This document shows, piece after piece, positions 1 through 64,000 of a DNA stretch of 64,000 bases (position 1 is the stretch's first letter; every line of letters begins with the position of its first letter). A program made the translations under genes and the position numbers. The DNA lies in contig QEVG01000003.1 of the NCBI GenBank assembly GCA_003576905.1, positions 115,357 to 179,356 on the forward strand, written 5' to 3'. Source of the DNA: Planctomycetota bacterium (GTDB taxonomy: Bacteria; Planctomycetota; Phycisphaerae; UBA1845; UTPLA1). A model generated the notes under the pieces. It did not search any database and was not told the DNA's origin. It saw nothing but the letters and a program-made list of their open reading frames with translations.

Positions 1-1718
1 GTCGTGATTAACTTGTTGTTCGGCACCGGGACGGGGCGCTTCTTCTGACCTTCCACCATCGCGTCGCGGTTCAGGCGCACGCGGATGGGGTCATGAATCG
101 TGATGTGTCCGAGCTCGTAGGCGATCAGCGCCTCGAACGGATCCGCAAACGTCTTCCAGACATCCGCGCTTCCTGTCGGGCTGTACTCCGTCGTCAGGTA
201 GAAGATGCCCATTACGATGTCCTGGCTGGGGGACATGATGGGCGAACCGCTGGCCGGGCTGAAGATATTGTTCGTGGCCATCATCAGCACGTGGGCCTCA
301 ACCTGGGCCTCGACGGAAAGCGGCAGGTGAACGGCCATCTGGTCACCGTCGAAGTCGGCGTTGAATCCCTTGCACACGAGCGGATGAATCTTGATTGCGT
401 TGCCCTCGACCAGGACCGGCTCGAACGCCTGGATACCCATGCGGTGGAGCGTGGGCGCGCGGTTGAGCAGGACCGGGTGCTGGTAGATCACCTCTTCGAG
501 GATGTCCCAGATCTCCTGGTCGCGGCGCTCGAGCATCTTCTTAGCGCTCTTGATCGTGTCGGCGAAGCCGCGCTCCTTGAGCTTGCGGATGATGAACGGC
601 TGGTACAGTTCAAGGGCGATCTTCTTGGGAAGACCGCACTGGTGCAGCTTGAGCTCCGGCCCGACGACGATCACGCTGCGCGCCGAATAGTCCACGCGCT
701 TGCCGAGCAGGTTTTCGCGGAAGCGCCCCTGCTTGCCCTTGATCATGTCGGTCAGGCTCTTGAGCGGCCGGTTCGACGAGCCCAGCACCGGCCGGCGGCA
801 CCGGCCGTTGTCGAACAGGGCGTCCACCGCCTGCTGAAGCATGCGCTTTTCGTTCCGGATGATGACTTCGGGCGCGTTCAGGTCGATCAGCTTCTTGAGG
901 CGGTTATTGCGGTTGATGATACGCCGGTAGAGGTCGTTCAGGTCGCTCGTGGCGAAATTGCCGCTGTCGAGCAGGACCAGCGGGCGAAGGTCCGGCGGGA
1001 TGACCGGGATCACGTCCATCACCATCCACGTCGGGTCGTTGGTGCTGTGGCGCAGGCTCTCGACGATCTTGAGCCGCTTGGAAAGCTCCTTGATCTTCTG
1101 CTTGCTGTTCGTGTTCAGGATCGATTCGCGCAGCTCGTCCGACAGCGCCTTGAGTTGCAGCTTGGAGAGCAGGGTCTTGACCGCCTCGGCTCCGATCTGT
1201 GCCTCGAAGCTGTCGCCGTACTTGTCGATTGCGCTGCGGTACTCCTCCTCCGAGAGGATCTGGCACAACTTCAGCGGCGTGTCCTTGGGATCGGTCACGA
1301 CGTAATCCTGGAAATAGACCACCTTCTCAAGATCGGAGGTCTTCATGTCCAGAAGGGCGCCCAGCCGCGAGGGCATTGCCTTGAAAAACCAGATATGCAC
1401 GATCGGCGCGGCCAGGTTGATGTGGCCCATGCGCTTGCGCCGCACCCGGCTGTGCGTCACCTTTACGCCGCAGCGGTCGCAGATCATTCCCTTGTGCTTG
1501 GTTCCCTTGTACTTTCCGCAGAAGCACTCCCAGTCCCGCTCGGGCCCGAAGATGCGCTCGCAGAAGAGGCCGTCCTTCTCGGCGCGATAGGTGCGGTAGT
1601 TGATCGTCTCCGGCTTGCGGACTTCGCCGTACGACCAGGAGCGAATGTCGTTGGGCGATGCCAGCGAAATCCGCACCGATCCGTAATCGTTCACGCGATC
1701 GTAGATGCTTTCTGCCAT
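1..1718 (-). CDS. rpoC: RNA polymerase beta' subunit RpoC (5' part only, cut by window edge)
   Basis: Catalytic beta' subunit of RNA polymerase. The first 572 codons are present; the C-terminal part lies beyond the left edge. The protein starts [15 protein letters not shown], has the N-terminal zinc-binding cysteines around residues 66-87 (CFCGKY, then CDRCGV), the clamp and rudder regions, and the absolutely conserved active-site motif NADFDGD at residues 453-459 (342-362 on the minus strand), whose three Asp hold the catalytic Mg2+. The ATG at 1718 gives the standard N-terminus. It follows an acetyltransferase-like gene (stop at 1842) by 123 bp, so it is probably the last gene of an rpoB-GNAT-rpoC operon. 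Identification is certain; only the length is unknown. Confidence 0.98.
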
Positions 1719-1841
1719 GAGCGTCGTTTTCCTCGTTTATCTGATGAACCCCGCCGCGACGGGGCGAATCTCGGTCCACTGAACCATCCGGGCCTCATGC
1801 CTTGCGGCCGCCGGACAAGTCCGGCCGCCCGCGCGATTCCC

Positions 1842-2357
1842 TTACACCGATGCGGCCGCCTGGGCCCCCACGTAGCTGCCGCCCTGCTGCCGGCGGGCCA
1901 TGAACGCGCGTACGTCGAGAGACATTGGCACGACACCCGCGGCCCGCTTGAATCCCATTTCCTCGCAGAAATCCACTTCCGTGCCGTAGGCTGCCGCGTC
2001 GATCCGTTCGCAGCCCAACTCGGCCAGCGCCGATAGCACCAGCTCGGCCATCTGGCGAGCGATCCCGTACTGATCGTGCTCGATGCGCCCGTCGATGTGC
2101 GTCACCGCCCCCGGCCCCTGCCGCGCCGGGTCGAGCTTGCACTCGGTCAGGTAGCCGCGAACGCCGTCCGCCAGCCCCCGGGCGATGCCGATGAGCCGAC
2201 CGTCCGGGTCGCGCGCCGTCACGAAGCAGACCGAGTTGTCGATCATTTTGGAAAGCTTGTCGACGGACTGAGGCATCACGCAGCCCTGGGAGTCGTAAAA
2301 CGCCCGGAGCTCGGACACGTCCACTTTGTTCACGACTTCGCACCTGACGCCGTCCAT
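1842..2357 (-). CDS. GNAT-like acetyltransferase between rpoB and rpoC
   Basis: A 171-residue protein that resembles a GNAT N-acetyltransferase. The second half carries the pattern of GNAT motifs A and B: a CoA-loop-like QYGIAR, then a helix (MAELVLSALAELG), and the closing AYGTEVDFCEEMGFKRA, similar to the usual AYxxAxxFYxxxGF ending. The CoA loop is not the canonical RxxGxG, so the fit is moderate, and the substrate is unknown. The ATG at 2357 has a strong ribosome binding site, GAGGTGAGG, directly upstream. It sits 68 bp after rpoB and 123 bp before rpoC on the same strand, so it should be transcribed with them. Its position suggests, but does not prove, a role tied to RNA polymerase level or modification. 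Confidence 0.8.
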   Translation of the reverse strand: MDGVRCEVVNKVDVSELRAFYDSQGCVMPQSVDKLSKMIDNSVCFVTARDPDGRLIGIARGLADGVRGYLTECKLDPARQGPGAVTHIDGRIEHDQYGIARQMAELVLSALAELGCERIDAAAYGTEVDFCEEMGFKRAAGVVPMSLDVRAFMARRQQGGSYVGAQAAASV

Positions 2358-2404
2358 ACCTCACCTCGCTCTCCGTCGCGCCGGTCGCCCGGCATCCACC
2401 CATG

Positions 2405-2423
2405 CGCCCGCGTCACGCGGGCG
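2405..2423 (-). promoter_or_regulatory. GC hairpin between rpoB and the GNAT gene
   Basis: Perfect 8-bp stem CGCCCGCG/CGCGGGCG with a TCA loop, two bases after the rpoB stop codon. No T-run follows on the minus strand, so it is not a classical intrinsic terminator. It could limit read-through, protect the mRNA 3' end or mark a processing site within the operon. Confidence 0.4.
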
Positions 2424-2425
2424 AC

Positions 2426-6892
<4,467 letters not shown>

Positions 6893-7397
6893 CTTCGACC
6901 TTTCAACACGGATGCCCGCATGGGGGTATGTAAATTCTTACGCGGCCGCCGAGTGCCACTGGTTCGTCACCCACTTGACCCGGCGACCCGAAACCGCGCA
7001 GCCGGCGCGGCGCGCGGTCCCTCCGTCGCGAGTTCGTCCGCCGCCGAAACGGCTGAAAAGATAGGGTGTTCCCTGCGGAAGCGTCATCAAGCGGCCCGCG
7101 CGGCAGTCAACCAGTTTGTGTGCCCAGGGGACTGCCCGCTGCGGAGGCCATCCAGAATGAAGTCGACCAGTCCCACACCCGATCGACCAAGTTACGCCTC
7201 CGCGGCGGCGAGACCCATAAGTATAACCCTAAGCTCCTCCTACGCCAGAAAAAAATCAGCTTTTTTCGGGCCGACCCACACGCCCGGCATCCAGATTGCC
7301 ACCCCCCACGGCCATCCGCGATTGGCCACGCTCCGAAGATTATCGTAAGCTACTATAAATAACTAACTTATAGACAGAGTACTCTCGAACCGCCCCG
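6893..7397. other. 505-bp gap upstream of rpoB, probably holding its promoter
   Basis: No convincing gene. Both flanking genes are on the minus strand, so this should contain the rpoB promoter and the end of the cytochrome c transcript. An AT-rich island at 7338-7380 stands out in the GC-rich background and contains -10-like hexamers on the minus strand (TATAAG, TATAGT, GATAAT), without one clear -35 partner. At 7248-7267 an A/T inverted repeat (GAAAAAA with TTTTTTC) is weak as a terminator. The implied rpoB leader would be more than 400 nt. Confidence 0.3.
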
Positions 7398-8228
7398 TCA
7401 ATCCAACCCCTTCCCATCCCTCAGGAATCCATCCTCTGGGTGGGCAGGGTGCTCGAATCCGGTCGTCGGCGATGAACGACCTTCCCTTTTTCGTCGAGCG
7501 GTCTCCTTTTTGAACTTCTGAACCGCCTCGCGTGTTGGCGCGTCGCCGGAGTCCGTCGTTGACCGATACAGCCGAATGCGATGCCAATAGCTCGCCGCGC
7601 TCTTCGGCGGCCGTTTCACTTTCGTCAGCGCAAGCCGCCGGAGTATCGGGACCGCCTCCGCCTGTTGACGAATCGCATCCGCATCCTTCGGGCGATTAGA
7701 ACTCTTCTTCTCGACCGTTTTTGCCAGGAGCGCACCAAGCTCGTTGTGTGGATTCGCCTCCTGTCCCACCCCAAGCTGGTGTGTCGCCGTGTGGCACATC
7801 CTGCAACTGACTGCCGCCGTGATGCGCGCCGCGAGCGCCGCCTCGGGTGTGTCTTTCTTATTGGCCGGGCTCGTGTGAGCGAGAATTTCAACCCAGTTCG
7901 CAACGCCGTCGCCATCCACGTCGCTGTCCGGTGTCGAGGGCCGATTCGCCTGTTCCTCCGGCTTCTCTTCCCCGCCGTCCAGCCGCGAATCAGACTGCTC
8001 CATCTGAAGGATTCGCTCGGCCCAGCTCATGCCCGCTGGCCGATTCGCAAGGCGCCGGCCGTAGGCATTAAGCTCTTCGCTCGATTGGGATTCGTGACAC
8101 GACGTGCACCGCGCCTCGCGCACGACCAGGAGCGTCCGAACCTGCTCCAGGTGACGCTCCTTGCCAAGCCCCCTCTCGCCGCCGAGAAGAATCAAGGTTC
8201 CGACCAGCACAATTCGAGTCGTATTCAT
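7398..8228 (-). CDS. Secreted di-haem cytochrome c-like protein with Ca-binding repeat
   Basis: A 276-residue protein with an N-terminal hydrophobic segment (IVLVGTLILLGG), consistent with export. Two CxxCH haem c motifs are visible: CTSCH at about residue 40 and CRMCH at about residue 145. Between them DSDVDGDGVANW is a thrombospondin type 3/EF-hand-like calcium loop. After the second haem the chain is charged and probably extended. Multihaem secreted cytochromes of this sort are common in planctomycetes; the partner and potential are unknown. The ATG at 8228 lacks a clear Shine-Dalgarno sequence. The gene is divergent from the HtrA gene and lies upstream of rpoB. An extracellular electron carrier is the likeliest role. 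Confidence 0.75.
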   Translation of the reverse strand: MNTTRIVLVGTLILLGGERGLGKERHLEQVRTLLVVREARCTSCHESQSSEELNAYGRRLANRPAGMSWAERILQMEQSDSRLDGGEEKPEEQANRPSTPDSDVDGDGVANWVEILAHTSPANKKDTPEAALAARITAAVSCRMCHTATHQLGVGQEANPHNELGALLAKTVEKKSSNRPKDADAIRQQAEAVPILRRLALTKVKRPPKSAASYWHRIRLYRSTTDSGDAPTREAVQKFKKETARRKREGRSSPTTGFEHPAHPEDGFLRDGKGLD

Positions 8229-8557
8229 CGCCGTATCGTATGTACATCACGCCGGCGCCAGTAGTCGGGTGGCGAGCCTTTCGGGCAGGCCCTGCGCATA
8301 CCGACTCGTCGCTGCGGCGACTCGACCCCCTCACCGCCGGGGCTTCTTCCGGAGTCCCACACAATCCTGCAACGGACACGCCGACAAGGAGATACAATAG
8401 CATGGGCCGTCCGAGAACCCGCCACGATGCGGCGTTCAGGACGTTCTCGGTCGCGGCCCCCAAGCCGCCGATCGCGGAGGGAAAGTCCGGCCACGCCGAC
8501 TACGATCAAGTGTACGGGCAGGATTCAGACCGGTTTGCCAACACGCGAGGAGTGTCT
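8229..8557. other. Divergent intergenic region, cytochrome c / htrA
   Basis: 329 bp between two divergent genes. The HtrA reading frame stays open through it. AAGGAGAT at 8386-8393 stands before an in-frame ATG at 8402, an alternative HtrA start that would add 52 residues before the signal peptide. No clear promoter pair was found. Confidence 0.4.
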
Positions 8558-10105
8558 ATGCGACGCAGCCGTTACGCCATGGAATCGCGCCGGATTGCCG
8601 TTTCACTGTCGATCGCGTTGGCCGCCGGGCTGCTTCCGAGTGCCGCGTCCGGGTTTCAGCAGATGCAGCCGACCGGCAAGCTCCTGCCCACCGGCGCGGC
8701 AGCCTCCGACCTGGAGCGTATCTCCAACGGGTTCGCCGAAATCGCCGAACGCGTCAAGCCGTCGGTCGTCAGCATCAAATCCATGGCGATCAACGAAGAA
8801 ATGAACGCCGAGCTGCGCCGCATGTTCGGCGACCGCGACTTTCAGCCCATTCCCGTCTCCGGCACCGGCAGCGGAGTCATTTTTGACCCTGCCGGCTATA
8901 TCGTGACCAACAACCACGTCGTTGAAGACGCCGATGTCGTGCGCGTTACGCTTGCCGACGGACGGGAACTTGAGGCGGAGGTTGTCGGAACCGACTCGAT
9001 GACCGATCTCGCGGTCATAAGGATCGACGGAAATAACCTGACCGCGTGCCACTTCGGCGACTCCGATGCCGTCCGCGTCGGCAATCTCGTCCTCGCGATC
9101 GGCAGCCCCTTCAAGTTCGGTCACAGCGTATCCCACGGAATCATCAGCGCGGTCGGGCGAAGCAACGTCGACGTGGAGATTGACTACAAGAACTGGATTC
9201 AGACCGACGCCGCGATTAACCCCGGAAACTCCGGCGGTCCCCTCATCAACACGCGCGGAGAGATCATCGGTATCAGCGTGGCAATTGCCACCGAATCGGG
9301 CGGCTACCAGGGCGTCGGGTTCGCCATCCCGTCCAACACCGTCGCCCGCGTCACAGAGACCCTGAAGCGCGGCGAAAAGGTCGTCCGCGGATACCTCGGC
9401 GTGATCATCAAGGCCGTCAACACAACGATCGCCGAAGGCTACGGGCTGAACGAAGCGAAAGGCGCCATGCTCCAGACAATCGGCCCGGATACGCCGGCCG
9501 AGAAAGCGGGACTTCAGGCCGAAGACATCATCCTCGCCATCGACGGCCGCGAGATCAAAGGGCTCGAAGAGCTCCAGGAACGCGTCGCGCACATGACGCC
9601 CGGAACGCGCTCGATGTTCCGCGTCTGGCGAAAGCGCGCCGTGCGGGAGATTCCCGTCGAGATCGGCCGGCAGCCCGAGCACTTCCGGACACAGGGCACA
9701 CAGGAAGACCTGTCGCCTCGCGGCAAGGAGTCGCCGCGCGACATGCAGCCGACCGATCGCACGACGCGCGCCCAGCCGTCGAAGTCCGCTGCCGAGCCGG
9801 GCTCCGAGTACTTCCCCAGGTTCGGAATGCACGTCGCCGATCTGACGTCCGACCTGCGCGACAAGTACAACGTCGCCGCAGGTATTACCTCCGGCGTTCT
9901 CGTCACGGGCGTTGATCCCCTGGGCGAAGCGTTCAATGCCGAGCTTCGCCGCCGGTGCGTCATTCGCCGCGTCAACGACGAAGAGGTGAAGAACCTCGCG
10001 GACTTCAAACGCCTCCTCGAAAAGCACAAGGCGTCGCGCGGCCTGCGCCTCGCCGTGCAGATCGGCGAGGACACATACCACACGGTGATTCGAAACTACG
10101 AGTAG
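8558..10105 (+). CDS. HtrA/DegP-type periplasmic serine protease with two PDZ domains
   Basis: Envelope protein quality-control protease of 515 residues. A signal peptide (basic MRRSRYAMESRR, then hydrophobic to about residue 30) directs export. The chymotrypsin-like domain has the complete triad: H120 in TNNHVVED, D150 in SMTDLAVI, S225 in NPGNSGGP. PDZ1 begins at GYLGVIIKAV; a second, more diverged PDZ-like domain occupies the last hundred residues (FGMHVADL to the C-terminus), after a polar linker rich in Pro, Ser and Arg. The start at 8558 is chosen because GAGGAG lies five bases upstream and the signal peptide begins there. DegP and DegQ cannot be told apart from sequence. No partner gene is next to it; stress control is expected but no sigma-E-like site was recognised. 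Confidence 0.95.
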   Translation: MRRSRYAMESRRIAVSLSIALAAGLLPSAASGFQQMQPTGKLLPTGAAASDLERISNGFAEIAERVKPSVVSIKSMAINEEMNAELRRMFGDRDFQPIPVSGTGSGVIFDPAGYIVTNNHVVEDADVVRVTLADGRELEAEVVGTDSMTDLAVIRIDGNNLTACHFGDSDAVRVGNLVLAIGSPFKFGHSVSHGIISAVGRSNVDVEIDYKNWIQTDAAINPGNSGGPLINTRGEIIGISVAIATESGGYQGVGFAIPSNTVARVTETLKRGEKVVRGYLGVIIKAVNTTIAEGYGLNEAKGAMLQTIGPDTPAEKAGLQAEDIILAIDGREIKGLEELQERVAHMTPGTRSMFRVWRKRAVREIPVEIGRQPEHFRTQGTQEDLSPRGKESPRDMQPTDRTTRAQPSKSAAEPGSEYFPRFGMHVADLTSDLRDKYNVAAGITSGVLVTGVDPLGEAFNAELRRRCVIRRVNDEEVKNLADFKRLLEKHKASRGLRLAVQIGEDTYHTVIRNYE

Positions 10106-10252
10106 CGCGCATTCAGAGTCGCCGACTCCGGTGAGAGCCGGCAATGTCTCGATTCCGAAACCGTGCGATCCGTTCAGACCCTCCAAATCCACTCGTTTTT
10201 CGCCGATTCGGGTATGCGGGTCCGCGAATCTATGTTACAATCTACAGGGCGA

Positions 10253-10274
10253 CGCGTGATATAACAGTTACGCG
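10253..10274 (+). promoter_or_regulatory. Imperfect palindrome upstream of the LacI-type gene
   Basis: CGCGT and ACGCG arms flank a 12-base AT-rich centre, 55 bases before the regulator's start. A TACAAT hexamer lies just upstream at 10236-10241. The spacing fits a possible autoregulatory operator, but the centre lacks the usual CG symmetry of LacI-family sites. Confidence 0.25.
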
Positions 10275-10328
10275 GGCGACTTCTCCGCGGCGAGGCCGCC
10301 GGTCGCAGTGCCAGAAGTGCGACAGTCA

Positions 10329-11378
10329 ATGTCCGAAAAACGTATTAAAGCCGTCACGCTCAAGGACATCGCCGACAAGCTCGGCATGTCCGCCATGACC
10401 GTCTCTCGGGCGCTATCAGGAAAAGCCAATCTCGTCAGCCCGGAGACCGCCAGGCTCTGCCGCGATACCGCCCGCGAGATGGGCTACGCCCCAAACCTGA
10501 TGGCGCGGAGCCTCCGCGGCGAGCAGCTCAATACCATCGTCATGTTCGCGGAGTACATCTCCAGCCACCATTACCTCGCCGAGCTGGTCGATTACGTGTC
10601 GCGCTCCATCGAGCGCCGCAAGTACGGCGTGATCAGTTGCCAGTCGATGAGCAGCTTTCACCAGGCCCTCCGGAATTTCCGCCTCGCCGGCGCCGTGGTC
10701 ATCGCCCCGCCCGAGGACTTCTACCGCGATCCCTTCGGCGAGCGCTTGTTCGGCGTTCACTACCAGGCCCCCACCGTCCTCATCCACAGCGCTGTCGAGC
10801 AGTCCGTCTTCAACGAGGTCAGCCCGGACATATCGTCGTTCTGCTACCACGCCGCGTGCCACCTGCTCGCACTGGGCCACCGCCACCTTGGCTACCTCGG
10901 CGGCCCCCGCGCGGAAGACGAACCCCGATGGTTCGAGCTGCGGCGGCGCGGGTTTGAAAAGGCCCTTGCTGAATTCAACGTCAGCCCGGGCAATCTGCGC
11001 CAGCAGGCCTGCCCGGACGCGAGCCTTGGTCCCGCCGCGATTCAGCAGCTGCTCACGCGCTTCCCCGAAACAACGGCGGTCATGTGCATCAACGACGAAA
11101 TCGCCATCGCCGCCATCACCGGCGCTCATGAAATGCGCCTGAAGGTTCCGGGAGATCTTTCCATCGTCGGCTCCAACGACATTAAGCTCGCCGGCTTTTT
11201 CAGGCCCGCGCTCACCACGCTCAGCATCGACATTCGCGGAATGGTCGAGACCGCCCTCGACCTGCTTTTTGACGAGATCAGCGAGCGGCGCGAAGTGGCC
11301 GGGCGGGAGCCTATCAAGATCCGCCTTCCCGCAAACCTCATCGTGCGCGACTCGACCGCTCCTCCAAGTGTGAGGTGA
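10329..11378 (+). CDS. LacI-family transcriptional regulator
   Basis: DNA-binding repressor of 349 residues. The N-terminal helix-turn-helix is classic (VTLKDIADKLGMSAMTVSRAL), followed by the hinge helix region (YAPNLMARSLRG) and a periplasmic-binding-protein-like sensor domain with the typical ending CINDEIAIAAITGAHE and LSIVGSNDIKLAGFFRPALTT. The effector is probably a sugar or related small molecule but cannot be named. The ATG at 10329 gives the usual short lead before the HTH; a GTG seven codons upstream (10308) is an alternative, and neither has a strong ribosome binding site. No sugar transport or catabolic gene lies next to it, so its targets are probably elsewhere or include the AP-hydrolase cluster downstream (inference). 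Confidence 0.93.
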   Translation: MSEKRIKAVTLKDIADKLGMSAMTVSRALSGKANLVSPETARLCRDTAREMGYAPNLMARSLRGEQLNTIVMFAEYISSHHYLAELVDYVSRSIERRKYGVISCQSMSSFHQALRNFRLAGAVVIAPPEDFYRDPFGERLFGVHYQAPTVLIHSAVEQSVFNEVSPDISSFCYHAACHLLALGHRHLGYLGGPRAEDEPRWFELRRRGFEKALAEFNVSPGNLRQQACPDASLGPAAIQQLLTRFPETTAVMCINDEIAIAAITGAHEMRLKVPGDLSIVGSNDIKLAGFFRPALTTLSIDIRGMVETALDLLFDEISERREVAGREPIKIRLPANLIVRDSTAPPSVR

Positions 11379-11778
11379 TACGCGGGCATCCCCTGCCCGC
11401 GCAATCGCTCGGCGCGACAGACGCGCTGCCGATTTCCCCCGATGGGCCGTCGCCGCCATAGGATTCGGGGCGAATACACCCATTCACGGATTGCTGACTC
11501 CCGCGATCCGGCAGACCTCGGTCATCGTACTGAATCAGAGGCGCTCAAGGCCCATAAGTACGGGAGCGACGTCCCCCGAAGAAACAAATGCCAGAAACCC
11601 CCGCAGCACGGAGCTGTTCTCGACGCCCGTCCAAGCCGAGAGTATACTTGCCATTGGTTGCTGGCCTCTCAGCAAACCCCATCTATTTCCGGACGGGGGA
11701 CGTTCGGCCAGTTCTATCGTTTCACTCCGCCTCGACTGGGGGGACAGTTCAGGCGGGAATGAACCGCATTCTGAAAAT
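11379..11778. other. 400-bp gap between regulator and AP-hydrolase cluster
   Basis: No convincing gene; one reading frame is open but has no start supported by a ribosome binding site. It opens with a hairpin at 11381-11401 and should hold the promoter of the cluster that begins at 11779. I could not pick a credible -35/-10 pair. Confidence 0.4.
11381..11401 (+). terminator. Terminator-like hairpin after the LacI-type gene
   Basis: Perfect 8-bp stem CGCGGGCA/TGCCCGCG with a TCCCC loop, starting two bases after the stop codon. There is no T-run, so termination may need Rho, or the hairpin protects the 3' end. Confidence 0.45.
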
Positions 11779-13947
11779 ATGAATAAACGCCCTAATCAAG
11801 CTCAGTTCCGCATTCCGGTCCGATGGTTCCTTGGCATCGGCGCGCTGACGGCCGTCGTTATCGCTGCCGCCCCCGAACCCGCACACGCCTACATCGGCCC
11901 CGGCGCAGGCTTCGCCATCGCGTCCAGCCTGATCGTCATCGTGTGGACCATGATCCTCGCGATGCTCACGCTCCTGCTCTGGCCCATCCGCTGGGTCATC
12001 CGCTCCATCAAGGGGCGCAAGGCATTCTCCAAGGCGCGAGTGCGGCGGCTCGTCATCCTCGGTCTCGACGGCATGGAGCCGAGCCTCGCCGAGAAATTCA
12101 TGGCCGAGGGCAAGCTGCCCAACCTCAGGATGCTCGCAGAAAAAGGCTGCTACAAGAAGCTCGGCACGGTGACACCTCCCCTGTCACCCGTGGCGTGGTC
12201 CAGCTTTCTGACCGGCGTCAACCCCGGTAAGCACAACATCTACGACTTCCTCAACAGCGACCGGCGAACCTACCTGCCGAATCTCTCCAGCGTCTCGATT
12301 CACGCCCCGACGAAGACGATCAAGCTCGGCAGGTACACCATCCCGCTCAACAAACCGGAGATTCGCCTGCTCCGCAAAGGAAAGCCGTTCTGGAACACCC
12401 TCGGCGAGCACGGTATCTTCACCTCGGTGATCCGCGTGCCGATCACCTGGCCGCCGGAGAAGTGCCGCGGCGTCGTCCTTTCCGCCATGTGCGTGCCCGA
12501 CCTGCGTGGCACCCAGGGCCTGTTTTCCTTCTACAGCACGCGCCCGGCCGGGCCCGAACGGACCGGCGGCGAGCAGATTGTCGTAAAGCGCGAGGGAGAC
12601 ATCGTCCGCTCGGAGCTTGTCGGCCCCGACAACAGCGTCAAGGAAGGCGCCGGCGCCATGAGAGTCCCTTTCACCGTCGAAATCGGCAAAGGCAAGGCCG
12701 ACGCCCTGCTCACCATCGACGACGAATCGTACGACCTCAAGATCGGCGATTACACACCCTGGATCATCGCCAAGTTCAAGGCCGGGCCGGGCGTAACGGT
12801 CAACGGAATCTGCCGTTTCCTCCTTCTGTCGGTTAAGCCCGAGTTCGAGCTGTACGTGACGCCGATCAATCTCGACCCCGAAAAGCCGGCCATGCCGATC
12901 TCCTTCCCGACCGCTTACAGCACCTACCTCGCCAAGCGATACGGCAGCTACGCGACCCTTGGCCTCGCGGAAGACACCTGGGCGCTGAACGAGGAACTCA
13001 TTGACGACGACGCCTTTCTCGAGCAGTGCGTCTCGATCGACAACGAACGGGAGAAACAGTTCTTCGACGCCCTGGAGAACACCCGCCGCGGCCTGTGCGT
13101 CTGCGTCTTTGACGGTACCGACCGCATTCAGCACATGTTCTGGCGCTACCTCGAGCCGCACCACCCGGCCCACCCGAGAAACCTCAATCCCGACTACACG
13201 CCGAGCCGCCACGAAAAGACCATCGAGGATCTGTACACCCGGATGGACAAGCTCGTTGGTGACACGATGTCCAAGGTGCTGAACGGCGATGGCGACACCA
13301 TGCTTATGGTGGTCTCCGATCACGGCTTTTCGCCTTTCCGCCGCGGCATCGACCTCAACCGCTGGCTGATCGAAAACGGATACATGAAACTCAAGCCCGA
13401 CGCCGATCCCAACGCGAAGTTCCTCGCCACGGTCGACTGGTCGCGGACCCGCGCCTACGCGCTCGGCCTTGCGGGTATGTTCATCAATCAAAAAGGCCGC
13501 GAGGCACAGGGAATCGTCGAGCCGGGCGCCGAGATGAAACAGCTCAAGGCCGAGATCATCTCAAAGATGTCCGGCATGAAGGACCCCAAGACCGGCGAAG
13601 TGGCCGTCACACGCGTCCAGGACAAGGAAATCTGCTACAAGGGCCCCTTCCGCGACACCGCGCCCGATCTCGTCGTCGGCTACAACCGCGGCTACCGCGT
13701 CGGATGGGACACGGCCATCGGAAAGATCACGCCCGACGTCTTCCACGACAACACGAAGGCCTGGAGCGGCGATCACTGCATCGATCCCGACCTGATACCG
13801 GGCGTCCTCTTCTGCAGCCACAAGGTCCTGTCCGATTCGCCGCGACTGATGGACCTCGGACCGACCGCGCTGGAGCTTTTCGGCGTGGCCGTCCCCGAGA
13901 ACATGGACGGCGTGCCCCTCAAGATTCAAACAGGAGCCGCCGCATGA
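11779..13947 (+). CDS. Membrane-anchored alkaline phosphatase superfamily hydrolase (type I phosphodiesterase-like)
   Basis: A 722-residue enzyme of the alkaline phosphatase superfamily, nearest in style to type I phosphodiesterase/nucleotide pyrophosphatase. Two hydrophobic segments (about 17-35 and 45-70) anchor it, with a GPGAGFAIASS stretch between. Metal-site motifs are complete: D97 in GLDGME, a likely Ser nucleophile S136 in LSPVAW (aligned with the Thr of NPPs), TDRIQH, SDHGF and GDHC. The middle of the chain is a large insert. Substrate is unknown; phosphodiester or sulfate/phosphonate ester cleavage in the envelope is the family expectation. ATG at 11779 is preferred as the start of a proper signal/anchor although its ribosome binding site is poor. 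Its stop overlaps the start of the next gene by ATGA. Confidence 0.88.
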   Translation: MNKRPNQAQFRIPVRWFLGIGALTAVVIAAAPEPAHAYIGPGAGFAIASSLIVIVWTMILAMLTLLLWPIRWVIRSIKGRKAFSKARVRRLVILGLDGMEPSLAEKFMAEGKLPNLRMLAEKGCYKKLGTVTPPLSPVAWSSFLTGVNPGKHNIYDFLNSDRRTYLPNLSSVSIHAPTKTIKLGRYTIPLNKPEIRLLRKGKPFWNTLGEHGIFTSVIRVPITWPPEKCRGVVLSAMCVPDLRGTQGLFSFYSTRPAGPERTGGEQIVVKREGDIVRSELVGPDNSVKEGAGAMRVPFTVEIGKGKADALLTIDDESYDLKIGDYTPWIIAKFKAGPGVTVNGICRFLLLSVKPEFELYVTPINLDPEKPAMPISFPTAYSTYLAKRYGSYATLGLAEDTWALNEELIDDDAFLEQCVSIDNEREKQFFDALENTRRGLCVCVFDGTDRIQHMFWRYLEPHHPAHPRNLNPDYTPSRHEKTIEDLYTRMDKLVGDTMSKVLNGDGDTMLMVVSDHGFSPFRRGIDLNRWLIENGYMKLKPDADPNAKFLATVDWSRTRAYALGLAGMFINQKGREAQGIVEPGAEMKQLKAEIISKMSGMKDPKTGEVAVTRVQDKEICYKGPFRDTAPDLVVGYNRGYRVGWDTAIGKITPDVFHDNTKAWSGDHCIDPDLIPGVLFCSHKVLSDSPRLMDLGPTALELFGVAVPENMDGVPLKIQTGAAA

Positions 13948-16043
13948 CTTCGCGGACCCCGCGCGTCGCACCCTTCCGTCGATTCCCTGCCTTCGTCCTT
14001 TCGGCCGGAGTGTCAATTGCATTGGCACTTTCGCCCGCCGGCTGCGACCGGTCCGCCGAGGCCGGCCGTGCCGTCGCCAGGGCCGGAGGCAAGCGCGTCT
14101 GCGTCATCGGCTGCGACGGCATGGACCCCAAGCTCGTCCGCCGCATGATCGACGAGGGCCGCCTGCCCAACCTCGCCCGGCTCGAAAAGGAGGGCGGCTT
14201 CAAGCCCCTCGAAACCAGCATCCCCCCCCAAAGCCCCGTCGCATGGTCAAACTTCATCACCGGCGCGGGCCCCGGTGTGCACGGCATATTTGACTTCATC
14301 CATCGCGACCCGACGCGCCAGGCCTCGCCCTATTTCAGCACCAACCGCATCATCAGCGCCGAGGAGAAACCCCCGATCAAGGTCGGCGATTACGAAATCC
14401 CACAGGAAATGGTCCTCCCGTGGGTAAAGGGCGCGGAGAACGAGCTCCTCCGCCGAGGCACCCCTTTCTGGGATTTCCTCGACGAACGCGGCATTCCCAT
14501 TCAGATGTACAAGCTCCCCGCCAATTATCCCCCGAGCGAGTCGAAGCACGACCACATGTGCTGCCTCGCCGGCATGGGAGTGCCCGACGCCTTCGGATCA
14601 CAGGGAATCTACCAGCAGTTTTCCACCCGGCCGCGCCGCGAGGTCAAGGCATCCGATGGATATAAGCTCCGACTCGCGCCCGACAAAGAATCCGGCGCGT
14701 ACGCAGCGAAGATCTGGGGACCGCCCAACGAGTTGGTCAAAAAGCACCCCGACCTGTTCGTCGAGATGAAGGTCTATCCCGACCCCCAGAAGCCGGTCGC
14801 GAAAATCGTGTACGTCAACAAGGGCCTCACCGGCGACGAGACCGTTGAGCTGGTCCTCAACGTCGGGCAGGTCAGTGACTGGAGCGAGATTCACTTCCTC
14901 AAGACGCCGGTCGGGCCGGGCATGCGCGTCATGGCGCGGTTCCTGCTTCAGCGCGTCCGACCCGACGTCGAAATCTACATGACTCCGCTAAACTTTGTGC
15001 CGGACGCCCCCGAGGCCGTCATCAGCGAACCGCCTGAGTTCGCGGCCGAGATCGCGGAGGCCATCGGCCCGTATCACACCCAGGGTTTCGCCGAGGCCTT
15101 CAACGCCCGTAAGCACCAGTTGCTCAGCGACGAGGAATACCGCATCCAGTCTGACAACGTGCTCCGCGAAAGCGAAAAAATGATGGAGTACGCCCTCGAC
15201 CGTTTCCAGGAAGGCGTTCTCTTCTTCTATTACTCCAGCACCGACCTTCAGGCCCACATCTTCTGGTGGGACTCCGATGACAAGCACCCGGCTCGTCCCC
15301 CGGAAGACGCGAAGAAATACATGGGCGTCGTGGAGGAAGCTTACATCCGAATGGACAAGGCCCTTGCCCGCTGCCGCGAAAAGCTCGGCGAGGACACCAC
15401 GTACATCGTGATGTCGGACCACGGGTTCTGTAATTTCCGCCGGTGCGTCGGGCTCTGCACATGGCTGCGAAACGAAGGGTATCTTGTCGCCGATCGCGGC
15501 GTCCTGGTCGACGCCGACTGGTCAAAAAGCAAGGCCTACGGCCTGGGGCTGAACGGCCTCTATGTCAACCTGAAGGGACGCGAGAAACTTGGTATCGTGG
15601 ATCCCTCCGAAAGGGACGCGCTGCTCAAGGAGATCAGCGAGAAGCTCCTGGCCCTCAAGGACCCCGAAACGGGCCGAAACGTCGTCCGGCGCGTCTATCG
15701 CGCCGATGAATGCTACAAGGGACCCGAGGCGAAGAACGCCCCCGACTTGATCATCGGCTACGAGCGAGACTACCGCGCGAGCTGGAACACCTGCCTCGGC
15801 GAGTTTGACAAGGAAGTGGTATTCGACAATGACAACCCCTGGAGCGCCGATCACTGCATCGCGCACGATGTCGTGCCCGGAATCGTCTTGAGCAACCGGA
15901 AGATCAACTCCTCGGCCCCGGCCCTGGTGGACATGGCCCCGACCCTCCTCGCCGAGTTTGGAATCGAGAAGCCCGATTACATGACCGGGGGCAGCATCTT
16001 CGCCGAATCAAAGGACCAGGTCGCCGCCCGATCCGGCCGATAG
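13944..16043 (+). CDS. Alkaline phosphatase superfamily lipoprotein, paralogue of the preceding gene
   Basis: A 699-residue paralogue of the upstream enzyme. It has a lipoprotein signal with lipobox SPAGC (C34), so it is probably lipid-anchored rather than membrane-spanning. The motifs match one by one: D58 in GCDGMD, S97 in QSPVAW, TDLQAH, SDHGF and ADHC; a shared WSNFITG/WSSFLTG block follows the nucleophile. All metal ligands are therefore kept and both copies look active. Start at 13944 overlaps the previous stop (ATGA) and has CAGGAG seven bases upstream, indicating translational coupling. The tandem pair with different anchoring suggests two enzymes acting at different membrane positions on related substrates (inference). 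Confidence 0.88.
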   Translation: MTSRTPRVAPFRRFPAFVLSAGVSIALALSPAGCDRSAEAGRAVARAGGKRVCVIGCDGMDPKLVRRMIDEGRLPNLARLEKEGGFKPLETSIPPQSPVAWSNFITGAGPGVHGIFDFIHRDPTRQASPYFSTNRIISAEEKPPIKVGDYEIPQEMVLPWVKGAENELLRRGTPFWDFLDERGIPIQMYKLPANYPPSESKHDHMCCLAGMGVPDAFGSQGIYQQFSTRPRREVKASDGYKLRLAPDKESGAYAAKIWGPPNELVKKHPDLFVEMKVYPDPQKPVAKIVYVNKGLTGDETVELVLNVGQVSDWSEIHFLKTPVGPGMRVMARFLLQRVRPDVEIYMTPLNFVPDAPEAVISEPPEFAAEIAEAIGPYHTQGFAEAFNARKHQLLSDEEYRIQSDNVLRESEKMMEYALDRFQEGVLFFYYSSTDLQAHIFWWDSDDKHPARPPEDAKKYMGVVEEAYIRMDKALARCREKLGEDTTYIVMSDHGFCNFRRCVGLCTWLRNEGYLVADRGVLVDADWSKSKAYGLGLNGLYVNLKGREKLGIVDPSERDALLKEISEKLLALKDPETGRNVVRRVYRADECYKGPEAKNAPDLIIGYERDYRASWNTCLGEFDKEVVFDNDNPWSADHCIAHDVVPGIVLSNRKINSSAPALVDMAPTLLAEFGIEKPDYMTGGSIFAESKDQVAARSGR

Positions 16044-16048
16044 GGATA

Positions 16049-16065
16049 CCGCCGCACCGCGGCGG
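16049..16065 (+). promoter_or_regulatory. Intercistronic hairpin
   Basis: Perfect 7-bp stem CCGCCGC/GCGGCGG with an ACC loop, between the second AP hydrolase and the 68-residue gene, just before the latter's ribosome binding site. It may tune relative expression within the operon. Confidence 0.35.
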
Positions 16066-16085
16066 AAACAGGAAGGAGAACAGAC

Positions 16086-16292
16086 GTGTTCGGTGGAAAC
16101 GTGAAGCTCGACAAGGCCCTGTTGGAGCGCGCCGCGCGCTACGCAAAGGTCGCCGGCTATTCCAGTGTCGATGAATTCATCGCACACGCCCTCGAAAACG
16201 AGCTTGCCAAGCTCGACGAGGCCAAGGGTGCCGGCTCGGAAACCGATCCCGCCGTCCTCGAGCGCCTGCGCGGCCTGGGATACATCGAATAA
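16086..16292 (+). CDS. Small conserved-type protein of the AP-hydrolase cluster
   Basis: A 68-residue protein starting at GTG with a strong ribosome binding site (GGAAGGAG, 16071-16078). It is mostly helical: residues 7-23 (LDKALLERAARYAKVAG) and 27-44 (VDEFIAHALENELAKL) look like a ribbon-helix-helix or simple helix pair. It ends with LRGLGYIE, a tail often seen at the C-terminus of planctomycete sulfatase/phosphatase-type and TPR proteins (from memory). I do not know its function. The position between the AP hydrolases and the membrane protein, all on one strand with short gaps, makes it part of the cluster. It could be a DNA-binding regulator or a small adaptor. Confidence 0.7.
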   Translation: MFGGNVKLDKALLERAARYAKVAGYSSVDEFIAHALENELAKLDEAKGAGSETDPAVLERLRGLGYIE

Positions 16293-16313
16293 TCGCAACG
16301 CGGGATCGACCCC

Positions 16314-17138
16314 TTGGACATCGTCACGCGCATCATGACGTTTCTCGGCGACCTTGTGTTCGCCGTCCTTGGCCTGCTCTCGCCGGCCTGGGCGCTGGTC
16401 ATCATCTCCGCGCTCACCGGCGTAGCGATGCTGCTCATCTGGCGGCACACCTCCAATCAGGACGCCATCGAGGACGTCCGAAAGCAGATTTCCGCCCACC
16501 TGCTCGCGTCGCGCCTCTTCAAGGACGACCTCTCTGTCACATTCCGCGCCCAGCGTCAGATCGTCTGGCAGGCGCTTCGGCTTATGGGCCATTCGATCCG
16601 CCCGATGATCATCATGACGGTCCCTTTTGTCCTCATCATGGTGCAGATCGGACTCCGCTACGAGTTCCGACCCATGCCGGTCGGCGAGCCGACCCGGATA
16701 AAAGTCACCATGAAGGACAGGTCCAAGGTGCGCGGCATCGGCGACCAGATTGTTCTGCCCGATGGACTCATGGCCGATGCCAACGACCCCTGCCGCGCGA
16801 TTCCGATTCGAACCATCGACTGGCGCGTGACCCCCAGAAACCCGGGCTCGTTCCGCGTCACTTTCGGCGCCGGTTCCGATGTTGTGGAATTGCCCGTCCA
16901 CGCCGGCGACGGCTTTATGCGCATCAGCAAGCTGCGTGGGGGGCCGTTCTTCGACCGCCTGCTCTACTCGGCCGAGCCGTCCATTCCCGCGGCTTCCGCT
17001 TTTGAATCCGTAGAAGTGTTCTATCCGGCCCGATCGACCCCGATCCTTGGCGTCGATGTGCACTGGCTGATCTCGCTCCTGGTGCTCTCGATCGTCTTCG
17101 CCCTGCTCTTCAAGCCATTCTTCAAGGTACACATCTGA
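16314..17138 (+). CDS. Integral membrane protein, possible Oxa1/EMC3-like topology
   Basis: A 274-residue membrane protein I do not firmly recognise. One or two hydrophobic segments lie at about 9-43, then a polar helical stretch of about 50 residues containing FRAQRQIVWQALRLMGHSI, a transmembrane segment at about 96-114 (MIIMTVPFVLIMVQIGL), a soluble domain of about 130 residues with beta-rich character, and a final transmembrane segment (WLISLLVLSIVFALLF). The cytoplasmic helical hairpin followed by a Met-rich membrane helix recalls the DUF106/EMC3/YidC (Oxa1) group, but this is only a topology-level guess. It starts at TTG 16314 (weak ribosome binding site); an ATG at 16335 is possible. 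It closes the AP-hydrolase cluster. Confidence 0.7.
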   Translation: MDIVTRIMTFLGDLVFAVLGLLSPAWALVIISALTGVAMLLIWRHTSNQDAIEDVRKQISAHLLASRLFKDDLSVTFRAQRQIVWQALRLMGHSIRPMIIMTVPFVLIMVQIGLRYEFRPMPVGEPTRIKVTMKDRSKVRGIGDQIVLPDGLMADANDPCRAIPIRTIDWRVTPRNPGSFRVTFGAGSDVVELPVHAGDGFMRISKLRGGPFFDRLLYSAEPSIPAASAFESVEVFYPARSTPILGVDVHWLISLLVLSIVFALLFKPFFKVHI

Positions 17139-17190
17139 CCCAAGTCCCCCACGGCGCCGACGCCGCCGTTCCTGTCGCCGGTCCCGCCTT

Positions 17191-18576
17191 TCATCCGCCG
17201 CCCCGCGACTTCATCGACCCCGCCACGCGCATGCGTACGACCGCCCAGAGCGGCCGCGCGAGCGGACTGGCCGTTCGTCTCCCCGGTGCAGGCGGCGCCG
17301 AACCCGTGCGGGACGCCGCGCCCGCCAGCGACCGGAGCCGTGCGCAGAACCGCCCCCAGCGCGACCGCGGCGAGAGCGTCGCCGCCAGTCCTGCGAGCTC
17401 CGCCCCAAGCTCGCCCGCCGACGCGAATCGCTTCTCGCAGTTGGCATGCACCGCCTGGGCAATCACCGTGCCGAGAAAATATCGAAACATGCGATCGTCA
17501 AAGGCCCCGCCGCGCCGCGCCGAACCGGCGCGGATATTGCCCAGCGACAGCCGCAGCCGTCCGCGGTGCATGTCTGGCAGTTGGCCAACGAGGATTTCGT
17601 GCGCGATCAGCCCGAGCGCATACACGTCCGATCGGGCCGTCAGATCCGAAACGCGCCCTGCGAGCTGTTCAGGGCTTGCGTACTGCGGCGTCCCTGCGAA
17701 CACATTCTCCCGCGTGCCGATCATGCTCGATCCCGCCGCGACGATCTGCGCAATTCCGAAATCGAGAATCTTCGGCTTCGGAGACCGATGCGCGCGCGGC
17801 GCCGTGAACCAGCCGATCCGCGAGTCGTCGCGGACGCCTCCGTCCACGCCCCCCGGCCCCTCTTCGCCGCCGACCTCCATTACCAGAATGTTGGAGGGCT
17901 TCAGATCGAGGTGAATTATCCCGCGCCCGTGGGCGTACTCCACCACGTCGCAGATGCGCACGAGAAGCTCCAGCCGCTCGCGCACGTCCAGCTTGTGTTT
18001 CTCAACGTAGGCCTTGAGCGACGCCCCGCGCACGTATTCCATCACGAAGTAATAGTTGCACGAGCGAAATGCGTTGTTCGCCATGTTCGCGTAGATCATG
18101 CGCGCTATGCCGGGGTGCCGAAGCTGACGGAGGATCTCCGCCTCGTACGCGAAACGCTGACGCCCCTCCGCCGACGACAGCCGCTTCTGTAGCACCTTGA
18201 TCGCCACCGGGCGGCCCGAGGTCACATGGACGCCGCGATAGACGATGCCCATGCCACCGCGGCCGACTGTCTCGAGAATCCGGTACTGATCGATGTATTT
18301 CGGGAGGTACTCTGGCTCTTCCAGCTCGACAGCGTTCCGCTCCGCGAGCCTGCGGATGAAGGTCGTCCCCCCCTCCGCACGCCACGTCGTCCCGAGCGGC
18401 GAGACCGCCCGCGACGCATTCGCTCTCTGAAAATGCGGCAGCAACGAAAGGACTTCCTGAAGCAGCACGGCCTCGCCGGCACACATCCGCCTCGCATAGG
18501 CCGCACGGTCCGGCGCGGGCAGCCGGCTGGCCGCCTCAAGAACCGCGTGCACGCGACTGTGAAAGTCAGTGCGCAT
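17191..18576 (-). CDS. Hanks-type Ser/Thr protein kinase (non-RD)
   Basis: A 461-residue eukaryotic-like kinase. Residues 1-95 form a helical N-terminal region; the kinase domain runs from YRILETVGRGGMG (P-loop) to about 400. K127 (VAIKVL), the catalytic loop IIHLDLKPSN (D224) and DFGIA are all present, so it should be active. Leu replaces the Arg of HRD, making it a non-RD kinase not dependent on classical activation-loop phosphorylation. A Gly-rich insert (GGEEGPGGVDGG) follows the catalytic loop. No transmembrane helix or sensor is visible after the kinase domain, so it is probably soluble. Its start overlaps the end of the ECF sigma gene by 11 bp, so the two are made together and probably act in one signalling circuit. 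Confidence 0.92.
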   Translation of the reverse strand: MRTDFHSRVHAVLEAASRLPAPDRAAYARRMCAGEAVLLQEVLSLLPHFQRANASRAVSPLGTTWRAEGGTTFIRRLAERNAVELEEPEYLPKYIDQYRILETVGRGGMGIVYRGVHVTSGRPVAIKVLQKRLSSAEGRQRFAYEAEILRQLRHPGIARMIYANMANNAFRSCNYYFVMEYVRGASLKAYVEKHKLDVRERLELLVRICDVVEYAHGRGIIHLDLKPSNILVMEVGGEEGPGGVDGGVRDDSRIGWFTAPRAHRSPKPKILDFGIAQIVAAGSSMIGTRENVFAGTPQYASPEQLAGRVSDLTARSDVYALGLIAHEILVGQLPDMHRGRLRLSLGNIRAGSARRGGAFDDRMFRYFLGTVIAQAVHANCEKRFASAGELGAELAGLAATLSPRSRWGRFCARLRSLAGAASRTGSAPPAPGRRTASPLARPLWAVVRMRVAGSMKSRGGG

Positions 18577-19174
18577 CCGGGGTCCCCGAAGTCAGTTCCC
18601 GGTTCAGCCAGGCCAGCGCATAGCGGAAGTCCTTCTCGACCGTGCTCGCGCTGACCCCCAGCGCCGTCGCGACGTCGGCGTATTTCATCCCCCCGAACCA
18701 GTGCAGCATCACCACGTCGTACAGCCGCCCGCTTTCCCCGCGGAGCCGTTCGATCGCTTCCGCCAGGTCCAGAAGCTCGACGCGCTGGTCCTGCCATTCG
18801 ACCACGGCGGCCTCGATCGGGATGCGGTGCCACTTCTCATGCACCTTGCCTTCCGGCGCGTCGGGTTCGCCCGTCCCGGCCGGCGGCTTTGCGTCGCCGG
18901 TCCACGATCCGCCGCGCTTCAGCGACCCCTTGGCGCGAAGCCGGTCCACGACGATCTGCCAGATTTTCCGGGCCGCGATGGCGCGAAAATGCTGCGGGTC
19001 CTTCCACGGGCCGCGCCCGTGCTGAATGAGGTGAATACAGGCTTCGTTGACGAGCTCGGTCGGCTGAAGCGTGAACCCCGCGGGCTGCTGCCGAAAGAAA
19101 CGCCCGGCGATTTTGCGCAGGTCGTCGTAAACGACCGGAATCAGGTCTTTCACCCGTTGCGAGTCGGCGTGCAT
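18566..19174 (-). CDS. ECF RNA polymerase sigma factor (Sigma70_ECF/TIGR02999 type)
   Basis: A 202-residue extracytoplasmic-function sigma factor. Region 2 is visible as LQPTELVNEACIHLIQH with the following KIWQIVVDRLRAK, and region 4 as DVVMLHWFGGMKYADVATALGVSASTVEKD. An insert with GGSWTGDAKPPAG separates the two. The style matches the planctomycete/Acidobacteria family usually encoded beside Ser/Thr kinases instead of an anti-sigma factor. The ATG at 19174 is chosen because GAGGTGG lies just upstream and region 2 begins soon after. The kinase gene that follows overlaps by 11 bp, and no anti-sigma gene is present, so control by phosphorylation is the natural hypothesis. Confidence 0.9.
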   Translation of the reverse strand: MHADSQRVKDLIPVVYDDLRKIAGRFFRQQPAGFTLQPTELVNEACIHLIQHGRGPWKDPQHFRAIAARKIWQIVVDRLRAKGSLKRGGSWTGDAKPPAGTGEPDAPEGKVHEKWHRIPIEAAVVEWQDQRVELLDLAEAIERLRGESGRLYDVVMLHWFGGMKYADVATALGVSASTVEKDFRYALAWLNRELTSGTPDAH

Positions 19175-19640
19175 GGGACCACCTCGTGCTGCCCCCAGGA
19201 GGATTGCGGAAAATTCTGATCTTGCCCTTGCGGCGACGGCGGATGGTTTTCGTATGCCTATCTGGTCCGGCGAAGTCCGATGCGTTCGACTCGCCCGGCC
19301 GGGTGATGCCTGCACCCAATACTATGACACGACCAAGGCACGAAGCAAGGTTTTTTCGGAGGACCCCGGTTTGACGCCGCCGGTCAAAGCGGCCGGACAA
19401 CTGCGCAACCGCCCGGCGGTATGCCGGACCGGCTTTCCCCGCGGCATTGAATTGATCCACTCCCCTCCGGGCAGCGGCCGGGGGCGACTGCGCCCCCGCT
19501 GCCCCCGGATGTTGCGGCCGCAGAAATAGACTTCCGCCGCCCAGTTCTCGGGACGGAGCACGGTTTGCTTCCCGCTGGCAGCCAAGGGCACGAGTAGCCG
19601 GCGGCCCTGGCTGCCGCGGGCAGCAGACGAATCGCCCCGA
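19175..19640. other. 466-bp gap upstream of the ECF sigma gene
   Basis: No supported gene. Besides the hairpin at 19577-19615, it should contain the promoter of the sigma-kinase pair on the minus strand. I did not find a convincing -35/-10 pair or the AAC-type -35 expected of an autoregulated ECF promoter. Confidence 0.4.
19577..19615 (-). terminator. Long hairpin downstream of the J-domain gene
   Basis: GGCAGCCA at 19577 pairs with TGGCTGCC ending at 19615, and GGGC pairs with GCCC inside it, giving a 12-bp stem with one bulged A and a 14-base loop. It lies 26 bases after the minus-strand stop codon at 19641. No T-run follows. A Rho-aided or 3'-end-protecting hairpin is likely. Confidence 0.5.
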
Positions 19641-20141
19641 TTACCGCTCGATGACGTCCGCCGTCCAGAAGTCGTAGGCCATCACGCAGAACGCAAGGAT
19701 GCCTAGCGCGAATGCAACCAACCCGTGCGGGACGCTTCGCGCCACGATGGAGTGAACCAACAGGTACAGCGCCGCGCCTTCAAGCGAGATCACCCCAACG
19801 CACCTGATCTGCTCGTACGTCGGCAACGGAAGGAACTTTCTCCGGCGGGCCAGCAGGCATTCCGAACAATACGCGCGCCCCCCGATGCCTTGCAGCAGCG
19901 GCGCGAGCCGCTCGCATTTCGGGCAAACGCCGAAACCCTTGCCGGCCTCGCGCAGGGCGTATGCCCGCTTCAGCTGCGCGTAGGCTTCCGTCGCCTCCAC
20001 GAACACCTTGAGGCTCGCAGGGTCTCCCGAATTGCGGTCAGGATGGTGCTGGAGAACCAGCTTTTTGTAAGCACGGTGAATCTGCCGCAGTGTCGCGCCC
20101 GGCGCGAGACCGAGCACCTGGTAGCATTTCAGGATGGTCAT
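19641..20141 (-). CDS. Membrane-anchored J-domain protein
   Basis: A 166-residue protein with an N-terminal J domain: CYQVLGLAPGATLRQIHRAY, the HPD tripeptide in HHPDRN, and a following helix. It should stimulate a DnaK-type Hsp70. After it comes a zinc-finger-like pair of CxxC motifs (CPKCERL and CSECLL), then two hydrophobic segments near the C-terminus (GAALYLLVHSIVA and LVAFALGILAFCVMAY), so the J domain would face the cytoplasm on a membrane anchor. It lacks the Gly/Phe region and the full zinc region of DnaJ, so it is a specialised class C protein. The ATG at 20141 has GAAAGGA close upstream; 24 in-frame codons precede it without support. The client is unknown. Confidence 0.85.
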   Translation of the reverse strand: MTILKCYQVLGLAPGATLRQIHRAYKKLVLQHHPDRNSGDPASLKVFVEATEAYAQLKRAYALREAGKGFGVCPKCERLAPLLQGIGGRAYCSECLLARRRKFLPLPTYEQIRCVGVISLEGAALYLLVHSIVARSVPHGLVAFALGILAFCVMAYDFWTADVIER

Positions 20142-20890
20142 GGTCCTTTCCCGCGCCGACCCCTGGCCGACGTTGCTCCCTCCATCCGCGCTTCCGGCGG
20201 CATGGGCGGGCATCGGTCAGCCGCCGTCTAATATATCTACCCACCGCGTGCCTTGTCACCCGCTGGTCCCGGGACCGCGATGTTTCGCCCCGGAATGAGC
20301 GATTCCCGGCCCTCACGAAGCCGGCGGCACGTGCCCAATGGACCGATTCCGGAGCCGCGCCGCCATTGCGATTGGGAACGAGGCTCCATCGACGTACGGA
20401 ACCAACCCTGATCCCGGCGATGATCGTGTTGGCCCATGCGAACCCGTGACGATTTATCAGGCGCGCGTCGGACTCCGGTCCTGCAACCGCCGCGTCGCTT
20501 CATTCGCGTGCGGTCAACCCGCATGCGAAGGCCAGCACCCGCGAAAAAGGACTTTCAAACCTGAATCAACTTTGTTCGATTTGAACGTTCGCTGCTCATC
20601 TCCCTCGAGATTGCATGAGCGAATCTGGCTCACCCCGATTTTCCCCCGCCTTCCCGCGGTGCAGGAGCCTTCACGATCAAAAAACCGCCGATTACCCCCG
20701 TGTCTCGTTGCCGAAACGCGCCACAAGTTGTTACGATACGTCCCGGCATCAAGCGCCGCGGGCGAAAGCCGCGCGCCGGGCGCGGAGCGTGCATCCGACG
20801 GCACGGCCCGAGACTGCCTGTCATGCCGCACCCATTCCGGCGTTGACTCAACGTCGACCCGATTCGAGCCGCACGGGGAAAGGGCCTGCA
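20142..20890. other. 749-bp divergent gap between J-domain and beta-helix genes
   Basis: No gene I can support, although long GC-driven open frames cross it. An AT-richer segment at 20549-20586 contains nested inverted repeats (TTCAAA with TTTGAA, and AATC with GATT inside), the best candidate for a regulatory site of the beta-helix gene. Nothing else stands out. Confidence 0.4.
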
Positions 20891-22843
20891 ATGTTCACTG
20901 CGTTCAAACCTCGATTCAGCCGTACCCGGTCTCTACCCGCAACCCATTGCGCAGCCGTCGTGCTGGCACTGGCGTCAGCCCCGGCCGCGCTCGCGACGAA
21001 TCCGCTCTCGCTTCGTCTGACCGTCCCGTCTCGCATGGTGAACTCGAGGACGTTGACGTTGAGGGGCGAACTGCTCGACGTGCACGGTCGAATAGACTGG
21101 AAAACGTGGAACCTGCTCGGCTCCGTTTCCGCAACGCGCGTCTCCGACGCAAGCCCCGTCCCGATCTCTATTACCGTCTTCGAAACGCTCGCCGCCGGCG
21201 TCGGTGGCGGTGTTCCCCCCGAAGATTCAATTCGCTTCTACAACGGTGTCGGAAGTGTCTCCCTCACGCTCGACAACGGAGCCTCCGAGCCTCCCGGCGA
21301 CATTCTCATCGCCGTCACCGCCGGTTCAGCTTCGGCGTCGAAAGTGGTGTCCATCCTCGATGGCGCGGACGCCGGGCTCTTTCGCAATCTGTCCGGCACG
21401 CTTGGCGGCGCGGATCTGACCTGGTCGCCGGGCGACGGCGTCATACGCCTTACGGGAAACGTGACTGTCCCCACGGGAGAAACGCTCACCATCAACCCCG
21501 GCACTCTCGTCATGGTCGATTCAGGAGCCGCCGGCGCCGGAACCGCGATTCTCGCCGCCGGAGGCGTCGTCCATGCAATCGGCACGCCCGACGAACCGAT
21601 TGCCTTCTTCCCCACGGCGGGCCCCGCCGCAATGACCCTTCCCCAGGCGGCTCAAAACAACCCGCAATCGTGGCGCGGCTTTTATCACTCCGGCGCTGGC
21701 CACTCCACCTATCAATGGGTCATCGTCGCGGGAGCCGGAAACGGCGTCACGGCTACGCACCCCCGGCCGCCGATTTTTCGAGCTGAGAACTCTCACTCGA
21801 TCGACATTCTCGATTGCGTCGTCGCCGACTGCCCCGGCAACGGCATCGTCGCCTACTTTGGGGCCAGCGGCACGTACCTGCTTCAGCGCAACCTCTTCTC
21901 CCGTTGCGGCATCGGCGGCGAATTCGTCGGCACCGGCTACACCGTCATCATCGAGGATTCCTGGTACACGCGAATCGGCCGGGCCCCGGAGCCCAACGGC
22001 GTCGACGGCGACATCTTCCACTTCGACCGCCCGGGCAACACCTCCATTGTGCGGCGCAGCATTCTTACCGACTGCGGCGACGATCTGATCGATCACAGCA
22101 CCAGCGCCACGCCGATCGTAGAGGACTCCATACTCTACGACGCCCGCGACAAGGTTGTCAGCCTGGACGGCACCGGCGTCATTACCATGACCAACTGCCT
22201 CGTTTTCGACGCGCCGGGCAACGTTCGATGCGCCGGCGCCCCGGCCATCATCACCAACTGCACCTTTTCGCGGGATTCTCGGCTCGATGGCCAGAACTGC
22301 ACCACGAGCGTCGTTCAGAGCTCGATCTTCTGGACGACTTCGATCCCCACCTGCTGCGGAGCCGTGAACAACTCCATCGTCGGCAATGCCGGTCATCTCG
22401 GCTGCGGCGTGGGGAACGCATCCACCGACCCGCTCTTCAGCGACTCGGGCGCCAACAACTTCGCGCCGGCCCCCGGTTCGCCGGCATGGACCGCCGGACC
22501 CTCCGGCGACCAGATCGGCTGGCTCGGCTTCCCCGCGCCCGGCATGTGCGACTCCGCGGACGACTGCGACGACGAAGGAGACCCCTGCGTCGCGTATTCC
22601 TGCGACAACGGATTCTGCCGGTCCAAGTTCATTATCTGCCCCCCGGGCATACTCGGTGATATGAACTGCGACGGAAGCGTTGACGCCCTCGACATACCCG
22701 CGTTCACCCTGGCAACCATCGACCCGTCCGCCTACGCGCTCGCCTATCCGGGCTGCAACATGCGCCGCGGTGACACCAACGGCGACTTCCTGGTCAATCA
22801 ACTGGACCTCGAAGCCTTCGTGCTGCTTGTCATGCAGCTCTGA
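20891..22843 (+). CDS. Secreted right-handed beta-helix protein with dockerin-like C-terminus
   Basis: A 650-residue exported protein. Signal peptide about 1-35 (ending ALASAPAALA). A beta-rich domain follows, then a run of parallel beta-helix (PbH1-type) turns from about residue 175 to 540, seen as repeated patterns such as SIDILDCVVADCPGNGIV and PIVEDSILYD. Next a disulfide-rich segment (CDSADDC, CVAYSC, CRSKFIIC) and a dockerin type I-like tail: GDMNCDGSVDALDIPAF and RGDTNGDFLVNQLDLEAF, two calcium loops typical of planctomycete secreted proteins. Many relatives bind or cleave polysaccharide, but no catalytic residues are evident, so an adhesin or structural role is equally possible. Its stop overlaps the next start (TGATG). 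Confidence 0.85.
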   Translation: MFTAFKPRFSRTRSLPATHCAAVVLALASAPAALATNPLSLRLTVPSRMVNSRTLTLRGELLDVHGRIDWKTWNLLGSVSATRVSDASPVPISITVFETLAAGVGGGVPPEDSIRFYNGVGSVSLTLDNGASEPPGDILIAVTAGSASASKVVSILDGADAGLFRNLSGTLGGADLTWSPGDGVIRLTGNVTVPTGETLTINPGTLVMVDSGAAGAGTAILAAGGVVHAIGTPDEPIAFFPTAGPAAMTLPQAAQNNPQSWRGFYHSGAGHSTYQWVIVAGAGNGVTATHPRPPIFRAENSHSIDILDCVVADCPGNGIVAYFGASGTYLLQRNLFSRCGIGGEFVGTGYTVIIEDSWYTRIGRAPEPNGVDGDIFHFDRPGNTSIVRRSILTDCGDDLIDHSTSATPIVEDSILYDARDKVVSLDGTGVITMTNCLVFDAPGNVRCAGAPAIITNCTFSRDSRLDGQNCTTSVVQSSIFWTTSIPTCCGAVNNSIVGNAGHLGCGVGNASTDPLFSDSGANNFAPAPGSPAWTAGPSGDQIGWLGFPAPGMCDSADDCDDEGDPCVAYSCDNGFCRSKFIICPPGILGDMNCDGSVDALDIPAFTLATIDPSAYALAYPGCNMRRGDTNGDFLVNQLDLEAFVLLVMQL

Positions 22844-23628
22844 TGGACCAGGCACGCGCCCTTTTCTTTCGGGGCACAATCCGCGATAAAGCGCGCATGC
22901 CGAGAGCCAGTTCGAATTTGTCCCTTGCCAAAATCACCGCCGACCTCGCCCGCGACGTCGACCAGTTGAACTTCGGCCCCCCGGTCGCCTGCGTCTACAA
23001 CCCCCTGGGATATGCCCGGCGTCCGCATGCGAAGTACCTCCGCACCTACGGCCGCGCCCCCCGCGAGATTTTGCTTGTCGGCATGAACCCCGGCCCCTTC
23101 GGCATGGCCCAGACCGGCATTCCCTTCGGCGAAGTCGCCCTCGCCCGCGACTGGCTTCAGGTCGAAGCCCCGGTGGAAAAGCCGCCGCGCGAACACCCGC
23201 GCCGGCCGATCTCGGGCTTTCATTGCCCTCGCAGCGAAGTCAGCGGCCGGCGTCTGTGGGGCTGGGCCCGGGATTCCTTCAAGACGCCGGAGCGATTCTT
23301 CGAGCGATTCTATATCGCCAACTATTGCCCGCTCTGTTTCATCGAACCGACGGGCCGAAACCTGACGCCGGACAAGCTGCCCGCCGTTCAGAGAGATCCG
23401 CTGTTCGCCGCCTGCGACCGCGCCCTGCGCCGCACCGTCGAGTATTTCGCGCCCCGACTTGTCGTGGGAATCGGCTCGTTTGCCGAAAAGCGTGCCCGCA
23501 TCGCCCTCGACGGCATGAACCTTCAGATTGGGAGCATTCTCCACCCCAGCCCCGCCAGCCCAGTCGCCAACCGCGGCTGGGAAGCTCAGGCCATGCAGCA
23601 GCTCGCCCGGCTCGGCATACGGCTCTGA
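22843..23628 (+). CDS. SMUG1-family uracil-DNA glycosylase
   Basis: A 261-residue DNA repair enzyme of the SMUG1 branch of uracil-DNA glycosylases. The diagnostic motif GMNPGPFGMAQTG (residues 80-92) and the C-terminal HPSPASPVANRGW match the SMUG1 water-activating and intercalating loops; FGPPVACVYNPLGYA upstream also matches. It should remove uracil and oxidised pyrimidines such as 5-hydroxymethyluracil from DNA. The ATG at 22843 overlaps the preceding stop as TGATG; Met19 at 22897 is an alternative start. Its stop and that of the convergent gene abut as TGATCA. A link to the beta-helix gene upstream is only positional. Confidence 0.92.
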   Translation: MDQARALFFRGTIRDKARMPRASSNLSLAKITADLARDVDQLNFGPPVACVYNPLGYARRPHAKYLRTYGRAPREILLVGMNPGPFGMAQTGIPFGEVALARDWLQVEAPVEKPPREHPRRPISGFHCPRSEVSGRRLWGWARDSFKTPERFFERFYIANYCPLCFIEPTGRNLTPDKLPAVQRDPLFAACDRALRRTVEYFAPRLVVGIGSFAEKRARIALDGMNLQIGSILHPSPASPVANRGWEAQAMQQLARLGIRL

Positions 23629-24474
23629 TCAACCCGATGCCCCGGGCGGCAGAGGCGCAGGCGACCCCGCTTCCGCCGACCGGGGTGGCGAGAAAATCGG
23701 CGTCCCGCACTCCGGGCACAGCGACGATTGAATCTGGAACAGCGAATACCCGCATTTGCGGCAGGTTTCTTCCTCGATGTCGATGTCGAATTTCAGGCCG
23801 CACCCGGCGCACTTGGATCGCCCAACGGCCATCTCCTGGGTCTTCTGGCAACGGGGACACGTGAGGGACAGCGTCAGGTTTGTCGTTCGAACGTCCTCGC
23901 GAAGCCGCGTCCGGCTGAGATGATGCAGCACCGGTGTCACCAACACGCCGCACAGCCCCAGAATGAGCAGGATGCTCATGAGCCGGAACCAATCATCGCC
24001 CTGGTGAATATCCATCCACAGGGTCGCGGTGATCTGCAACCCCGCGATGGCGAGCAGCACAACCGTGGTCGTGCGAACCCAGTTCCACCGCGCATGCAGT
24101 CGCGCGAGCGAAAGCAGCCCCGTTACCGTCAGCTCCACGGACCACAGCCAGCCGGTGCCCATGAACTTTTCGAGGTCGTCCGGCCAGTATTGGTACGATA
24201 CCCAGATCGAAACGAGCGAGACCGCCAGTGTTACGCATATGACACCCAGCGCGCCGGGCCCCAGCGGATGCCACCGCCGAAGTTCGGTCGGTATCGCCGC
24301 GCCCAGCGCCAAGAGCGAAGACCCGCCGATCGCCGCCAGGGTCACGAGGGTGCGCTCGATGAACATCCCCCTGAGGTCCGTCAACAGGATGACCACGCCG
24401 CCCAGCGCGCAAGAGCAGATGCACACGATGAACATCGTCAGAAACGTACGCTGCGTGCGAGACTGAAACGCCAT
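23629..24474 (-). CDS. Polytopic membrane protein with C-terminal zinc ribbons
   Basis: A 281-residue protein with about six hydrophobic segments in the first 190 residues, and then a cytoplasmic-style tail with two CxxC pairs in tandem zinc ribbons: CPRCQK with CAGCGL, and CRKCGYSLF with CPECGTP. The second ribbon (CxxCGYxLxxxxSxxCPECG) is a very common planctomycete tail. No catalytic motif is visible, so function is unknown; zinc-ribbon tails of this kind may mediate protein contacts. It lies 18 bp downstream of the bd-like subunit gene on the same strand, so it could be the third gene of that operon and help its assembly (inference). It ends head-on against the SMUG1 gene. Confidence 0.75.
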   Translation of the reverse strand: MAFQSRTQRTFLTMFIVCICSCALGGVVILLTDLRGMFIERTLVTLAAIGGSSLLALGAAIPTELRRWHPLGPGALGVICVTLAVSLVSIWVSYQYWPDDLEKFMGTGWLWSVELTVTGLLSLARLHARWNWVRTTTVVLLAIAGLQITATLWMDIHQGDDWFRLMSILLILGLCGVLVTPVLHHLSRTRLREDVRTTNLTLSLTCPRCQKTQEMAVGRSKCAGCGLKFDIDIEEETCRKCGYSLFQIQSSLCPECGTPIFSPPRSAEAGSPAPLPPGASG

Positions 24475-24492
24475 AGACGGTCCTGCCCGGTT

Positions 24493-25590
24493 CTATTCGA
24501 CAGTCGCCGACTCACTTCGCTTCCGCGTCAGGCACAGGCACCAGCCGATGAGCCCCGCGTTAACAAGGAAAAAGACGACGAACACGACAAGTCCGCCCTT
24601 CCGCGCCGCATCGGCATGCTGTGCGTACAAGGGCGAGACATCGATCACCGACAGCCGTATCGCCTCGCGCACCGCCGTCATTCCTGCAATCGTCAGCGCC
24701 AGCCCCAATGTGCATACCATCAGCGCTTGCCGGCGAAAATCCGACCGCGGCGCGTGTGCCAGCCACGATCCGACCTGCAAGACGAGGCCGAAACACGCCG
24801 CCGCGAAATACGGCCCGGCCGCCTTCCCGACAATGTGCCCCTGCGCCGATGCATCGAGCTGCCGCCAGTAAGCCGCTCCGCACGCCACGCTGAGCAGTAC
24901 CCCCGCGATCGCCAGCCGCGCGAGGTTTCGCGGCTGACGCGGATCAACTCCAGCTCCCTTCCGTTGCAGGTAATACATCTGCCACGCAGCCAGCGCGCAC
25001 ATCGTCGGAATCGCCCCCACGGCCCACATCCCAAGCCGCGGAAGCAGCTGGGGATGGTAATAAACCATGCTGCCGCGCTCGTACAGGCCCGGCCACGACG
25101 CGCGATCCGTGCTGAGAAGATGGTTCTCCGTCCATGAAAGGCCTGTGAATGAAAAACACGCCAGCGCGCCCAGGGCGACAACACCCCGAACGACCGCACT
25201 CTGCCCTCCGATCCACGGCGTCTTGAGCAGATAGAGCAGGTAGAATCCCACGATCAGCAGGGGCAGAATCGCCATCCACCGATGAAAGAGCAGCAGGTTG
25301 GCCGTGTAAAATTCCTTCCGGTACAGAATCTGCACAAAGAGCAGCGGGGCGACGCCCGCCGTGATCGCCGCGCTGGTCGCAAAAGGCATCCAGTCGCGCA
25401 GCACATCCGACAACTCCACCGGCCCACCGTCCGCGCCTTTACGCTTGCCGCGAAACGACGCAACCGCCAGGTACCCGACGCCCGCGAGCACATAGTTCAT
25501 GAACACCACGTGCACCGCCAGGGTGGCGACATACAGCGATACGTAAAACGCCGTCGGACCCGGCAACCCAAACGGCAGCATCCGGTCCAT
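24493..25590 (-). CDS. Second subunit of a cytochrome bd-like complex (CydA'-like)
   Basis: A 365-residue membrane protein with about eight to nine hydrophobic segments. It is not a normal CydB. Its first helix (TLAVHVVFMNYVLAGVGYL) matches by eye the first helix of the upstream CydA-like subunit (GIFHVFLAQFAIGGGMLM), with the His at the same place, and RWMAILPLLIVGFYLLYLLK follows an LFVQILYRKEF segment. This suggests a diverged CydA paralogue, as in CydAA' pairs. ATG at 25590 overlaps the upstream stop codon by one base. The gene is probably co-translated with the cytochrome c-fused subunit and forms a heterodimer with it. Which cofactors it binds cannot be told. Confidence 0.75.
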   Translation of the reverse strand: MDRMLPFGLPGPTAFYVSLYVATLAVHVVFMNYVLAGVGYLAVASFRGKRKGADGGPVELSDVLRDWMPFATSAAITAGVAPLLFVQILYRKEFYTANLLLFHRWMAILPLLIVGFYLLYLLKTPWIGGQSAVVRGVVALGALACFSFTGLSWTENHLLSTDRASWPGLYERGSMVYYHPQLLPRLGMWAVGAIPTMCALAAWQMYYLQRKGAGVDPRQPRNLARLAIAGVLLSVACGAAYWRQLDASAQGHIVGKAAGPYFAAACFGLVLQVGSWLAHAPRSDFRRQALMVCTLGLALTIAGMTAVREAIRLSVIDVSPLYAQHADAARKGGLVVFVVFFLVNAGLIGWCLCLTRKRSESATVE

Positions 25591-27047
25591 CAGCGCCCCT
25601 CCTGTTTGCCCGGCTGTCGGGTGTCCGGCGACGCCGGGCTCGCCCCGCCGACCGTGTGCGGCTCTGTGCCCGGCGCGGTCCCCGCCTCGTCGAGCCACTC
25701 CTGAACCTCACGGATCACGGCCCGGTCCGTCGACTGATCCCACCGGCCGGGCCGCCCGGCCGTCTGCCACTCAAGCAATTGCACCAGCGCCTCCAATTCC
25801 TCGGCGTTTCCCGCGAAAGGAGGCATGAACGGCTTGGTGTGCTGGAGCTTCGCAATGTTCATCCGCTTCTGCTCCGTGGTCCACGTCCCGGCCAGATGTG
25901 TCAGACCATTGACGCCGGACATCGTGTGACACACGCTGCACTGAAAGCGAAACACCTTGGCCCCCAGCCGGAGCTGTTCAGTGGGATACGCGCCGGCGTT
26001 CCGAAGCGGAAACGGATCCGCCGTCACGCCGCCCGAACGCCGCAGCGCAGCCAATTCGTCCGCCTTGACCGCGTTCGAATACAGGTATTCGCGTACCGTA
26101 AACGGCTTGCGGACGCCCTCGCGCACGAACTCCCCGCCCGCCGTCGCCCCAAACGCCAGGGAGAGCAGCAGCGTCGCTGTCGCCCCGCTGACGTACAGCC
26201 GCTGCCAGATCAGCCCCACGAGCGCATATCCGCCGATCAGCACCGACGCCGCGACCGAGATGCCCATGAACATCGTCATCGCCGCGCTGCCTCCCTGAAC
26301 CCACGACCGGCTGTCCTCCGGTATCACCGCGAGGTACCAGACCCCCAGCAGCGGCATTAGCACCATGGGCGCAAGGCAGTTCGCCGCGCGGCGAATCAGC
26401 TCCGCCCGCTCCTCCCGCGTAAAGGCTCCGATCGCGTTGATGACAACGCACGCAGCCAGCGACGCGATCGTCAGCGAGACGATCGTTCGGAACAACAGCG
26501 ACGGCCAGAAGCTCGGGTTGAAAAAGCCCGACCACACCGACCGGTCGTGCGTCCACCCTCCCGGCGTAAGCTGCCACGACAGGATGCCGTTGATCCAGAA
26601 CAGGCTAAACCACGCCGCGACCGTGTACAGCATGAGCAGCGTCATCCGCGCCCCGTCCGTCAGGCCCTTTCCGCATCGATAAAACGCATACCCCGCCGCG
26701 ATCTCAAGGCAGAAAAACGTCCATTCAGTCGCCCAGATCCAGTGAAACTCCTCCACCATCACCCCGATCGTCCGCGGGCTGATCTGGATCGTCGTGAACC
26801 ACATCCCCACGCCGGTCAGTGCCCCTGCGACAAAACTGACCAGCACCAGCACCTTGAAATACCCGTCCAGAAACCGGCGCGCTGGCGCGCTCCTCCCCTT
26901 CTGCGCCAGCCACTGGAAGTAGCACATGAGCATGCCGCCGCCGATCGCGAACTGCGCCAGAAAGACGTGGAAGATGCCCAGCCCGCCGATCACCATTCCC
27001 TTGATGACCGGGCCGAAGTCATTGATCGGATAGGAGATATCCTGCAC
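25590..27047 (-). CDS. Cytochrome bd-like subunit I fused to a C-terminal cytochrome c
   Basis: A 485-residue respiratory protein. Residues 1-330 are CydA-like, with about nine membrane helices: H27 (candidate high-spin haem ligand), the paired acids in ATEWTFFCLE, and WINGILSWQLTPGGW matching the conserved ANxWMQxPxG region. The long quinol (Q) loop is short or absent. By eye the His that ligates haem b558 in E. coli falls on Arg in LLFRTIVS. After residue 350 a cytochrome c domain follows: CSVCH (C370, C373, H374) and a distal Met (M408 in KPFMPPF). Oxygen reduction fed by a cytochrome rather than quinol is the likely role; this fits the described quinol-site-lacking bd branch. Start is GTG at 27047 with CAGGAG upstream. 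Confidence 0.85.
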   Translation of the reverse strand: MQDISYPINDFGPVIKGMVIGGLGIFHVFLAQFAIGGGMLMCYFQWLAQKGRSAPARRFLDGYFKVLVLVSFVAGALTGVGMWFTTIQISPRTIGVMVEEFHWIWATEWTFFCLEIAAGYAFYRCGKGLTDGARMTLLMLYTVAAWFSLFWINGILSWQLTPGGWTHDRSVWSGFFNPSFWPSLLFRTIVSLTIASLAACVVINAIGAFTREERAELIRRAANCLAPMVLMPLLGVWYLAVIPEDSRSWVQGGSAAMTMFMGISVAASVLIGGYALVGLIWQRLYVSGATATLLLSLAFGATAGGEFVREGVRKPFTVREYLYSNAVKADELAALRRSGGVTADPFPLRNAGAYPTEQLRLGAKVFRFQCSVCHTMSGVNGLTHLAGTWTTEQKRMNIAKLQHTKPFMPPFAGNAEELEALVQLLEWQTAGRPGRWDQSTDRAVIREVQEWLDEAGTAPGTEPHTVGGASPASPDTRQPGKQEGR

Positions 27048-27161
27048 CGCCGGGCTCCTGCCGCGCCGGCGTCACGCCGCCGCGCAAAGGCGCGGGAATC
27101 ATAGCGTCTCCCGCGCGCATTCGCCGCTCGCGGCGGGCCCGCGCTTCGCTATCATGTCGCC

Positions 27162-28760
27162 ATGTGCCTTCTCATCGTACCGGTATCCGGCGACGACATT
27201 GACGAAGTCCGCGCTCGAATCGACGCCGCGCTCTCCGCGGGCGCCAATGCCATCGAGCTGCGCCTCGACTTGATGGGTCCCCTGTCCGCCGACGATGTAC
27301 GCTCGCTCCGCTCCGACACCGCGCGCGAAATCCCCTTCATCCTGACGATCCGTTCCGCCGCCGAAGGGGGACACTGGGACGGCGACGACGATGAACGTGT
27401 CAGCCGCCTTATCGAATTCGGCCCCTTCGCCGATTTCATTGACGTCGAACTCGCCCTCTGGCGGCGCTCCGCCAACATCCGCCAGAAGATTGAGCTCGCG
27501 CTGCACCGCGCCGACGAGGTTTCGCACGATGGCGGCGTTGAACAGGTCGGATTCGCCGCCCGGCGCCGCCTGATTCTTTCCCACCACGACTTGAAGTCCC
27601 GTCCGGCCGCCCTTCACAAGTTGTGGCTCGAAATGCTCGCCGAACCCGCCTGCCATGCGCCGAAGATCGCCTGGCGCGCACGCTCTATCCGCGACAATTT
27701 CGAGGCACTCGACCTGCTCCGCGATAGCCCCCGCCCGGCCATCGCCCTCTGCATGGGCGCCGAGGGAATCCTCTCCCGCGTCGTGGCTAAAAAGTTCAAC
27801 GCGTTCGGCACTTTCGCCGCTCTTCAGACCGACCTCGCCACCGCACCCGGCCAACTCACAATCGAGCAGTTCACCCACACCTACCGCTGGAGGACGATTG
27901 ACTCCGACTCCGCACTCTACGGCGTAATCGGCGATCCGGTGAGCCATTCGCTCAGCCCACGGATTCACAATGCCGCCTTCGCCGATGCCGGGCTCAACGC
28001 AATCTACCTGCCGCTCCATGTCACCGCCTCGTACGAAGCATTCAAGGCGTTCATGGTCGAGATAATCGCCCGACCTTGGCTGGGTTTTCGCGGGTTCTCC
28101 ATTACCCTGCCGCACAAGGAGAATGCCTTGCGCTTCGTTCTCGAGTCCGGCGGCCGTATCGACGCCGCCGCTCAGCGCGTCGGCGCGGTCAACACCCTTT
28201 GCCTTTCGCCGGAGGGTGCGCTTTCCGCCTGTAACACCGACTACGCGGCCGCATCACAGTGCCTGGCGGAAGCCGTGAAAGACCGCAAACCAACCGCCCC
28301 GAATCTCCGCGCCGCGGTCCTCGGAGCCGGCGGCGTGGCCCGCGCCGTCGTGGCCGCCCTGCGCGACCTCGGCGCGGAGGTCGCCATATACAACCGCACG
28401 CACGACCGGGCCGAGGCCCTCGCCGCTCAGTTCGGCGGCCGCGCACTCCCTTGGAACGATCGCGCCCGTCACACCGCGAACCTCGTTGTGAACTGCACGA
28501 GCGTGGGAATGACCCCGCGCGACGACGAGTCCCCTTTGCCCTCGGACGCGCTTTGTACCGACTTGATCGTCTTCGACACGGTCTATCGCCCGCGCGAAAC
28601 CCGACTTCTCCGAGAGGCGCGATCCAGGGGCTGCGCCACCGTCGACGGCGTGGCCATGTTCACCCGCCAGGCGTTGACCCAGTTTCAGATTTGGACCGGT
28701 CGTGCGGGCTCTTTCGACCAGTTCGAGAGTGTCATTGCGTCGGGCTTCCAGTCATCCTGA
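27162..28760 (+). CDS. aroDE: Bifunctional 3-dehydroquinate dehydratase / shikimate dehydrogenase
   Basis: A 532-residue fusion of two consecutive shikimate-pathway steps. Residues 1-245 are type I dehydroquinate dehydratase (AroD): E32 in AIELRLDL, LTIRSAAEGG, the active-site His in LSHHDLKS and the Schiff-base Lys in PKIAWRA. From about 258 comes shikimate dehydrogenase (AroE): GVIGDPVSHSLSP, the catalytic Lys in SITLPHKE, GAVNT, the NADP-binding GAGGVARAVV and NCTSVGM. All key residues are present, so both halves look active. The reaction carries 3-dehydroquinate to shikimate. The fusion is well known from plants and occurs in some planctomycetes and chlamydiae. Shikimate kinase, the next enzyme, lies 1.1 kb downstream on the same strand. 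Confidence 0.96.
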   Translation: MCLLIVPVSGDDIDEVRARIDAALSAGANAIELRLDLMGPLSADDVRSLRSDTAREIPFILTIRSAAEGGHWDGDDDERVSRLIEFGPFADFIDVELALWRRSANIRQKIELALHRADEVSHDGGVEQVGFAARRRLILSHHDLKSRPAALHKLWLEMLAEPACHAPKIAWRARSIRDNFEALDLLRDSPRPAIALCMGAEGILSRVVAKKFNAFGTFAALQTDLATAPGQLTIEQFTHTYRWRTIDSDSALYGVIGDPVSHSLSPRIHNAAFADAGLNAIYLPLHVTASYEAFKAFMVEIIARPWLGFRGFSITLPHKENALRFVLESGGRIDAAAQRVGAVNTLCLSPEGALSACNTDYAAASQCLAEAVKDRKPTAPNLRAAVLGAGGVARAVVAALRDLGAEVAIYNRTHDRAEALAAQFGGRALPWNDRARHTANLVVNCTSVGMTPRDDESPLPSDALCTDLIVFDTVYRPRETRLLREARSRGCATVDGVAMFTRQALTQFQIWTGRAGSFDQFESVIASGFQSS

Positions 28761-28902
28761 ATCGACGGGCCGCAACCCCTGTCGCCCCCTCAACTCCCGC
28801 CGTTCCATTGGCGAGCCGCCGGTCTCCGTCCCGCCCCGAAATCGCCGATTGACCATCCGGCCGGTTGCCTTCAAGATGCACCCTCGGAGCGTTCCGATAG
28901 GT

Positions 28903-28924
28903 CGGCCCCGGGGGTCCGGGGCCG
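28903..28924 (+). terminator. GC hairpin in the aroDE-metallophosphatase gap
   Basis: Perfect 8-bp stem CGGCCCCG/CGGGGCCG with a GGGGTC loop, 142 bases after the aroDE stop. No T-run. It is the first of three hairpins in this gap; see the next entry. Confidence 0.35.
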
Positions 28925-28963
28925 CGTGTGTACCAGGGTGGCGGTGGTGTCCGCGCCCGGTTG

Positions 28964-29009
28964 GTGGGTCCGCAACCCACATTGGCGGCCTGTTGCCCGC
29001 CCCGGCGGG
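28964..29009 (+). other. Two further hairpins before the metallophosphatase gene
   Basis: GTGGGT/ACCCAC with a five-base loop (28964-28980), then CCCGCC/GGCGGG (28996-29009). Together with the hairpin at 28903 they make the 299-bp gap unusually structured. It could be the leader of the metallophosphatase-aroK transcript or terminator debris; no known riboswitch was recognised. Confidence 0.3.
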
Positions 29010-29059
29010 TGTAAACGGCCCCGGGGATCGGCAATAAGCGGGGACTAGCCCAACGTTGT

Positions 29060-29914
29060 ATGGACCTGCTCTTCTGTTCAGATGTACACGGTGATGAAAG
29101 TCATTACGCTCGGCTTATCACCGTCGCGGGCAGGCTGAGGCCCCACGTCATCATTCTCGGCGGCGATATGCTGCCCGATGACTCCGCCCTGGACCCGCGG
29201 TCCATGGGCGTCGGCCAGCCGACCTATGTCCGCAATCAGTTCCGCAATCATGTGGCCGCCATGCGCGCGGCGTCGGGCTGTAAAAATGTCCTCGTTATCT
29301 TCGGCAACCACGACTGGGGCAGCAGCGTCCGCGCCACAAGGGAACTCGAAACCGAGGGCCTCCTGAACGTCCTCGAACTGGACCATTCCTTCGAAGTGGA
29401 CGGCCTCCATTTTCTCGGATACTCCTCCACGCCCCCGACCCCCTGGTATGTGAAGGACTTTGAGCGCCTGGACATGCCCGGCGACAAGCCCCCGCTCCTT
29501 GGCGGCGCGCGGTGGGACTTCCGATTTTCCCGGCCATCGCAGCAGAGTTCCACTTACCTCTTCAACACGGTCAAGACGATGGCCGACGAACTGGCCGACT
29601 TGAAACCTCCGCCCGAGCCATGGGTCTTTGTCGCCCATTCGCCGCCCCATCAGAGCAAGCTCGATCGGTATTACGGCGATCAGGCATGGGGCTCCCGGGC
29701 CGTCCGCGGCGCGATTGAAAAGCACCAGCCCCTGCTCTCGCTGCACGGGCATATTCACGAGTCGCCCGACGTCTCCGGAGATTTCAAAGACGTCATCGGA
29801 CGGACCACCGCCGTAAACCCCGGACAGAATCGCCACAGGCTCCAGTACGCGACCGTGCGCATCGACGTCGCGGGGCGAAAGGTTCTCGAAGTCAAGCACG
29901 GATGGGAAGCGTGA
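29060..29914 (+). CDS. Calcineurin-like metallophosphoesterase
   Basis: A 284-residue metallophosphoesterase with the full set of metal motifs: SDVHGD (DxH), GGDM, GNHD, a His in FVAHSPPH and GHIH. The dinuclear metal site is therefore complete and the enzyme should hydrolyse phosphomonoesters or diesters; the substrate is unknown. No signal peptide or membrane helix, so it is cytoplasmic. Its last 13 bp overlap the aroK start, which argues for co-translation with shikimate kinase, though no metabolic link is obvious. The ribosome binding site at 29060 is weak. Confidence 0.9.
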   Translation: MDLLFCSDVHGDESHYARLITVAGRLRPHVIILGGDMLPDDSALDPRSMGVGQPTYVRNQFRNHVAAMRAASGCKNVLVIFGNHDWGSSVRATRELETEGLLNVLELDHSFEVDGLHFLGYSSTPPTPWYVKDFERLDMPGDKPPLLGGARWDFRFSRPSQQSSTYLFNTVKTMADELADLKPPPEPWVFVAHSPPHQSKLDRYYGDQAWGSRAVRGAIEKHQPLLSLHGHIHESPDVSGDFKDVIGRTTAVNPGQNRHRLQYATVRIDVAGRKVLEVKHGWEA

Positions 29915-30444
29915 ACCTCATTCTTGTCGGCTATCGCGGCAGCGGAAAGACCACCGTCGGCGAGCTTCTCGCCAAAAGGCTCGGCTGGCATTTCGTCGAC
30001 ACCGACGCCCTCATCAGCCGAAAGGCGGGCAAGTCCATTCCCGAAATTTTCGCCACCGAAGGCGAAGACGGCTTCCGCAAGCGTGAACGCGAGGCCTGCG
30101 ACCAGCTCCGAAAATCAAAAAATCAGGTCATCGCCTTTGGCGGCGGCACCATCGTCGACCCCGAGAGCCGCGCCATCGTCAAACGCGTCGGAAAAGTCGT
30201 CTGGCTCCGGGCCCCCGCCGCCGTGCTCTGGCGGCGGATTCAGGCGGATGCCGCGCGCGGAGTCAAACGCCCAAACCTCACCCCCGTCGGCGGACTCGAC
30301 GAAGTCGAAGCCGTCCTCCGCCAGAGAGAGCCGATTTACGAAACCGCCGCCGCCCACATCGTCGACACCACGACCGATTCACCCGAACAGATCGCCGAGG
30401 CCCTCGAAATGTGGTACCGCGCGAACGACTCCGAGGCGGGCTGA
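29902..30444 (+). CDS. aroK: Shikimate kinase
   Basis: A 180-residue kinase that makes shikimate 3-phosphate from shikimate and ATP. Walker A GYRGSGKTT (residues 9-17), the shikimate-binding DTD (DTDALI), the FRKRE segment, the GGG loop (AFGGGTIVD) and the lid segment KRPNLT are all visible. The length is standard. The start lies inside the end of the metallophosphoesterase gene. It follows the aroDE product in the pathway and is the only other pathway gene in the window. Confidence 0.95.
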   Translation: MGSVNLILVGYRGSGKTTVGELLAKRLGWHFVDTDALISRKAGKSIPEIFATEGEDGFRKREREACDQLRKSKNQVIAFGGGTIVDPESRAIVKRVGKVVWLRAPAAVLWRRIQADAARGVKRPNLTPVGGLDEVEAVLRQREPIYETAAAHIVDTTTDSPEQIAEALEMWYRANDSEAG

Positions 30445-30609
30445 CCGCGCCGTGCGTGGCCGCACATGCGAATGTTTACCAGCGGTTTGACACCCGGTCA
30501 TCCGATACGAAACCAATGGGCCGCGGGGGCTGTATCACCGATGGAATGGCCGACCCCGGCTTCCCGCGCTCGTGGGGGGCGTTCCGGCCGCCGATAAGGA
30601 CGCAGACTC

Positions 30610-32061
30610 TTGGAACCCGCCGCAACCGTCATTGTCTTCGTGGGGCTGCTCGGCGCGGCGGTCGGCAGCTTTCTGAACGTCGTCATCTACCGCCTTCCAC
30701 GCGGAATGGGCGTCCACGAACCGCGCCGTTCCTTCTGCCCCGCCTGCGGCGTCACCATTAAGGGCTATCACAACATCCCGCTGCTCAGTTGGCTCTGGCT
30801 CGGCGGAAGGTGCCATAATTGCGGCATTCCCATCTCCTGCCGGTATCCCCTCGTCGAGGCCGCCACCGCCCTCGTCTTCATGTCGGTCTGGGATCAGCTT
30901 TTCGTCGTGCGGTCCGTCCCCCAGGCGTCGCAGCTCGCCACCGACTGGATGCTCGCCCTCGGATACTTCACTCTCTTCGGCTGCCTCCTCGCCTCGGCCG
31001 CCATGGACATCGACTCGTACACTATCGACATCCGTCTCTGCATCCTCGCCATGGTCATCGGTGTCACCGTACACGCCGCCCACGGTTTGCCGCACGCCCG
31101 CCCGTCCGCCGGTTCACACCTCGGGGACTTGCCCCCGTCGATCGTCATGATCGGCGCTGCGATGGGACTGACATGGGCCGCCACGTTCTTCATTGGCCGT
31201 GCGATCCGGCCCTCGATCCTCGCCGAACCGCCACCGGACGGCGAGCCGGGGACCGACACAAACACGGCCGATGCAGGAACCCCGCCGCGCGAATCAGATT
31301 CGCCGCCGGAAAAGCCCCTTAGCCGCGCTCCGATCCTGCTCTTTATCGCCGTGCTGGTTGGCCTCGCCCTCTGGCAGGTTCTCGCTCCGCACAAGCCGAC
31401 ACTCTGGCTCATCCCCGCCGGCGCTCTGCGGGCCATCCTCGCCGCTTCAATCCTCATGTTTCTCCTGATAATGTCCGCGTGGGCCCCGAGGGACGTGGAC
31501 GACGCCGTCTATTCCGAAATCGAGGAGACACGCCCCCATGCGCGGCGCACCGCCCTCCATGAACTTGCCTGGCTGGCCCCCGCCCTGATCGTCGGAGTCG
31601 TCGCATTCGCCCTGCTGCGCCGCGGTAACGGCCTCAACGCTACATGGTCTGAGGCCGTCAATGCGGCTGGCGTCCCGGTTTGGCTGGCAAGCCGCCTGAT
31701 CCCCGCAACCGCCGCAATCGCTGCCATGGTCTGGGCCGCCGCCATCGGCTGGACCGTCCGGATTCTGGGAACCCTCGCCTTCGGAAAGGAAGCCTACGGC
31801 ACCGGCGATATCTATCTCATGGCCGCAATCGGCGCAACCGCCGGTCTCTGGAACTGCTTCTTTGGCTTCTTTGTCGCCTCGATCCTCGCCCTCATTGGGG
31901 TCCTCGCAACGCTCATCCGCGGCGCGCGCCGGGCAATCCCATTTGGCCCGTGGCTCGCCCTCGGGTCCTTCTGCGTGCTCGCGATGGAGCGCAAGCTTCT
32001 TCTTTTTTTTCAGGACGCTGGCGCGATGCTTTGGACCCTGCTGACCGGGATTCCACGCTGA
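30610..32061 (+). CDS. Enlarged type IV prepilin peptidase (A24 family)
   Basis: Membrane aspartic protease that cleaves and may methylate prepilins; 483 residues, versus about 250-290 for typical PilD. N-terminal domain: GSFLNVVIYRLPR, then four zinc-ligating cysteines (CPAC and CHNC). The catalytic Asp pair is in AMDIDSYTI and in GTGDIYLMAAIG. Between them lie about 250 residues instead of roughly 60, containing a polar linker (PPPDGEPGTDTNTADAG) and three or four extra membrane segments. TTG at 30610 is the start, supported by AAGGA upstream. No pilin or secretion genes are near. The catalytic parts are complete, so it should still be active. Confidence 0.88.
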   Translation: MEPAATVIVFVGLLGAAVGSFLNVVIYRLPRGMGVHEPRRSFCPACGVTIKGYHNIPLLSWLWLGGRCHNCGIPISCRYPLVEAATALVFMSVWDQLFVVRSVPQASQLATDWMLALGYFTLFGCLLASAAMDIDSYTIDIRLCILAMVIGVTVHAAHGLPHARPSAGSHLGDLPPSIVMIGAAMGLTWAATFFIGRAIRPSILAEPPPDGEPGTDTNTADAGTPPRESDSPPEKPLSRAPILLFIAVLVGLALWQVLAPHKPTLWLIPAGALRAILAASILMFLLIMSAWAPRDVDDAVYSEIEETRPHARRTALHELAWLAPALIVGVVAFALLRRGNGLNATWSEAVNAAGVPVWLASRLIPATAAIAAMVWAAAIGWTVRILGTLAFGKEAYGTGDIYLMAAIGATAGLWNCFFGFFVASILALIGVLATLIRGARRAIPFGPWLALGSFCVLAMERKLLLFFQDAGAMLWTLLTGIPR

Positions 32062-32170
32062 GCCAGCCTTCCCTGCCTGTGAAATGTTCTCCCGTCCTGA
32101 TGCGAACTGTCTTCGCGCCCGGCCCGTAGTACCCGGGGGCGTCTTGGTCGCGGCAATTGCGTATTTTCCG

Positions 32171-32199
32171 TTGACGCCGATGGGTGCATGTGGTATTTC
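32171..32199 (+). promoter_or_regulatory. Candidate sigma-70-type promoter for the OmpA-like gene
   Basis: TTGACG (32171-32176), 17-base spacer, TATTTC (32194-32199). It is the best promoter match in the window and points at the gene starting at 32284. Confidence 0.45.
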
Positions 32200-32214
32200 G
32201 TATGCGCAAAATCT

Positions 32215-32234
32215 GCCTGACGGGTGTGTCAGGC
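32215..32234 (+). promoter_or_regulatory. 5' leader hairpin of the OmpA-like gene
   Basis: Perfect 7-bp stem GCCTGAC/GTCAGGC with a GGGTGT loop. It falls about ten bases after the predicted transcription start and 37 before the ribosome binding site, so it could stabilise the mRNA or regulate it. Confidence 0.35.
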
Positions 32235-32283
32235 TGACATGTGAATAGCGTACATGCGTAGTTCAACACTGGAGGAACTGTCT

Positions 32284-33009
32284 ATGGCAGGGATGTCACG
32301 CAACCGTGCTTTCCGTATCACTCTCGGATTCCTGGCGCTCGCCTTCATCACGACGGGCTGCGGGCCGGACCCCAAGCAGCAGAAGATCGACGAGCTCACC
32401 GCCGAAAACGACCAACTCAAAAAGGAGCTGGAGGAGCGCGACCGCCGGCTGAACGACGGCCTCGTCCGCGACGGCGATTCCCAGGCCACCATCGATGAGC
32501 TCAACCGCCAGCTCGCCAAGCTCCGTGCCGAGGCTGCGGCACGCCCAAAGACCACACCGGCAAAGGAAGGCGAGTGGGCCACCTTTGATAATTTCGCCAT
32601 GATCTCGGTGCCCGGCTCGGTCCTGTTTGATGCCGGCAGCGCGCAGCTTTCGCCCTCCGGCCGTTCCAAGGTCAGCCAGATCGCCTCCGACATCCGCGGC
32701 CGCTACGCCGATCGCGACATCTACGTCGTGGGACACACCGACGACCAGCCCATCCGCAAGAGCAAGTGGAAGGACAACTGGGAACTCGGCGCGCAGCGCG
32801 CCCTCACGGTCATTCGCTCCCTCCGCGATCAGGGCGTCCCGAACGAGTCGCTTGTCCAGGCCAACTGCGGCGAATGGCGCCCCAAGGTTAAGGGCAAGGA
32901 CGAAAAGAGCCGCCTCAGCAATCGCCGCGTCGAGTTCTACGCCGTCAAGCGCAACGTGAACTCGCTCGATCCGTCGGCCTCGGCGCTGCGCAACTCCACG
33001 GATGAGTAA
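32284..33009 (+). CDS. OmpA-family peptidoglycan-binding lipoprotein
   Basis: A 241-residue outer-envelope lipoprotein. Signal with lipobox ITTGC near residue 25, a coiled coil (residues about 32-85, with KIDELTAENDQLKKELEE), then the OmpA/MotB C-terminal domain: FDAGSAQLSPSGRSKV, VVGHTDDQPI and LSNRRVEFYAV, the residues that contact peptidoglycan. It probably ties a membrane to the cell wall, as Pal or MotB-type proteins do. No motA, tol or flagellar gene is adjacent. The ATG at 32284 is chosen over an upstream one because GGAGGA lies seven bases before it. A promoter and leader hairpin precede it. Confidence 0.9.
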   Translation: MAGMSRNRAFRITLGFLALAFITTGCGPDPKQQKIDELTAENDQLKKELEERDRRLNDGLVRDGDSQATIDELNRQLAKLRAEAAARPKTTPAKEGEWATFDNFAMISVPGSVLFDAGSAQLSPSGRSKVSQIASDIRGRYADRDIYVVGHTDDQPIRKSKWKDNWELGAQRALTVIRSLRDQGVPNESLVQANCGEWRPKVKGKDEKSRLSNRRVEFYAVKRNVNSLDPSASALRNSTDE

Positions 33010-33144
33010 TGCGTCCGTGGCTGCGACGAGTCTCTTTTGACCGCCAGCACATTGCACGCGGTGATTCGGCGGCGTTTGGCGCGGTGTCCCCCTCGGCGGG
33101 GCGATCATCGCGGCAAACGCCGCCGTGCTTTCCACGATTCACGG

Positions 33145-33172
33145 TTGATTCACACCGGGGTCCATGTAGACT
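33145..33172 (+). promoter_or_regulatory. Possible promoter of the HisH-like gene
   Basis: TTGATT (33145-33150), 16-base spacer, TAGACT (33167-33172), about 58 bases before the TTG start at 33230. Match is moderate. Confidence 0.3.
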
Positions 33173-33229
33173 TGATTCAGCGCGTTGGACCCACGGCCCC
33201 GAACGGCTTCGGCCGGCTCCGGTGAAACC

Positions 33230-33850
33230 TTGATCGCCATCGTCAATTACGAATCTGCACGCACCCAGGAAATCCGCGATGCATTTGCCGGAATCGACGT
33301 TGATGCCGATATCGTGGCATCCATCGACCGCGTAGACCGCGCCTCCCGAATCGTCCTTCCCCCGGCCGCCTCGCTGGCGCGGGCCATCCGCGCCGTCCGC
33401 GACGCCGGGATCATCCCCTCTCTCATGCGGGCCATCGACCAGGGGCGCCCCCTCCTCGGCATCGGCCACGGGCTTCATCTCCTGTTTGATGTCAGTTACG
33501 AAGAAGGCCAGCATACCGGTCTCGGCGTCATCCCCGGCAAGGTCACCGGCTTCGACTTCGCCGGCCATCCCGTCGGCCGATCCACCCGCGTCCCCCACCA
33601 GGGCTGGAGCCAGGTCACTTGGTTGAACGGGTGCCCCCTGTTCGCCGGCCTGAAGTCAGGGCAGGAGTTCTACTTCGACCACGCCTACCACGCCGAGCCC
33701 CTCGACCACCGGCTCGTCGCCGCCACGTGCAGCCATGGGATCGACTTCTCCGCCGCGGTTTGGAACGGCCCCGTCTTCGGCGTTCAGTTTCTCCCCGAAA
33801 AATCGGGCGAAGCCGGTCTCCAGCTGTTAAAAAACTTCGCCTCGCTGTAA
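33230..33850 (+). CDS. HisH-like protein lacking the glutaminase Cys and His
   Basis: A 206-residue relative of HisH, the glutaminase subunit of imidazole glycerol phosphate synthase. Similarity runs end to end: IAIVNYESA at the N-terminus, LGVIPGKV, VPHQGWSQV, FYFDHAYHAEP and a final GLQLLKNF. The catalytic triad is broken: the nucleophile motif GxCxG reads GIGHG (Gly79 for Cys) and the partner His in the QFHPEKS motif reads QFLPEKS (Leu188), while Glu190 remains. It cannot release ammonia from glutamine. No frameshift or stop is present, so it is a maintained protein, not a decaying copy. It starts at TTG 33230 (matching HisH's N-terminus). No hisF or other his gene is next to it. A regulatory or scaffold role is possible. 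Confidence 0.85.
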   Translation: MIAIVNYESARTQEIRDAFAGIDVDADIVASIDRVDRASRIVLPPAASLARAIRAVRDAGIIPSLMRAIDQGRPLLGIGHGLHLLFDVSYEEGQHTGLGVIPGKVTGFDFAGHPVGRSTRVPHQGWSQVTWLNGCPLFAGLKSGQEFYFDHAYHAEPLDHRLVAATCSHGIDFSAAVWNGPVFGVQFLPEKSGEAGLQLLKNFASL

Positions 33851-33934
33851 TGGACGATTGGGCTGGGGTTGTGTGAGACTGGAAGGGCCTACCTGCGCAC
33901 CCGGATTTGCGCCTGCGGACTTGGGCATTTGCCC

Positions 33935-35641
33935 TCAGTTCCCCTCGTCCGAGCCCGCCGCAAGCTTGGACTTTTCCTTTTGAAGGGAGCGCGCGCACTG
34001 CCGGCAGAATGTCCGCCCGGATGCGATTGCTTCGTCGGCCGTCGCGAACATCACCAGGTTGGATGCCCGGATCGCCTGGCCGCATTCCGTCGTCGGAAGA
34101 TGATAAACCTTGCCATGCGCGCTGCCGACCAGATTCAGCTTGGACGCGTCCACCAGGTGCGGCACCCGCGGCCACGGTACCCGTGCATCCTCGAGCGACG
34201 AAAACTCAACCCGTGTCATCGGCTCGGTCGTCGCCACCGGCGGCACCGGTGTCATCGGTGCGGGCATGTCGGGCGCGTCGCCCGGCCCCGGTGCGCGGCC
34301 GGCTTGCGATTCATCAACCGCGGGCTCCACGAAGGACTGCTCGCGAAACGTGGCCACCGGCATCTGGGCCTGGTTCTCGCGCTCGATCAGGTCGAGGAAG
34401 TAATAAACGACCCCGCCGACCCCGATCAGGACGCCGAACACCACGGCCACGACCGCCACGGTCGCATGGCTGCGCCGTTGCCGCGTGACGGCTTGTGGAT
34501 CTTCGTCAGCGCAAGCCTGAAGCGCGGCAACCAGTTCGTGCGCCGTCTGGAATCGATCCGCCTGGTCCACGGCAAGGCATTTCCGCAGGACCGCCTCGCC
34601 CATCGCCGTCAGTCCCCTGACCTTCGAAAAATCCGGCTCCGGCGGATTCTGGTGCAGGGCAATCAGCTTCGTTCGGCTGGAGGCATGAACCAGCGGTCGC
34701 CCGGTCAGGGCGTACAGCATGACCAGCCCCATTCCGTAGATGTCGCTCAGCTTGGTCGTTCCCTGGCCGCGCGCCGTCTCGGGTGCGATCCAGCCTAGCG
34801 ATCCCACCGCCTTCCCGCGGATTTTTTCGCTGGCTTCTTCATCCCGAACGTCCGCGAGGCCGAAGTCCATGAGCTTCAAATGCCCATGGTCGTCAAACAT
34901 GAGGTTCCCCGGCTTGATGTCCCGGTGAATAATCCCGCGGTCATGGGCCAGTGCAAGCGCCTTGGCCGGCCCGACCATCAGGTTGAACAGCTCGCGGGGG
35001 CTCAGCCGACGGTTCTCCTTGCGATCGACGTACTCCTTCAGCGTCCCGCCTTCCATCAGCTCCAGGGCGAGAAACACCTGCCCCTGGTCCTCGGCGACCT
35101 CGAAGATCGACACGACCGACGGGTGCTGAAGCTTCGCCACCGCGCGGGCTTCCTGCATGAACAGCTCCGCCGAAAGGCCGCCGATGCTGCCGTTCTTGTT
35201 CTTCGAGCGATTCAGAATCTTCAGGGCCACATCGCGACGCAGCGAATCGTCATGCCCGCGCCACACTACCCCCATGCCGCCTTGGCCCAGGATTGAAAGT
35301 ATCTTGTATCGGCCCAGCTTCTGACCCACCCACCGCGTGTCGATTGCAATCGACCGTGCTCCCGCGCGCGGCGGCGAATCCGATGCGTCTCCGCCCCCGA
35401 TCGAATCCGACGTCGTGATGCGCGGCGTATCCGACGGCCGCTCTGTCGAACTCGCACGCAGATTATTCAATTCCGACGAATCGATCTCCTTCGCGCGAAA
35501 CTCCGTCCGACAGTGCCGGCACACCAGCTTCCGGCCCAGGAGCCGAACCGGCAGACGATACCCCTGCCGGCACTGCGGGCACGCCACCGCCACCTTTCGG
35601 TGCGGTTCGGTCGTTTCGTCTTGCTTTAGCGTGGGATCCAT
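33935..35641 (-). CDS. Ser/Thr protein kinase with N-terminal zinc ribbon and C-terminal Ada-like tail
   Basis: A 568-residue membrane kinase. A zinc ribbon (C21, C24, C41, C44; CPQC and CRHC) leads to a polar linker, then an active-looking RD kinase: GQGGMGVVWRG, K141 in VALKIL, HRDIKPGN (239-246) and DFGLA (259-263). A single transmembrane helix lies at about 403-428, a Pro-rich spacer follows, and the last 70 residues (GKVYHLPTTECGQ, then FCRQCA) resemble the metal-binding module of the Ada repair protein. That tail would lie outside the cytoplasm and could sense metal or redox state (inference). Start ATG 35641; a TTG at 35683 is also in frame. It converges with the HisH-like gene. Confidence 0.9.
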   Translation of the reverse strand: MDPTLKQDETTEPHRKVAVACPQCRQGYRLPVRLLGRKLVCRHCRTEFRAKEIDSSELNNLRASSTERPSDTPRITTSDSIGGGDASDSPPRAGARSIAIDTRWVGQKLGRYKILSILGQGGMGVVWRGHDDSLRRDVALKILNRSKNKNGSIGGLSAELFMQEARAVAKLQHPSVVSIFEVAEDQGQVFLALELMEGGTLKEYVDRKENRRLSPRELFNLMVGPAKALALAHDRGIIHRDIKPGNLMFDDHGHLKLMDFGLADVRDEEASEKIRGKAVGSLGWIAPETARGQGTTKLSDIYGMGLVMLYALTGRPLVHASSRTKLIALHQNPPEPDFSKVRGLTAMGEAVLRKCLAVDQADRFQTAHELVAALQACADEDPQAVTRQRRSHATVAVVAVVFGVLIGVGGVVYYFLDLIERENQAQMPVATFREQSFVEPAVDESQAGRAPGPGDAPDMPAPMTPVPPVATTEPMTRVEFSSLEDARVPWPRVPHLVDASKLNLVGSAHGKVYHLPTTECGQAIRASNLVMFATADEAIASGRTFCRQCARSLQKEKSKLAAGSDEGN

Positions 35642-35861
35642 CGGTGTGCGAGCGCCCTGTCCGCGCAATAGCCCCCTGGTCAATCATATCCCCGCCCCGC
35701 CATTCGCGAAGCGAAACCCGGAGATTTTTTGGCTATCGGGCCTTCCGGGTGGCAATCGCCCCTGGTCGCGTTCCGCCCGACTTTCCTGCCGGAGGGCCAG
35801 GTCCGTTTCCTGCCGAAAAACCGCCCGCCACTCTCCCAATTACGCGTGGAATTCAGAGCCG

Positions 35862-35889
35862 CTCCGCAGGTACCCGTACCCGTGCGGAG
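35862..35889 (-). terminator. Strong hairpin downstream of the zinc-ribbon gene
   Basis: CTCCGCA pairs with TGCGGAG, and inside it GGTAC pairs with GTACC with a two-base CG bulge: a 12-bp stem with a CC turn. It lies 28 bases beyond the minus-strand stop at 35918. No T-run follows. Confidence 0.5.
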
Positions 35890-35917
35890 GCACATGGTAC
35901 CCATCAGCTAAGGCATG

Positions 35918-36439
35918 CTACAACTTGCTTCGAAGCTGTTTCAGGAACCCCATCAGCACCGGGCGGGGCAGCGACCCCAGCCCATAGGCGGACAGGTCTT
36001 CGTTCACCATTTCGTCCAAAAGGCTCGCAACCTGGGTCCGGTATCTGACAAGCTGCTCGGCAACTTCGTCAGCCTGGGCCAGCTTGCCCTGCGACATCGA
36101 CTCCACATACCGAACCACGAGTGACGCAAGTTGCTTCGCCGATGGCGGCGCTGGCGGCGCCCCGCGACCGCCGGCCCCCCCGCGCCCCCCCGGCTCGCCC
36201 GGGACATTCCGCTCATGGAGCAGCTTCCACTGGACCGCCGCGTCCGCGGCCGCCTGTTGCCGCCGCCTTTGCTCCTCGTTCTCATCAAGCGGCTCGAGCT
36301 CCAGCTCGCCCCCGTCTTCGGGCGGGCGGCGGATGTAATTCACACCCCCGCAGTGCGGACATTTCCCCTGCCGTCCCGCGGCCTCATCCGGCGCTTTGAC
36401 CAAATGATTACAATGCTCGCAATTAAACTCGATCGCCAC
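35918..36439 (-). CDS. Small zinc-ribbon protein
   Basis: A 173-residue protein with an N-terminal zinc ribbon (FNCEHCNHLV and KCPHCGG), a disordered middle rich in Glu, Gln and Gly/Pro, and a helical C-terminus. The same ribbon (CxxCxxxxxxP..GKxxxCPxC) is frequent in planctomycetes, often in front of longer domains. Function is unknown; the ribbon probably mediates protein or nucleic acid contacts. Start is GTG 36439 with GGAGG upstream. The gene lies between the kinase and der on the same strand, with gaps too wide (about 170-280 bp) to call an operon. Confidence 0.75.
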   Translation of the reverse strand: MAIEFNCEHCNHLVKAPDEAAGRQGKCPHCGGVNYIRRPPEDGGELELEPLDENEEQRRRQQAAADAAVQWKLLHERNVPGEPGGRGGAGGRGAPPAPPSAKQLASLVVRYVESMSQGKLAQADEVAEQLVRYRTQVASLLDEMVNEDLSAYGLGSLPRPVLMGFLKQLRSKL

Positions 36440-36607
36440 GGCAGGTGCCTCCGCCTCTCAGTCACCCAAGGGTCGCGCTGAGATGATGCCCTTAACCGTC
36501 TGCCCTATCGCCAAAACAAAGCGTTCGACCGCAATGCCGCACATTCTGCCCGCCCTCCCCGCTCGAACCGCTGAAAGCGAATGCTCAGCTGCGGCACGCT
36601 CCCGCGA

Positions 36608-37996
36608 TCAGGAGTCGACCGGCGTCGTCTCCTCGTCCACGTCATGATCGTGCGACGCGGCGCGACGCCCGCCGAGGTTGCTCTTCCTCGCTCGCCAGAG
36701 CAATCGTACCGGTACCTCCTCAAAGGGTAAAGATTCGCGGATGCGCTTTTCCGCGAAGCGCCGGTACTGCTCCCGCATGAACGCCGGATTGTTCACGAAC
36801 AGCACGATTGTCGGCGGACATACCGAAACCTGCGTCGCGTAGTAGATCTTCGGACTCGCCCCGTGCTTGTCCGCGAACGGCTGCAACTCTCCCAGCGTCG
36901 TCTCGATCGCCCGGTTGAGCTGCCCCGTCGTCACGCGCTGCCGCGCCTGGTTGAACAGGCTCTGCGCCACTTCAATTGTTCCCTTGATGTTCCTCCCGTC
37001 GATCGCGGTCGTGAACGCCACCGGCGCATAGCTGATCTGCGGCAGCGTCTTCGCCAGGTACTCCCCGTAATCCTCCGCCGACGCCTTACCCTTGGCCAGG
37101 TCCCACTTGTTCACAACGAGGATGCACGGCTTGTACTCGTCCACGATCAGCCGCGCCAGCTTCTTGTCCACGTCGCTGATCGGCGCTGTCGCATCCACCA
37201 GGAACAACACCACGTCCGCACGCCGGATTGACGCCACCGCCCGCGTATAACCGTAAAATTCGAGATTATTGTTCGCGCGGCGCCGAGACTTGCTCACCCC
37301 CGCCGTGTCGATCGCCATGAACGTTCGCCCGTCCAGCTCGAACCGAACGTCGATTGAATCCCGCGTCGTCCCCGGCACTTCGCTGACGATTACCCGCTCC
37401 TGCCCCGCAAGCTCGTTGATGAACGTGCTCTTCCCCACGTTTCGCCGCCCCACCAGCGCGACCTTCATCACCGGATCCGGCATGTCCTCGCCGACGCCCT
37501 CTCCCAGCCGCCGAACGATCAACTCCAGCAAGTCCCGCCGCCCCCGCGCGTGCAGCGCCGCCACGCAGATCGGCTCACCGAAGCCCAGCGCCGTCAGAAC
37601 ACCCGCCGCGTACTTGTGCCTCTCGGTGTCCGCCTTGTTCGCCACCAGCTGTACGGGCTTCCTGACCCCCCGGAGCAGCTCCGCCACCTCTTGGTCCAGC
37701 GGCGTTATCTCCTGCTGAATGTCCACCACGAAGAGGACCAGGTCGGCCGCCGACAGTGCGAAGTGAATCTGCTGCTCGACGTGCTCGGTCAGATTATCCT
37801 GATCCTCAACGCCGTATCCGCCCGTATCGATCAGCTCAAAATACCGGTCGTCGACGTCGATCACCGCGGTCACGCGATCGCGCGTGACGCCCGGTATCGG
37901 ATCGACAATGCTGATCCGCTTCCCCGCGAGCATGTTCAGCAGGGAACTCTTTCCGACATTCGGCCGACCGACGATGGCAACGACAGGCAGTGACAT
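36608..37996 (-). CDS. der: Ribosome-assembly GTPase Der (EngA)
   Basis: Essential double-GTPase acting in 50S ribosomal subunit assembly, 462 residues. G domain 1: GRPNVGKSS, PGVTRD (switch I), DTGGYG and NKAD; G domain 2: GRRNVGKST, PGTTRD, DTAGV and NKWD. The C-terminal KH-like domain (PTIVLFVNNPAFM, then YRRFAEKRIRE) is present. All G motifs are intact. The C-terminal tail after the KH domain is short and His/Asp rich. The ATG at 37996 is the standard start. It follows the RND efflux gene cusA-like by 47 bp on the same strand, so read-through from that operon is possible. Confidence 0.97.
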   Translation of the reverse strand: MSLPVVAIVGRPNVGKSSLLNMLAGKRISIVDPIPGVTRDRVTAVIDVDDRYFELIDTGGYGVEDQDNLTEHVEQQIHFALSAADLVLFVVDIQQEITPLDQEVAELLRGVRKPVQLVANKADTERHKYAAGVLTALGFGEPICVAALHARGRRDLLELIVRRLGEGVGEDMPDPVMKVALVGRRNVGKSTFINELAGQERVIVSEVPGTTRDSIDVRFELDGRTFMAIDTAGVSKSRRRANNNLEFYGYTRAVASIRRADVVLFLVDATAPISDVDKKLARLIVDEYKPCILVVNKWDLAKGKASAEDYGEYLAKTLPQISYAPVAFTTAIDGRNIKGTIEVAQSLFNQARQRVTTGQLNRAIETTLGELQPFADKHGASPKIYYATQVSVCPPTIVLFVNNPAFMREQYRRFAEKRIRESLPFEEVPVRLLWRARKSNLGGRRAASHDHDVDEETTPVDS

Positions 37997-38043
37997 ACCA
38001 GAGATTGTATCCGTAAACTCACGAATCCGCCCGCGCGCGGGTA

Positions 38044-41000
38044 TCAGTGGGAACCGCCAGGAACCGTTCTCCCGAGTTGGGGAAAGGCTCCATCCGGTTC
38101 CGGCGGCGGAACCCGCCGCCCAAAGCGCCCGAACAGTGCCGGAATCACGAACAGGTTCAGGAGCGTCGCCGACAACAGTCCCCAGAGAATCACCGAGGCC
38201 ATCGGAGTGAGAATCTCCTTGCCCGGCTCGCCCCCTCCAAGCACGAGCGGAAAAAGCCCCAGTCCGGATGACAGTGCGGTCATCAGAATGGGAACCAGGC
38301 GTTCCCTCGATCCTCGCCGAATCGCCTCCAGGAAATCCGTCACCCCTTCGTGCCGCTGGAGGAAACGCACATGGGAAACGAGCATGATGCCGTTTCGGGC
38401 TGATATCCCGAACACCGAAATAAAGCCGATCAGCGATGCGACCGTGAGCGTACCGCCCGACAACTGAACGCCTGCCACTCCGCCGATCAGTGCCAGCGGA
38501 ACATTCAACATGATGAATAGCGCGTCGACCGCCGAGCGGAACGCGGTATGAAGTAGAAACCCGATGCCTCCCACGATCAGGACGGCAAGGAGCATGAGCG
38601 TCTTTCGCGTTTCGAGGGCGCTCTCGAATTGCCCTCCGTATTCGATGTGATAGCCCTGCGGCAGAGTAATCTCCTTATGAATGCGTCGCCTCACTTCCTC
38701 AACGACGCCGCCAATGTCACGGCCGGCCACATTGCACATCACCACGATCTTGCGCTGCGCGTTCTCGCGACCAATGAAATTCGGTGCCACGTCTTCCTCG
38801 ATGCGCGCAATCGACTGCATCGGAACAAAGTAGCCCTTCGGCGACTTCAAGGGAATCTGGCCCAGTTGGTCCGCCGGCCAGCCCTTCCAGTCGCCCAGCT
38901 TCACGACGCAATCGTACGCAATTCGTCCCTCAAACAGTTGCCCCGCGTCGCAGCCGCGAAAGGCCGCCCGAAGTGACTCCGCCGCCGCCTCCGGACGAAT
39001 CTCATGCCGCGACATCGCCTCTCGGTCGAATCCAAACCGAACCGTCGCTACTTCCGACTGCTGCTCCGTTGACAGGTCTACGATCCCCTCGACATTCGCC
39101 ATGATCGACTGAACCGCGCCCGCGATCTGGCGCAGTCGGCGCAGATCCTCGCCAAAGACCTTGACCGCGATGCTTGCCCGCGTGCCCGACAGCATGTGAT
39201 CGATCCGATGGCTGATTGGCTGTCCGACGGTGGCACGAATGCCGGGAACCAAGGCGAGATCGCGGCGGATCGCGTCCAGAAGCTCCTCGCGCGAGCGCCG
39301 CGGGCGCCCCATTCGCTCGGCCGCATCCATGTCGAGCGTCAGATCGATCTCACTTGCCTCCACGCCCTGAACGTGCTCGTCCAGCTCCGCACGGCCTGTA
39401 CGCCGTCCGATGGCCACCACCTCAGGCTGACGCATCAGCGTATCTTGCACGATCGCCGCCAGGCGATTGCTCTCATCGAGGGAGGTTCCCGGCATCGTCA
39501 CGGTTCCGACTACCAGCGCGCCCTCGTTGAACGGGGGCAGAAAATCGATTCCAAACCCGGCAAGCCCGAAGACTGCGGCGACCAGCATCGCCGCCGTGGC
39601 GACCAGCGCGGCCACGGGTCGCTTTAGCACCGCATCGAGCGGTTTCCCATACATCCGATTCAGCAGGATCAGGAATCGCGGTTCCTCGGACTGTCGAACG
39701 GCAGCCGAGCCGGCCAGCAAGTAATAGCAAAGAACCGGCGTCAAGGTCAGCGCCACCAGCAACGACGCCGCCAGGGAAATCATGAACGCCAGTCCGAGCG
39801 GCTTCAGCAGGCGCCCCTCCACACCGCCAAGGAAGTAGATCGGGCAAAACACCACCAGAATGACCCACGTGGCAAAAACAATTGAACTCCGAACTTCGAC
39901 GCTCGCCTGAAAGATCACCTCCAGGGCGCTAATCCGCTTCTCAACTGGCAGATCCAGGTTGATACGCAGCCGGCGAACGACGTTTTCCACGTCGATGATC
40001 GCATCGTCCACCAGCATGCCGATGGCTATAGCCATCCCGCCCAGCGTCATCGTGTTTATGCCCGAGCCAAGTGCCCGAAGCGTGAGCACAGCCACCACCA
40101 GCGAAAGAGGCATCGCCAGCAGCGTGATCAGGCTGGCTCGAACGCTGGCAAGAAACACAACCACGACCACGATCACGATCACGGCCCCGTCGCGGACTGC
40201 TTCCAGCGTGTTCGAAACCGCCGCGTCAATAAACGCCGCCTGACGGAACAGGTCGCGGTGAATGAGCATTCCCGTGGGCAGCGAGTCCGCAATCTGATCC
40301 AGCGCCGCGTCGATTCGACGCGTCAGCTCAAGCGTGTTGGCGCCCGGCTGCTTCTGTATGGCGAGCACCACGCCGTCCTCGGATAGCGCCGCACCGGTCT
40401 CATCGCGTCGCGACGAAGAGGCCGTGCCACGGCGGATCGCGGCCCCGATTCGCACAACGCCGAAGTCCGACACCGTGACGGGCCGGCCGTTGCGCACCGC
40501 CACTACGGAATCGGCGATGTCATCTGCGTCGCGAAACCGTCCAAGCCCCTGAACGACGGACTCGCGCGAGGACTCCGTCAACAACCCCGCCGACACGCTT
40601 TCATTGGACGACTTCAGCGCCGCGACAATCGCCTCGAGGCTCAGGTCATAGGCGCGAAGACGCGATGGAGAGACAATCACCTGGTACTGCTTTTCGTCGC
40701 CGCCGATTGCGACCACTTGCGACACCCCGCCCACGGCAAGCAACCGCCGCCGAACGTCGGTCATCGCGGTTGTCCGCAACTCCATCGGCGAATGCGATTC
40801 GGATGTCAGCGATATGAACATGATCTCGCCCATGATCGAGGAGGTTGGCGCGAGAACCGGCGGCTCGACCTCGGGTGGAAGGCTGCCGGCGACGCTCGCC
40901 AACCGCTCGCTGACCGTTTGCCGGGCCACGTGAATCTCGGTTCCCCATTCAAACTCCACCCAGATCACGGCAATGCCCACGGCCGTGGCCGATCGGACGC

Positions 41001-41241
41001 GGCGAACGTCCGCCGCCCCGTTCAGAGTCGTCTCGATCGGAAACGTCACGAGCGTCTCCAACTCCTCCGGGGCCATGCTCTCAGCCTCGACGAGCACCGT
41101 CACCGTCGGAGCGGTCAGGTCCGGGAAGACGTCAATAGGCATTGTCCGTCCCGCCAGAACCCCGGCGACGAGCAGTACGCCGCTCAATGCAACCACCGCT
41201 GCGCGATTCGACAGCGACCAGCGAATCAGTTGATTCAACAT
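38044..41241 (-). CDS. Heavy-metal RND efflux pump, inner membrane subunit (CusA/CzcA type)
   Basis: A 1065-residue proton-driven pump of the heavy-metal efflux (HME) branch of RND transporters. It has the expected twelve membrane helices, two large periplasmic loops, PIDVFPDLTAPTVTV at the N-terminus and the HME signature in helix 4 (GMLVDDAIIDVENVVRRLR), with the Asp needed for proton transfer. It would expel a monovalent or divalent metal (Cu/Ag or Zn/Co/Ni); the exact metal cannot be told by eye. It follows the adaptor gene by 15 bp; no outer membrane channel gene lies in the operon. Confidence 0.93.
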   Translation of the reverse strand: MLNQLIRWSLSNRAAVVALSGVLLVAGVLAGRTMPIDVFPDLTAPTVTVLVEAESMAPEELETLVTFPIETTLNGAADVRRVRSATAVGIAVIWVEFEWGTEIHVARQTVSERLASVAGSLPPEVEPPVLAPTSSIMGEIMFISLTSESHSPMELRTTAMTDVRRRLLAVGGVSQVVAIGGDEKQYQVIVSPSRLRAYDLSLEAIVAALKSSNESVSAGLLTESSRESVVQGLGRFRDADDIADSVVAVRNGRPVTVSDFGVVRIGAAIRRGTASSSRRDETGAALSEDGVVLAIQKQPGANTLELTRRIDAALDQIADSLPTGMLIHRDLFRQAAFIDAAVSNTLEAVRDGAVIVIVVVVVFLASVRASLITLLAMPLSLVVAVLTLRALGSGINTMTLGGMAIAIGMLVDDAIIDVENVVRRLRINLDLPVEKRISALEVIFQASVEVRSSIVFATWVILVVFCPIYFLGGVEGRLLKPLGLAFMISLAASLLVALTLTPVLCYYLLAGSAAVRQSEEPRFLILLNRMYGKPLDAVLKRPVAALVATAAMLVAAVFGLAGFGIDFLPPFNEGALVVGTVTMPGTSLDESNRLAAIVQDTLMRQPEVVAIGRRTGRAELDEHVQGVEASEIDLTLDMDAAERMGRPRRSREELLDAIRRDLALVPGIRATVGQPISHRIDHMLSGTRASIAVKVFGEDLRRLRQIAGAVQSIMANVEGIVDLSTEQQSEVATVRFGFDREAMSRHEIRPEAAAESLRAAFRGCDAGQLFEGRIAYDCVVKLGDWKGWPADQLGQIPLKSPKGYFVPMQSIARIEEDVAPNFIGRENAQRKIVVMCNVAGRDIGGVVEEVRRRIHKEITLPQGYHIEYGGQFESALETRKTLMLLAVLIVGGIGFLLHTAFRSAVDALFIMLNVPLALIGGVAGVQLSGGTLTVASLIGFISVFGISARNGIMLVSHVRFLQRHEGVTDFLEAIRRGSRERLVPILMTALSSGLGLFPLVLGGGEPGKEILTPMASVILWGLLSATLLNLFVIPALFGRFGRRVPPPEPDGAFPQLGRTVPGGSH

Positions 41242-41256
41242 CCCAATGCTCCCGGG

Positions 41257-42948
41257 TCAATGAACATGACCGTGGCCGAAGTCCGAGGGAGCCGACTGCG
41301 CCATCTTCAGCGCCGCCGCCCCGCGCGAAACGACCCGCTCACCCACCGACACCCCGCTGAGCGCTTCGATCCAACCGCGATCCCGTATTCCAAGTGGTAC
41401 GTCGCGCCGCTCGAACGATTCGCCAGTCACCAGTACGAAGACCACGGGGCGACCGCCATCCATCACCACCGCGGATTCCGGAATCGCCGTCGCGGCGTCC
41501 GCATGTCCCGATCGGATGTGCACGTCCACGAACATGCCGCTGCGAAGGCCGTCCACGTGGCCCGGTAATTCGAACGTAATCGGAAGCGTTCGCGAATCGG
41601 GCTCGACTTCCTTGCCGACATGCACGACGCGGCCTCCGGCGGCGGAAATCGCGCGACGCACCGGCGTCGCGCCGGGCATGGAATAATCCGCGACGATCTC
41701 GCCGGGAAGCCGCGGCCAGTCAAACTCCGATACCTGGGCAGTGATCCAGAGTTGCCGGGTTTCGATGATCCGAAACAGGACCTGGTGCGTCTCGACTGTC
41801 TCGCCCTCAACCCCCGCTACGAGATCGAGCTCGCCGGAGATTGGGGCGGTCAGCGCGGTGAGCGAGCTCATTCGCCCGGCTTCGCGGCCGTCGGTTTGCG
41901 CCCCGCTGCCCTGAAATTCGGGATAGTCCGCCAGGACCGCATCAAACCAATGCTGCAGCGCCAGAGCGGCTTCATGCTCCGCTTCCGCGATGGCCAGTTC
42001 GCGCTCCGCCTCGTTGACCTCCCGCTCAGATGCGGTGGCGCTGGAGTGCAGACGCGCAAGACGCGCGTGTTCCGTTTTCGCGAAGTCAAGACTGGCCCGC
42101 GCACGCGCGACCTCTTCGCGCACAGCAATCGACTTCTGCCGAATGTCGAAGGACCGCTCGGCCACCTCGGCCGAGTACAGCAACGGCGACTCCACCAGCG
42201 CCAGTACCTCCCCCTCCGCGACCTTGTCGCCCAGTTTCGGCCACGCCCCGTCTGAACGCCGGCGGAGCCGGCCGATCATTGGCGACGAAACCTCGGCACG
42301 TGCGTGGGGCGGACTCACCACCCGGCCGGGCGCCTCCAGCCACGTGGACAGCGATCGACGTTCAACCGTTGTCAGCAGCATTCCGATTGTCCATTGCTCC
42401 TCCATGAGAAACGGAATCTGGTGATGGTCCGCCTCAGGCCCCTTCGGGCTTGGGGCACTGAACTCTCCCGCCCGCACCAGAAGGTCGCCGACAATGACCT
42501 CGTCCTCGACTTCCAGACCGGCGATTCGCAGCACCAGGTCGTGCCGGCCCTCCTCCGCGAACGTCAGGCGCGGCTTGAAAATGCCGTCTCGAACCGGACG
42601 TGTTTCTACCGTGCGCTGCGCTTGGCCGGTCGCGGGTCTAGCTTCCACAGTCAGCGACGAAATCCGCACCGGTTGCCCCGTCTCGAGGATCGTGAAGTGA
42701 CACAGGAATTCCGTTGATCGCCCAACAATCGGAGCCGGGTACTCCATGAACAACTCAAGCTTTTCCGAGAACGCCGTGACCTGGATGGGCTCGGCACCGG
42801 TCGTGTCGGTCGTGGCTTCCGCGCGCGTGTGTTCATCGGAGTCCCCGCTCCGGGCTTCATTCCCCTTCGAACTGTTCCTGTCGCAGGCTCCGGCGGCAAT
42901 TGCGACGGCAAACAACCCGACAATCGCATGAAGTCGATAAATGCTCAT
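41257..42948 (-). CDS. Heavy-metal efflux membrane-fusion lipoprotein (CusB/CzcB type)
   Basis: A 563-residue periplasmic adaptor for the RND pump. Lipobox AAGAC at about residue 21. Residues 50-165 form an extra beta-sandwich domain (SEKLELFMEYPAPIVG), seen in other metal-efflux adaptors. Then come the barrel-sandwich/lipoyl half (VSPPHARAEVSSPMIGRLR), a long helical hairpin (about 235-310) and the second lipoyl half (LTALTAPISGELDLVAGVEGE). The C-terminus ends GHGHVH, a metal-binding His cluster. Start ATG 42948 gives the lipoprotein signal; upstream in-frame starts are possible. It is the middle gene of a three-gene operon. Confidence 0.9.
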   Translation of the reverse strand: MSIYRLHAIVGLFAVAIAAGACDRNSSKGNEARSGDSDEHTRAEATTDTTGAEPIQVTAFSEKLELFMEYPAPIVGRSTEFLCHFTILETGQPVRISSLTVEARPATGQAQRTVETRPVRDGIFKPRLTFAEEGRHDLVLRIAGLEVEDEVIVGDLLVRAGEFSAPSPKGPEADHHQIPFLMEEQWTIGMLLTTVERRSLSTWLEAPGRVVSPPHARAEVSSPMIGRLRRRSDGAWPKLGDKVAEGEVLALVESPLLYSAEVAERSFDIRQKSIAVREEVARARASLDFAKTEHARLARLHSSATASEREVNEAERELAIAEAEHEAALALQHWFDAVLADYPEFQGSGAQTDGREAGRMSSLTALTAPISGELDLVAGVEGETVETHQVLFRIIETRQLWITAQVSEFDWPRLPGEIVADYSMPGATPVRRAISAAGGRVVHVGKEVEPDSRTLPITFELPGHVDGLRSGMFVDVHIRSGHADAATAIPESAVVMDGGRPVVFVLVTGESFERRDVPLGIRDRGWIEALSGVSVGERVVSRGAAALKMAQSAPSDFGHGHVH

Positions 42949-43065
42949 GATCTGTTCCATTTCGATGGACTGCTTGATCGGATCGCGCAATCAAGGGACC
43001 CCTGCAGGTGGCAGAGACCCTCCGCTCAGTCGAAAAAAGAATTTAAGAAAGGGGAAACGGTCGAA

Positions 43066-43596
43066 TCAGATCAGAAGCGTCGAACGAGTTGCAACCAGTG
43101 TGCGCGCACCGCTCCTGGCGGCAGCCGTTCTTCCTTGAAGAACGAATGAGATCAGGTCATCTCGCTCGCTCGCGGGAATCGCCGGCGTCAGGAGATGCTC
43201 CATGTTCCGGCCCGGAAAGGAGGGCGATCCGCCGGGGACAAAGCGACTCCTCACAAGGACCGGCCCGATGTCCAGATCAACAAGCGCGTGGCCGGTATCA
43301 CCGGATAGCCCCGCCACAGCGCCCTCAACAGGCCTGCATTCAGACCCCGCGAGGGCTTTCGTTATTGCATGGTCTCGAATATGGAATGCAACCGGCGCTC
43401 TCGCGTGGCCCGACGACCCGGAAGGATGAGCCACCGGAATCAGATGGACGTGAGTAGTGCGATGGTCGTGAGAGTGAATCAGGAACCCATGTGACGCGAA
43501 CACCCCGGCAAACAGCGGCAAGACGCTCAAGACGCTTGCCGTGATCCCGAATCGTCTCTTGTCCGCGTACACTCGCATACGCACACTCGATAACAT
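43066..43596 (-). CDS. Exported His-rich protein of the metal efflux operon
   Basis: A 176-residue protein with a hydrophobic N-terminal segment (SVLSVLPLFAGVFASHG) and a His-rich patch straight after it (HGFLIHSHDHRTTHVHLIPVAH), well suited to bind metal in the periplasm. The rest is low complexity with no recognised domain. Similar small His-rich proteins accompany HME efflux systems, so a metal chaperone or sensor is plausible. It ends 117 bp before the adaptor gene on the same strand and lies behind a candidate promoter. Starts at ATG 43596; Met7 is an alternative. Confidence 0.6.
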   Translation of the reverse strand: MLSSVRMRVYADKRRFGITASVLSVLPLFAGVFASHGFLIHSHDHRTTHVHLIPVAHPSGSSGHARAPVAFHIRDHAITKALAGSECRPVEGAVAGLSGDTGHALVDLDIGPVLVRSRFVPGGSPSFPGRNMEHLLTPAIPASERDDLISFVLQGRTAAARSGARTLVATRSTLLI

Positions 43597-44377
43597 GCGT
43601 CTCGTGCCGGATCGACACGGCTGACCATCTTCAGTGTATCACATGCATCCAGAACGCGTCAATCAACCGCACTCTAACCTCCCCAGTGCGGGTGCCGTTT
43701 ACATTCTGCCCGGCGTCGGTTGGAAAGGCCGCGCGCAACTAGATTTTTCCATCAGGCACCTCCCCTGCGGCACCTCTGCATTCTTCTGTACTCTGGTTCC
43801 CGGTGTCACGCGCCGCCGCGCCCCCCTCCCGCGCGCACATGGAGCAAGGACGTAAGACATAACGCGCGAAGTCCGCCCGGCGACCGCGCGGATTCCCCCG
43901 CGCCCATCGCCCCGCCCGCTCCGCGCCCGGAGGACGCCCGAATGTTTCTCTCACGAAATCCGCGAATCACCGTTCGCGCCCCGCCCTGTACCAAACCTGA
44001 GAGCGTTCACGTTGTTCAGGTTCCATTCAGCCTTCCTGCGCAAGGAACGCGGTTTTTCAGGATAAAAATAATTTGTGCATGCCTTCATTCAGGTTTGCTT
44101 ATCCGGACCCTCGCGCCGCCCCCCGCGCCGCCCTGAGCCGTCCTGCGTCGCCCGCGCGCGCCGCGCCACTTCCAACCGCAGATGCCGTAAGCGCCCCGCG
44201 CCTGCCTTCTCTGTTCCCTCTCCGCTGTTCCCCATTCCCTTTTCCCGCCTCGCCGTTTCACGGGCGTCCCTCTCCCCATCCCCCTTGGCCGGAAAACACC
44301 CCTGCCCTTACAATCCCCACCCCGACAATGGACGGACCGGGTCGGCGGCACGGCAACCTGATTCGAGAGCCTTTGAA
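43597..44377. other. 781-bp divergent gap between efflux operon and sucD
   Basis: No gene supported; in particular no sucC. It carries a candidate minus-strand promoter at 43633-43662 for the efflux operon, and an AT-rich patch at 44055-44085 (GGATAAAAATAATTTG) that may belong to the sucD promoter. The rest is GC-rich with no distinct structure. Confidence 0.45.
43633..43662 (-). promoter_or_regulatory. Candidate promoter of the metal efflux operon
   Basis: On the minus strand: TTGACG, 18-base spacer, TACACT, about 37 bases before the ATG at 43596. No MerR-like palindrome with a long spacer was recognised. Confidence 0.35.
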
Positions 44378-45271
<894 letters not shown>

Positions 45272-45305
45272 TCGGAAGAAGTGTCAAAACCGGGCTATAC
45301 ACGCT

Positions 45306-45926
45306 GTGAGAGTCACAGCGAAGTACCTACTGTTGTCGATTCTCCTTTGGCCGCTGGGAATTTTCTGTCACGAGTTCGTAGGCCACGGGTTGGTCGGCGT
45401 ATTGTGCGGCGGAAGGATTGAGAGGCTTGAATTACTTTCCTTTCAAGTGTGGCCGACACTTGAGATGATGCCGTGGGCGGGGCGGTATGGCGCCTGTGCA
45501 GTCGCTGGGATTCCGACTCCCCGGGGGAAAGCCGTTATGGCTCTGGGAGGTGCATTGAGCACGTTTTCCGTAGCAGCAATCGCCACGGCGCTGCTGTTGA
45601 TGCGAAGGTGGGGCCGGTATGGAAGGCCGCTACTGATTACGCTCAGTTTTTGGTGGTTCGACTTGCTGACCTACACGCTCCCAAGCTGGGGTCTGCCGCG
45701 TTCGATCGTGTGGGGGCAGAACTGGTACAGTGAGCCGTACGAAGCCGCACTCGCCCTGGGTATCCCCGGCACAACGATGCGGATCCTCACGATCGCGAGC
45801 TGCGCCGGCCTTCTGGCAATCGTCTGTATTCGCATCTATTCTGAGATGAAGCATCCCATTACGAACCGACGAAACAGTGAGCTCGAAACATGCGTGCAAT
45901 CCGTTGGACTTCGTGAACGCGAATGA
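45306..45926 (+). CDS. Polytopic membrane protein with HExxxH motif (putative M50-like peptidase)
   Basis: A 206-residue membrane protein with about four hydrophobic segments. The first contains CHEFVGHGLVGVLCGG, which resembles the HExxH-plus-GG core of M50 membrane metalloproteases but with one extra residue (His-Glu-x-x-x-His). A later WFDLLTY could supply the third ligand, as the NPDG/D motif does in M50. Activity is therefore uncertain. Base composition and codon choice are clearly less GC-rich than the neighbours, a sign of transfer. The start is probably GTG 45306 (no clear ribosome binding site), 34 bp after sucD. Its 3' end overlaps the end of folP by 68 bp on opposite strands. Confidence 0.6.
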   Translation: MRVTAKYLLLSILLWPLGIFCHEFVGHGLVGVLCGGRIERLELLSFQVWPTLEMMPWAGRYGACAVAGIPTPRGKAVMALGGALSTFSVAAIATALLLMRRWGRYGRPLLITLSFWWFDLLTYTLPSWGLPRSIVWGQNWYSEPYEAALALGIPGTTMRILTIASCAGLLAIVCIRIYSEMKHPITNRRNSELETCVQSVGLRERE

Positions 45927-46722
45927 TCTGCACCCGTGCGAGTGCAATGTGCATTGCCACTGCCACTGTCCCCGCCGCCAGGTCCTCGTCGCTCGCCGCC
46001 CGGCCGCCCTCAACCGAAAGCGTCTCGCGCAGGAACCTCTTTCGCGACGGCCCCACCAGAACCGGCCGCCGCCCGACAAACCGGCGAATCTCCCGCAGCA
46101 GCGTCAGGTTGTGCTCCGTCGTCTTGCCGAAGCCGATGCCCGGATCGACGATCATCTTCGTGCAATCCACGCCCGCGGCTTCCAGGGCCGCAGCCCGCTC
46201 GTCGAAGAACGCCGCCACCTCGGCGACCACGTCCTCGTAGTGCGGCGCCTGTTGCATCGTCGCCGGAGTCCCCTGCATATGCATCACCACGAAGGGCAGC
46301 CCGGACCGCCGCAGCAGCTCCGGCATCAGCGGATCGTGCCGGACGCCCGACACGTCGTTGACGATGTCCGCACCCGCCTCGATCGCCGCCGCAGCCACGG
46401 CGCTTGACTGCGTGTCAATAGAAATCGGCACCCCCACACCCGCCTGCCGCAGCCCGCGGATCACCGGCTCGACGCGGCGAATCTGCTCCGACGCCTCCAC
46501 GCCGGCGCTGCCGGGCCGAGTGGACTCTCCGCCGATGTCGAGCACATCCGCACCGTCCGCGACCAGGCACTGCCCGTGCGCGATCGCCGCGGCCGGATCG
46601 AGATAGCGCCCGCCGTCGCTGAAGCTGTCCGGCGTCACGTTGAGGATGCCCATGACCAGGCAGCGGCCGCGGAAGTCCAGCGATCCGTGCGGCGTTTCCA
46701 GGACGTGCGGCGTATGATCCAT
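45859..46722 (-). CDS. folP: Dihydropteroate synthase
   Basis: Folate-pathway enzyme joining 6-hydroxymethyl-dihydropterin diphosphate and p-aminobenzoate; 287 residues, normal length. Motifs: MGILNVTPDSFSDGG (pterin/diphosphate loop), DIGGESTRPGS (loop 2), SIDT, NDVSG, DPGIGFGK and GPSRKRF. The sulfonamide target site residues are present. The ATG at 46722 is chosen since the family N-terminus begins shortly after; a longer frame upstream is not supported. It is divergent from the TPR glycosyltransferase gene by 96 bp, and its 3' end overlaps the membrane protein gene. Confidence 0.95.
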   Translation of the reverse strand: MDHTPHVLETPHGSLDFRGRCLVMGILNVTPDSFSDGGRYLDPAAAIAHGQCLVADGADVLDIGGESTRPGSAGVEASEQIRRVEPVIRGLRQAGVGVPISIDTQSSAVAAAAIEAGADIVNDVSGVRHDPLMPELLRRSGLPFVVMHMQGTPATMQQAPHYEDVVAEVAAFFDERAAALEAAGVDCTKMIVDPGIGFGKTTEHNLTLLREIRRFVGRRPVLVGPSRKRFLRETLSVEGGRAASDEDLAAGTVAVAMHIALARVQIIRVHEVQRIARMFRAHCFVGS

Positions 46723-46818
46723 GAGTCGTTGGCGTCCACCCCGGCGGGATGATACGCTGCGATTCGCGGAGTGAACAGTACGAACGGCTCGCACGCGCCA
46801 CCCGGTTGACCGTCGCCG

Positions 46819-49464
46819 ATGAAGACCCTTCCACCACCGCCCGCTGTCCCGATTCGACTCGGCGGCATTGCGCTCGTGGCTCTGGCAGCCCTCGCCTTTG
46901 GCTGGCCCACGCTCGACGGGGACTTCCTCAGCGGCGACGATCGGCGATTCATCATCGAGCATTACCTCGTCAATCACCCCTCGCCGGAGAACGCCGCGCG
47001 CCTGTTTGCCATCCTTCACGACGACCTCTACCAGCCCCTTCCCATGCTCTCGTTCCAGATGGACTATGCCCGGTCGGTGCCAACGCCCGACAGCCGCTAC
47101 CCCGTCAGCGCAAGGGCATTTCACGAGACCAATCTCGCCCTCCACGTCATGTGCAGTGTCCTCGCGGCACTGGTGGCGACGCGCCTGGCCGGCTGCCGTC
47201 GAATCGGAGTCATTACCGGGCTGATGTTCGGTTGCCACCCCTTCGCTCTCGAACCAGTCGCATGGATCAGCGGCCGGATGGTGCTTCTCGCGACGCTCTT
47301 TTCGCTGACGACGATGCTGGCCTGTTTCGCGCTCCGGTCAAGCCGGCCGCAGACTGAACCTGCACCGACCGGCGTGGCACAGCAGGGGGATCCGTCCGAC
47401 CCCCTCGCCCCCCGTCTCACCGTGTCGCCGGTTCGACTCACCTTCGCCGAGGGAGCGGCGTACGTATCGTGGACTCTGGCGCTCCTGTCGAAAGTCCTCC
47501 CCACCGTGCCCCTCGCCCCGCTCTTTGCCGATTGGCAGCTTCAAAAGCGCGTGGCCTCCCCGGCGCGCCGCCTCTATGCAATCCTCATCGTTCTCTCCAT
47601 CGCCGCGACCGGCATGGTCTATGCCGCGACACAGCGTGCCGGCTTTGTCGAGGGTGTTGACATTGAGCGAACCACCCCACTTCCGCTGCATGTCCTGCTC
47701 GCGCTCGGCTACTACCTGCGGAACTACGTGCTTCCCGGTTCCCTCGCGGCCTGGTCGCCGCCACCCGAACAGGTCGCAATCGGTTCTCCCGCCGCGCTTG
47801 TCGCGTTTGGTGAGGCGGCGGTCTTCATTGCCCTTCTCGCGCTGACGCGGCGAAGGAACCCGAGCGCATTTCTGGGCCTGGTCCTTTTCGCGATTCTCCT
47901 TGCCCCTTTCCTGCTGGCCGGCGCGGGAAGGCGGTTCCTCGCCGCTGATCGGTACATGTATCTTCCGATTCTCGGCCTGCATCTCAGTGTGGCCGCAATG
48001 GCAATCGCGCTTCTCGATCGACTCGCGACGCGGCTTCCCCAGCCCCACGCCCGGGTTGCCGTCGGAGTTCCCGTCCTGCTGGTTCTCGCGGCATGGCTGA
48101 CCGCCGCCTGGCGTCTCGCGCCATCGTGGCGCGACACGATTCGCCGTGATCTGCGCGTCGCGCAGGTTTACCCCGACAGCCCACTGGCCCATGCCGAACT
48201 CGCCAAGGCATTCAACTTCATGGAAGACCCGGAAGAATCCATCCGCGTCGTCGAAGCGGCGCGGAAGCGGTGGCCTCATAACCCGCGGCTCGCCGCCGCC
48301 ATCGGTGAGTCCTATCGCATGCTGGAGGACTGGCCGCGCGCCAAGGACGAGCTTCAGTTCGCCGCCAGCCGAATGCCCCGCCACCTGATCACGCATTACC
48401 GCCTCGGGCAGGTCTACGAAAAGCTCGACCAGCACGATCGCGCCCGCGTCGAGTTCGAGCATGTCCTGACCGTCGCCCCGTCGTATCTGCCGGCGCGAAT
48501 GGCCCTGGCGCGAAGCTACCAGGCCACCGGCAACATCGACAAGGCGGCTGAGCATTACGAGATCGCCCTCGGAATCAACCCGCGAAGCCGGAATGCAAGA
48601 TTCAGCCTCGCCGAAATCCGCATCAGGCAATTCGATTGGCCGGCCGCCGAGCATCTCCTGCGCGAGCTGCTCCGCACGGAGCCCGACGACGGCCCCGCGC
48701 GGCTCAATCTCGCTGTCGCACTGGCGAACCAGAATCGCGGCGACGAGGCGCTGGCAATCTATGACGCGCTCGCCGCGCAGCAGCCCGAAAACTCCATCGT
48801 CCGCGTCAATCGTGCCTCCATTCTGGCATCACGAGGCGATGCGGCCGCCGCCGAGCGGGACTACCGGGCGGTGCTTGCGAACGACCCCGGCCACGCCGAC
48901 GCAGCCATCGGCCTGCATATCGTCCTTCTTGAGCAGAGACGCTACGCCGAATTGCCGGGTATATGGGAAGCGTATCGCGCGGCGGCGCCCGACGATCAGC
49001 GGACGATCGGCTGGCAGGCGTGGGCCGACGCGCTGAGCAACCAGCTGAACACCTCTGATGATGGTACGCGCTGGCTGCATCTCCACGACCCTTTCTTGGG
49101 GTGGGCCATGGCGTGGGACGCGATCAAGTCGGGCGACACGCTTACCGTTCGAAAGCGACTCGGCCCGCCGGAAGTGCCCGATCCTGTCACGCCGGAAAAG
49201 CGACAGGAAATGCGGGCCATCCTCTCGGCACTGGACAGTCTTCCAGAGGCTGCCAAGGAATCGCCGATCGGCGTCTATGCCCTGGCCCGCGCGGCCCTGC
49301 ACGGCGGAGATGTCCCGCTTGCGCGAAGCGCCGCAGAGAGGGTCGTCGCCCTGAGCGACGACGACGTCCACCGAGACGGCGCGCGCCTGATTCTGGAGGC
49401 GATCAATTCGGTTCGCCCCGGGGGCTCGCCGGCTTCGCAATCAGCGCCGCGTTTACAAGATTGA
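46819..49464 (+). CDS. TMTC-like membrane glycosyltransferase with TPR repeats
   Basis: An 881-residue protein. Residues 1-440 hold about ten membrane helices in the style of GT-C glycosyltransferases; an acidic SGDDRR motif sits in the first extracytoplasmic loop, where GT-C enzymes keep their catalytic Asp, and SKVLPTVPLAPLFADW and ADRYMYLPILG match the TMTC family of membrane TPR O-mannosyltransferases. Residues 445-880 form about ten TPR-type helical repeats (such as YPDSPLAHAELAKAF and HLITHYRLGQVYEKL). It probably transfers a lipid-linked sugar to proteins or polymers outside the membrane. The donor is unknown. Its end overlaps the convergent NPCBM gene by 62 bp. Confidence 0.85.
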   Translation: MKTLPPPPAVPIRLGGIALVALAALAFGWPTLDGDFLSGDDRRFIIEHYLVNHPSPENAARLFAILHDDLYQPLPMLSFQMDYARSVPTPDSRYPVSARAFHETNLALHVMCSVLAALVATRLAGCRRIGVITGLMFGCHPFALEPVAWISGRMVLLATLFSLTTMLACFALRSSRPQTEPAPTGVAQQGDPSDPLAPRLTVSPVRLTFAEGAAYVSWTLALLSKVLPTVPLAPLFADWQLQKRVASPARRLYAILIVLSIAATGMVYAATQRAGFVEGVDIERTTPLPLHVLLALGYYLRNYVLPGSLAAWSPPPEQVAIGSPAALVAFGEAAVFIALLALTRRRNPSAFLGLVLFAILLAPFLLAGAGRRFLAADRYMYLPILGLHLSVAAMAIALLDRLATRLPQPHARVAVGVPVLLVLAAWLTAAWRLAPSWRDTIRRDLRVAQVYPDSPLAHAELAKAFNFMEDPEESIRVVEAARKRWPHNPRLAAAIGESYRMLEDWPRAKDELQFAASRMPRHLITHYRLGQVYEKLDQHDRARVEFEHVLTVAPSYLPARMALARSYQATGNIDKAAEHYEIALGINPRSRNARFSLAEIRIRQFDWPAAEHLLRELLRTEPDDGPARLNLAVALANQNRGDEALAIYDALAAQQPENSIVRVNRASILASRGDAAAAERDYRAVLANDPGHADAAIGLHIVLLEQRRYAELPGIWEAYRAAAPDDQRTIGWQAWADALSNQLNTSDDGTRWLHLHDPFLGWAMAWDAIKSGDTLTVRKRLGPPEVPDPVTPEKRQEMRAILSALDSLPEAAKESPIGVYALARAALHGGDVPLARSAAERVVALSDDDVHRDGARLILEAINSVRPGGSPASQSAPRLQD

Positions 49465-50608
49465 CCCTATCCTGCGTGTCGCCGCCCGCCCCGAAGCCGA
49501 CTTCGATTACGAGCTCCTTCGCACCGGTCACGGAGACATCGACTTCGACCGGCGCCGCGGCGTGCCTGATATGCTCCCAGCCCGCTGCGGCGCGTCCGTC
49601 CACGAAAACGCGCACGTCCGCATCGGCAAGCGGACCCGCGGAATCATCGATCCCGACCAATCCTCGAAACCGTTCGTATTGGCCATCCAGCTTCCATGCG
49701 ATGCGGCAGGCCGAATGAAGCCCGATCCCCCGATCGTAGGCCCGCCCGCCCAGCCCCAATGGCCCGCCGGTGACGCACCGATCCATCCGGTATGGCCATC
49801 GCATGTCCATGTACGGTATCAACTCGTACTTCGCGGGCGCCAGCGCGCTGAGCCACGACCGCCGGCCCCCGAGCACCTCGATACACCGCACGCGCTCGAT
49901 CGGCACGGACAAGCCCTTTCCATCGACGGTTCGCGCCTCGGCATCGTCGAATACAATCCGACTCTCCTTGACGCGAAATTCCCTCATGGCGAACACCGCC
50001 CCATCCACAAGTCGAACCAACGCCCGGAGCCCCCCGGCCGACTTCGCCCCTGTCGCCGCCAGGGATACTCTCTGCACGCTGTCCCATGACACGTCGCGGT
50101 CATTGTCACCATCAAACACGGAGATGGACTGGCGCGAAAACTGCGAAACCGCGCCCCGAAGGACATCGCCTCCCACAAGTCCGACTACATCCTCGTCCGA
50201 GTCCGCCGCTTCGATCAACGAGGTGTCGCCACGCCGCCGAATTTCGGCGATTACGCCGATGGGAATCGTCAATTCGCCCAGTCCGAAACTCCGGATTTCC
50301 AGCGACTTGACGCCTCCCCCGGTAACCTCGCACGCAAGCACGCCCCCGCCACGTGTGCGCACCTCCCATGTGCCCTGCGACGTCGTCTCCGCGGCGGACG
50401 CGCCAAGTTCGATCGTGTCCACGTCTGACCAATTCATAGGGCCCGGCCGCCCGCCCTCCGGAACAGGCCCCTGCCCTGGAAACGAAAGTCCGTCAAGCGA
50501 CATGCGCTGCCGCGCGCCGTCCACCGACACCAGCGTCCACGGCTCCCCTCCCCAGGCCGCCGCGACCGACACCCCCCCCAGGAGAATCCAGGCACCGCAC
50601 TTGCTCAT
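49403..50608 (-). CDS. Exported protein with C-terminal NPCBM-type carbohydrate-binding domain
   Basis: A 401-residue exported protein. A signal peptide (ILLGGVSVAAAWG) is followed by beta-rich domains of unknown fold, then an NPCBM-like module in about the last 130 residues: YDRGIGLHSACRIAWKL, then FRGLVGIDDSAGP and VRVFVDGR, the standard pattern of that module. It would bind polysaccharide or glycans outside the cell. No catalytic domain is evident. ATG 50608 is preferred; in-frame codons upstream lie inside the preceding gene. It is the last gene of the eight-gene operon, 8 bp after the toroid gene. Confidence 0.82.
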   Translation of the reverse strand: MSKCGAWILLGGVSVAAAWGGEPWTLVSVDGARQRMSLDGLSFPGQGPVPEGGRPGPMNWSDVDTIELGASAAETTSQGTWEVRTRGGGVLACEVTGGGVKSLEIRSFGLGELTIPIGVIAEIRRRGDTSLIEAADSDEDVVGLVGGDVLRGAVSQFSRQSISVFDGDNDRDVSWDSVQRVSLAATGAKSAGGLRALVRLVDGAVFAMREFRVKESRIVFDDAEARTVDGKGLSVPIERVRCIEVLGGRRSWLSALAPAKYELIPYMDMRWPYRMDRCVTGGPLGLGGRAYDRGIGLHSACRIAWKLDGQYERFRGLVGIDDSAGPLADADVRVFVDGRAAAGWEHIRHAAAPVEVDVSVTGAKELVIEVGFGAGGDTQDRVNLVNAALIAKPASPRGEPN

Positions 50609-50616
50609 GATGACAC

Positions 50617-51753
50617 TCACTTCTGAAAAATCGGCAGCGTCTGCTTGGGAATCTGGAGGATGATCAGTGCCATCGCGGTGCCGTACTCGCTGCCCGCCTG
50701 GCCGTGCCAGTATCCCTCGGCCGTCTGCTTGCTGATGAGTTCCTCCCGTACCGCCGGCCACCACTTTCGCCAGTGATCGCCGCCTGCCATGTACATCGCC
50801 TGCGCCGCGTAATAGTGCCCGTAAAAGTAGTGCGTCTGTTCCTGCGTCCGACCGGGCATGAACTTCATCAGGTATGCCAGCCCGCGCTTGATCGATTCGT
50901 CTTCGTGGATGCCCGAGTAATACAGCGCTGCGACGCCCGCCGCCGACCGTGCAAACATCGATCCCGCTGAATCAAGCATGTAACGAAATCCACCATCCGG
51001 GTTCTGGCTGTCATGCACATACCTGATCGCCCGGTCGATGGTGCTCTTTGGCACGTCGATGCCGGCGTTGCGCGCCGAGCGAAGCGCCATCACCTGGCAG
51101 ATCGTCACGGACAGGTCCGCATCCGCCCGAACCGGGTGGTATCTCCAGCCGCCCTGATCGTTCTGTGTGCGGACGATCAGCGCCACCGCCTTCTCCAGCT
51201 TCTCGCGAAGATCGGGCCGAGGCGACATGCCGTACATCTCGCCGAGAAACAGCGTCGCGAATCCGTGCCCGTACATGGGCCCATAGGAGGTCTCCGCCGC
51301 GACCAGCCCCGACTGCTCCGACGCCGAGTTGAGGATGAAATCAAGTCCCTTCTCCACGTTCTTCGCGTACCGCCCCCGGCCCGGCACGCTCCCCTCCCCC
51401 ACAAACGCCAGGCATGCCAGCGCCGTAATCCCCACGTGGCGACCGTACTGGGACTGGCTGCCGAAGGAGCCGTCCTTCTCCTGCTGCCGCGCCAGCCACG
51501 CCAGTCCGCGATCCATGCATGACTGGAGTTGCGGCGTCGGCTCGTTCAGCGAGGCCAGCTCCGCCGCCGACTGTTCAGATGCGCCGCGCGCCGAGGCCGG
51601 AGTATCCTGGGCGCGTGCGGTCCACATTTGACCCCACAGCACGCAACCGAGACTAAGGCAAAGTCGCAGCGCGTCGCCCCGGCCCCTGCACAGGGCATCG
51701 CGTCGCCGCGCGCATTTTTCTTCCGCCGACAATCGAGGTGCTTGTTGGTACAT
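50617..51753 (-). CDS. Exported alpha/alpha-toroid (prenyltransferase/squalene cyclase-like) repeat protein
   Basis: A 378-residue protein with a basic N-terminus, hydrophobic stretch (LCLSLGCVLWGQMWTARA) and then repeats of the terpenoid cyclase/prenyltransferase alpha-alpha toroid, with QxDGGF/QxxGGW-type turns such as DGSFGSQSQYGRH, QNDQGGWRYHP and QNPDGGFRY. The DxDD catalytic acid of squalene cyclases is not seen, so it is probably a binding or structural toroid. Such proteins are abundant in planctomycetes and often sit in VWA/MoxR operons. ATG 51753 directly adjoins the stop of the preceding gene (51754). Confidence 0.85.
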   Translation of the reverse strand: MYQQAPRLSAEEKCARRRDALCRGRGDALRLCLSLGCVLWGQMWTARAQDTPASARGASEQSAAELASLNEPTPQLQSCMDRGLAWLARQQEKDGSFGSQSQYGRHVGITALACLAFVGEGSVPGRGRYAKNVEKGLDFILNSASEQSGLVAAETSYGPMYGHGFATLFLGEMYGMSPRPDLREKLEKAVALIVRTQNDQGGWRYHPVRADADLSVTICQVMALRSARNAGIDVPKSTIDRAIRYVHDSQNPDGGFRYMLDSAGSMFARSAAGVAALYYSGIHEDESIKRGLAYLMKFMPGRTQEQTHYFYGHYYAAQAMYMAGGDHWRKWWPAVREELISKQTAEGYWHGQAGSEYGTAMALIILQIPKQTLPIFQK

Positions 51754-52419
51754 CTAATCCCGCCGATCCGCCTCGTCCGCCCGCCGCCGCGCTTCTTCCG
51801 CAAGATGACGGTAGTATGCCACAATCTGTTCCCGGTACTTGGAGACATACTCTTCGTCAAAGCCCTGGGCTATCTCATCCCGATCTCGCTGCGGCAGAAA
51901 GCCCCAGCCGCGCGACAGTTCCGCCTTGTCGGACCGCCGCGCCTTGCCCTTGCCTGCCTCTCCGCCCGCCGGTGCCTGTCCGGACTCCTGTCCGGTCGAA
52001 GCATTTGGCGCCGCCGTCGAGGCACCCTGCTGAGGCACGGACTGTCGGCGCCCCGGTTTCGACTCCCTTTTTCTCCTGAAATTCGAGCCCCCACGCGTCC
52101 CAACCTGCGCTTTCCTGGCCTCTTCAATGAGTTTGTCGATTCCCGCGAGGACATCGGCCTGGGCCTTCTGCGTGCGTTCGCCGCAGTCCTCCTCGGTCTT
52201 CAGTAAGCGCGATGCTCGCTCCATGCGAGCGATCGTCTCCTCGGCCGCATCCAACGTGCTCGATTCCCCGTCGAGCAGTCGCTTCACGAGTTCCGGATCG
52301 ACCGCGCCTGCCGGCTGCGAAGCGGGCGGCGGGCCAAGGGACCCGCTGGCCGAGGCCGGGGACTGGGGATCGGAAAGGATCGTCGCAGTCACGACCAGCA
52401 GCATGAGGTTTAGGTTCAC
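51754..52419 (-). CDS. Small exported protein of the MoxR/VWA operon
   Basis: A 221-residue protein with a signal-like N-terminus (LNLMLLVVTATILS), a Pro/Ala-rich stretch, a helical acidic part (DAAEETIARMERASRLL and CGERTQKAQADVLAGIDKL), a basic low-complexity middle (GSNFRRKRESKPGRR) and a helical end (YREQIVAYYRHLAEEARRRADE). Function unknown; the shape suits an adaptor to the long coiled-coil protein. It starts at GTG 52419 overlapping the previous stop (GTGA) and ends right against the next start. Confidence 0.7.
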   Translation of the reverse strand: MNLNLMLLVVTATILSDPQSPASASGSLGPPPASQPAGAVDPELVKRLLDGESSTLDAAEETIARMERASRLLKTEEDCGERTQKAQADVLAGIDKLIEEARKAQVGTRGGSNFRRKRESKPGRRQSVPQQGASTAAPNASTGQESGQAPAGGEAGKGKARRSDKAELSRGWGFLPQRDRDEIAQGFDEEYVSKYREQIVAYYRHLAEEARRRADEADRRD

Positions 52420-55400
52420 TGTCGATCCTCCCGCGCCTGCTCCAGCATCCGGCCCGCCAGTTCGCGAATCTTGTCCTGCTGATCCGCAAGCCGTCGGACG
52501 TGTCGGCGCTGCTCCTCCGTCCGCGCGGCCGACTCAACGAGACGCTCGCCGAGCGATCTCGTCTGAACGGCGACATCCGTCTGGAGCGATTTCAGAACCT
52601 TAAGCTCCGCCAAGGCCGGGACCGGCTTTCGCGCCGTCGGCTGTCCCGCCCCCCCGCTGCCGCCCCCGCCCTGATCCTGCACAAAACGAGGATCCTTCCT
52701 GTCGCGCTGCTCCTTCGCCGAGTCGATCAGGCGATTCAGATCGCGGACAATACGGTCCTGGTCCGCCAGCGCGCCGTCGGCGTCCAGGCTCGTCAACTTC
52801 GCGGCCGCCGCGTTCATCAACTCCGCCACCCCTTCCAGAAGGTACGAGTACACGACGCTTTCGGCGGCCTGCTCCCGAACGGCCGTCAGCGGCGGGACGA
52901 GTTCCCGCTGATGACGGGCAGCTCGCGCGAGCCTCAGAGCATCCGCGCGGCCGAACTCACCCTGTTCGTCGCGCCGGGCCCGGATGTCCGCAGTCTCGGC
53001 CCGAAGGGCCTTCTGGCGCACGACCAGTTCGTTTAGTGCCTCAACGATGGCATCCAGCGACCGCTCGCCTCGTTCGCGGTCGACCTGCTCCTCCATGTCC
53101 TCCACGCGTACGAGCGCTTCCTGAAGTTCCTCCAGCGCGCTTTTCTGCGATTCTTCCGCCTCCGCGCCCTCCGCTCGAGACAGGAGATCCGCCGCGCCGC
53201 CCATGTGGCCGACCGCCGCGTCCATCGCCTCCCGCGCCGCACTGCCGTCGTCGGTTTCCGGCTTGATCAGCTTTGCCGTCTGCCGGGCGGTCGACCGAAG
53301 CCCGTCCTGCCGGTCGGCCTGCTCGGCCAGTTCGGCCTCCACGGCGGAATCATCCGCCTCGCGGCTTCTTCGGTTCCTCTCGATGAGCGCTGCTTGCGTC
53401 TCAATCAGCCTGCGGAGCCGCGCCGATAGCTCCCTGAGCTCGCGCGAGAGTTCCTCAAGTTGCCGCTCCGGCCGGTCGTCCAGTGCCGCAAGAATGGCTC
53501 TCATCGCGGCGGCGGCCTCGCGCTGAGCGCTGGACGCCGCCGAAAGCCGATTTGTCTGGATGGCTCCCGCGGCCTGGTCCATGCGCTCGAGAACGCCCTG
53601 CTGACGCCCGACGCTTGCTGCGTCGCGCAGTGACGCCGCCGCGGCGAGGTCCGTTTCGGCGCGTTGGCGGGCCCACGTCTGCATGGATGTCAGGAGCTGG
53701 TCGGTCTCGCCGCGGAGCTGACCCTGGGCCACCCCGCTGCGAAGCAAATCCTGTTGCAGCACCGCTTCAAGCTGATCGAGCGATCGTTCGCCCGACCGGC
53801 GCGTCAGTTGCGACACTTCGCGTTCCAGTCCCTCCTGCCGGTCGAGGGCATCGCGCAGGCGGCGAACCATGTCTTCGTATTCATCCCACTGCTCCATTTC
53901 CCGGAGCATCTCGTCGAGTGCCATAGCAACGTCGCCCTGGGCGTTCGCCGAAGCCAGAAGTGCCTCGTGCTGGCCTTCCGCGTCCGCCGCGCCCGCCGCC
54001 CGGCTCAATTGTTCCGAGGCCTGCCCGAGCAGCGTGACCGCCTGCCGGCCGAGGCGATGGGAGAGCGCGTCGGCCTTTTGAGCGGTCACGGTGTCCCCGG
54101 CGCCGTTGCGTGCCGCGTATTTCGAAAGTTCCGACAGCAACCGAGCGCCGGCGCCCGCACCCTCGCGGAGGCGCGCCACCTCGCCCGCAAGTTGCCGCGC
54201 CTCCGCGGACTGCGCCTCGGTCAGCGGGATCCGGGCCGTTGGTCCGGCATCCAGCACGGTCGTCTTCTGCCGCGCCTGTCGCACGGACCCGACGAGCCGC
54301 CGCAACTGATCCCGCGCCAGAAGAAGTTCCATTCGCAGGCGTTCGGCCAGCCGTGCCTCCGAGATGATCTGAATACGGCCGACCGCGCTTCGCACCGGAT
54401 CGCGCGGCGTGCCGTGCCTTACCAGCTCATCGCGGACCTCGACGAAGTACTCGACGGCCTCGCCCGGTGCGAGCTTCAGCGAGGCCAGATTCCATACGAA
54501 GGCGCTTTCGACGTTGCGCGCCGCGCCGGCCCCAACTCCCGCCTCGGCCAGTAGGTCCGCCACGACGTCGTGTGCGGCGCCCGCCTTGCCTCCAAGCAGC
54601 TGAAGACCCGCGATGCCCGCGTCGTCCCGCGCGGAAACGCGCAGATCGATGACGGCGCTGGCCGTCGCCTCGATCACGGAGGCGGGAGCGCCGATGGTGA
54701 CAGTCGGTGGTTCATCCGGCTTTACGATGAGTCGATACGCCGAACCGCCGCGCGACTCCAGTCCGAACCCGTCGACAATGCGAACCCGCAACGTGCCCGA
54801 CTTCTCGGCGGCGAATTCAGCAAACAGCCAATCGCCGCCGCTCCCTCGCATCGCGACGGCCCGTTCGTCATCGAAGACGACCTCCGCCCGGGAAAGCCCC
54901 TCGCCGCTGATATGCTTGCTCGGCCGCGCCTCGAGGCGGATCTCGGCGCCTTCCATCACCTCGGCCTCGTGATCCTCGAGCGATTCCTCGACCGGATCCC
55001 TTTGCGTCACGTACGACGGCGGCCGCACGAACATCCGCGCGCGGACCACCTCGGGGCGCCTGGCAACGCGCAGAAGGAACGGCGCGCCGGAGGTGTCGTC
55101 GTCCCCGGCCCGAAACGAGTAGCGCACCGGCCGGCGGATGTTCTCAAGTGTCATACGATAGACGCCATCCGTGTCGCGGCGCATGAGGCTCGTCTCGGTC
55201 CGACCCTCGCTGCTCTCCCAGGTCAGGAAGCACCGAAGCGTCGGTGTATCGCCCTTGAGCAGCCGCATCTCGGCGGTAAAGGTCTCGCCGAATGCCACGA
55301 CCGCGTCGCCCGTAAGCGGCTCGATCTGGCGCGCCCTCGGCCATTGTGCTGGCGACAAGGGCGTCACCAGGCGTTCGATTCCCGTGGAGACGGCCCACGG

Positions 55401-55925
55401 AAGAAACCATCCCACGGCAAGCGCGCACAGGCAGAGCCCAAGCGCCCCGGCCGCCGCCGACGCCGCGCGACGCAGATTCACCAGGCGCGCTGCCGAGACC
55501 GCCGGGGCGACGCCGGCCGTATCATTCAGCACGCGATCCCACAGCGTTCGCGATCCGTCGCCCCCTTCTCGCACGTAATCGAGCGCGCCGGCCAACAGAT
55601 CGCGCGTCTCCGCCGGAAGTCCGTCGAGCGCCAACGCGAGCTGCCCGAGCGGAATCGGCGCAGCCAGCGGGCGAATGACGTGGCGATACATCCACACGCC
55701 GGTCCCGCTGCTCGCGATCATCAGAAAGACCACGCGGACAAACCAGGGAAACCGCACCAGCCAGTCCGCCGCCGCGACGACCGCCGCTCCCGCGATGAGC
55801 ACGACGATGAGCTTCGCCAGCGCCTCAACCGCAAGTGCAAGACGCACCCGTGTCCGTACACGCCGCAGCGCCCGCAGCACCTGCTCCAGGGAGGCATCGG
55901 TCCCGGTCTGCCGTGCCGGCCTCAT
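52416..55925 (-). CDS. Very long membrane-anchored coiled-coil protein (DUF4175-like)
   Basis: A 1169-residue protein. Residues 20-200 contain three membrane segments (LIVVLIAGAAVVAAADWLV; VVFLMIASSGTGVWMY; about 160-190 a third), a beta-rich, Ig-like part follows to about 540, and the remaining 600 residues are helical coiled coil with heptads rich in Arg, Glu, Gln and Ala. The architecture resembles the DUF4175/TIGR02302 family. Coiled coil on the far side of the membrane would make it a rigid scaffold or spacer in the cell envelope. ATG 55925 overlaps the upstream stop (ATGA). No enzymatic motif is seen. Confidence 0.8.
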   Translation of the reverse strand: MRPARQTGTDASLEQVLRALRRVRTRVRLALAVEALAKLIVVLIAGAAVVAAADWLVRFPWFVRVVFLMIASSGTGVWMYRHVIRPLAAPIPLGQLALALDGLPAETRDLLAGALDYVREGGDGSRTLWDRVLNDTAGVAPAVSAARLVNLRRAASAAAGALGLCLCALAVGWFLPWAVSTGIERLVTPLSPAQWPRARQIEPLTGDAVVAFGETFTAEMRLLKGDTPTLRCFLTWESSEGRTETSLMRRDTDGVYRMTLENIRRPVRYSFRAGDDDTSGAPFLLRVARRPEVVRARMFVRPPSYVTQRDPVEESLEDHEAEVMEGAEIRLEARPSKHISGEGLSRAEVVFDDERAVAMRGSGGDWLFAEFAAEKSGTLRVRIVDGFGLESRGGSAYRLIVKPDEPPTVTIGAPASVIEATASAVIDLRVSARDDAGIAGLQLLGGKAGAAHDVVADLLAEAGVGAGAARNVESAFVWNLASLKLAPGEAVEYFVEVRDELVRHGTPRDPVRSAVGRIQIISEARLAERLRMELLLARDQLRRLVGSVRQARQKTTVLDAGPTARIPLTEAQSAEARQLAGEVARLREGAGAGARLLSELSKYAARNGAGDTVTAQKADALSHRLGRQAVTLLGQASEQLSRAAGAADAEGQHEALLASANAQGDVAMALDEMLREMEQWDEYEDMVRRLRDALDRQEGLEREVSQLTRRSGERSLDQLEAVLQQDLLRSGVAQGQLRGETDQLLTSMQTWARQRAETDLAAAASLRDAASVGRQQGVLERMDQAAGAIQTNRLSAASSAQREAAAAMRAILAALDDRPERQLEELSRELRELSARLRRLIETQAALIERNRRSREADDSAVEAELAEQADRQDGLRSTARQTAKLIKPETDDGSAAREAMDAAVGHMGGAADLLSRAEGAEAEESQKSALEELQEALVRVEDMEEQVDRERGERSLDAIVEALNELVVRQKALRAETADIRARRDEQGEFGRADALRLARAARHQRELVPPLTAVREQAAESVVYSYLLEGVAELMNAAAAKLTSLDADGALADQDRIVRDLNRLIDSAKEQRDRKDPRFVQDQGGGGSGGAGQPTARKPVPALAELKVLKSLQTDVAVQTRSLGERLVESAARTEEQRRHVRRLADQQDKIRELAGRMLEQAREDRQ

Positions 55926-58306
55926 GGCAACCCTTTCAGCCGGCGAAGCGTCCACTCCGCCGACACGAGAAACACGAGGAAGCCGAGCAGGAGCCACGTG
56001 TCCCAGATCGGCTCCTCTACGTCGTCGGCAATTTGAACACTGCGATCCGGTATCTCCGCCGCGAGCCGGGACAGGTCGTCCTCGCGCCGGTAAAATTTGC
56101 CCCCCGTCCGCGCCGCGATCAAGGCGAGTGTTTCGTAGTCCGCCTCCAGGCGGGCTTTTTCAGGATCATGGGCCGACACGGTAACAGCGCGCGTCAGAGT
56201 CTTTTCCGTTGAACGAAGACCGACCGCGGTTTGCGACGGCGTCGGCGTGGCGAGCACCAAGTTGCCGGCTTGCCGCGGAGTAAATTCACCTTCCCATGTC
56301 CCCGGCGATCCGCCCGCGGGCAGGAGGGTCACGCGGCCGATCGGCGCGCTGCGCGCATCGCTGATCTGCACGACCGGATCGTGCAGGCGGTCGGCCGCCA
56401 TCCCCTCACGCGAGAAAAGCCGCACGCGCACGCTGTCGCCCAGTTCATACTGCCGCCGATCGGTTTCGAGCCTCCATGTGTCGCCGCCGCCCAGCTTCTT
56501 GCCGCGCGCAAGCGTCCGGATGATCTGCATCCAGACTGTCTCGTAGTAGATGTCACCGGAATACTGACGCCAGCGCCACAGATCGTCCGTCCCGAGGTAG
56601 AAGGTACGCCCCGCGCCATATCGGCCAAGAACGGCGAGCGGCAGCGGACCGCTCTCGACCTGCTCCGATGGATGCACCGCAAGCACCGTCGCGCCCGGGA
56701 TCGCCCCCGACACCCGTGCATACCACAGCACGCCCGGCATCGCGCGCCAGGTCCGCAGATTCGCATCCTCGTCGGTTTCAAGGCGGAAGATCGAGCTCAT
56801 CACTCCGTCGGGCGTCAGTCGCGGCAGAAACATGTCCGTCGGCGGCGTCGAGTAGCAGCCGGAGAACCGCGGATCGATCTCAACAGGCAGCAGCTTCTCA
56901 AGAACCGTTCGGCGAAGCCCGCCCGGCATGTGCCGTTCGCCGGCGATAAAGGCGATCCCGCCCCCTTGCACCGATACGAAATCGATGAGCATCGCCTGCT
57001 GCATCGGCGAAAGCCAGTCGGCGCGCGGATCGACGTCACCCAAAATTACTACGTCATAGGGCAGCAGTTCCTCGACGCTCCGGGGGAATCGCCGGATCGG
57101 CAGCGTGCCCTCCTGCGGAAAACCGGGCGACGCTTCGAGCAGTATGCAACTGCTCTGGATGTTGGATTCACGGAGGAGAAGATTCTTCAGATAGCGATAC
57201 TCGAATCGCGGCGTGCTCTCGACAAAGAGCACGCCAATGCGTTCGTCGTGCGCCTGAATCAGGATGCCGGCCTCATTGTTATCGGTGTTCTCTTCGCCCA
57301 AGATCGGCGCGACACGGAGCGTCAACTCGACACGACCCACCTTTTCGGGGCGATACTGAAGATCTCCCTGAATACGCGATTGACCGGGCTCCAGGTCGAA
57401 CGACGCGCGTGCGAGCGCCTCGGAGCGGCCTTCCGCCATCAACTCGACCCTGGCGGCCGTCTTCTCGTCGATTCCGCTCGCGGAAATGTCGAACTGTACG
57501 CGCACGGTATCGCGAACGAATACGTCTTCCGGCGCCCAGAGGGAAACGACGGCAAGGTCCCGGCGCGCCAGGGGAGAGCCGATGGCCACGGTATGAATCG
57601 GAATCGAACGGCCCGCGGCTTGCGCAATGGCCGGCTCGAGGTCGATCGGCTCCGTCTGTCGCCCATCGCTGATGACGACGAGGGCGGCAACCCGGCGCCC
57701 CGCCGTCTCATGCAGGATTTGCTTCATCGCCCGGCCGAGGTTCGACCGCGACCCATCCGCGGAGAGGCTGGCAAGCTTGATGTCGAGCGACTTCAGTGCG
57801 AGGGCCTGCGCGGCCTCGCCAATCGCTTGCGCGACGCGGTCAAACGTCCAGACGCCAACGCCATGCCGCGCCGCAAGTTGACGCAAAAGGCCAGCTTCTT
57901 CGCCCGACAGAAGCGCTACCGCATCGGCCCACCGCGAATCGCGCGCTTCCTGACTGGCCGGAGATCCCTCGAACACCGCGTCCGAGACGGCCATGCTCGA
58001 CGACCGGTCTACCAGCACGGCAACGAAGGACGGCTCCGTCTGCGTGCGGCTCAGGACAAGCATGGGCCGGCCGAAGATGAACAGCACGGTCATGATCGCT
58101 CCGAACCGCAGAATCATCAGCGCCGCGCGCATCCCGCGCGAAAGGTTCTCGCGCCGATAGAGAAACCACACCGCCGCCGCCGACACCACGGCCCCGGCCA
58201 GCATGATCCAAGGCGCCGGCGGCGTGCCGAACCGCAGCGAAATCGGCGAATCATCCATCAGCCGAATTCGATGCAATCCAAGGAGCCATTGCCAGACGTC
58301 GTTCAT
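55922..58306 (-). CDS. Membrane VWA protein with glutamine amidotransferase-like domain
   Basis: A 794-residue membrane protein: two membrane helices at the N-terminus, then a von Willebrand factor A domain with an intact MIDAS (LVDRSSSMAV, DxSxS), a CARDB/BatA-like beta domain with LWAPEDVFVRDTVRV, a region like a class I glutamine amidotransferase fold (VVILGDVDPRADWLSPMQ, IAFIAGERHMPGGL) without the catalytic Cys, a beta-sandwich, and a C-terminal transmembrane helix. The role is presumably metal-dependent protein binding in the envelope with the MoxR ATPase. ATG 58306 overlaps the upstream stop (ATGA). The start is supported by that overlap. Confidence 0.83.
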   Translation of the reverse strand: MNDVWQWLLGLHRIRLMDDSPISLRFGTPPAPWIMLAGAVVSAAAVWFLYRRENLSRGMRAALMILRFGAIMTVLFIFGRPMLVLSRTQTEPSFVAVLVDRSSSMAVSDAVFEGSPASQEARDSRWADAVALLSGEEAGLLRQLAARHGVGVWTFDRVAQAIGEAAQALALKSLDIKLASLSADGSRSNLGRAMKQILHETAGRRVAALVVISDGRQTEPIDLEPAIAQAAGRSIPIHTVAIGSPLARRDLAVVSLWAPEDVFVRDTVRVQFDISASGIDEKTAARVELMAEGRSEALARASFDLEPGQSRIQGDLQYRPEKVGRVELTLRVAPILGEENTDNNEAGILIQAHDERIGVLFVESTPRFEYRYLKNLLLRESNIQSSCILLEASPGFPQEGTLPIRRFPRSVEELLPYDVVILGDVDPRADWLSPMQQAMLIDFVSVQGGGIAFIAGERHMPGGLRRTVLEKLLPVEIDPRFSGCYSTPPTDMFLPRLTPDGVMSSIFRLETDEDANLRTWRAMPGVLWYARVSGAIPGATVLAVHPSEQVESGPLPLAVLGRYGAGRTFYLGTDDLWRWRQYSGDIYYETVWMQIIRTLARGKKLGGGDTWRLETDRRQYELGDSVRVRLFSREGMAADRLHDPVVQISDARSAPIGRVTLLPAGGSPGTWEGEFTPRQAGNLVLATPTPSQTAVGLRSTEKTLTRAVTVSAHDPEKARLEADYETLALIAARTGGKFYRREDDLSRLAAEIPDRSVQIADDVEEPIWDTWLLLGFLVFLVSAEWTLRRLKGLP

Positions 58307-60456
58307 CGCCGGCCCCCAAACCACGCTCCCACGAGCGTCTCGACGACGACCAGTCCCAGCAGGCACACCATAAGCACCCGCGCGAACTCCCTGGCCCCAC
58401 CGCCGGACCTCGCGCGGCGGACCATCAGTTCCTCAGGCTCATCAACAATCTGGACCTTGTTCCCAAAGGACTTCCGCACCGAGTCGGCGTCGGCAAGACT
58501 CAGGTCTCGGTCTTTTACATCGACGTTTACAGCGACGTCGCGCCGATCTCCGGCGACCCGGATCGCGTAAAAGCCCGGCTCTTCAAGGCTGTCCAGCTCA
58601 AGCCACGCTCCGTCCGGATCGGAAACAAGCTCCGAACGGAACTTCAGACCCTCCGGGCTTGTGATTTGTGCCACGCCCCGCGCCAGCCGTGCGGGATACC
58701 GCGTCCGCAGCACCTCACCCACGAGAATGTTGCGCTCCGCCGTGCGATCCCCGGCCGCGCGCAGCGTCAGGTTCAACATCAGCGGCACGAAGTCGGGCTT
58801 GGCCGGAAGATTCGTCCAGGACATGTCACCGCCGGCCAGCCATGCGACTACTCTTCCACGACCCAGCGGACCGCTAACGGCGACCGGTTCGCCGGTCGAA
58901 AGCTGAAGGTGCGTCGCCGTCCCGCGGTCCTCATCGCGTGCAACGCCGCGCCAGCAGGCCCGCGCCCACGCGCGCTGCAAGCCGCCGCTCGGGTTTCCGA
59001 AGAGGTCCGCCGTCACCGGGTCGCGCGGGTCGGCGATCTCAAATCGCGGCAGACCTGCCTTTTCATCAAAGTGGGTCACGCCATTAATCACCAGGGGCAG
59101 GAGACCTTGTGCGCGGCTTGTATCGGAGCGCCCGAGCGCGGACGGGTCCGCATTCTTGCCGAGAAATGCAATCAGCCCGCCGCCGCCGCGTACGAATCGC
59201 TCGATGCGGTTGAGCCAATCGCCTGCATACTGCCGCGGATCGCACACGACGATGACGTCATATTGATCCAGTGCTTCCTGATCCATTCCGCGCGGCTCGA
59301 TGCACCGAAACGCGATGCCCCGCGCGCTTTCGCCTGCGGTATCCGGAGAGACCGCCGCCGCATAATAGAACAGACCTGAATAGGCGTGTCCCCCGACCGG
59401 CGTCTCCTCGATTCCAAGGACACGTACTCCATCCGTCACTTCCACAGCCAGGAAGCGCTCATTGTCTCGCGGCAGAACATCCGCGGACGGGGCAGTAAGC
59501 TTCGCACGCAGACGATGCGAACCCGCACGCGCGAAGGCTGCGTCGAAATCTCTCGTAATTGATTCGCCCGCGGAAATCGGACCCGTCGGCATGGACCGGA
59601 TGGGAACCCCATCCAGGCTGATCTCAAGCTCCGCGTCCTCCACGGCGGCTGAGCCGCTGTTGGACACCTCCACTGAAAACCGCGAGGGCACGCCCGCGCC
59701 GACGACCTGGCTCATCAGCGCCAATCCAGTAATCGACAGGTTGTCGCGCTGCGGCGGCCCGACGTTGATAAACACGAGCCGATCAATATGCCCAGGTTCG
59801 CGCGAGTCTCCGGCGCCGGCGCGGTCGTCGATTGCCGATCGCGTAAAGTCCGTCAGGACGTAACAAACACGCCCACCGGGGGGCACATCGGACAGTGCGA
59901 GCATCTGCGCCGCGATGTGGATCGCGTCGTGCAGGTCGTTCATCGCGGACGAACCCGTCCATTCACCCAGAAGCCGCTCGACGACCTGTCGATCACGCGT
60001 GGGTCGATCGACCAACGCCCGCGCCGGTCGCCCGGCCCGCACCAGGGCAATTCCATCCCGCGCGGCGGCCTGCTCCACAAGGATGGATGCGAACCGTCGT
60101 GCCCGCTCAATGGACGATGAGCCGTCGGCGTGCTCGGCATACATCGAAAGACTGTCATCAATGACGATAACGCGGTCAGTCCGCGATTCCCCGAGTGCAT
60201 CGAGCAACGTGCCACCGGATGCGAAGGGCCGCGCCAGGGTCAGCCCGGCAACAAGCACGACCATCGCTCTGAGCATGACGAGCAACCACTGTTCGAGCCG
60301 CAGCCTCCGCCGCGATCGTCGCTCGGCGGCCGCGAGAAACTGCATCGCCGCCCAGGGCGCGCGGCGGTACCCCTGCCTGCTGAGCAGGTGGATCAGCAGC
60401 GGCGCTAGCGCCAGTCCGCCCGCCGCCATTGCAATACCTGGATGTATGAAATTCAC
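58303..60456 (-). CDS. BatA-type membrane protein with VWA domain
   Basis: A 717-residue membrane protein. The N-terminus (HPGIAMAAGGLALAPLLIHLL) and following amphipathic segment match the BatA N-terminal family (TIGR02226). A VWA domain with MIDAS (VIDDSLSM) starts near residue 97, then come Ig/CARDB-like domains (SRFSVEVSNSGSAAVEDAEL), a GATase-like fold (DVIVVCDPRQYAG) and a C-terminal membrane helix (LMVCLLGLVVVETLVGAWF). In Bacteroides and planctomycetes, BatA acts with MoxR and DUF58 proteins. It is the third gene of the operon. Confidence 0.85.
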   Translation of the reverse strand: MNFIHPGIAMAAGGLALAPLLIHLLSRQGYRRAPWAAMQFLAAAERRSRRRLRLEQWLLVMLRAMVVLVAGLTLARPFASGGTLLDALGESRTDRVIVIDDSLSMYAEHADGSSSIERARRFASILVEQAAARDGIALVRAGRPARALVDRPTRDRQVVERLLGEWTGSSAMNDLHDAIHIAAQMLALSDVPPGGRVCYVLTDFTRSAIDDRAGAGDSREPGHIDRLVFINVGPPQRDNLSITGLALMSQVVGAGVPSRFSVEVSNSGSAAVEDAELEISLDGVPIRSMPTGPISAGESITRDFDAAFARAGSHRLRAKLTAPSADVLPRDNERFLAVEVTDGVRVLGIEETPVGGHAYSGLFYYAAAVSPDTAGESARGIAFRCIEPRGMDQEALDQYDVIVVCDPRQYAGDWLNRIERFVRGGGGLIAFLGKNADPSALGRSDTSRAQGLLPLVINGVTHFDEKAGLPRFEIADPRDPVTADLFGNPSGGLQRAWARACWRGVARDEDRGTATHLQLSTGEPVAVSGPLGRGRVVAWLAGGDMSWTNLPAKPDFVPLMLNLTLRAAGDRTAERNILVGEVLRTRYPARLARGVAQITSPEGLKFRSELVSDPDGAWLELDSLEEPGFYAIRVAGDRRDVAVNVDVKDRDLSLADADSVRKSFGNKVQIVDEPEELMVRRARSGGGAREFARVLMVCLLGLVVVETLVGAWFGGRR

Positions 60457-60506
60457 GGCTCGTTCCTGGTCCAGCCCCTCGACCCTGGGCGTAATTCACA
60501 CCTGTG

Positions 60507-61424
60507 CTACCCGCGTGCCTTCGACGATCGCGCATTAAGGAAGGCGCTCAGCGCGCCGGAAAGCGGCTCGCACGTGTCGAGAAGCACGTAATCGCACTGC
60601 TGCTCATGACACGCGCGGCGAAGCTGTTCGGTAAAAGCCCGCATCTCGCGAAGATAATGCGCGCGCAGGACGCGCGGCTCCACGGACACCGGCGGGATCG
60701 ACTCAAGCCCCACGAGTTGCAGGGGCGACTCGAAGGGAAACGTCAGTTCGGCGTGGTCCATGAGTTGCATCACGACCGGCTCATGTCGGCGGTGCCGCAA
60801 ATGTTTCATCCCCGCGATGATCTCCTCTGCCGGTCCGAAGAAGTCGCTCACGAGGACAACGAGATGCCGATCCCGCATCGACTCCGCCAGTTCATCCAGC
60901 ACCGCGCGAAACGATGTCTGCCCGCGGGCCTCGGTGGCCGCGAGTTCGTGGACCATCGACTTCCACCGGCCCGGCTGGTTTGACGCGCGCCCGGCCCGCC
61001 GCAGTCGCGTGTCAAACGTCGTCAGCGCTACCGAGTCGGCCTGGTGCAGGGCGATGTACGCCATCGCCGCGACGACGGTCATCGCGTATTCGCGCTTCGA
61101 CCAGGGAGATTGCGGTGAGCGGTAGCTCATCGACTCCGAGCTGTCCACCGCGAAGACCAGTTGCAGGTTGGACTCCTGCTCGTACTGCTTGATATAGTGC
61201 TTGTCGGTCCGGCCGAAGACCTTCCAGTCAAGAAACCGCAGGTCATCTCCCTGAGAATACTTGCGGTGCTCCGCGAATTCCACGGAAAACCCGTGCGCCG
61301 GCGAGCGGTGCATCCCGCTGATGAACCCCTCGACCAGGAGCCGCGCGCGAAGCTCCAGCCCGCCAATGTGGGCGAGAACCTGCGGATCCAGGTATTTGCG
61401 ATAGTCCTCAACCGTCTGAACCAC
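60507..61424 (-). CDS. DUF58 protein
   Basis: A 305-residue DUF58 protein, the usual companion of MoxR ATPases. The signature region YSQGDDLRFLDWKVFGRTDKHYIKQYE is intact, followed by a VWA-like fold with MIDAS DSSESM and VLVSDFFGP. Cytoplasmic. With MoxR it is thought to act as a chaperone-like unit that matures or assembles the VWA membrane proteins encoded next to it. It starts at 61424 just after the MoxR stop (61431). Confidence 0.93.
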   Translation of the reverse strand: MVQTVEDYRKYLDPQVLAHIGGLELRARLLVEGFISGMHRSPAHGFSVEFAEHRKYSQGDDLRFLDWKVFGRTDKHYIKQYEQESNLQLVFAVDSSESMSYRSPQSPWSKREYAMTVVAAMAYIALHQADSVALTTFDTRLRRAGRASNQPGRWKSMVHELAATEARGQTSFRAVLDELAESMRDRHLVVLVSDFFGPAEEIIAGMKHLRHRRHEPVVMQLMDHAELTFPFESPLQLVGLESIPPVSVEPRVLRAHYLREMRAFTEQLRRACHEQQCDYVLLDTCEPLSGALSAFLNARSSKARG

Positions 61425-61430
61425 CGCGCG

Positions 61431-62522
61431 TCATCCTCCCCCGCCGGCAGGGCCGCGCAGCACGCGGGCCGCCCCGATGGCATCCAGCGCCGGCGTCGGG
61501 CTCGTCGGCACTTCGTCCAGAAGCCGGTCGACAAGCCCATCCGAAGTGATCGCGTCCGCTTCGGCGTTGAAATTCGTGACAATGCGATGACGCAGAACCG
61601 GATGCGCCACGGCCTGGATGTCCTCGGTCGTGACATGATAGCGCCCGAGGAGGATCGCCCGAGCTTTCCCGGCAATCACCAGGTACTGCGACGCCCGCGG
61701 CCCGGCGCCCCAGCTCACATAATCACGCACGAATTTTGGTGAATCCGGCAGTTGCGGCCGGGAGCATCGTGCCAATCGCATGGCATACCGCATGATATGA
61801 TCGGCGCAGGGGACGCGCCGGACGATCTCTTGAAGATCGAGGATATCATCCGCAGAAAAGATGCGCTGCAGGGCCACGTCCGGCGACGACGTCGTAAGGT
61901 TGATGATCTTCAGCTCTTCTTCCTCGCTGGGGTAATCCACCAGAACCCGGAACATGAACCGGTCGAGCTGCGCTTCGGGCAGCGCATACGTCCCCTCTTG
62001 TTCGATGGGGTTCTGGGTCGCAAGCACGAAGAACGGCTGCGGAAGCCTGTGTGTGAACCCCGCCGCCGTCACCTGGTACTCCTGCATGGCCTCGAGCAGC
62101 GCCGCCTGTGTCTTGGGGGGCGTCCGGTTGATTTCATCCGCGAGAATCACGTTCGCGAAGATCGGTCCGTTCACGAAGCGCAGCTGGCGGACCCCCGTAC
62201 TCTTGTTCTCTTCGATGATCTCCGTTCCCGTGATGTCGCTCGGCATCAGGTCCGGCGTGAATTGGATCCGGTTGAAAGACAGGCTCAGCGTCTGGGCCAG
62301 GGCCCGTATCGCCCGCGTCTTCGCAAGGCCCGGTACCCCCTCCAGGATGCAGTGCCCGCGCGAAAAAAGGCAGATCAGAAGCTGGTCGATAACCTCCTGC
62401 TGGCCGACGATCGCCTTGGCCAGTTCCTGGCGTATCTGGTCGCAGCTCCTGGAGAGCTTCTCGACCGCCGCCACCTCGTTCGAACCCAGCGCCCCATCGT
62501 TATCAGTATTGCCAGCCGCCAA
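61431..62522 (-). CDS. MoxR-family AAA+ ATPase
   Basis: A 363-residue AAA+ ATPase of the MoxR family. Walker A GVPGLAKT, Walker [10 protein letters not shown], sensor 1 ATQNP and the family motif PEAQLDRFM are present. It probably remodels or activates the VWA proteins that follow. It opens the eight-gene operon; start is TTG 62522 with a strong ribosome binding site GGGGAGGTG four to five bases upstream. It is divergent from the YdjM-like gene. Confidence 0.95.
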
Positions 62523-62744
62523 TCGACACCTCCCCGGTCACAAGGCCCTTTTTCGATTCTACGCACCTTAACTCACCTTCCGGCCGAACTTTCCACGATC
62601 TGCGATCGGGGATATATCGACCTTTCCGGCTGGAGCCGGGCACACGTTCCGGAATTCCCAGGGCCGTCGTCGCGGGCGGCCCTGTGCGTTCGGTTACGGC
62701 GGCGCGACGCCGCACGGCAGTATTGATAGGTAGCGCAAACACGC

Positions 62745-63827
62745 GTGGCGACCATCGGACATACGCTCACCGGTCTTTCACTTTGGAGCAGCTCGTCAAT
62801 GGGGCTGCCGGGCCGCGTTCTGCCTGCCATCTGGCCCGGTCTGCTCGTCCTGAGCGCCCACCTCATCGACCTTGTGGAGTGGACTCTCACGGCCACACTC
62901 CCGGAATCGTTCACATCCCATCAAGTGACCCACTCCCCCGTGCTCACGGGGGCCACCTTGGCCGGCGCGCTTACCCTGCTTGGACTGACCTTCCGACCCC
63001 GTTCGCCAGTCCCGTACCTCCTTGTTGCCGTCGCCGTGCTGAGCCACATTCCCCTCGACATGCTTTCATTCCGCGAGGGCCTTGCACGACTGTATGGCGT
63101 CACGACGCCGGACGACGGGCCACCCGGCCTTCGCGCTTCGCTGACTGCCGAAGCGTGGCTCTTCGGCCTGCTGTTCGTCGCGGTTACCCTGACTCAAGCC
63201 GCCCTTCACCCGCGCCTCCGCCCGGCGACACGAAGGTTCACCTGGGTACTGCTGGGCCTGTCCGTCATCGCCGCGCTGACGCGTGTCGCCGTCGTCTGGG
63301 CTCCCTTTTATGTCATTGCGCTGACACACGGGTTTCTTGTGCGCCGCTCCGATTACGCACCGCGTCTCCTATGGAGCCTCGTCCCGGTGCTGCCGCTCCT
63401 GTTGCTCCTTGCAGTGGAGGTCCGCGCCGCCCGCACCGAATCGCAGGCCCTCAGACTCCAGACCGCCGGTCGTCTTGCGGAAGCCCTTGCCCTGCACCGC
63501 CAGGCTCTCGCGGCGCCCGCGCGCAGCTCGAAGACCGGTATCTACGTCCACATGAGCCTGTGCTACCGGGACCTCGGAGACTACCGGCAAGCTGAAGAGT
63601 GCCTCCTGCGCGCAGAGATGACGAGCGAGCTTCCCGAATGGCCGCGCGTCACGCGCGCCCAGCTCTACGTCTATCCGAAGACCAGGGGGACGCCCTTTTT
63701 CCGCCCCGAAGAGGCCGAGCGAATCCTCTCGGAGATGCGTGACTCCGGGCGATCCAAACGTTATGCCGAAATCGCCCGATTCCACATCGACCGTCTTCGC
63801 CGCCAGGGCATCCTGCCCCCCGGTTGA
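62745..63827 (+). CDS. YdjM/DUF457-like metal-dependent hydrolase-type membrane protein with TPR tail
   Basis: A 360-residue protein. The first 200 residues carry several membrane helices and the His/Asp motifs of the DUF457/YdjM family: GHTLTG at the start, SAHLIDLVEW, THSPVL and LSHIPLDML. These His and Asp probably bind a metal. The C-terminal 120 residues are helical with a TPR-like pattern (AEALALHRQALAAPA and MSLCYRDLGDYRQAEECLLRAE), which is unusual for the family. Substrate unknown. It starts at GTG 62745 with a weak ribosome binding site. Confidence 0.75.
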   Translation: MATIGHTLTGLSLWSSSSMGLPGRVLPAIWPGLLVLSAHLIDLVEWTLTATLPESFTSHQVTHSPVLTGATLAGALTLLGLTFRPRSPVPYLLVAVAVLSHIPLDMLSFREGLARLYGVTTPDDGPPGLRASLTAEAWLFGLLFVAVTLTQAALHPRLRPATRRFTWVLLGLSVIAALTRVAVVWAPFYVIALTHGFLVRRSDYAPRLLWSLVPVLPLLLLLAVEVRAARTESQALRLQTAGRLAEALALHRQALAAPARSSKTGIYVHMSLCYRDLGDYRQAEECLLRAEMTSELPEWPRVTRAQLYVYPKTRGTPFFRPEEAERILSEMRDSGRSKRYAEIARFHIDRLRRQGILPPG

Positions 63828-63958
63828 CGCGCGATTTGCCGGATGATTTCCCCAACCCCGCTCATGCCGCTACGATGTCCGCCCGGAACATGGATCGGGC
63901 GGCCGGATGGGCCGCGCTCGGATCATTGAAATCCAGGTCAGCCCATTGTGAGACGGAC

Positions 63959-64000
63959 ATGCGCGTATTGATCACCGGCGGAGCGGGGTTCATCGGGTCG
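63959..64000 (+). CDS. NAD-dependent epimerase/dehydratase (first 14 codons only)
   Basis: The window ends 14 codons into a new gene: MRVLITGGAGFIGS. This is the nucleotide-binding start (GxxGxxG) of extended short-chain dehydrogenase enzymes such as UDP-glucose 4-epimerase or dTDP-glucose 4,6-dehydratase. The specific enzyme cannot be named. Confidence 0.75.
   Translation, partial: MRVLITGGAGFIGS

Follow-up and report, generated by a model that had tools for sequence, protein, structure and literature searches.

The 64,000-nucleotide window, the whole stretch of planctomycete DNA analysed here, carries four adjacent genes on the forward strand at 11779-17138. AP1 (11779..13947, +) encodes a 722-residue protein of the type I phosphodiesterase/nucleotide pyrophosphatase family anchored in the inner membrane, and AP2 (13944..16043, +) encodes an exported AP1 paralogue of 699 residues with a signal peptide. 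They are followed by P3 (16086..16292, +), a ribbon-helix-helix (RHH)-like protein of 68 residues, and P4 (16314..17138, +), an Oxa1-superfamily-like membrane protein of 274 residues. The GTG start of P3 is backed by homologues that begin MFGG, and the TTG start of P4 by alignment. A sequence-only reading of this DNA had placed the same four-gene cluster at these positions and had proposed translational coupling of the two hydrolases; all four genes were confirmed where it put them, and the AP1 and AP2 reading frames share an ATGA overlap at 13944-13947.

The order AP1-AP2-P3-P4 on a single strand recurs at 83 of 113 related loci and is permuted at 9 more, and the loci with the set fall under eight phylum-level record labels. 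Gene order conservation is far beyond chance. The neighbourhood search suggested by the sequence-only reading therefore finds families that co-occur rather than rarely adjoin, which backs its view of a dedicated system; as a whole, that earlier interpretation is partly supported, in the dedicated system and in the Oxa1/EMC3-like character of P4, while the phosphate-containing lipid, glycan, or protein that it suggested as a target stays a conjecture. Among the remaining 21 loci, 16 were judged from hit positions to be cut by contig ends and were not counted as exceptions (L039, L062, L071, L073, L080, L082, L086, L095, L096, L107, L112, L116, L126, L133, L134, and L143). Five were judged real exceptions: L040 has one AP gene only and lacks P3, L060 and L061 carry a P4 of another subfamily, tblastn turned up no P4 at L069, and AP2 is reduced to a remnant at L100. 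The set is patchy within the phylum of the window, where P4 matches occur in 35 of 199 sampled genomes. The 12 other sampled genomes of its class yielded one P4 match, of a different subfamily and with AP genes absent, and the complete set in none. Two other settings were considered and rejected: 72,556 plasmid records contain no P4 match at E≤0.1, arguing against a plasmid-borne gene, and the four proteins match none of the PADLOC anti-phage defence families at E≤0.01.

AP1 and AP2 both match Pfam Phosphodiest (PF01663), scoring 111.7 and 120.3 bits against a cut-off of 23. The metal ligand and nucleophile residues, which we mapped from nucleotide pyrophosphatase/phosphodiesterase (NPP) structures, are D97, S136, D448, H452, D514, H515, and H666 in AP1 and D58, S97, D434, H438, D492, H493, and H637 in AP2. 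All seven positions are identical in 104 of 107 AP1 and 90 of 91 AP2 relatives, with Thr replacing the Ser nucleophile in the exceptions (three AP1, one AP2); the description of the pair as paralogous enzymes with all metal ligands thus holds. Formylglycine sulfatases, whose nucleophile motif is C/S-x-P-x-R, were rejected as an identity for either protein, as both read S-P-V-A-W in the nucleophile region. Against solved structures, the single AP1 sequence gives no match at E≤0.001, and profile matches are weak (AP1, best E 8.5e-6, a sulfatase; AP2, best E 9.3e-5, a phosphonoacetate hydrolase). The core domain and the seven positions are shared with solved PF01663 chains such as 2gsn, 7mw8, and 7n1s, from which AP1 and AP2 differ in their length of ~700 residues, Ser nucleophile, long insertion, and pairing as inside and outside paralogues.

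AP1 is laid out as a signal-like segment, a YIGPGAGF motif, one transmembrane (TM) helix, a basic stretch, and the catalytic domain, a pattern that parsed 92 of 108 AP1 proteins, with the other 16 left out of the count. This layout predicts a cytoplasmic catalytic domain. The export signal of AP2 predicts a location outside the membrane, so that the two enzymes are predicted to act on opposite membrane faces. The sequence-only reading had taken one enzyme as membrane-spanning and the other as a lipoprotein; the TM helix of AP1 stands, while the AP2 lipobox, S-P-A-G-C, is imperfect, with Pro at -3. Crude patterns applied to 99 AP2 relatives assign 38 to lipobox, 10 to Tat, 34 to Sec-like, and 17 to no signal.

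P4 is composed of TM1 (about 24-46), a cytoplasmic hairpin (49-about 90), TM2 (to about 116), an Ig-like periplasmic domain inserted before TM3 (about 120-235), and TM3 (251-270). Its model, with a pLDDT of 95.6, places helices at 24-46, 49-68, 73-116, and 251-270, giving the three-TM core and TM1/TM2 hairpin of the Oxa1 superfamily, with sidedness predicted. A profile of 83 P4 proteins matches archaeal MJ0480 (5c8j) at E=6.3e-9. VIA comparison aligns 136 residues of the model, over 18-274, with chain 8 of 7tut, a multipass translocon entry, at Z 10.7 (next best 6.4); this 177-residue chain, the only Oxa1-type entry recognised in that comparison, is presumably TMCO1. Foldseek returned nothing at E≤0.001 and no Oxa1-type protein recognised among the 50 matches listed, most of them Ig-like, filamin, or S-layer domains and the rest a mix of other chains. 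Pfam EMC3_TMCO1 (PF01956) matches 7 of 83 P4 relatives at E≤0.01 and scores 17.1 bits on P4; because this lies under the 27.1 cut-off, P4 is assigned to the Oxa1 superfamily and not to EMC3_TMCO1. Profile, model, and structural match together support P4 as a bacterial Oxa1-superfamily relative. They agree with the Oxa1/EMC3-like topology suggested earlier as possible, and the structure check points to an Oxa1-type core and not to an unrelated known family. P4 shares the three-TM core and cytoplasmic hairpin with DUF106/MJ0480, EMC3, and TMCO1, as described in PMC8675477 and PMC8887752, and departs from them in being bacterial, in its operon with hydrolases, in the Ig-like domain before TM3, and in its sub-cut-off Pfam score. 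YidC is named as the prokaryotic Oxa1-superfamily family (PMC8675477), TMCO1 is described within the multipass translocon complex (PMC9630114), and insertases are reported to scramble lipids (PMC10491306).

P3 consists of an RHH-like N-terminal part, a flexible linker, and a C-terminal helix, with no signal peptide seen in its sequence. Over its N-terminal 46-48 residues, the P3 model fits RHH chains (for instance NikR 1q5v, Z 5.8, 1.2 Å over 46 residues), and most of the structural neighbours listed are RHH proteins. The Z scores are modest (at most 6.5), the monomer model shows no strand, and RHH_1 matches 12 of 61 P3 members at E≤0.05. The structure prediction proposed for the small protein thus yields a resemblance to RHH regulators such as NikR, CopG, and Arc, from which P3 differs in its modest Z, its linker, and a C-terminal LGY tail. 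That tail, LRGLGYIE, is as the sequence-only reading gave it, and an L.GLGY[IL]x ending is present in 97 of 97 P3 relatives. P3 may act as an adaptor, though an RHH protein could simply bind DNA.

LGY tails extend beyond P3, to 20 non-P3 ORFs against 0.15 in shuffled sequences. Ten of these fall in a sulfatase cluster, two are CysD-like, two are APS-kinase proteins, and six lie outside those groups (L058_848, L072_12240, and ORFs of L044, L046, L108, and L115). When one tailed sulfatase is compared with PDB chains, the matches end before the LGY tail. At L040, the gene 107 bp from P4 encodes a sulfatase whose last residues are LRSLGYIK. The LGY ending also marks a second RHH-like protein, encoded ahead of ATP sulfurylase at nine loci and of APS kinase at one more; because three of these RHH-LGYL proteins give no Pfam match at E≤0.001, the RHH label of this family comes from weak P3-profile matches (23-34 bits).

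The AP1-P4 set is associated in relatives with APS kinase, sulfotransferase, and tailed sulfatases, a new finding. Of 34 P4-bearing genomes with an APS kinase, 18 have it ≤10 kb from P4 (0.20 expected). For ATP sulfurylase the count is 15 of 27 (0.14 expected), and for the control gene ATP synthase gamma it is 0 of 32; the co-location probabilities overstate independence because the sampled genomes are related. APS kinase is common anyway, occurring in 11 of 14 control genomes, and the sulfotransferase family is present in 12 of 35 P4-bearing genomes. Neighbours were tallied over 112 loci with a core hit (L061 excluded) by similarity to ten representatives, whose families were assigned by Pfam. 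A sulfotransferase homologue occurs at 25 loci (≤250 bp from the core at 21), PAPS-synthesis genes at 25 (≤500 bp at 17), and CysQ-like phosphatases at 8, some CysQ-like and arylsulfotransferase calls being weak (35-68 bits). Tailed sulfatases and sulfotransferase recur beside the set, and some Planctomycetota encode a Thr-nucleophile AP-type protein of Sulfatase fold (304-321 residues) between sat and APS kinase. Sixty loci lack PAPS, sulfotransferase, CysQ-like, and arylsulfotransferase genes alike within the examined stretch, many of these stretches being short. The window locus has no PAPS- or sulfotransferase-family sulfation gene adjoining AP1-P4. Its genome carries APS kinase (C7), ATP sulfurylase (C49), and sulfotransferase (C43) on separate contigs, so that the PAPS-synthesis genes lie on C49 and C7 and not on C29; in many relatives, they lie nearby. 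These PAPS-synthesis, sulfotransferase, and sulfatase neighbours are the strongest clue, one that the sequence-only reading had no means of seeing.

The closest published arrangement is the archaeal PAPS cluster of Pyrococcus yayanosii (pych_17520-17560) and relatives, in which PMC8268124 groups a putative copG (RHH-type) with ATP sulfurylase, APS kinase, and a type I phosphodiesterase of the AP superfamily, with a sulfotransferase adjoining in some archaea. The counterpart here is the LGY-tailed RHH-like gene ahead of ATP sulfurylase at nine loci. The passages of that paper on the cluster mention no P4-like protein and no large AP enzyme pair, and, compared with the archaeal phosphodiesterase, the AP-type protein encoded here between sat and the APS kinase gene has the Sulfatase fold. 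Sulfated glycosaminoglycan-like polymers of Kiritimatiellae are described in PMC7356697, in which a word search gave no mention of a phosphodiesterase, alkaline phosphatase, or insertase. In a literature search of partial coverage, with one query too broad, no paper was recognised as describing the AP1-AP2-P3-P4 set.

We tentatively favour a reading, plausible though somewhat short of probable, in which AP1-P4 forms a conserved inner-membrane module acting together with PAPS-dependent sulfation in building or maturing a sulfated envelope component. Sat/CysN-D and APS kinase would produce PAPS. At the cytoplasmic face, the small sulfotransferase would spend this PAPS on a phosphate-linked carrier intermediate. 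AP1 on the inner and AP2 on the outer face would cleave or transfer phosphodiester groups of this intermediate, and P4 could pass the lipid-linked form across by way of the hydrophilic groove that characterises Oxa1-type proteins; alternatively, its cargo could be the short exported N-terminal segment of AP1. The Ig domain of P4 may hold AP2, and dimeric P3 may link or regulate the parts by docking its LGY tail on a partner in the cytoplasm, of which AP1 is the simplest candidate.

By-product clearance, which we consider rather unlikely, would have AP1, with the Thr-nucleophile AP-type protein of some Planctomycetota, hydrolyse pyrophosphate, PAP, or other nucleotides of sulfate activation, while P3 and the second RHH-like protein repress sulfur genes and P4 serves as membrane partner. 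The authors of PMC8268124 so read the archaeal cluster of copG, ATP sulfurylase, DHH pApase, type I phosphodiesterase, and APS kinase, and similar gene types adjoin AP1-P4 here. However, the constant partner AP2 mostly carries export signals and would have no contact with by-products in the cytosol, CysQ-like phosphatases already occur at 8 of 112 loci, and P4 is left without a job.

The Oxa1-type core of P4, the tails common to P3, sulfatases, and sulfate-activation enzymes, and the tailed sulfatase beside P4 at the P3-less locus L040 fit protein biogenesis, in which P4, as a true insertase, would place AP1 or else the sulfatases with LGY tails, and P3, which ends in that tail too, would be a targeting factor; AP1 would then have its N-terminus outside after signal cleavage, followed by the TM helix and the cytoplasmic domain. 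We regard this role as improbable: two hydrolases would be needless, sulfatases of the tailed type are usually exported by Sec, and, in our impression, neither the sequence nor the model of P3 hints at binding of hydrophobic segments. A phosphorus module free of sulfation, in which an RHH regulator controls two phosphodiesterases and their membrane partner and the sulfur neighbours reflect shared regulation, would suit the phosphodiesterase rather than formylglycine sulfatase family of AP1 and AP2 and the 60 of 112 loci without close sulfation genes. We give it a low probability, as sulfur genes recur immediately beside AP1-P4 under several phylum labels, whereas the control gene does not.

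The favoured sulfation reading has a more specific form that we consider unlikely, in which the opposite-face AP-fold pair relays a phosphate-linked, PAPS-derived intermediate through an EMC3/TMCO1-type P4, and the RHH dimer organises the parts, its LGY tail serving as a docking code that sulfatases and sulfate-activating enzymes also bear, the whole forming an unrecognised sulfation machine. If the sulfation reading is right, it would represent a second, non-YidC Oxa1-superfamily branch in bacteria, bound to a defined enzyme set, and would provide a genetic handle on bacterial sulfation of envelope molecules. It raises the testable question of what job an EMC3/TMCO1-like protein performs where it does not serve as a general insertase. 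Since the groups in which the set recurs are largely uncultured, it may also bear on how they make and degrade sulfated material.

The four-gene cluster at window positions 11779-17138 is composed of two paralogous enzymes (AP1 and AP2, both in Pfam Phosphodiest), a 68-aa small protein (P3) and a 274-aa membrane protein (P4), all encoded on one strand of contig C29 in a 4.7 Mb genome. The AP1 and AP2 reading frames share an ATGA overlap, and homologue starts align with those of P3 (GTG) and P4 (TTG). The upstream neighbour (8240-10105) encodes a trypsin-like, PDZ-containing protease of Deg/HtrA type, and the downstream one (17191-18576, minus strand) a Ser/Thr protein kinase. Among the best 80 of at least 579 AP1 matches, the nearest relative, 71% identical, belongs to a Phycisphaerae MAG.

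Counting the genome of the window itself, 35 of the 199 genomes sampled from the phylum have a P4 homologue. The distribution of the set is patchy, since 11 of 12 other genomes of the class have no P4 match and the remaining one (G111, locus L061) carries a P4 of another subfamily and no AP genes. Neighbourhoods were taken from 33 of the 34 other P4-bearing genomes and from 80 loci of named genomes found via AP1 alignment (the best 80 of at least 579). The one-strand order AP1-AP2-P3-P4 is kept at 83 of 113 loci and a permuted AP2-P3-P4-AP1 order at 9, which supports the sequence-only reading that the four genes look like a dedicated system; 16 other loci were judged truncated at a contig edge and 5 genuine departures. 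With a median AP1-AP2 gap of -4 bp, an ATGA-type overlap is typical. Complete sets carry the record labels Planctomycetota, Desulfobacterales/Thermodesulfobacteriota, Acidobacteria (also Aminicenantes), Kiritimatiellaeota, Poribacteria, Calditrichota, Dadabacteria and one "Bacteroidota", individual labels being possibly wrong because the records are mostly MAGs. Two sulfatases separate AP1 from AP2 in Calditrichota (L118), and one sits between P3 and P4 in Dadabacteria (L135). P4 is broken into two ORFs at L122:6395-7200, as is AP2 at L104:5984-8130, and L100:2437-2883 holds an AP2 remnant, each reflecting a frameshift, assembly error or decay.

Both enzymes had been credited with all metal ligands, and the seven ligand/nucleophile positions are indeed all intact in 104/107 AP1 and 90/91 AP2 proteins, the exceptions (three and one) having Thr in place of Ser. 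AP1 comprises a signal-like segment, a near-invariant Y-[IVA]-G-P-G-A-G-F motif, a TM segment and a strongly basic stretch. This stretch is net positive in all 92 parsed proteins (of 108), with medians of 8 K/R, 0 D/E and 23 residues; by the positive-inside rule, the AP1 catalytic domain is therefore predicted to face the cytoplasm. By crude patterns, 82 of 99 AP2 proteins carry one or another type of export signal, that of L034 being of Tat type. Together, these sequence features predict that the paralogues sit on opposite membrane faces.

P4 matches Pfam EMC3_TMCO1 weakly. A profile of 83 P4 proteins retrieves MJ0480, an archaeal YidC-like protein, over the TM1-hairpin-TM2 part (E=6.3e-9) and filamin Ig domains over the part that follows (E=0.0035). 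The confident predicted structure (pLDDT 95.6) has chain 8 of the multipass-translocon entry 7tut as its best neighbour in a structural comparison by VIA (Z 10.7, 136 residues across 18-274), followed by filamin Ig domains (Z 6.4). This chain, presumably TMCO1, is not among the listed Foldseek neighbours of the same model. Given the MJ0480 and 7tut matches, P4 is, on profile and model, an Oxa1-superfamily relative with a predicted Ig-like domain inserted ahead of TM3, in agreement with the Oxa1/EMC3-like topology first suspected. An excerpt of PMC9630114 describes TMCO1 as part of the 7tut multipass-translocon complex. A second bacterial EMC3-like family of similar layout (L060:7820-8809, L061:7915-8817, L144:982-1866, L145:1045-1932, L146:991-1866) matches the P4 profile at E 2e-13 to 7e-7. 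It lies directly 3' of a PEP-utilising-enzyme gene (Pfam, 4/4 scanned loci); in L060 and L061 the PEP-utilising-enzyme gene itself comes after one for a PQQ beta-propeller protein that has a membrane segment at its N-terminus.

The P3 model consists of three helices (10-23, 28-47, 55-64) and a loose linker, and ribbon-helix-helix (RHH) chains superpose on residues 1 to 46-48. All 97 P3 proteins, one per locus, end in L.GLGY[IL]x (LGY tail); L110 has an additional, partial copy. Similar tails end 20 of 7763 other ORFs of the loci (0.15 in shuffles; ~1 expected from the internal rate), which are not independent events because the sulfatases are mutually homologous. Ten belong to the sulfatase cluster (five confirmed by Pfam), two are PAPS_reduct-type (CysD-like), two are APS-kinase proteins and six are unexplained. 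AP1 and AP2 have no LGY tail. At L040, P3 is absent and a tailed sulfatase adjoins P4. One idea is that P3 may provide in trans an LGY tail of the kind sulfatases have in cis. Another small RHH-like protein, with KL.NLGYL or similar at its end, is encoded directly 5' of ATP sulfurylase at nine loci (L036, L037, L038, L042, L045, L054, L056, L057, L058) and before APS kinase at L032. QLGYL-ending ORFs also occur on the opposite strand upstream of AP1 (L044:13713-14243, L115:6857-7387, also L046 and L108).

Neighbour proteins were clustered and ten representatives run against Pfam, revealing ATP-sulfurylase, APS_kinase, Sulfotransfer_3, Inositol_P (CysQ-like) phosphatase, Arylsulfotrans, sulfatases, a further Phosphodiest protein and a CysN-type GTPase/APS kinase. 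PAPS-synthesis genes are present at 25 of 112 loci (≤500 bp from the core in 17) and a sulfotransferase at 25 (≤250 bp in 21). At least one of PAPS, sulfotransferase, CysQ-like and arylsulfotransferase genes occurs at 52 loci, rising to 69 with sulfatase-like genes; the stretch examined at the other 43 has none of these. In a chance estimate on whole genomes, 34 of those bearing P4 have APS kinase, and in 18 of these, spanning nine family labels, it lies ≤10 kb from P4 (0.20 expected); the corresponding figures are 15/27 for ATP sulfurylase (0.14 expected), 3/12 for sulfotransferase (0.05 expected) and 0/32 for the control, ATP synthase gamma (0.15 expected). Tail probabilities, from 1e-5 (sulfotransferase) to 8e-32 (APS kinase), are too small because the genomes share kinship. 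Planctomycetota loci like L042 read RHH-LGYL gene, ATP sulfurylase, A7, APS kinase, AP1, AP2, P3, P4, A7 being a 318-aa sulfatase-fold protein with an invariant Thr78 in the nucleophile region. This protein (L042:8008-8964) and eight relatives (304-321 aa, sulfatase-fold, nucleophile-position Thr), encoded between ATP sulfurylase and APS kinase, show no visible signal.

The window's genome encodes APS kinase, ATP sulfurylase and a sulfotransferase (54% identical to that of L102), each on a contig other than C29. The sulfotransferase family occurs in only 12 of 35 P4-bearing genomes, so it is not an obligatory partner, or is replaceable. L102:13247-13834 and 24 relatives are sulfotransferases of ~190 aa, 21 of the 25 carrying LYR[NQK]R close to their C-terminal end; 16 loci place this type on the same strand ≤250 bp downstream of P4. 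On contig C14 of the window's genome (L151), consecutive large ORFs (2151-4661, 4727-7606, 7733-10195) all have sulfatase matches, and none has an LGY tail.

The nearest precedent found for PAPS-synthesis genes accompanied by RHH and AP-type ones is an archaeal cluster of a putative copG factor, ATP sulfurylase, DHH pApase, type I phosphodiesterase and APS kinase, whose authors guess that the phosphodiesterase removes PPi (PMC8268124, in excerpt). The excerpt mentions no AP2 or P4 counterpart. A search covering part of the literature found no description of the four-gene set.

Insertases are reported to scramble lipids (PMC10491306, in excerpt), making a lipid-linked intermediate at most possible. 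Alongside the observed operon, families, sites, superfamily and neighbours and the predicted sidedness, we infer substrate, direction, conduit and docking: AP1 and AP2 would act on a phosphate-linked intermediate, one per membrane face, with P4 as a putative conduit and P3 as a candidate docking or regulatory part. We favour a membrane module that would make or mature a sulfated envelope component.
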